From NCBI GenBank assembly GCA_002348005.1, contig DDYQ01000207.1:1-21195 (forward strand): a DNA stretch of 21,195 nt, written 5' to 3'. How positions within the stretch are numbered: the first letter of the stretch is position 1; the number at the start of each line of letters is the position of its first letter. The position numbers and the translations under genes were made by a program. Source of the DNA: Desulfobacteraceae bacterium UBA2230. GTDB lineage: Bacteria; Desulfobacterota; Desulfobacteria; Desulfobacterales; Desulfosarcinaceae. The notes beneath the pieces were generated by a model. The model made no database searches. It saw only the letters and a program-made list of their open reading frames with translations, and was not told where the DNA came from. Below are positions 1-21,195 of this stretch, in pieces.

Positions 1-329
1 CGGATTACCCTCGCCATGATATTGATGAATCGTACAAAGCATTCCGTCCGACAGATGAAGCTGAAAGATGAAAAGGTGAAGGGAAAGATGGCGTCGATTT
101 CCGTAATCGTATCCACTGAAGGGTTATGCCAAAACACGGGGCAGTGTCCAGAATTTTTCGCGCCGGCAGGAGGAAGCAATCCCTTTTGATCGACAGGGTG
201 TGGAATTGAATGTTGAAATGGGGTGGGAATTCGAGATATCAGATTGATCTTCTGCCGATGCCGGCAGGGCGCAAGCGGCGCTCTCCGCATCACGGCAGGC
301 ATACCGGCGCAGGAGGCATGCGGATCGCA
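1..329. other. leader region without a clear gene
   Basis: This stretch is less GC-rich than the rest of the window and carries no recognisable gene. A forward frame is open from the left edge to a TGA at 69-71 and reads as a polar tail (DYPRHDIDESY then KAFRPTDEAER), so it may be the last 22 codons of a gene lying to the left. It is too short to judge. A second frame is open from base 1 to a TGA at 187-189 but looks like noise. The last part holds the AGGAGG at 311-316 that serves the next gene. Confidence 0.3.
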
Positions 330-1343
330 ATGGCCAGGGGAGACCAGCTCAGCCGGCAATGGCGCATCATTCAAGCCCTGATGTCGGCCGGCCGGGGCCA
401 GACCGCAGCCGAGCTGGCCGCGGAGCTGGAATGCCACTCCCGCACGGTGTACCGCGATCTGGAAGCCTTGCAGATGGCTGGATTCCCCCTCTTCACCCAG
501 GTCCGCGACGGCAAGGCTTACTGGACCATGACCGATACTGCCCGGCGGCAGATGCCCATCCCGCTGGACCTGACCGAACTGATGGCGCTCTACTTCAGCC
601 GCAACATGCTCAAGGCGCTGCGCGGCACCGCCATCCACGACTCGCTCGCCAGCCTGTTCGAAAAGGTGAAGGCCACCCTGCCGCCGGCCTATATCGAGTA
701 TCTGGCCAAGGTCGAGCACAGCCTGGAAGTCGGCGTCAAAACCTACAGGCCCTACCGGCAGTTCCAGCAGACGCTGGAGCAGGTCGGCCGGGCCGCCCGC
801 GAGCGGCGTCGCATCGAGATCGACTACTACACCATGAACCGGCGCGAGCTGACCCACCGGCGCGTGGCGCCTTACAAGCTATGGTTTTACGACGAAACCT
901 TCTACCTGATCGGCTACTGCGAACTGCGCCGCGCCGTGCGGGTCTTCGCCGTGGATCGCATCGCCGCAATCGCCGTCCTGGAAGAAGGGTTCGCCGAACC
1001 CCTTGATTTCGATGCCGAGGCGTTCATGCGGCGCAGCTTCGGCGTCTTTCAGGGAGAGCCGGTAGCGGTGCGCATTCGCTTCAGCCCGGAGGTTGCGGGC
1101 TATATCCGAGAAAAAATCTGGCATCCCACTCAAACGCTTACGCCGCTTGAGGACGGCGGCATCGTGTTCAGCGCCGAAGTCGCCGGAATCGAAGAAATTA
1201 AGCTGTGGCTGCTCAAGTGGGGCGCCGATGCCACCGTTCTTGCCCCGCCGGCGCTGCGGCGGGCCGTGGTCGCGCAGGCGCTCGCCATGCTGGACAATTA
1301 CGCCGGCCCATCCTGTGCTGAAATGGAGAACCATGCATATTGA
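330..1343 (+). CDS. WYL-domain transcriptional regulator
   Basis: A 337-residue DNA-binding regulator of the HTH/WYL type. An N-terminal winged helix-turn-helix lies at about residues 8-65 (the segment SRTVYRDLEAL, 37-47, is typical of the recognition helix). A WYL ligand-sensing domain lies at about 155-215, with its signature around PYKLWFYDETFYLIGY (181-196), and is followed by the C-terminal WCX-like extension. I chose the ATG at 330: AGGAGG at 311-316 is 13 nt upstream. The ATG at 318 is only 1 nt from that site, and relatives usually start MARGDQL. The reading frame is open further upstream, to 210. The 3' end overlaps the next gene by 11 nt, so it is probably co-transcribed with the aminotransferase and nitrilase and may regulate them. 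WYL proteins often sense nucleotides or other small ligands; the effector here is unknown. Confidence 0.9.
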   Translation: MARGDQLSRQWRIIQALMSAGRGQTAAELAAELECHSRTVYRDLEALQMAGFPLFTQVRDGKAYWTMTDTARRQMPIPLDLTELMALYFSRNMLKALRGTAIHDSLASLFEKVKATLPPAYIEYLAKVEHSLEVGVKTYRPYRQFQQTLEQVGRAARERRRIEIDYYTMNRRELTHRRVAPYKLWFYDETFYLIGYCELRRAVRVFAVDRIAAIAVLEEGFAEPLDFDAEAFMRRSFGVFQGEPVAVRIRFSPEVAGYIREKIWHPTQTLTPLEDGGIVFSAEVAGIEEIKLWLLKWGADATVLAPPALRRAVVAQALAMLDNYAGPSCAEMENHAY

Positions 1344-2475
1344 TTCCAAACTGCCCGATGTGGGTACGACCATCTTTACACTCATGTCCAAAATGGCCGC
1401 CGAGTGCGGCGCCATCAATCTCTCTCAGGGTTTTCCGGACTTCGACACCCACCCGGAGTTGATCGAACGCGTCAACGTCTACATGCGCAGGGGATTCAAT
1501 CAGTATGCGCCCATGCAGGGGGTGCCGGAGCTGCGCCGCCGTATTGCGGACAAGACGCTGCGGATTTACGGCGCCCGGGTGGACCCGGAAACCGAAATCA
1601 CCGTCACCTCCGGCGCCACCGAGGCCCTCTTCAGCGCCATCACGGCGGTTGTGCGTCCCGGCGACGAAGTGATCGTTCTGGAACCGGCTTATGACGCCTA
1701 TGTGCCGGCCGTACGTCTCAATCAGGGCATTGCGGTGCACCTGCCGCTGCGCTTTCCCGACTACCGCATCGACTGGCAGCAGCTGGCGGCGAAGGTTACC
1801 GCGCGCACCCGCCTGATCATCCTGAATTCGCCGCACAATCCCACCGGCACGGTGCTGGACGGCGACGACATCCAGGCCTTGCGCGACCTGAGCGCCCGGC
1901 ACCCTTTTCTGATTCTCAGCGACGAGGTTTACGAGCACATTATCTTCGACGGCCGGCGGCATGAGAGCATGCTGCGCTACCCCGATCTGGCGGAGCGCAG
2001 TTTCGTGGTCAGCTCGTTCGGCAAAACCTATCATACCACCGGCTGGAAAGTGGGCTACTGCATCGCGCCGCGGCCGTTGAGCGTCGAGTTTCAGAAGGTC
2101 CGGCAATTTGTCACCTTTTCCACCAACACCCCCATCCAGATGGCCTACGCCGATTTCATGCTGCAGGAAGAGTTGTTCGCCACCCTGCCCGATTTCTACC
2201 AGCGCAAACGCGATTTGTTCGTGCAGCACCTGTCGGCGGGCCGCCTGCGGCCCCTTCCCTGCTCCGGCACCTATTTCGTCATGGTGGACTACTCGCCGGT
2301 CAGCGGGCTGAGCGACATGCGCATGGCGCAGGAATTGACGCGCCGGTACGGCGTGGCGGCCATTCCGCCCTCCTGCTTCTATCGGGACGGCCAGGATCAC
2401 CACGTTCTGCGCTTCTGTTTTGCGAAAAAAGACGAAACCCTCATCCAAGCCGCGGAGATTTTATGTCGGATTTAA
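1333..2475 (+). CDS. class I/II aminotransferase (methionine/glutamine type)
   Basis: A 380-residue fold-type I PLP aminotransferase, close in style to E. coli YbdL (methionine aminotransferase) and glutamine transaminase K. Visible features: the substrate-side motif LSQGFPDFD (30-38), the NPTG cofactor motif with Asn169, the PLP-ring Asp197 in SDEVYE, and the Schiff-base Lys231 in SSFGKTYHTTGWK. Full length for the family. The start ATG at 1333 sits inside the end of the WYL gene, with GGAG at 1325-1328; the open frame upstream of it (from 1093) is a shadow of the WYL gene. The end overlaps the nitrilase gene by 13 nt. Pairing with an omega-amidase suggests it transaminates 4-methylthio-2-oxobutyrate or aromatic 2-oxoacids using glutamine, giving 2-oxoglutaramate. 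The exact substrate cannot be read from sequence. Confidence 0.92.
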   Translation: MHIDSKLPDVGTTIFTLMSKMAAECGAINLSQGFPDFDTHPELIERVNVYMRRGFNQYAPMQGVPELRRRIADKTLRIYGARVDPETEITVTSGATEALFSAITAVVRPGDEVIVLEPAYDAYVPAVRLNQGIAVHLPLRFPDYRIDWQQLAAKVTARTRLIILNSPHNPTGTVLDGDDIQALRDLSARHPFLILSDEVYEHIIFDGRRHESMLRYPDLAERSFVVSSFGKTYHTTGWKVGYCIAPRPLSVEFQKVRQFVTFSTNTPIQMAYADFMLQEELFATLPDFYQRKRDLFVQHLSAGRLRPLPCSGTYFVMVDYSPVSGLSDMRMAQELTRRYGVAAIPPSCFYRDGQDHHVLRFCFAKKDETLIQAAEILCRI

Positions 2476-3242
2476 CGGTCACCATCGTTCAAACCGAACT
2501 GGCCTGGCAGGCTGTCGAAGACAGCCTGAGCCTGCTGGATTCCAGACTGGACCCCATTGACGCCCCAACCGACCTGGTGATCCTGCCGGAAATGTTTTCC
2601 ACCGGATTCAGCATGGAAGCCCCCCGACTGGCCGAAAGCATGGAAGGCCGCGCCGTGCAGTGGATGCGCGCCAAATCCGCCGATATGGGCGCCGATATCA
2701 CCGGGAGCCTGATCATCACCGAGCAGGGGCGCTTCTATAACCGTCTGGTGTGGGTCAAGCCGGACGGCACGGTGCAGACCTACGACAAGCGGCACCTATT
2801 CGCCTACGCCGGTGAAGACCGCGTCTATACCGCCGGCCAAAGCCGCTTGACCGTCACCCTCAAGGGATGGCGCATCCGACCCTTCATCTGCTACGACCTG
2901 CGCTTTCCCACCTGGTGCCGCAATATCGATCTGGCGTATGATGCCGCCATATTCGTGGCCAATTGGCCGGCGCCGCGCGCCGAACACTGGAAGGCCCTGC
3001 TGCGCGCCCGGGCCATCGAAAACCAGTCCTATGTCATCGGCGTCAATCGGGTTGGCCGGGACGGCAACGGCCTGGAATACAGCGGCGATTCGGTGGCGGT
3101 CGGACCCCAGGGCGCCGTTCTGTTCGAACAGGCCTGGCAGGAATGCAGCACCACGCTGACGCTGCAGCGCAGCGTGCTCGAGGCGTATCGGGCGGCCTTC
3201 CCCTTCTGGAAGGATGCCGACGGGGACCGATCGGCGAGCTGA
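2463..3242 (+). CDS. nitrilase-family omega-amidase (YafV/Nit2-like)
   Basis: A 259-residue cytoplasmic carbon-nitrogen hydrolase. The nitrilase triad is visible as Glu43 (in LPEMFSTGF), Lys109 (in YDKRHLFAYAGED) and Cys143 (in FICYDLRFP). The FSTGF and HLFAYAGED segments are typical of the YafV/Nit2 omega-amidases, which hydrolyse 2-oxoglutaramate or 2-oxosuccinamate to the 2-oxodicarboxylate and ammonia. Length matches that family. Its start lies 13 nt inside the aminotransferase gene, so translation is probably coupled. Known biology: a glutamine-using transaminase makes 2-oxoglutaramate, which this enzyme removes, pulling the transamination forward. The two genes therefore form a plausible methionine-salvage or 2-oxoacid repair pair. 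I infer the substrate from context and do not see it directly. Confidence 0.92.
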   Translation: MSDLTVTIVQTELAWQAVEDSLSLLDSRLDPIDAPTDLVILPEMFSTGFSMEAPRLAESMEGRAVQWMRAKSADMGADITGSLIITEQGRFYNRLVWVKPDGTVQTYDKRHLFAYAGEDRVYTAGQSRLTVTLKGWRIRPFICYDLRFPTWCRNIDLAYDAAIFVANWPAPRAEHWKALLRARAIENQSYVIGVNRVGRDGNGLEYSGDSVAVGPQGAVLFEQAWQECSTTLTLQRSVLEAYRAAFPFWKDADGDRSAS

Positions 3243-3258
3243 TTTCGTCGGGTTTGTG

Positions 3259-3286
3259 TTGCATTTACCGCGTTCAGGAGTATTTT
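3259..3286 (+). promoter_or_regulatory. weak promoter candidate before the radical SAM gene
   Basis: TTGCAT at 3259-3264, a 16-nt spacer and TATTTT at 3281-3286 lie in the 159-nt gap before the radical SAM gene. The match to sigma-70 boxes is partial (3/6 and 4/6). It is the best candidate I see in the gap. Confidence 0.22.
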
Positions 3287-3401
3287 ACTGTATTCAAGCG
3301 GTCAGGATCGGTTCCACCGTTCCCCCAAACGATTTCCCGCTTTGCTTCCACGCCCGGAACCCGCGGCAGACCATCGCTGCTTTCCTGAAGGAGCATAGTC
3401 C

Positions 3402-4880
3402 GTGAATATCCTCCTGCTGTATCCTAAATTCCCCGAAACGTTCTGGTCATTCGCCTACGCACTTAAATTCATCCGCAAAAAATCCGCTTTCCCGCCCCTG
3501 GGATTGCTCACCATAGCCCCCCTGCTGCCGAGTCAATGGGCGCGGCGGCTGGTCGATCTGAATGTCGAACCGCTCACGGACAGCGATCTGCAGTGGGCCG
3601 ACCTGGCATTGATCGGCGGCATGGCCGTGCAGCGCGCCTCCGCCCTGGAATTGATCGAACGCTGCAAGGCCGCCCATGTCAAGGTAGTCGCCGGCGGCCC
3701 GCTTTTCACCAGCGAACCGGAACAGTTTGCAATGGTGGACCACCTGGTGCTGGACGAGGCCGAATTGACCCTGCCGCGCTTCCTGGCCGACGTGCAGAAC
3801 GGGTGCCCGCAGCCGGTTTATCGCGCAGCGGGGTTTTGCGATATCCATGAAACCCCGGCGCCCGAATGGTCGTTGATCGATTTAAGAAAATATGCCTCGA
3901 TGAGCATCCAATTCTCGCGGGGTTGTCCCTTCAACTGCGACTTCTGCAATGTCACCGTGCTCTTCGGCCGTCAGCCGCGCCTGAAGACGCCACGGCAAAT
4001 CACCGAGGAATTGGATCTGATCTATTCGGCCGGCTGGCGCGGCAACATCTTTTTCGTTGACGACAATTTCATCGGCAACAAAAAATACCTCAAGGAGCAG
4101 TTGCTGCCCGTGCTGATCGACTGGCGCCAGGGCAAGAAAGGCTGCGTCTTTTTTACCGAGGCCTCGATCAATCTGGCCGATGATTCCGAACTGATGGAAC
4201 TCATGGTGCGCGCCGGATTCGATTCGGTTTTCATCGGCATTGAATCGCCCGATGAGGCCAGCCTCAGCGAATGCAGCAAGAACCAGAACAAGAACCGCGA
4301 CCTGCTCCAGAGCGTGCGCACCATTCATCGCCGCGGTTTGCAGGTGATGGGCGGCTTCATCGTCGGCTTCGACAGCGACGGTCCATCCATATTCCAGCGC
4401 CAGATCGACTTCATCCAGCGCAGCGGGATCGTGACGGCCATGGTCGGGATGCTGCAGGCGCCTCCCGGGACCCGTCTGTTCGATCGGCTGATGCGCGAAA
4501 ACCGGGTGACCGGCACGTTGTCCGGAGACAACGTGGACGGCAGCACGAACATCCTGCCGGCCATGGGCCTTGAAAAACTCGAGCAGGGATATCGTTCGAT
4601 CATGCGCCACATCTACGCACCCCGGCACTACTACCGGCGCGTGAGGACCTTCCTTAAAGTGTATCAGCCCCCCGAGGTCCGCATTCCGATGGATCTGCAG
4701 CGCGTTCTGGCCCTGGTGCGCTCCAGCCTGTGGCTCGGCATCTGGGGCCGCGAACGGTTCCAGTACTGGCGCCTGCTCACCTGGACGCTGTTTCGCAAAC
4801 CGCGCCTGATGCCCCTGGCGGTCACGCTGACCATCTACGGGTACCATTTCCGCAAGATCTGCCATCTCTATATCTACTGA
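3402..4880 (+). CDS. B12-binding-domain radical SAM protein (DUF4070-like C-terminus)
   Basis: A 492-residue protein of the cobalamin-binding radical SAM class. The N-terminal about 140 residues form a B12-binding Rossmann-like domain (MNILLLYPKFPETFWSFAY; VVAGGPLFTSEPEQF near 95-110). The radical SAM core follows, with its 4Fe-4S cysteines at 175, 179 and 182 (RGCPFNCDFCNV). The region FVDDNFIGN and the late segment beginning PRHYYRRVRTFL are typical of the subgroup that carries a C-terminal DUF4070 domain. The start is GTG at 3402, supported by AAGGAG at 3388-3393 with 8-nt spacing. Members may methylate or rearrange lipids, hopanoids, phosphonates or tetrapyrroles; nothing nearby identifies the substrate. 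It stands 32 nt before the RNA methyltransferase gene and may share its transcript. Confidence 0.92.
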   Translation: MNILLLYPKFPETFWSFAYALKFIRKKSAFPPLGLLTIAPLLPSQWARRLVDLNVEPLTDSDLQWADLALIGGMAVQRASALELIERCKAAHVKVVAGGPLFTSEPEQFAMVDHLVLDEAELTLPRFLADVQNGCPQPVYRAAGFCDIHETPAPEWSLIDLRKYASMSIQFSRGCPFNCDFCNVTVLFGRQPRLKTPRQITEELDLIYSAGWRGNIFFVDDNFIGNKKYLKEQLLPVLIDWRQGKKGCVFFTEASINLADDSELMELMVRAGFDSVFIGIESPDEASLSECSKNQNKNRDLLQSVRTIHRRGLQVMGGFIVGFDSDGPSIFQRQIDFIQRSGIVTAMVGMLQAPPGTRLFDRLMRENRVTGTLSGDNVDGSTNILPAMGLEKLEQGYRSIMRHIYAPRHYYRRVRTFLKVYQPPEVRIPMDLQRVLALVRSSLWLGIWGRERFQYWRLLTWTLFRKPRLMPLAVTLTIYGYHFRKICHLYIY

Positions 4881-4912
4881 CCGGCCCGGAAACAAAAAGG
4901 ACCGAATTGAAA

Positions 4913-6106
4913 ATGCAGGCTTATCTCTACCAGCAGGCGGGACGCTTCATCGCCCAGGTGGCCGGCGGGTTCGAACCGCTGGCGACCGATGAATTGACCG
5001 CCCTGGGCATGCAGGAGGTCACCCCGGGCCTGCGGGCGATCCACTTCAATACCGACCTCTCCGGACTTTTCCGCGCGACCTACTGCGCGCGACTGGTCAG
5101 TCGCATCCTCGCGCCCCTGGTTTCGTTTACCTGCAACGACCGCACCGATCTTTACCGTCAGGGCCGATCCATCGAATGGTCGCGCTTCTTCTCGGCGCAG
5201 CAGACCTTTGCGGTGATGGCCAACGTTTCGGGCAACCCCAACATGCGCCAGTCCAATTTCGCCGCGCTGTGCCTCAAGGACGCCGTCGTGGACCATTTTC
5301 GCGACGCCACGGGTGACCGGCCCAACGTTCAGACCCTCGAACCGGACATCCTGCTGAACGTGCACATCCTCGACCGGCGCGGTACGATCAGCCTCGACGC
5401 ATCGGGCGGGTCGCTGCACCGCCGCGGTTACCGCCGGCACACCGTGTCCGCCCCCATGCAGGAAACCCTGGGCGCAGCCATGGTGGCGCTCTCTCAATGG
5501 AAGGGCGATAGACCCCTTTACGATCCCATGTGCGGTTCGGGCACCCTGCTGTGCGAGGCGCTGATGGCCTATTGCCGGATCCCCGCCGGATACCTGCGGA
5601 GCCGGTATGGATTTCGTCATCTGCCCGATTTCGACAGCAGACTCTGGAAGGCCGTCAAAAAGACGGCCGACGGGGCTATGCGCCCCTTGCCGGAGGGCTT
5701 GATCGGCGGCAGCGACATTTCCGCCGAGGCGGTTAAGGCCGCGCGCGCCAATTGCCGCATGCTGCCCTTCGGCGAGCGGGTGCGCATCGGCCACAAAGAT
5801 TTCAAACATATCGAAACGCTTGCCGACCGCGTGATCCTGTGCAATCCGCCCTACGGCATCCGCCTGGAATCCGAAAGCGATCTTCCCGCGCTCTACAAAT
5901 CATTCGGCGATTTCCTGAAACAGCGTTGCCCCGGCAGCGATGCCTACCTCTATTTTGGCAACCGTGAGATGCTAAAATCGATCGGCCTGCGGCCGGCCTG
6001 GAAGAAGCCCATGAAAAATGCCGAGTTGGACGGTCGGGTGGCGAAATTCAGCATGTGGGCGCAAGCCGCTGCCCCAGGAAGATTTCGATTATTTATGCCG
6101 GATTGA
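4913..6106 (+). CDS. THUMP-domain class I RNA methyltransferase (RlmL N-terminal/YcbY-like)
   Basis: A 397-residue SAM-dependent RNA N2-guanine methyltransferase of the UPF0020 group. The N-terminal ferredoxin-like and THUMP domains cover about 1-160. The catalytic domain has motif I, DPMCGSGT, at 204-211, the acidic SDIS at 267-270 and motif IV, NPPYG, at 311-315. These motifs match RlmL and Trm14-type enzymes that modify guanines in 23S rRNA or tRNA. It is shorter than E. coli RlmL because the RlmK-like C-terminal half is absent, as in many bacteria. I chose the ATG at 4913. A TTG at 4907 is also possible and is better spaced (6 nt) from AAGG at 4897-4900; it would add only two residues. 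The longer frame upstream is a shadow of the radical SAM gene. Probably housekeeping. Confidence 0.9.
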   Translation: MQAYLYQQAGRFIAQVAGGFEPLATDELTALGMQEVTPGLRAIHFNTDLSGLFRATYCARLVSRILAPLVSFTCNDRTDLYRQGRSIEWSRFFSAQQTFAVMANVSGNPNMRQSNFAALCLKDAVVDHFRDATGDRPNVQTLEPDILLNVHILDRRGTISLDASGGSLHRRGYRRHTVSAPMQETLGAAMVALSQWKGDRPLYDPMCGSGTLLCEALMAYCRIPAGYLRSRYGFRHLPDFDSRLWKAVKKTADGAMRPLPEGLIGGSDISAEAVKAARANCRMLPFGERVRIGHKDFKHIETLADRVILCNPPYGIRLESESDLPALYKSFGDFLKQRCPGSDAYLYFGNREMLKSIGLRPAWKKPMKNAELDGRVAKFSMWAQAAAPGRFRLFMPD

Positions 6107-6127
6107 GTCCTGTGCACAGGGGACTCA
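6104..6127 (+). terminator. hairpin after the RNA methyltransferase gene
   Basis: A perfect 7-bp inverted repeat, TGAGTCC (6104-6110) and GGACTCA (6121-6127), starts at the stop codon; its 10-nt loop includes the self-complementary TGTGCACA. No T tract follows, so it is at best a weak or factor-assisted terminator. Confidence 0.3.
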
Positions 6128-6161
6128 TTGAATGTCCCGCCTCCTCCCTGAAACTTTTCGC

Positions 6162-6189
6162 TTGACTTCAAGATCATCTTTATTATCCT
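6162..6189 (+). promoter_or_regulatory. promoter candidate for the PHA-type operon
   Basis: TTGACT at 6162-6167, a 16-nt spacer and TATCCT at 6184-6189 lie in an AT-richer stretch of the 259-nt gap before the PilZ-like gene. The boxes match sigma-70 at 5/6 and 4/6. If used, the transcript would carry a leader of roughly 170 nt. Confidence 0.4.
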
Positions 6190-6304
6190 AAACATCACAA
6201 TCAAGAAATGAACACCGTTCAGGACCGATCTACTTTCTACTTTCTCCTATCATTGTGCCCGAAACCGGCCGGCACGGCACCTCCTCATGGAAGCTTGATC
6301 CGTA

Positions 6305-6327
6305 ATCTCGATGAATTCTGCCGAGAT
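6305..6327 (+). promoter_or_regulatory. leader hairpin before the PilZ-like gene
   Basis: ATCTCG (6305-6310) and CGAGAT (6322-6327) form a perfect 6-bp stem with an 11-nt loop. The 5' arm ATCTC can pair instead with GAGAT at 6356-6360, which overlaps the ribosome binding site GAGGAG (6353-6358). A switch between the two pairings is possible but unproven. Confidence 0.22.
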
Positions 6328-6365
6328 GCTTTGCAGAAGAGAAGCATATCGCGAGGAGATCCATC

Positions 6366-6923
6366 ATGGTTCGTATCCATTCGAGAACCGTTTATCATGC
6401 ACCCATAAAGGTCGCGCAGACCCCTGACGGCGCCTATGCCCCTTCGCGCGTGCACGACATCAGTCCAGGCGGCCTGTGCTGGGAAACCGACGATGCAGCG
6501 CCGGGGCAGCGTCCAACCGACGATGCAGCGCCGGGGCAGCGTCCAACCGGCTGCAGCGGCGGAGCGGAGAGCCCGGTATTCATCCTGACCACCCGCTATC
6601 AGCCGGGGTCCTTCGGTTTGAACGCCTACCGCTCCTATGTGGCCGTGGTCAAATGGTCCAAACCGGCGGAAAAAGGCCCTCGCGGGCGGTTCCGGGCCGG
6701 AGCGCAAATCGTTTCCAGGAGCCATGGGGTGTTCGAGGACCTTCACAAGACGTGCGATCTGTGTGGCGCCTTGCATCCTCGAACACATCTCGCTCAGTCG
6801 GCGGGGGCCTTTCTGGTGTGCAGGGCCTGTGCAAAGCACCTCGAGGGACTCAGCGGCGATGTGCTTGCAAGTATTCAGCGCTTTGCATCGGATCATCACC
6901 TTTCCCGCGGGAATGCGCCCTGA
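6366..6923 (+). CDS. PilZ-like domain protein with C-terminal zinc ribbon
   Basis: A 185-residue cytoplasmic protein heading the PHA-type cluster. Residues 1-118 resemble a PilZ beta-barrel: the second PilZ motif is present as DISPGG (31-36, DxSxxG) and VAVVKWSKP...RAGAQIV (about 92-116) matches the late strands. The first motif, RxxxR, is not seen, so c-di-GMP binding is doubtful. The C-terminal part has CxxC pairs at 130/133 and 152/155, a four-cysteine zinc-ribbon pattern. A 10-residue unit, DDAAPGQRPT, occurs twice in tandem (42-51 and 52-61) from an exact 30-bp duplication. The start ATG has GAGGAG 7 nt upstream. The KASIII gene follows after 15 nt, so it probably belongs to that operon, perhaps as a regulator or scaffold. 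The function is inferred only from the domain look and position. Confidence 0.68.
   Translation: MVRIHSRTVYHAPIKVAQTPDGAYAPSRVHDISPGGLCWETDDAAPGQRPTDDAAPGQRPTGCSGGAESPVFILTTRYQPGSFGLNAYRSYVAVVKWSKPAEKGPRGRFRAGAQIVSRSHGVFEDLHKTCDLCGALHPRTHLAQSAGAFLVCRACAKHLEGLSGDVLASIQRFASDHHLSRGNAP
6487..6546 (+). repeat. exact 30-bp tandem duplication inside the PilZ-like gene
   Basis: Two identical 30-nt copies lie at 6487-6516 and 6517-6546, and the next three bases continue the unit. The length is a multiple of three, so the frame is kept and a 10-residue proline/acid-rich segment is doubled. The perfect identity suggests a recent event or an assembly artefact. Confidence 0.9.
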
Positions 6924-6938
6924 CGATAAGGGGGGAAC

Positions 6939-7916
6939 ATGTACGCTGCGGCCATCGCATCGACAGGATCCTTTTTGCCTGCCCGGATCGTGCACAACGA
7001 AGATTTCGAGGACTACAACGGCCAGGCCCGAAAACTGATCAGCCAGAAAACCGGCGTTTTTGCGCGTCGCAGGGCCGCCGAAGACGCGTGCACATCCGAC
7101 CTGGGCCTGGAAGCCGCCGGGAACTGTCTTTCGCGTATCGATTTCGACCCCCGTGAGGTCGAAGGCATTATCGTATCCACTTCTTCTCCGGACCGCATGC
7201 AGCCGGCCACCGCGACCCGCATCCAGCACGCGCTCGGGGCACACAATGCCTTTGCTTTCGACATCAATTCGGTCTGCTCCGGAAGTGTTTTCGGCATCGC
7301 CCTGGCCGATGCGCTGATCCGCTCCGGACAGTACCGCAACGTCCTCTTCATCGCATCCGAGCTTTATTCCAGGATTCTGAACCGCAATGACTTCTCGACC
7401 TTTCCCTACTTCGGCGACGGCGCGGGGGCGCTGCTCTTTCAGGCCTCCGAAGCGTCGGCGGGCGTGATCCATTCGATTCTGCGCACCGAGGGCGCCGGCG
7501 CCGACACCATCTGCGTTCCAGGCGGCGGAACCATGCTGCCCTTCGACCGGATGAAGGATCCCAAAAGCGCCTATTTCAGGATGAAGGGCAAGGAAGTCTT
7601 CCAGTTTGCGGTCACCAAAGGAGCCCAGGTAATTCAGGAACTGCTGCTCGCAACGAAGCTGACGGCCGGTGAAGTGAAATGTTTCATCTGTCATCAGGCC
7701 AATGTCAATATCGTCCTCAAGATCGCCGCAGCGTTGGATATCGCTCCGGAAAAGTTCTACATCAATCTTTTCCGCTACGGAAACACCGCGAGTGCTTCGG
7801 TGCCCATTGCTCTGGACGAAAGTATTACCAGAGGCATCCTCCGGAAAGGCGATCTGGCCGTGACGGCGGCTTTCGGCGGGGGGCTCTCCTGGGGCGCCAA
7901 CGTGATACGCATTTGA
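6939..7916 (+). CDS. 3-oxoacyl-ACP synthase III (FabH-type KASIII)
   Basis: A 325-residue thiolase-fold condensing enzyme. The KASIII triad is intact: Cys113 (in DINSVCSGSVFG), His252 (in CHQANVNIV) and Asn282 (in YGNTASASVP); positions and spacing are close to E. coli FabH (112/244/274). The conserved GDGAGA-type loop (GDGAGALLF, 159-167) is present. Such enzymes condense acyl-CoA, commonly acetyl-CoA, with malonyl-ACP to give 3-oxoacyl-ACP. The ATG at 6939 follows a run AAGGGGGG at 6928-6935. Downstream come an ACP, a PHA synthase and a ketoreductase, so it probably supplies 3-oxoacyl-ACP for that pathway and is not the housekeeping FabH. Its acyl chain preference is unknown. Related KASIII enzymes can also act as acyltransferases or make long-chain 3-oxoacids. 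Confidence 0.92.
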   Translation: MYAAAIASTGSFLPARIVHNEDFEDYNGQARKLISQKTGVFARRRAAEDACTSDLGLEAAGNCLSRIDFDPREVEGIIVSTSSPDRMQPATATRIQHALGAHNAFAFDINSVCSGSVFGIALADALIRSGQYRNVLFIASELYSRILNRNDFSTFPYFGDGAGALLFQASEASAGVIHSILRTEGAGADTICVPGGGTMLPFDRMKDPKSAYFRMKGKEVFQFAVTKGAQVIQELLLATKLTAGEVKCFICHQANVNIVLKIAAALDIAPEKFYINLFRYGNTASASVPIALDESITRGILRKGDLAVTAAFGGGLSWGANVIRI

Positions 7917-7995
7917 GAACGGCCGGTTAAAGCGCAAACGCTTCGCCTGGACGCCCGACTGTTTACGAAGTCACCGCACCTTAAAGGAGAAATGA

Positions 7996-8250
7996 ATGAA
8001 TACGACTTTCCAACAAATCGAATCGGGCATCCGGGACATCTTTCCCGATTCGCTGGATCTCGAACTCAAACCCGATACAGTGCTGGGGGACCTGCCGGAC
8101 TGGGACTCTCTGGCGGCGGTCAATCTGCAGGCTTTCCTGGATCAGAATTTCGCTCTCAGCGTGCCCGGCGACCTTCTGCACGAAGAACTGACCCTCCAGG
8201 AGTTGATCGACTTCATCAAAAATCCCGGCAAAATGCAGATGACCGGCTAA
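7996..8250 (+). CDS. stand-alone acyl carrier protein
   Basis: An 84-residue acidic protein with the ACP four-helix pattern. The phosphopantetheine serine is Ser38 in PDWDSLAAVNL (34-44). Housekeeping AcpP proteins usually have GADSLDTVE at this place; the WDSLAAVNL form is more typical of pathway-dedicated carriers. No phosphopantetheinyl transferase is nearby, so a general one must act. The ATG at 7996 has AGGAG at 7985-7989 with 6-nt spacing. Another ATG at 7992 is in a different frame. The gene lies 79 nt after the KASIII gene and 15 nt before the PHA synthase gene. It is likely to carry the malonyl and 3-oxoacyl/3-hydroxyacyl groups used by its neighbours. Confidence 0.92.
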   Translation: MNTTFQQIESGIRDIFPDSLDLELKPDTVLGDLPDWDSLAAVNLQAFLDQNFALSVPGDLLHEELTLQELIDFIKNPGKMQMTG

Positions 8251-8265
8251 GCCGGGGAAAGCGCC

Positions 8266-9936
8266 ATGGACATGAACACGCTGTTCGACCCATTCGACAT
8301 TCTGGGCTCTTTTGCCAAGGTGCACGCCGCCTGGGCCCCGCATTCAACCGAATACCGGCAGCGGCTCGACAGGCTCGGGGAATCCCTGGCCCGGATCAAC
8401 CGCACCGTCCAGGAGCAGATCAACCATCTTCTCGAGCCCCAGCCGGACGCCGGTCCCCGGGAACAGAGCGCATTCGTCCTGGAATGCAGTAAAACCGCTT
8501 CCAACGCCATGCGGGGATACCACCAGGCCTTCGGGCACTGGATGATGGAGATGATCGAAAATACTCCCGAATTGCCCCTGGAAACCCGCCAGCGTTCCGT
8601 CTTCTGGACCGAACAGCTTTTGAAGATGCTGGCGCCTTCGAATTTCTTCTGGACCAACCCAAACGCGGTGAAACGCTGTCTGGACAGCGGCGGCGAGAGT
8701 CTGAAAACAGGATTCGACAACTGGTTGGAGGATTTAATCCGGGGGGATAGCCTGATCAAGCTCGCCGACGAACACGCCTTCAAAGTGGGCGAAAACCTCG
8801 CCGCCACACCCGGCCAGGTGGTTTACCGCAACCCACTGTTCGAACTGATCCAGTATGCCCCGGCGACCGAACGCACCTGGCGCGTTCCCATTGTGATGAT
8901 CCAGCCCTGGATCAACAAGTTTTACATTTTCGATCTTTCGACGGACAACAGCTTTGTCCGCTACCTGATCGGGCAGGGTTTCACCGTCTTTATCATGAGC
9001 TGGAAAAACCCGACGCCGGTCATGCGCCACATCTCGTTTGCCGATTACATGCTCAAGGGCGCTTACAAGGCCGTTGCGGTCGCCGCGAGGATCTGCGGCG
9101 TCCAGCGGGTGCACGCCGCCGGCTACTGCATCGGCGGAACCGTCCTCGCCGCCCTGATGGCCTGGCTGAACCGTGGGCCTGCCGGGGAAATCCCCGTGGT
9201 CGACTGGACCCTCTTTGCAACACTGGTGGACTACTCCCTTCCGGGAAATCTGGCCATGCTCATTTCAGAGTCCTCGATCCAGGCCATTGAGCTGCTGATG
9301 GAAAAAAGCGGCTATCTGGACGCCATGTACCTGGGCATGGCCTTCCGCCTGCTCAATTCCGAAGGTCTTATCTGGCGCTGCCTGGTCAACAACTACCTGT
9401 ACGGCGGAAAACCGCCCAAGTCGGATATGCTTTTCTGGAACAGCGACAGCACGCGTCTGCCCGAAGCGATGTGCTCCTTTTACCTGCGCGAATTTTATTT
9501 CAAAAACCACTTGTCCCGGAAGGATGCGCTCGTTCTGGAGGGCCGCCCCATCGATCTGTCCCGCATCCGGCAGCCACTGTACGCGGTAGGTGCCGAGCAG
9601 GACCACATCTGCCCCTGGGAGGGAACGTTTCAAACCGGTCGCCACGTCGGCGGCCCGGTAAGGTACGTTCTGTCCGCCGAAGGGCACATCACCGGAATCG
9701 TCAATCCGCCGTCGCCCAAATCCCGCAAAAAATACCGCACCGGCACCCTCGACAGCAGGGAGACCGCTCCGGACCAGTGGCTGGATGCCCAAACGGTTCA
9801 AAGGGGCTCCTGGTGGCCCGATTGGGTCGAATGGCTGGCGGAAAGAAGCGACCGGCTGGGTCCTCCGCCCGAAATGGGCGCCGGCCTTTATCCGCCGCTC
9901 GGCCCGGCGCCCGGCACCTATGTGTTCGAGCGCTGA
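8266..9936 (+). CDS. phaC: polyhydroxyalkanoate synthase (class I-like PhaC)
   Basis: A 556-residue PHA synthase: an N-terminal PhaC domain (about 80-250) followed by an alpha/beta-hydrolase catalytic domain. The lipase-like box is GYCIGG with nucleophile Cys288; the triad is completed by Asp446 (in EQDHI) and His474 (in GHITG). The spacings Cys-Asp 158 and Asp-His 28 nearly match Cupriavidus PhaC (319/480/508). Conserved WINKFYIFDL (215-224) and the SWKNPTP stretch (245-251) support full function. It polymerises (R)-3-hydroxyacyl thioesters, normally CoA-linked, into storage polyester on granules. Length fits class I, which needs no PhaE or PhaR subunit, and none is seen. It follows the ACP gene by 15 nt and precedes the SDR gene by 36 nt. 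No phasin, depolymerase or PhaA thiolase lies in the window. Confidence 0.95.
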   Translation: MDMNTLFDPFDILGSFAKVHAAWAPHSTEYRQRLDRLGESLARINRTVQEQINHLLEPQPDAGPREQSAFVLECSKTASNAMRGYHQAFGHWMMEMIENTPELPLETRQRSVFWTEQLLKMLAPSNFFWTNPNAVKRCLDSGGESLKTGFDNWLEDLIRGDSLIKLADEHAFKVGENLAATPGQVVYRNPLFELIQYAPATERTWRVPIVMIQPWINKFYIFDLSTDNSFVRYLIGQGFTVFIMSWKNPTPVMRHISFADYMLKGAYKAVAVAARICGVQRVHAAGYCIGGTVLAALMAWLNRGPAGEIPVVDWTLFATLVDYSLPGNLAMLISESSIQAIELLMEKSGYLDAMYLGMAFRLLNSEGLIWRCLVNNYLYGGKPPKSDMLFWNSDSTRLPEAMCSFYLREFYFKNHLSRKDALVLEGRPIDLSRIRQPLYAVGAEQDHICPWEGTFQTGRHVGGPVRYVLSAEGHITGIVNPPSPKSRKKYRTGTLDSRETAPDQWLDAQTVQRGSWWPDWVEWLAERSDRLGPPPEMGAGLYPPLGPAPGTYVFER

Positions 9937-9972
9937 CAGCGGCCGCGCCGGGCGGTAAACGGGGAGCAGCCA

Positions 9973-10716
9973 ATGGAGATTCGCGATAAGAGAGTGATCG
10001 TCACGGGCGGAGGGGCCGGCATGGGCCTGCGCTTCGCCCTTGACCTGCAACAGCGCGGCGCCCGGGTGTTTGCGCTGGATGTCGTCGAGGCGCCGCTGCA
10101 AAAGCTTCATCAGGAACACGGGATTGAGGGCGCCGTCGTGGATGTCTCCCGCGAGGAGGCCGTGGAGGGTTTTTTTCGCGCGTTCGCCGCTTCGCATGGG
10201 GCGCCGCACGTCCTGATCAATAACGCCGGCATAACCGCCGACGCCCTTCTGGTCCGCAAGGGCAGGCAGTCCGTGCGCACCTTCCCGTCCAGCAGCTGGC
10301 ACAGGGTGCTCGATGTGAACCTCACCGGCGTCTTTCTGTGCGGCCGGGCGGCCGCAGCGGCCATGGTCGGCCAGGGCGTCAGGGGCGTGCTGATCAACAT
10401 CTCTTCGATCAGCCGGGCCGGCAATTACGGTCAAACCAACTACTCCGCCACCAAGGCGGGGGTGGCGGCAATGAGCGTGACCTGGGCCAGAGAACTGGCT
10501 CCCTATGGCATTCGATCGGCTGCCATCGCTCCCGGTTATATCAACACCGAAATGATCGCCAAATTGAATGCCGCCGTGCTGGAAAAGATAACCGCCCAGA
10601 TTCCTCTCGGGCGACTGGGTGAAATGGAAGAGATCTCCCGGGCGGTTCAGTTCATTATCGAATGCGATTTTTACAACGGACGGGTCCTGGAAGTCGACGG
10701 CGGCCACCGCATTTAA
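9973..10716 (+). CDS. SDR ketoreductase (FabG/PhaB-like)
   Basis: A 247-residue classical short-chain dehydrogenase. Cofactor motif TGGGAGMG (11-18), NNAG (83-86), catalytic Asn116 (DVNLTG), Ser144, Tyr157 and Lys161 (NYSATK) are all present, and the C-terminus VDGGHRI is typical of FabG/PhaB relatives. In this context it most likely reduces 3-oxoacyl-ACP or acetoacetyl-CoA to the (R)-3-hydroxyacyl thioester used by the PHA synthase. Asp36 after strand 2 (VFALDVVEA) suggests NADH preference over NADPH, because an acidic residue there usually binds the adenine ribose; this is inference. GGGGAG at 9961-9966 stands 6 nt before the ATG. It is the last gene of the forward cluster. Other SDR roles remain possible. 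Confidence 0.91.
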   Translation: MEIRDKRVIVTGGGAGMGLRFALDLQQRGARVFALDVVEAPLQKLHQEHGIEGAVVDVSREEAVEGFFRAFAASHGAPHVLINNAGITADALLVRKGRQSVRTFPSSSWHRVLDVNLTGVFLCGRAAAAAMVGQGVRGVLINISSISRAGNYGQTNYSATKAGVAAMSVTWARELAPYGIRSAAIAPGYINTEMIAKLNAAVLEKITAQIPLGRLGEMEEISRAVQFIIECDFYNGRVLEVDGGHRI

Positions 10717-10727
10717 CCCGACGGCCT

Positions 10728-10751
10728 GGCGGCGCCGGCAACCGCGCCGTC
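10728..10751. terminator. GC-rich hairpin between convergent genes
   Basis: GGCGGCGC (10728-10735) and GCGCCGTC (10744-10751) form an 8-bp stem with one G-T pair and an 8-nt loop, in the 81-nt gap between the SDR gene and the oppositely oriented FGE-like gene. There is no T tract on either side, so termination is only likely from position. Confidence 0.3.
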
Positions 10752-10797
10752 TGCAATCCGCCCGGCTCCGCCTGGAGGCCTCCGGCTTGGTTCATCG

Positions 10798-11769
10798 TCA
10801 CGGAAGGGTCATCACCAGCCTGAATCCGAGCCCGGGTCCGAACAGGTCGCTCTTGAAGCTGAAGCGCCGCGCGCAGCGGGCACTCCAGGCATCCAGGTTC
10901 CATGAACCGCCGCGGATCACCCGATCGGGCACGTCGTGGAAATGCTCATGTTCGATCACCGGGTCGTCAGGGCCGTGCCGGTGATAGGCATCTTCCGCAA
11001 AGATGTCCCGGCACCACTCCCAGACATTTCCGCTCATGTCGAACAGCCCCAGTCCGTTGGGTGCCTTGCGCCCCACCGGCTGAGTCTGGCCCCGGCTGTT
11101 GTTGCCGATCCAGGCGACCGAGTCGGCCGCATCGCCGCCGGCATAGCGTTCTTCCCTGCCGCCGCTGCGCGCCGCATACTCCCACTGCGCCTCTGTGGGC
11201 AGCTGGAACCGGAAACGGCCTTGGTGGGCCGCACTCAACGCACGCGCGAAGGCGACCGCATCGTCCCAGTTGACCTGTTCAACAGGATGTTCCGCACCCT
11301 GGAACCTGGAAGGGTTTTCCGGCATCAGACGCAGCCATTGCGCCTGGGTCAGCAGGTGGCGGGCGATGTAAAAATCGTTCAGGCTGACGCCGTGCACCGG
11401 TTTTTCGTTTTCGATGCCCTCGTCGAAGGTGTCGCCCATTTGAAAATACCCCCCCGCGACCCGTACCAGCTGGATGCCGCAGATCGAATCTGTGATCGAA
11501 TCCGCCGTCGGACTCCCGTTCCGATCCGGCGCGCTTGCCGGGCAGTACGGGCACCGCGTTTTGCCGGTCGGGAAGCGCTTCTGACACTGCGGGCAGATCA
11601 ACAGCGCCTCGCACTCCGGGCAGCGCTTCCAGTTCTCCTTGACCGGAAAACCGCAGCCGTGGCAGGTGAGGGCCTGCAAACGGGTCTCACAGGCCGGACA
11701 GATTTTCCAGCTGGGTTTTACGGGCTCGCCGCAAGCCGGACACTGCTGGGACATGGGGGCGTCGGACAT
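10798..11769 (-). CDS. triple zinc-ribbon protein with formylglycine-enzyme-like (SUMF1) domain
   Basis: A 323-residue protein in two parts. Residues 1-80 hold six CxxC pairs at Cys10/13, 24/27, 36/39, 50/53, 59/62 and 73/76, that is, three four-cysteine zinc ribbons in a row. Residues about 96-323 are an FGE-sulfatase (SUMF1/PvdO/EgtB-like) domain: MGDTFDEG, HPVEQVNWDDAVAF, LPTEAQWEYAARSG, FDMSGNVWEWCRD and RVIRGGSW lead to GLGFRLV. In true FGE the RGGSW motif is followed by a catalytic Cys pair. Here the first position is Leu292 and only one Cys (299) follows, so sulfatase activation is unlikely. There is no signal peptide, so it is cytoplasmic. A strong promoter lies just upstream. The zinc ribbons suggest contact with nucleic acid or protein. 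Function unknown. Confidence 0.88.
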   Translation of the reverse strand: MSDAPMSQQCPACGEPVKPSWKICPACETRLQALTCHGCGFPVKENWKRCPECEALLICPQCQKRFPTGKTRCPYCPASAPDRNGSPTADSITDSICGIQLVRVAGGYFQMGDTFDEGIENEKPVHGVSLNDFYIARHLLTQAQWLRLMPENPSRFQGAEHPVEQVNWDDAVAFARALSAAHQGRFRFQLPTEAQWEYAARSGGREERYAGGDAADSVAWIGNNSRGQTQPVGRKAPNGLGLFDMSGNVWEWCRDIFAEDAYHRHGPDDPVIEHEHFHDVPDRVIRGGSWNLDAWSARCARRFSFKSDLFGPGLGFRLVMTLP

Positions 11770-11821
11770 ACATCAACCATCGTCTTAGGTTAGGGATGAT
11801 AACGGTCAGAAATAACAGTCC

Positions 11822-11850
11822 AAAATACGGTTTTGGCGACTGCCTGTCAA
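11822..11850 (-). promoter_or_regulatory. sigma-70-type promoter for the FGE-like gene
   Basis: On the reverse strand a perfect TTGACA (11845-11850), a 17-nt spacer and TATTTT (11822-11827) lie about 50 nt before the start codon at 11769. A 6-bp inverted repeat, CCAAAA/TTTTGG (11820-11836), overlaps the -10 box and might be an operator or the end of the cupin transcript. Confidence 0.6.
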
Positions 11851-11872
11851 TGGTTCGCACCGGCCGCCGCGG

Positions 11873-12202
11873 TCAGTCCACGATGAACAGCTTAGCGCCG
11901 GTTTCAGTCCAGGAGCGATGCGCTTCGGCGTTGTCCGCCACTTGATAGCTGATGCCCGGGGTGAGGGTGAATGTGCGTCCGTCCTGCAACTCTGTGTGCA
12001 GCTCGCCTTCGAGGCACAGCAGAATGTGACCTTTTGTGCACCAGTGATCGGCCCGATAGCCGGGAGAATACTCCACCATGCGCACCCGGATGCTGCCGAA
12101 ATTGCGCGTCCGCCATAAGGCCGTCCCGCACTCGCCCTGATGCGCCGTGCGCTCGACGCCGGACCACTCCGTCAAGCCGAAGGAAATGTCGCTCATTTTC
12201 AT
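11873..12202 (-). CDS. small DHWC-motif cupin protein
   Basis: A 109-residue single-domain cupin. It contains the DHWC segment at 52-55 with His59 close by (ADHWCTKGHILLCLEGEL), which matches a known small family named for a DHCW motif. The later strands (GRTFTLTPGISYQVADNAEAHRSW) include a His at about 94 that could complete a metal site. No signal peptide. The start has GAAGG about 5 nt upstream on the reverse strand; a second Met at codon 3 is an alternative. It lies between the MocR gene (151 nt upstream) and the FGE-like gene (103 nt downstream), all in the same direction, but that second gene has its own promoter. The family has no proven function that I know of. Confidence 0.83.
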   Translation of the reverse strand: MKMSDISFGLTEWSGVERTAHQGECGTALWRTRNFGSIRVRMVEYSPGYRADHWCTKGHILLCLEGELHTELQDGRTFTLTPGISYQVADNAEAHRSWTETGAKLFIVD

Positions 12203-12352
12203 TATAACCTTCTTTCTCTCAGCCGTTCAGCATGCGCCCCTTCACTTTCCACAGCCCCCGGCGGGTGTCAAATGCTTTGGTGGGCGGCGTGCCTGCTTCA
12301 CCACCGGGTCCGGCACCATGCGCAACGCACCGTAATGGGCATGCAAGCTGAA

Positions 12353-13759
12353 TCATCCGCCTGCAAAGGCCCGGCCCAGCAGCTCCACTCCATGCAGGAT
12401 CTGCGTTTCGCTCAGGTGTCCGAACCCAAGGATCAGGCTCGGATATTGCGGCCTATGCTGCATGCAGCATGGGCTTGCGGGGTAGATGTTGACCCCGGCC
12501 CGCAGCGCCGCCGAAAGCAGTTCGGCTTCCGTCCGCTTCAAATCAAAACCCGCGTAAATGTGCATTCCAGCCGGCACGCCCTGTACATGAACCGCCGTTC
12601 CGAAACGGCGGTTCAGTGCGCTCAGCAGGACGGCGCGGCGCTGGGCGTAAACGCCGCGCATCTTGCGGATATGGTGCTCGAACACACCGCTTTCGATCCA
12701 TTCGGCCAGCGCGAACTGTTCGAGCACCGGCACGCAGCGGTCGCTGAACCATTTCAGCTCGAGAATGCGCCCGATCAGGCGCTCGGGCACGATGCTGAAG
12801 CCCAGGCGCAGCCCTGGAAACATGGTCTTGGAAAATGACCCCATATAGACCACGCGCTGTGTCCTGTCGAGAGCCGCAAGGGCGATCGGCGGCAGCCGAT
12901 CGAACCGGAATTCGCTGTCATAATCGTCCTCGATCACCAGGGCATCGCGCGCTTCGGCCCAGGCCAGCACGCGGGCGCGCCGCGCGAGGCTCATGGCCCA
13001 GCCCGTGGGGTATTGGTGTGACGGAATCACATGCAGCGCCGTACAGTCGGCGTCCGCGGGCAAAAGATCGACCATCAGCCCCTGTTCGTCCACCGGAATG
13101 GCGCGGGATTGAACGTGGTGGAGTTGCAGCAGCCTGCGGACCGGTTCGGGGCCGGGGTCCTCGACCGCCACGCTGCGGAGCGGGGCCAGCGCCCGCAACA
13201 CCAGATCAAGCGCCTGGGCGGCGCCGACCGTAATGACCACCCGCTCGGGTATCACCGGCAAGCCGCGTGTACGGCCGGCGTATTCGGCAATCACGCGCCG
13301 CAGGCCCGGCAGACCTTCTACCGGGCCGTAGCCCAGCTGGTCGGTGCGGACATTGCGCACCGCCCGCGCCAGAGCGGCTTTCCAGGCGCGGCGCGGGAAA
13401 ATGTCGAGCGCCGGCAGCCCCGGCCGGAAATTGACGGTCACCGCCTTGTCCGGCAGCGGGTCGGTGCGGCGCGGCGGGTCTTTGACCCGCTGCATCGCCG
13501 GCTGCAACAGGGTCAGTGTTTTCGAAATGTAGGTGCCGCTGCCCGTGCGCGTTTCAACATAGCCGTCCGCCTCCAGCCATTCGTAGGCTTCCACCACCAC
13601 CATGCGCGACACCTGCAGCCGTCGGGCCAGTTCACGAGTGGGCGGAAGACGCGTCCCCGGCCCGAGGCGCTGGTTGAAAATCGCATCGCGAATGCCGTGG
13701 GCGATCTGCAGCGGCAGGGGAATGCGCAGGGAGCGGTCGAGCATCAGCTGCAATTCCAT
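12353..13759 (-). CDS. MocR-family regulator (GntR HTH plus aminotransferase-like domain)
   Basis: A 468-residue transcription factor. The N-terminal GntR winged helix covers about 10-80 (GTRLPPTRELARRLQVSRMVVVEAYEWLEADGY). The C-terminal part is a fold-type I aminotransferase-like domain that keeps the PLP lysine (Lys311, in GSFSKTMFPGLRLGF) and the Asp pair IEDDYDSEF (277-285). MocR proteins bind PLP, often together with an amino acid ligand, and act on a divergent target gene. I chose the ATG at 13759 because MELQLMLDRSLRIPLPLQI is the usual start; the frame stays open up to 13888 but that runs into the divergent gene. The target is most likely the divergent tryptophanase gene and its own gene. 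A stretch Cys431-Cys432 plus Met433 near the C-terminus is unusual. Confidence 0.93.
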   Translation of the reverse strand: MELQLMLDRSLRIPLPLQIAHGIRDAIFNQRLGPGTRLPPTRELARRLQVSRMVVVEAYEWLEADGYVETRTGSGTYISKTLTLLQPAMQRVKDPPRRTDPLPDKAVTVNFRPGLPALDIFPRRAWKAALARAVRNVRTDQLGYGPVEGLPGLRRVIAEYAGRTRGLPVIPERVVITVGAAQALDLVLRALAPLRSVAVEDPGPEPVRRLLQLHHVQSRAIPVDEQGLMVDLLPADADCTALHVIPSHQYPTGWAMSLARRARVLAWAEARDALVIEDDYDSEFRFDRLPPIALAALDRTQRVVYMGSFSKTMFPGLRLGFSIVPERLIGRILELKWFSDRCVPVLEQFALAEWIESGVFEHHIRKMRGVYAQRRAVLLSALNRRFGTAVHVQGVPAGMHIYAGFDLKRTEAELLSAALRAGVNIYPASPCCMQHRPQYPSLILGFGHLSETQILHGVELLGRAFAGG

Positions 13760-13760
13760 A

Positions 13761-13806
13761 ATTGGTCTACTTTCCAAATATTGAATTGGATCTGGTCCAG
13801 ACCAAT
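13761..13806. promoter_or_regulatory. MocR-type operator with three TGGTC half-sites
   Basis: TGGTC occurs at 13763-13767 and again at 13793-13797, exactly 30 bp (about three helical turns) apart. The second copy forms a perfect inverted repeat TGGTC-CA-GACCA with 13800-13804. The outer parts also match as ATTGGTCT (13761-13768) and AGACCAAT (13799-13806). Direct repeats on the same DNA face plus an inverted site are usual for MocR operators. The right half covers the -35 position of the tryptophanase promoter and the left half lies near the start of the regulator's own transcript. Confidence 0.6.
13777..13805 (-). promoter_or_regulatory. candidate promoter of the MocR gene
   Basis: On the reverse strand TTGGTC (13800-13805), a 17-nt spacer and AATATT (13777-13782) precede the ATG at 13759. 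The -35 box is part of the putative operator and the start point would lie next to the left TGGTC site, which would suit autorepression. Box matches are moderate. Confidence 0.35.
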
Positions 13807-13814
13807 CTAAGCTG

Positions 13815-13820
13815 TATAAT
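13815..13820 (+). promoter_or_regulatory. -10 box of the tryptophanase promoter
   Basis: A perfect TATAAT lies 56 nt before the start codon. At 17-nt spacing the -35 position (13792-13797) reads CTGGTC, a poor sigma-70 box that is itself part of the operator. A good -10 with a poor, operator-covered -35 suggests activator-dependent transcription. Confidence 0.5.
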
Positions 13821-13876
13821 CTGTCCGAACAAGTTAAATATCCATAAACCGAGCCATCCTTCGAAGGAATGCGACC

Positions 13877-15259
13877 ATGTCCTTTCAACCCAAGACGACC
13901 ATCGAACCGTTTCGCATTAAAAGCGTCGAACCCCTGGGCATCACCACACCCGCGCAGCGTCGCGAAGCCCTTGAACGCGCCGGTGGCAACACCTTTTTGC
14001 TGAAAGCCGAAGAAATTCTGATCGACCTGCTGACCGACTCCGGCACGGGCGCCATGAGCGCCGCTCAGTGGGGCGCCATGCTGCTGGGGGACGAATCGTA
14101 CGCCGGCAGCCGCTCATTTTACAAATTCGAAGCCCAGATTCAAAAGATCACCGGCTTTCGCTTCGTGCTGCCGACCCACCAGGGCCGTGCGGCCGAAAAC
14201 ATTCTGTTCAGCTCCATCCTCAAGCCCGGACACATCGTCCCCAGCAATACCCATTTCGACACCACCCGCGCGAACATCGAACTTCAGGGCGTCGAGACCT
14301 GCGATCTGCTGGTGCCCGAGGGCAGGCACCCCATGCGCGAGCACCCTTTCAAAGGCAATCTGGATGTGGCCCAGCTTGAAAACCTGATCGAGACCGCCGG
14401 TGTGGCGCGCATTCCGGTGGTGATGATAACGATCACCAACAATGCCGGAGGTGGACAGCCCGTTTCCATGGCCAATCTGCGCGACGTCAGCCGGATCTGC
14501 CGCCGCCACGCCATCCCCTTTTTCATCGATGCCTGCCGCTTTGCCGAAAACGCCATGTTCATCAAGCTGCGCGAGCCGGGCTACGCCGACAAGACCCCCT
14601 TGCAGATCGCCCGGCAGATGTTCTCGTATGCCGACGGCTGCACCATGAGCGCCAAAAAAGACGGCCTGTCGAATATCGGTGGGTTTCTGGCGCTGAACGA
14701 TGCGCAGTGGGCCGAACGCTGCCGCAACCGCATGATCCCAATCGAGGGGTTTCCCACCTACGGCGGGCTGGCCGGTTATGATATGGAAGCGCTGGCCGTG
14801 GGGCTAGAAGAAGTGCTGGACGAAAGCTACCTGCGCTACCGCCTCGACAGCATCGCCTACCTGGGGGCGAAGATCCTCGAAGCCGGTGTACCGATCATCC
14901 GCCCCACCGGCGGCCACGCCGTGTTTATCGATGCCGGTGCGCTGCTGGACCATATTCCCTGGCACCAGTTTCCCGGAACCGCGCTGGCCGCTTACCTCTA
15001 TCAGATCTCAGGCATCCGGGCCGGTGAAATCGGCAGCCTGCTCTTTGCGCGCAAAAACGCCGACGGCAGCGAAACGCCGGCGCCTCACGAGTTGCTGCGG
15101 CTGGCCGTGCCCCGGCGCATGTACACCCGCTCGCATCTGGACTACGTGGCCGAAGCCGTGGCCTATGCGGCGGCCCACAAGAATGAGATCCGCGGGGTGC
15201 GTTTCACCTATGAGGCGCCCGTGCTGCGCCATTTCACGGCACGTTTCGAGTGGGCCTGA
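13877..15259 (+). CDS. tnaA: tryptophanase (tryptophan indole-lyase)
   Basis: A 460-residue PLP beta-eliminating lyase that splits tryptophan into indole, pyruvate and ammonia in the cytoplasm. Family marks: PTHQGRAAEN (99-108), FKGNLD (158-163), NNAGGGQPVSMANLR (188-202), FFIDACRFAENA (215-226) with Asp218 and Arg221, SAKKDG with PLP Lys261, and GFPTYGGLAG (291-300). Tyrosine phenol-lyase is the close alternative. Two positions separate them: the phenol-lyase Arg381 position is Ile385 here (GIRAGEIGS), and the position before FTARF is His452, as in tryptophanase, not Phe. This favours tryptophanase. GAAGGA at 13863-13868 sits 8 nt before the ATG. No tnaC-like leader peptide with a Trp codon is seen in the 117-nt upstream gap. 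Regulation is probably by the divergent MocR protein. Confidence 0.93.
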   Translation: MSFQPKTTIEPFRIKSVEPLGITTPAQRREALERAGGNTFLLKAEEILIDLLTDSGTGAMSAAQWGAMLLGDESYAGSRSFYKFEAQIQKITGFRFVLPTHQGRAAENILFSSILKPGHIVPSNTHFDTTRANIELQGVETCDLLVPEGRHPMREHPFKGNLDVAQLENLIETAGVARIPVVMITITNNAGGGQPVSMANLRDVSRICRRHAIPFFIDACRFAENAMFIKLREPGYADKTPLQIARQMFSYADGCTMSAKKDGLSNIGGFLALNDAQWAERCRNRMIPIEGFPTYGGLAGYDMEALAVGLEEVLDESYLRYRLDSIAYLGAKILEAGVPIIRPTGGHAVFIDAGALLDHIPWHQFPGTALAAYLYQISGIRAGEIGSLLFARKNADGSETPAPHELLRLAVPRRMYTRSHLDYVAEAVAYAAAHKNEIRGVRFTYEAPVLRHFTARFEWA

Positions 15260-15267
15260 GAAGAATA

Positions 15268-15290
15268 CGCCGGTTCGACCTATCCCGGCG
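15268..15290. terminator. hairpin between convergent tryptophanase and phosphodiesterase genes
   Basis: CGCCGG (15268-15273) and CCGGCG (15285-15290) form a perfect 6-bp GC stem with an 11-nt loop. It spans the 20-nt gap and overlaps the end of the reverse gene. There is no T tract; a shared weak terminator is possible. Confidence 0.3.
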
Positions 15291-15753
15291 CATCGATTTC
15301 GATCAGCCGCGCTTCTATCCTTCCGTGCTGAATGACGATCCGGGCCATGCTGACGGGCAGCTTGAGCCTGCGCGGTCCCGCGCTTCCCGGATTGAGCAGC
15401 AGGATGCCGTTTTCCTTGCGCAGCGCGGGCCGATGCGAATGGCCGCTGATCACCACGCTGACCCCCGCGGCGGCCGGGTCGATGTCGAGCGCGCCGACAT
15501 CGTGAATCGCGTAGAACAAGGTCTGGCCGAATTCGATCAGATCGGTCTGCGGCAGCGACAACGCCCACAGCCCCGTATCGACATTGCCGCGGACCGCCCT
15601 GACCGGGGCAACGGCCTGCAGCGCATCGATAATGTGCCTGCCGCCGATATCTCCGGCGTGGATGATCAGATCCGAACCTTTCAATTTCTCGAGCGCTTCG
15701 GGCCGCAGCAGACCGTGGGTATCTGAAATAACGCCGACTATTCCGTCCATCAT
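15280..15753 (-). CDS. YfcE/MJ0936-type metallophosphoesterase
   Basis: A 157-residue calcineurin-like phosphodiesterase of the small YfcE/MJ0936 family. The dimetal site is complete: Asp11 and His13 (SDTHG), Asp35 (AGDIGG), Asn57 (GNVD), His84, and His105 and His107 (GHSHRP). Members hydrolyse phosphodiesters such as bis-pNPP in vitro; the cell substrate is mostly unknown. Full length, no signal peptide, cytoplasmic. There are two adjacent start codons (MM); either could serve. It follows the MBL-fold gene by 15 nt on the same strand, so the two are probably co-transcribed, and it converges with the tryptophanase gene. Confidence 0.93.
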   Translation of the reverse strand: MMDGIVGVISDTHGLLRPEALEKLKGSDLIIHAGDIGGRHIIDALQAVAPVRAVRGNVDTGLWALSLPQTDLIEFGQTLFYAIHDVGALDIDPAAAGVSVVISGHSHRPALRKENGILLLNPGSAGPRRLKLPVSMARIVIQHGRIEARLIEIDAPG

Positions 15754-15768
15754 GCTTCCATCAGGTAG

Positions 15769-16617
15769 TTAAAAGTCGATGACCGTTCCCGTTTTGAGCG
15801 CCCTCAGGCGCTCTCCCATCACGCCCTTGAGCAATTCGAAGGCCTTGGGTCCCGTGCAGTGCCCCGTCCAGACCGCTTCCGCTGGCCACTCCATCACCCT
15901 TTGTCCCACGGATTCGATGTCGACGGCACGGTCCGCCATGGTGTTGAAGGGCGGTACGCTGACCATGTGAAAGCCGCCGACGAGCGCCTTGATGGGGATG
16001 CCGGGAAGCGACCGGGTGACCGTTTCGATGATGTTGAGCACGCCGTTATGCGAGCAGCCCGTGAAAATGACCAACCGGCCGTTCTCCCGGATGGCCATAA
16101 CGACCTCGTGCCGGAATTCGTCGGGCCGGTATCCGGCGTCGGACTTCAAGCACAACGCCCGGTTGCCGCCGGGCCGCGGGTGGGAACCGCTTATATCCGG
16201 AAAAAGAAAAACATCCGGCAGGATTTCAACCGCCCTGCAAACCGTGGTGAAGCGCTGGCGGTATTCGTCCAACAAGGTCGGTTCGATTCCGATGTAGCGC
16301 TTTATCAGCCAAAATCGCCTGAACCAGCATTCCCCTGCGGGCGGCTGCCCCATATGGACGCTGGCGCGGGCGTTCAATTCGAAAAAACGCCGCAGGCCGC
16401 CGCCGTGGTCGTAATGATGATGCGACAAGACCGCCGCATCGACCGCAGCAAGGTCCACCGACAGGCGCGTGGCATTGCGGGCGAAGGCGCCCGAAGCGCC
16501 CGTGTCCAGAAGGATCCGGCGACCGTTGAAATGGATGTGCAACGACAGCCCCCACTCCGCCGTCAAACCGGGATCCGTGTCGCTGGGACGGTTCTCAATC
16601 AAGGTGATGATTCGCAC
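15769..16617 (-). CDS. MBL-fold metallo-hydrolase (RFA-P synthase-like)
   Basis: A 282-residue metallo-beta-lactamase-fold protein. The metal motif HxHxDH is His66, His68, Asp70 and His71 (SHHHYDHGGG); further ligands are probably His190 (TGCSHNG), His217 (GGFHM) and His253 (WTGHCTG). The CSHNG and GGFHM blocks match the archaeal/bacterial group annotated as 7,8-dihydropterin-6-yl-methyl-aminobenzene 5'-phosphate synthase (a methanopterin step), but many bacterial members have no known role. I chose a GTG at 16617: AAGGGGG (16621-16627) stands just before it and family proteins start with such an IITLIENRP strand. The frame is open up to 16776, but that part (Arg- and Cys-rich) does not look like the domain. 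The next gene overlaps nothing and follows after 15 nt. Confidence 0.87.
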   Translation of the reverse strand: MRIITLIENRPSDTDPGLTAEWGLSLHIHFNGRRILLDTGASGAFARNATRLSVDLAAVDAAVLSHHHYDHGGGLRRFFELNARASVHMGQPPAGECWFRRFWLIKRYIGIEPTLLDEYRQRFTTVCRAVEILPDVFLFPDISGSHPRPGGNRALCLKSDAGYRPDEFRHEVVMAIRENGRLVIFTGCSHNGVLNIIETVTRSLPGIPIKALVGGFHMVSVPPFNTMADRAVDIESVGQRVMEWPAEAVWTGHCTGPKAFELLKGVMGERLRALKTGTVIDF

Positions 16618-16981
16618 GATCCCCCTTCGCAGGGAAGTTAGACCAGCCTGGAAACAATCAACGCCGCAACGACGACGACAAGCATAAACCGAACGCCGCG
16701 AGCGCAGCACCCGCGGCGGACAAGGAAAGGTATCAGTTCCAGGATCGGCATACAAGCAACGATCGAGGCCCGCCACAAGCAGCGCCGGACCGAACGAATG
16801 CCCGGCGAAATATGCTCCCGGTCCCTAACGGCTGAGCCGATCAGATCGACCAGTTGTTCAGATTTCCGAGGTCTTCGGCCATAACGGGCCGCACTCCAAA
16901 AGCGAGGCGGGCGATGTTCCTTCCACAGCGGCTCAATCGAATTCAACGCGCCGCAGGCATTTGGAGCGCCGGTCTCCGGTA
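16618..16981. other. gene-poor spacer, possible small membrane ORF
   Basis: These 364 nt separate two reverse-strand genes. A reverse frame is open from a TTG at 16985, which overlaps the stop of the methyltransferase gene, down to 16638 (115 codons). Its N-terminal part is Arg-rich and unlike any family I know, but its last 37 codons (from ATG 16751) contain a hydrophobic stretch, FMLVVVVAALIVS. No ribosome binding site supports it. It may be a decayed gene or only spacer. Confidence 0.25.
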
Positions 16982-17884
16982 TCAATATGCTATCGACGCC
17001 ACAGTATGGGGGTCGCGCCGGGCCTGGGCGGCATCGGCCGTTCCGCCGACGGCTGCAATTTCCATGGTGTTGTCCTGGACGCGCGCCTCGTAGCGCACCG
17101 ATTCGTAGCGGCCGCCCACATTCCGCTCAACCCTGAATTCCAGCCGCTCGCCCACCAGCATGGCATCTTCCAGCGGCATCGATCCGCTGCTGTCGGAAAA
17201 AGTTCCCGCCACTTCCTGAAAGGTTTGCTCCAGTTCCAGGCGATAGGCCTCTTTGCCCTGCGGGCCGCTGGTCGTCCATTCCCAGGTGCCGCTCACGTTG
17301 GCCGGCACAACCCAGCTGAAGACCTGGTCGCCCTCGACCATTTCAAATTGATCGGGCTCCCAGTCGCCCATGTCGAAGGAATGGGAGACAATGCGGGTGC
17401 CGGGTTTCAGCTCGCGCAACAACTTGGGCCGCAATTCCAGGTTGATCCAGGGCAGCAGGTAGAGGGTGACCACGCTGGCCTGACTCAGGTCGGTTTCGAA
17501 AAGGTTGCGCTGAAAAAACCGCACCCGATCGGTCACATTGGCGATCTCGGCGTTGGCCATGCTCTCCTTGATGCGCTCGGGGTCGATATCGATGCCCACC
17601 CCGAGGGCTCCCCTTTCCAGAGCGGCCGTGATGACGATGCGGCCGTCGCCGCTGCCAAGATCGTAGAGCAGGTCTTTTTCATCGACTTCGGCCATCTCCA
17701 GCATCTTTCTGACGACCGCCATGGGGGTCGGCACATAGTGCACGTCCGGCCGGACGGCCGCGACGGCCTCCAAGGTGAACGGATGAACCGGCGCACTCCC
17801 GGCTTCCGGTTGTGCGGCTGCCCCGTCGGCGGGAAAGCCTATAAAAAGGAGGGTGAACATGCATTTTAGGAGGATATGCTTCAT
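16982..17884 (-). CDS. signal-peptide-bearing class I methyltransferase-like protein
   Basis: A 300-residue protein. Residues 1-24 form a Sec-type signal peptide (MKHILLKCMFTLLFIGFP, then a small-residue AAA before Gln25), so the product is probably exported. Residues about 45-200 form a Rossmann methyltransferase domain: VPTPMAVVRKML leads to motif I DLGSGDGR (75-82), an acidic GIDIDP (97-102) for ribose binding, and the characteristic HSFDMGDWEPD (168-178). The C-terminal about 110 residues form a separate beta-rich segment. The family is found in several proteobacteria without a proven substrate. AAGGAGA at 17891-17897 precedes the ATG. It follows the permease gene by 24 nt. How an exported protein would get SAM is unclear, so it may have lost methyl transfer or may stay inside. 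Confidence 0.83.
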   Translation of the reverse strand: MKHILLKCMFTLLFIGFPADGAAAQPEAGSAPVHPFTLEAVAAVRPDVHYVPTPMAVVRKMLEMAEVDEKDLLYDLGSGDGRIVITAALERGALGVGIDIDPERIKESMANAEIANVTDRVRFFQRNLFETDLSQASVVTLYLLPWINLELRPKLLRELKPGTRIVSHSFDMGDWEPDQFEMVEGDQVFSWVVPANVSGTWEWTTSGPQGKEAYRLELEQTFQEVAGTFSDSSGSMPLEDAMLVGERLEFRVERNVGGRYESVRYEARVQDNTMEIAAVGGTADAAQARRDPHTVASIAY

Positions 17885-17908
17885 GGTAAATGTCTCCTTG
17901 TACGGGAT

Positions 17909-19255
17909 TCATCCCGCCATTTTTTTGCGACTGCCCGGCAGCAGCCATACGAAAATGCCCGCCAACAGAACCCCCAACCCCACGAGCGCCCCTTTACCGG
18001 TGTGAACCAGGCTCGAATGCAGCATATAGATGCAGACCCCGCAGAAAAACAGAGGGGTGAGCGGATAAAGCGGCACGGAGAAGGGACGGTGGACCTGGGG
18101 GTTCTTCCAGCGCAGAATGAAAATGGAACACGTGACCAGCAGAAGGAACAGCCAGAAGACCGGCGCGGTATATTCCACCATCAGGACAAAACCGCTGCGG
18201 GCGCGGGTGCCGGCAAGGACCAGGACGATGGCCAGCGCCCCTTGGAAGAGCATTGCGTTAACGGGAGTATTTCTGCCTTTCTGCCACGATCCCAGAAACC
18301 GGAAGGCCGCAACGTCCCGCCCCAGTGCAAAACCGGTGCGCGCCCCGGTGATGATCATGCCGTTCATTGTGCTGAGGGCGACCAGAAAGACCAGAAGGCT
18401 GATGAAGCGGGCGCCGTTCTCCCCTACGATGCGGCGCATCAGATCGGCGGCCACCGCCTCCGAGCCGGCCATGCCCGGCAGACCGAGGCCTTTCACGAAG
18501 GCCAGGTTGATGAGAATGTAAATACAGGTGATCACCCCGATGCTGTAGAGCAGCACACGGGCCATGTTGCGGCGCGCATGGCGGACCTCGCCCGAAAGGT
18601 AGGCGGCCTCGTTCCAGCCGCCGTAGGTGAGCAGCACGAAAATCATGGCCCGGCCCAGCGCCTGCTGTTCGGTAGCGGGATGGTTCAGATCGGATGCAGC
18701 GGAATCGGTAGCGAGACCCAGAATGGTAATGAACAGAAGCCCCAGCAGAATCGAGGCCAGCAGAACCCGCTGCGTCAGCCGCCCCTGTTCGATCCCGGCG
18801 GCATTGACCGCGGTCAGCCCGACGATGGCCGCTGCCGCATAATAGGAGGCGGAATGGCGGCCGAGCGGCAACAGTTCCGAAGCGTAGTCACCGATCAGAA
18901 ACGCGATCATGGCGATGGAGCCTGTCTGGATGACCGTTATGCGCGCCCAGGCCAACAGAAAAGCCGGAGCGCGGCCAAGGGCCTTTCCAAGATACCGGTA
19001 ATCGCCGCCCGCATGCGGATAGGTAGAACTCAGCTCGGCGTAGCAGAGTGCCCCCGCAAGCGAAATCGCGCCTCCCGCCAGCCAGAGAAAAAACAGCATC
19101 CAGCCCCCGCTCGCGCTTGCGGCCACAAGAGCGGGTGTCTTGAAAATGCCCACACCGATCACCACGCCTACGATGATGGCCACGGCGTCCATCACCGACA
19201 GTGTTTCCCGTGGATTGGCTCTCTCGGCCAGGCCTTCCTTGTTTCCATCTGTCAT
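17909..19255 (-). CDS. APC-family amino acid permease
   Basis: A 448-residue inner-membrane transporter of the APC superfamily with about 12 hydrophobic segments. The first transmembrane helix carries the APC glycine motif IIVGVVIGVGIFKTP (27-41), and AELSSTYPHAGGDYRYL (73-89) is the usual second block. The pattern suits amino acid/polyamine antiporters or serine/threonine-like exchangers (LAT-type); no residue fixes the substrate. GGAG stands 8 nt before the ATG on the reverse strand. The methyltransferase gene follows after 24 nt. Another amino acid gene, tryptophanase, lies 2.6 kb away with unrelated genes between, so a functional link is only a guess. Confidence 0.93.
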   Translation of the reverse strand: MTDGNKEGLAERANPRETLSVMDAVAIIVGVVIGVGIFKTPALVAASASGGWMLFFLWLAGGAISLAGALCYAELSSTYPHAGGDYRYLGKALGRAPAFLLAWARITVIQTGSIAMIAFLIGDYASELLPLGRHSASYYAAAAIVGLTAVNAAGIEQGRLTQRVLLASILLGLLFITILGLATDSAASDLNHPATEQQALGRAMIFVLLTYGGWNEAAYLSGEVRHARRNMARVLLYSIGVITCIYILINLAFVKGLGLPGMAGSEAVAADLMRRIVGENGARFISLLVFLVALSTMNGMIITGARTGFALGRDVAAFRFLGSWQKGRNTPVNAMLFQGALAIVLVLAGTRARSGFVLMVEYTAPVFWLFLLLVTCSIFILRWKNPQVHRPFSVPLYPLTPLFFCGVCIYMLHSSLVHTGKGALVGLGVLLAGIFVWLLPGSRKKMAG

Positions 19256-19465
19256 CCGCCGGTCTCCAGGGCAGGATACGATCCACTACAAAGACCTTGG
19301 CAACTTATCTGTTTTTAGAAATGGGGACCATTCGGTATAATGACCTCTAAAACTGAGCAAAGGCAGACCGTGGTGGGATCGCGACGTTCATAACGAGGGG
19401 CAACAGGCCGGAGACTGAAATGTTTTCGCTGCGGTCTTTGAAAACGCGGCCCGCCGCGTTGCCAT

Positions 19466-20020
19466 CTACGGCTGCACCTCCCAGAGGCCCGGGTATCGGT
19501 GAATGAAGCCTGTGGGACCGACTTCGAGCAACGCTGTATAGTCGAAACGCGGTGCCGCATACCAGTACGCACTGCGGGTGCGCCGCTCGTAATGCTGATG
19601 CAGCACATCGAATGTGCCGACGAACGCGTCCAGCCATGCGACCGGCACGGCAGCGGCCTGACCGATCTGAAGCGCGACACGCCGCAGCTGGATCAGGTTC
19701 GTGGCCGGTGTGAAGCCCAGATCCAGGTCGAGGATGCCGGCATCAATGTGGGTTGCGATCTCACCGTCGAGCAGCCACACCCCCCGGTCGGTCCGCTCGA
19801 TGCGCCAGTCTATCGAATGTGTGCCGACCCAGCCCTGTACGATGCCCCGAGTCGTTTGCCATCGGCCGTCACACGCGACCTGATAGGCAAGGCACGCCGG
19901 TATCCCCTCGTGCAGGAAGGCGGCCGTGCCGTTCAGGCGCCACCCGCTGTCCGCCGGCTCGAGCCTGCAGGCATCGTGTCCCGGCGCATCCAACCGGTTC
20001 CACAGGATCGTGTCGATCAT
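19466..20020 (-). CDS. putative glycolipid-binding domain protein
   Basis: A 184-residue protein that matches the glycolipid-binding fold family known from Pseudomonas aeruginosa PA1994-like proteins. The pattern includes NRLDAPGHDACRLEP near the start (8-22), DLDLGFTPATNLIQLRR (about 112-128) and the C-terminal YPGLWEVQP. I chose the ATG at 20020: AAGGAG stands 5 nt upstream and the family starts right there. The frame is open to 20224, but that part is not like the domain. No signal peptide is seen. Family structure suggests binding of lipid-like ligands; the role is unknown. It follows the DUF2277 gene on the same strand after 127 nt. My family call rests on the recalled pattern, with moderate confidence. 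Confidence 0.78.
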   Translation of the reverse strand: MIDTILWNRLDAPGHDACRLEPADSGWRLNGTAAFLHEGIPACLAYQVACDGRWQTTRGIVQGWVGTHSIDWRIERTDRGVWLLDGEIATHIDAGILDLDLGFTPATNLIQLRRVALQIGQAAAVPVAWLDAFVGTFDVLHQHYERRTRSAYWYAAPRFDYTALLEVGPTGFIHRYPGLWEVQP

Positions 20021-20062
20021 CCCTGCTCCTTTATGCCCGGCCGATCCGCTCCATTTCGCGGA

Positions 20063-20090
20063 CTCCCGAAACGGCTCCCGAAACGCTCCC
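20063..20090. repeat. 12-bp-period direct repeats before the glycolipid-binding gene
   Basis: CTCCCGAAACG occurs at 20063-20073 and 20075-20085, followed by a partial CTCCC at 20086-20090. The repeats lie 43-70 nt before the start codon at 20020. A run of nine A (T on the gene's strand) follows at 20095-20103. They could be an operator or a chance slippage repeat. Confidence 0.4.
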
Positions 20091-20147
20091 TCGGAAAAAA
20101 AAATAAGGGCGTCACGATTCCCGATCCTGCTGGCACTTGTGACACCA

Positions 20148-20438
20148 TCAGTCGGGAGCAGCGCTGCGCAGTGCATTGGCTCTGCGCAGCGCCCGGGCGC
20201 GGGCCTTGGCGGCTTCGATCTCACGGTTTCGGGGGGAAGCCGTGGTCACGAGCGCGTGGAGCAGAGCGGCGGAGGCGGCGGCGACCTGATCGACCGCACG
20301 TTCGAACGCCGCTTCGTTCGCGGCCGACGGGTTGCTGAACCCGCTGATTTTTCTCACGTACTGCAGCGCCGCCGAGCGGATCTCGCTGTCGGTCGCCGGC
20401 GGTTCGAAGTTATGCAGCGGTCTGATGTTCCTGCACAT
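20148..20438 (-). CDS. DUF2277 family protein
   Basis: A 96-residue protein starting MCRNIRPLHNFEPPATDSE, which matches the conserved start of DUF2277, and continuing with LQYVRKISGFSNPS and a C-terminal helical EIEAAKARARALRR. The start codon at 20438 is fixed by this family pattern; GGAAG lies about 10 nt upstream. The frame remains open to 20645 but has no family likeness there. The protein is predicted to be mostly helical with a conserved Cys2. No function is known to me. It is separated from the HisF gene by a 401-nt spacer and lies upstream of the glycolipid-binding gene. Confidence 0.87.
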   Translation of the reverse strand: MCRNIRPLHNFEPPATDSEIRSAALQYVRKISGFSNPSAANEAAFERAVDQVAAASAALLHALVTTASPRNREIEAAKARARALRRANALRSAAPD

Positions 20439-20839
20439 GGGGGTTGGTCTTCCTTTCCCTTCCTGTATTGCATGGCAGCCGTGGCTTGTTCTGAAGGCGT
20501 ATGCGTAAATGCCGTCTCGGCGCGGCGGCAGCATCGCACAGACCGGTCCGCAGTTTGCGGGTACAGGTTTTCGAGTGAGGGCCGCCGGCCGCTGGGGAGC
20601 ACACGCGTTATAAAAACCTAACCTCCGCACCGTCCGTGTCAACAAAGCCAGACCGCCCGTATCGATGGAAGATGCGGATTCAGGGATTTAAGACCGGGGG
20701 CGGGTCTGCACCCCGGCCCCCTTGCTACGGTGTGAATTTTCAGAGAGGGGGGGGAATGGCATGCGATGAGGGCCGCTGGGGCGGCACAACATTCAGGACC
20801 GGGTGGATTTCAGATCGGATGGATGCGCAACATCGCCGA
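20439..20839. other. 401-nt spacer without a clear gene
   Basis: No gene with family likeness or ribosome binding site is visible in this stretch. It contains a GC-rich hairpin at 20696-20721 and a G-run at 20747-20754. It should hold the promoter of the DUF2277 gene, but I find no convincing boxes. Confidence 0.5.
20696..20721. terminator. strong GC hairpin downstream of hisF
   Basis: GGGGGC (20696-20701) pairs with GCCCCC (20716-20721) and GGGT (20702-20705) with ACCC (20710-20713); the loop is CTGC and there is a 2-nt bulge. It lies 119 nt after the hisF stop on that strand. There is no T tract. It may end the hisF transcript or be a structured RNA element. Confidence 0.3.
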
Positions 20840-21195
20840 TCAGCTGACCCTCACCCCGCGCCCTCTGAGGTATGCCTTCAGATCAGGGATGGCAATGATC
20901 TGGAAATGAAACACCGAGGCCGCCAGCAGGATGGTCGCTCCGGCCTGGGCTGCTTCGTAAAAGTGCTCCAGGGTGCCGGCGCCGCCCGAGGCGACGACAT
21001 CCGCACGGGTGGCCGACCGGGTCTTGCGGATCAGCGGCAGATCGTACCCGGTTCGGACGCCGTCGGTGGTTTTGCTGGTGGGCAACACGGCTCCCACGCC
21101 ATAACCGTCGATGCGCTTGATCCACTCCACGGCATCGGCGCCGGTGGCGGTGCGGCCGCCGTCGATGAACACCTCGTAGCCCGACGGCAGGGCCG
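20840..21195 (-). CDS. hisF: HisF, imidazole glycerol phosphate synthase cyclase subunit (C-terminal part)
   Basis: The C-terminal about 117 residues of a TIM-barrel HisF protein; the rest lies beyond the right edge. HisF with HisH converts PRFAR plus ammonia to imidazole glycerol phosphate and AICAR in histidine synthesis. Visible family blocks: GYEVFIDGGRTATG, GYDLPLIRK, the phosphate-binding VVASGGAGTLEHFYEA, and LLAASVFHF. The usual LTS(I/M)DRDG loop reads LPTSKTTDG: the Asp before Gly (Asp176 of Thermotoga HisF, catalytic) is kept, but the preceding residues are changed. A dedicated HisF-like paralogue for surface sugar synthesis is therefore possible. No HisH or other his gene is in the window on this side. 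Confidence 0.9.
   Translation of the reverse strand, partial: ALPSGYEVFIDGGRTATGADAVEWIKRIDGYGVGAVLPTSKTTDGVRTGYDLPLIRKTRSATRADVVASGGAGTLEHFYEAAQAGATILLAASVFHFQIIAIPDLKAYLRGRGVRVS

What the first reader, a model, noticed from the sequence alone, without database searches (positions are those of the whole stretch)
6939..10716. KASIII-ACP-PHA synthase-ketoreductase cluster: a possible ACP-borne route to polyhydroxyalkanoate
Four genes in a row encode FabH-type KASIII (Cys113/His252/Asn282), a stand-alone ACP (Ser38), PhaC (Cys288/Asp446/His474) and a FabG/PhaB-like SDR (Ser144/Tyr157/Lys161), all with intact active sites. Usual PHB operons use a PhaA thiolase, PhaB and PhaC on CoA esters. Here the condensing step appears to be malonyl-ACP-driven and a dedicated ACP sits directly before PhaC. 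Established knowledge: FabH overexpression with a PHA synthase can feed PHA synthesis in E. coli. Inference: this locus makes (R)-3-hydroxyacyl-ACP and either hands it to CoA through an enzyme encoded elsewhere or feeds PhaC directly from ACP. The irreversible decarboxylative condensation could help polymer formation when acetyl-CoA is low.
Basis: partly seen in the sequence, partly recalled or inferred. Interest (0 to 1): 0.72.

Follow-up and report, generated by a model that had tools for sequence, protein, structure and literature searches.

The report
Carrier-protein-linked bioplastic synthesis operon
Several related bacteria keep the gene for a bioplastic-making enzyme side by side with a fatty-acid-type starter enzyme and a small carrier protein, which suggests, but does not prove, that they build the plastic's units on that carrier protein rather than on coenzyme A as in the textbook route.

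Summary
KASIII-ACP-PhaC is a conserved though rare block: of 12 relative genomes found with this kind of PhaC, 8 have it complete, 1 has it cut by a contig edge, 2 keep ACP-PhaC with KASIII elsewhere, 1 cannot be judged. None of 62 other PhaC rows has either partner in the DNA held. Two genomes extend it to KASIII-ACP-PhaC-FabD, the malonyl-ACP loader. The ACP is not the housekeeping one: 8 of 8 genomes checked have a separate AcpP. KASIII and ACP have both changed charged positions recalled as docking contacts (Arg249 type to Asn/His, Glu41 type to Asn); an outlying KASIII-ACP pair breaks the pattern. Best reading: a PHA operon whose monomer is made on its own ACP by decarboxylative condensation, then given to PhaC directly (about 0.42) or through CoA (about 0.25). 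No assay exists. Thiolases are plentiful in the 8 genomes checked and three have a second, ordinary PhaC, so a CoA route also exists. Observation confirmed, interpretation partly supported, new variant of a known kind.

The parts
6366..6923 (+). PilZ-like protein with a Cys-rich tail, possibly the first gene of the transcription unit
   Evidence: 15 nt before KASIII; no Pfam match itself but 31% identical to L110:6267-6782, which has PF07238 PilZ and also precedes KASIII; a like gene precedes KASIII in L112 (read by eye)
6939..7916 (+). KASIII of a PhaC-associated subfamily; Cys113/His252/Asn282; Asn257 at the E. coli FabH Arg249 position; Gln88 at the Phe87 position
   Evidence: equivalence to E. 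coli numbering is by recalled sequence
7996..8250 (+). Acyl carrier protein distinct from AcpP, Ser38 phosphopantetheine site, Asn43 at the AcpP Glu41 position
8266..9936 (+). PHA synthase PhaC, class I-like, Cys288/Asp446/His474; clade-typical Arg361 and Arg371
9973..10716 (+). SDR ketoreductase of the PRK08217 3-ketoacyl-ACP reductase family, Ser144/Tyr157/Lys161

Best explanation
The locus is a PHA operon whose monomer supply runs on its own acyl carrier protein. Malonyl-CoA is loaded on the ACP by a FabD (in the operon in two relatives; not in this window's cluster). KASIII condenses it with a short acyl-CoA, losing CO2. The SDR reduces the product to (R)-3-hydroxyacyl-ACP. PhaC takes the hydroxyacyl group and polymerises it. 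Shown: gene families, intact active sites, conserved linkage, an ACP distinct from AcpP, and linked FabD in two genomes. Inferred: every catalytic step, the chain length, and above all the hand-over from ACP to PhaC. Estimates: monomer made on this ACP about 0.7; given directly to PhaC about 0.42; through CoA about 0.25. The confidence below is for the whole ACP-borne chain with either hand-over, so it overlaps the first rival. A likely benefit (inference): condensation is driven by malonyl decarboxylation, and the intermediates stay apart from the CoA intermediates of beta-oxidation, for which these genomes have many thiolases.
For: KASIII-ACP-PhaC complete in 8 of 12 relative genomes plus 1 edge-cut; 0 of 62 other PhaC rows have a KASIII or this ACP within 3 kb, though 20 of the 62 have under 1,300 nt upstream. 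The 12 PhaC rows of this kind form one clade: SH-aLRT 100 in a quick tree of 74 rows, 100/99 in a careful tree of 43 of them. FabD over its equivalog cut-off directly follows PhaC in G214 and G337. Separate AcpP in 8 of 8 genomes, and the operon ACPs are not among the 34 TIGR00517 matches. Linked ACPs have Asn at the Glu41 position in 13 of 13, AcpPs Glu in 8 of 8. KASIII rows of the subfamily (11 operon-type, 6 unlinked copies, 1 cut piece) have Asn or His at the Arg249 position in 18 of 18; 16 of 17 other KASIII-type rows have Arg. Of 120 KASIII homologues listed of 993 (window included) the triad is intact in 120 and that position is Asn 113, His 7. SDR passes a 3-ketoacyl-ACP reductase model and fails both PhaB-type models. 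KASIII and PhaC homologue lists share 13 contig lengths over 4 kb besides the window's own.
Against: No assay of an enzyme of this clade was found. The PHA synthase passages seen all concern CoA esters. Thiolases over cut-off in 8 of 8 genomes. G214 and G337 show no close FabH besides the operon KASIII (other matches 23-29% identical), and their operon FabD is the better-scoring of two, so there these genes may be the cell's ordinary fatty-acid starters. In G049 a relative KASIII (47-49%) has Asn at the Arg249 position beside an ACP that keeps Glu at the Glu41 position, and that genome gave no PhaC at E 1e-100, so the docking pattern is not strict. KASIII is not adjacent in G004 and G005. That these positions are docking contacts is recalled; no held paper found states it.
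Confidence: 0.6

Rival explanations
1. ACP-made monomer, CoA-fed polymerase: the hydroxyacyl group is moved from ACP to CoA, by this KASIII acting as a transacylase or by a PhaG-type enzyme elsewhere, and PhaC then works as usual on CoA.
For: A review states that FabH or PhaG turns (R)-3-hydroxyacyl-ACP into the CoA ester for PHA synthase, and ties the Phe87 position of FabH to the PHA monomer length (PMC8231600, passage). Here that position is Gln in 18 of 18 subfamily rows and Gln in 115 of 120 listed homologues. PhaC keeps the PhaC fold and triad.
Against: It leaves the tight ACP-PhaC pairing (15 nt here; ACP kept beside PhaC even in G004 and G005 where KASIII is not) without a special reason. 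No PhaG gene was looked for.
Confidence: 0.25
2. KASIII makes acetoacetyl-CoA from acetyl-CoA and malonyl-CoA, like NphT7 (recalled), SDR and PhaC work on CoA esters, and the ACP has a side role.
For: NphT7 is an acetoacetyl-CoA synthase used in engineered pathways (listing only; its kinship to KASIII is recalled). The Arg at the recalled FabH ACP-docking position is absent here.
Against: An ACP distinct from AcpP is kept beside the block (13 rows; 8 of 8 genomes with another AcpP) and FabD, an ACP loader, joins in two genomes.
Confidence: 0.12
3. Housekeeping fatty-acid initiation genes lie beside PhaC with no shared pathway.
For: In G214 and G337 the operon KASIII and FabD may be the only close FabH and the best FabD. 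A KASIII copy sits at an unlinked locus in six genomes.
Against: Six of the 8 genomes have separate FabH-like enzymes and 8 of 8 a separate AcpP. The unlinked copies nest inside the PhaC-linked KASIII tree, as a later duplicate would.
Confidence: 0.1
4. The PhaC homologue does not make storage PHA but transfers hydroxyacyl groups to another acceptor or makes short oligomers.
For: The clade has fixed or nearly fixed differences from the other PhaC rows, such as Trp129, Ser386, Cys403 and Arg361, and the window's PhaC scores under the class I cut-off. I recognised no phasin gene in the window (no phasin search was run on all its ORFs).
Against: Intact triad in 120 of 120 listed homologues. A small protein 50% identical to one beside the genome's second PhaC lies in the G001 cluster, though it matches no Pfam or NCBIfam family.
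Confidence: 0.12

Closest known systems
Canonical phaCAB operon (class I PHB synthesis on CoA esters)
   Same: PhaC with the same fold and catalytic triad, and an SDR ketoreductase beside it
   Different: KASIII plus ACP where PhaA thiolase would be; SDR fits the ketoacyl-ACP reductase family, not PhaB
PhaG-type route from fatty acid synthesis to PHA (Pseudomonas; PMC9137849, passages)
   Same: Monomer would come from an ACP-bound 3-hydroxyacyl intermediate
   Different: Here a separate carrier protein and starter enzyme are linked to phaC; PhaG itself was not searched for
Engineered E. coli with FabH (or FabG) plus PHA synthase
   Same: KASIII feeding a PHA synthase (cited in PMC8231600 and PMC3896788, passages)
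   Different: Natural, conserved in relatives, with its own ACP and in two genomes FabD
Priming ketosynthase plus ACP pairs of type II polyketide pathways
   Same: A FabH-like enzyme with Cys-His-Asn and a pathway ACP start the chain (PMC12664062, passages)
   Different: No chain-extending ketosynthase recognised beside it; the partner is a PHA synthase

Membership tests
Class I PHA synthase (PhaC) | PF07167 PhaC_N domain | tested here: met
   175.1 bits, cut-off 23.7
Class I PHA synthase (PhaC) | Score over the TIGR01838 class I cut-off | tested here: not met
   522.8 against 622.65 bits, still the best-scoring class model
Class I PHA synthase (PhaC) | Cys-Asp-His triad in an alpha/beta-hydrolase fold | tested here: met
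Class I PHA synthase (PhaC) | Polymerises (R)-3-hydroxyacyl-CoA | not testable with these tools
   needs purified enzyme
Canonical phaCAB operon | PhaA thiolase gene in the operon | tested here: not met
   none of the cluster's genes is a thiolase by Pfam and NCBIfam best match; KASIII has a weaker Thiolase_N match (36.6 bits) as a relative of thiolases
Canonical phaCAB operon | Reductase is PhaB (NF042966, TIGR01829) | tested here: not met
   136.4 against 436 and 161.5 against 302.1 bits
FabH (KASIII) | KASIII domains and Cys-His-Asn triad | tested here: met
   PF08545 and PF08541 over cut-off; triad
FabH (KASIII) | Score over the TIGR00747 fabH cut-off | tested here: not met
   287.9 against 292.1 bits; the broader NF006829 is passed
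FabH (KASIII) | Arg at the E. coli Arg249 ACP-docking position (role recalled) | tested here: not met
   Asn257 here; Asn or His in 18 of 18 subfamily rows
Acyl carrier protein | PF00550 over its gathering score | tested here: not met
   19.8 against 20.8 bits
Acyl carrier protein | Ser at the start of helix II in a carrier-protein fold | tested here: met
   Ser38, helix 38-52; Foldseek rows shown are carrier proteins or hold a carrier domain, at weak E-values
3-ketoacyl-ACP reductase (PRK08217) | Score over cut-off and Ser-Tyr-Lys | tested here: met
   302 against 298 bits; residues
PhaG route | A PhaG transacylase in the genome | not tested
   own genome not held; relatives not searched for PhaG

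The most novel reading that the evidence does not exclude
A carrier-protein-dependent class of PHA synthase: PhaC of this clade takes (R)-3-hydroxyacyl groups directly from its own ACP, so that PHA is made by a small polyketide-like assembly line (KASIII, ACP, ketoreductase, sometimes FabD) instead of from CoA esters.
Probability: 0.42. Interest if true: 0.86.

Novelty: new variant of a known kind. Interest (0 to 1): 0.7.

Why it matters
PHA synthases are described as CoA-ester enzymes. A natural, conserved operon that supplies PhaC with a private ACP and a decarboxylating starter enzyme would join PHA storage to carrier-protein chemistry, give a condensation step pulled by CO2 loss rather than an unfavourable thiolase step, and let bacteria with many beta-oxidation enzymes keep storage synthesis apart from fatty-acid breakdown (inference). 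It makes a simple question testable: can any PHA synthase use an ACP thioester? If so, new monomers could be fed to PHA synthases from ACP-based pathways.

Tried and rejected
Chance neighbours: rejected, since the block recurs in relatives and was not found beside 62 other PhaC rows. KASIII as the only FabH of the cell: rejected for 6 of 8 genomes checked, left open for G214 and G337. Plasmid carriage: only short matches, 0 records where one place covers 80% of the query. ACP in phages: no match. Promoter and terminator scans: 2 promoter-like sites found against 1.2 expected and 4 terminator-like sites against 4.9, so nothing can be read from them. The SDR as part of a strictly conserved unit: rejected. 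ACP net charge: overlaps with AcpP; only helix II is less acidic (0-2 acidic residues in 13 linked ACPs, 4-5 in the 3 AcpPs of 8 that I counted). CoA-binding residues of PhaC: a comparison was sought, but the CoA-complex paper is not held and the passages seen concern a homology model, so no conclusion was drawn.
Full report
Observation. The window encodes KASIII (6939-7916), ACP (7996-8250), PhaC (8266-9936) and an SDR (9973-10716), all on the + strand with short gaps, behind a PilZ-like gene. Family scans name KASIII, PhaC and a 3-ketoacyl-ACP reductase. The ACP is only a marginal Pfam match, but its model has the carrier fold with Ser38 at the start of helix II, and the structures listed for it are carrier proteins or hold a carrier domain.

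Conservation. A scan of genome contigs with PhaC gave 55 loci. Two samples of whole genomes followed: 395 from the phylum of G001, searched with PhaC and with KASIII, and 389 from the class of G007, searched with KASIII. In all, 12 relative genomes with a PhaC of this kind were found. KASIII-ACP-PhaC is complete in 8 (G001, G003, G006, G008, G214, G337, G413, G540). It is cut by a contig edge inside KASIII in G002. ACP-PhaC stands without adjacent KASIII in G004 and G005. In G007 KASIII-ACP and PhaC lie near the ends of two contigs and cannot be judged. G565 has a KASIII of the subfamily at a contig end and is not counted among the 12. Where organism names are known they are Syntrophobacteraceae, Desulfobacterales, Desulfococcaceae and unplaced Deltaproteobacteria; the window's own organism is unknown.

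Rarity and contrast. In the phylum sample 11 of 395 genomes had a PhaC at E 1e-100 or better, 18 places in all; 3 places (G001, G214, G337) have KASIII and ACP beside them and 15 have neither. KASIII at E 1e-90 was found in 4 of 395 and 5 of 389 genomes. In the tree of 74 PhaC rows the 12 rows of this kind (window, 11 genomes, among them the two ACP-only rows and the G007 row without upstream DNA) form one clade, SH-aLRT 100, quick method, which warned of long branches. A careful tree of 43 of these rows gives the same clade at 100/99, present in 100% of 200 bootstrap trees, with four long rows still flagged. The PhaC of G008, in two pieces, was left out of both and is assigned by identity (48 and 58%) and neighbours. 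None of the 62 other rows has KASIII or this ACP within 3 kb in the DNA held; 42 of the 62 have at least 1,300 nt upstream. These include L007 (Azoarcus), the nearest row outside the clade, whose contig ends 317 nt behind PhaC. Homologue lists of KASIII (120 shown of 993) and PhaC (120 shown of 615) share 14 contig lengths over 4 kb, one of them the window's own, out of 57 and 93 entries of that size. Equal length is a proxy for the same contig.

Partners. In G214 and G337 the gene directly behind PhaC (3 and 43 nt) is FabD, over its equivalog cut-off. An SDR lies downstream of PhaC in G001-G005 and G008 (about 31-35% identical to the window's) and 3.3 kb off in G540; none was seen within 1.5 kb in G214 and G337, nor in the stretch read for G413. 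So the recurring unit is KASIII-ACP-PhaC, and the attached enzymes, ketoreductase or malonyl loader, suit ACP chemistry. In G001 the cluster also holds a small protein 50% identical over 78 residues to one beside the genome's second PhaC; it matches no Pfam or NCBIfam family.

Distinct pair. Each of 8 genomes has a separate AcpP over cut-off, and the operon ACPs are not among the 34 matches. The 13 linked ACPs, found by similarity to the window's, carry Asn at the AcpP Glu41 position, 13 of 13; the AcpPs carry Glu in 8 of 8. KASIII rows of the subfamily (11 operon-type, 6 unlinked copies, 1 contig-cut piece) carry Asn (16) or His (2) at the E. coli FabH Arg249 position. Of 17 other KASIII-type rows 16 carry Arg and 1 Gly. 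That Arg249 and Glu41 take part in FabH-ACP docking, and the E. coli numbering, are recalled; my searches found no held paper stating it, and one passage shows only an inhibitor's acid group touching Arg36 and Arg249 (PMC10054515). The Phe87 cap position (PMC12664062, passages) is Gln in 18 of 18 subfamily rows and in none of the 17 others, which may change primer choice. Against a strict pairing, the outlying KASIII of G049 has Asn at the Arg249 position and Phe at the cap, beside an ACP with Glu. In the KASIII tree the subfamily is separate from FabH-like rows (100/100), and the six unlinked copies nest within the PhaC-linked ones (96/92 for the joint fork), so the PhaC-linked place looks older. 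Four of the six lie beside a pyrD-like gene (named by eye).

PhaC. The clade has fixed or nearly fixed changes relative to the other 62 rows, among them Arg361 (12 of 12 rows, 120 of 120 listed homologues) and Arg371 (10 of 12; 115 of 120), plus Trp129, Ser386 and Cys403. By the alignment and the limits given in PMC5509742 (passage) both arginines fall in the CAP subdomain. Added arginines would suit an acidic carrier protein, but their place relative to an ACP is not known. The model (pLDDT 88) matches full-length and catalytic-domain PhaC structures best.

Against. Thiolases over cut-off are found in 8 of 8 genomes, so the CoA route is available to them. G001, G214 and G337 have a second, ordinary PhaC. 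In G214 and G337 the operon KASIII is the only close FabH relative found and the operon FabD the better-scoring of two. Most of the named relatives are metagenome bins, so absences are weak. The PHA synthase passages seen concern CoA esters (PMC5509742, PMC10215190, PMC8231600, PMC3896788, PMC9137849), and one of them gives FabH the role of moving 3-hydroxyacyl groups from ACP to CoA.

Literature. Searches of the open-licence library listed no paper whose title or abstract start describes a KASIII-ACP-PhaC operon; I saw listings only, except for the passages cited. One review read in passages describes many phaC gene contexts in Burkholderia, none of those passages with a KASIII-ACP pair (PMC8231600). 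The engineered FabH paper itself is not held.

Conclusion. A real, conserved, rare and unusual PHA gene cluster. An ACP-borne monomer route is the best reading; direct ACP-to-PhaC transfer is its boldest form and is not excluded.

Noticed in passing
window 6366-6923; L110:6267-6782; L112:4684-5205: A PilZ-like gene with a Cys-rich tail precedes KASIII in these loci, hinting at c-di-GMP-linked control of the operon.
   Followed up: partly
L061, L062, L063, L064, L065, L066: A second copy of this KASIII sits away from PhaC in these genomes (in G004 and G005 it is the only copy found), in four of six (L063-L066) beside a pyrD-like gene; the copies nest inside the PhaC-linked tree. Function unknown.
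   Followed up: partly
L001:9698-9967 and L099:6847-7251: Related small proteins (89 and 134 aa) lie beside both PhaC genes of one genome and match no Pfam or NCBIfam family; possibly a new phasin-like family.
   Followed up: partly
L167:7977-9313 (G049): A related KASIII followed by an ACP at a contig end, in a genome that gave no PhaC at E 1e-100; perhaps another pathway of the same kind of enzyme pair.
   Followed up: partly
L006:1852-4011: A DUF3141-TerB fusion protein beside a second PhaC-like gene, upstream of the KASIII-ACP-PhaC block.
   Followed up: no
window 9973-10716: The SDR has Asp in the sequence ALDVVEAP, near residue 36, which by recalled rules suggests NADH rather than NADPH.
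   Followed up: no
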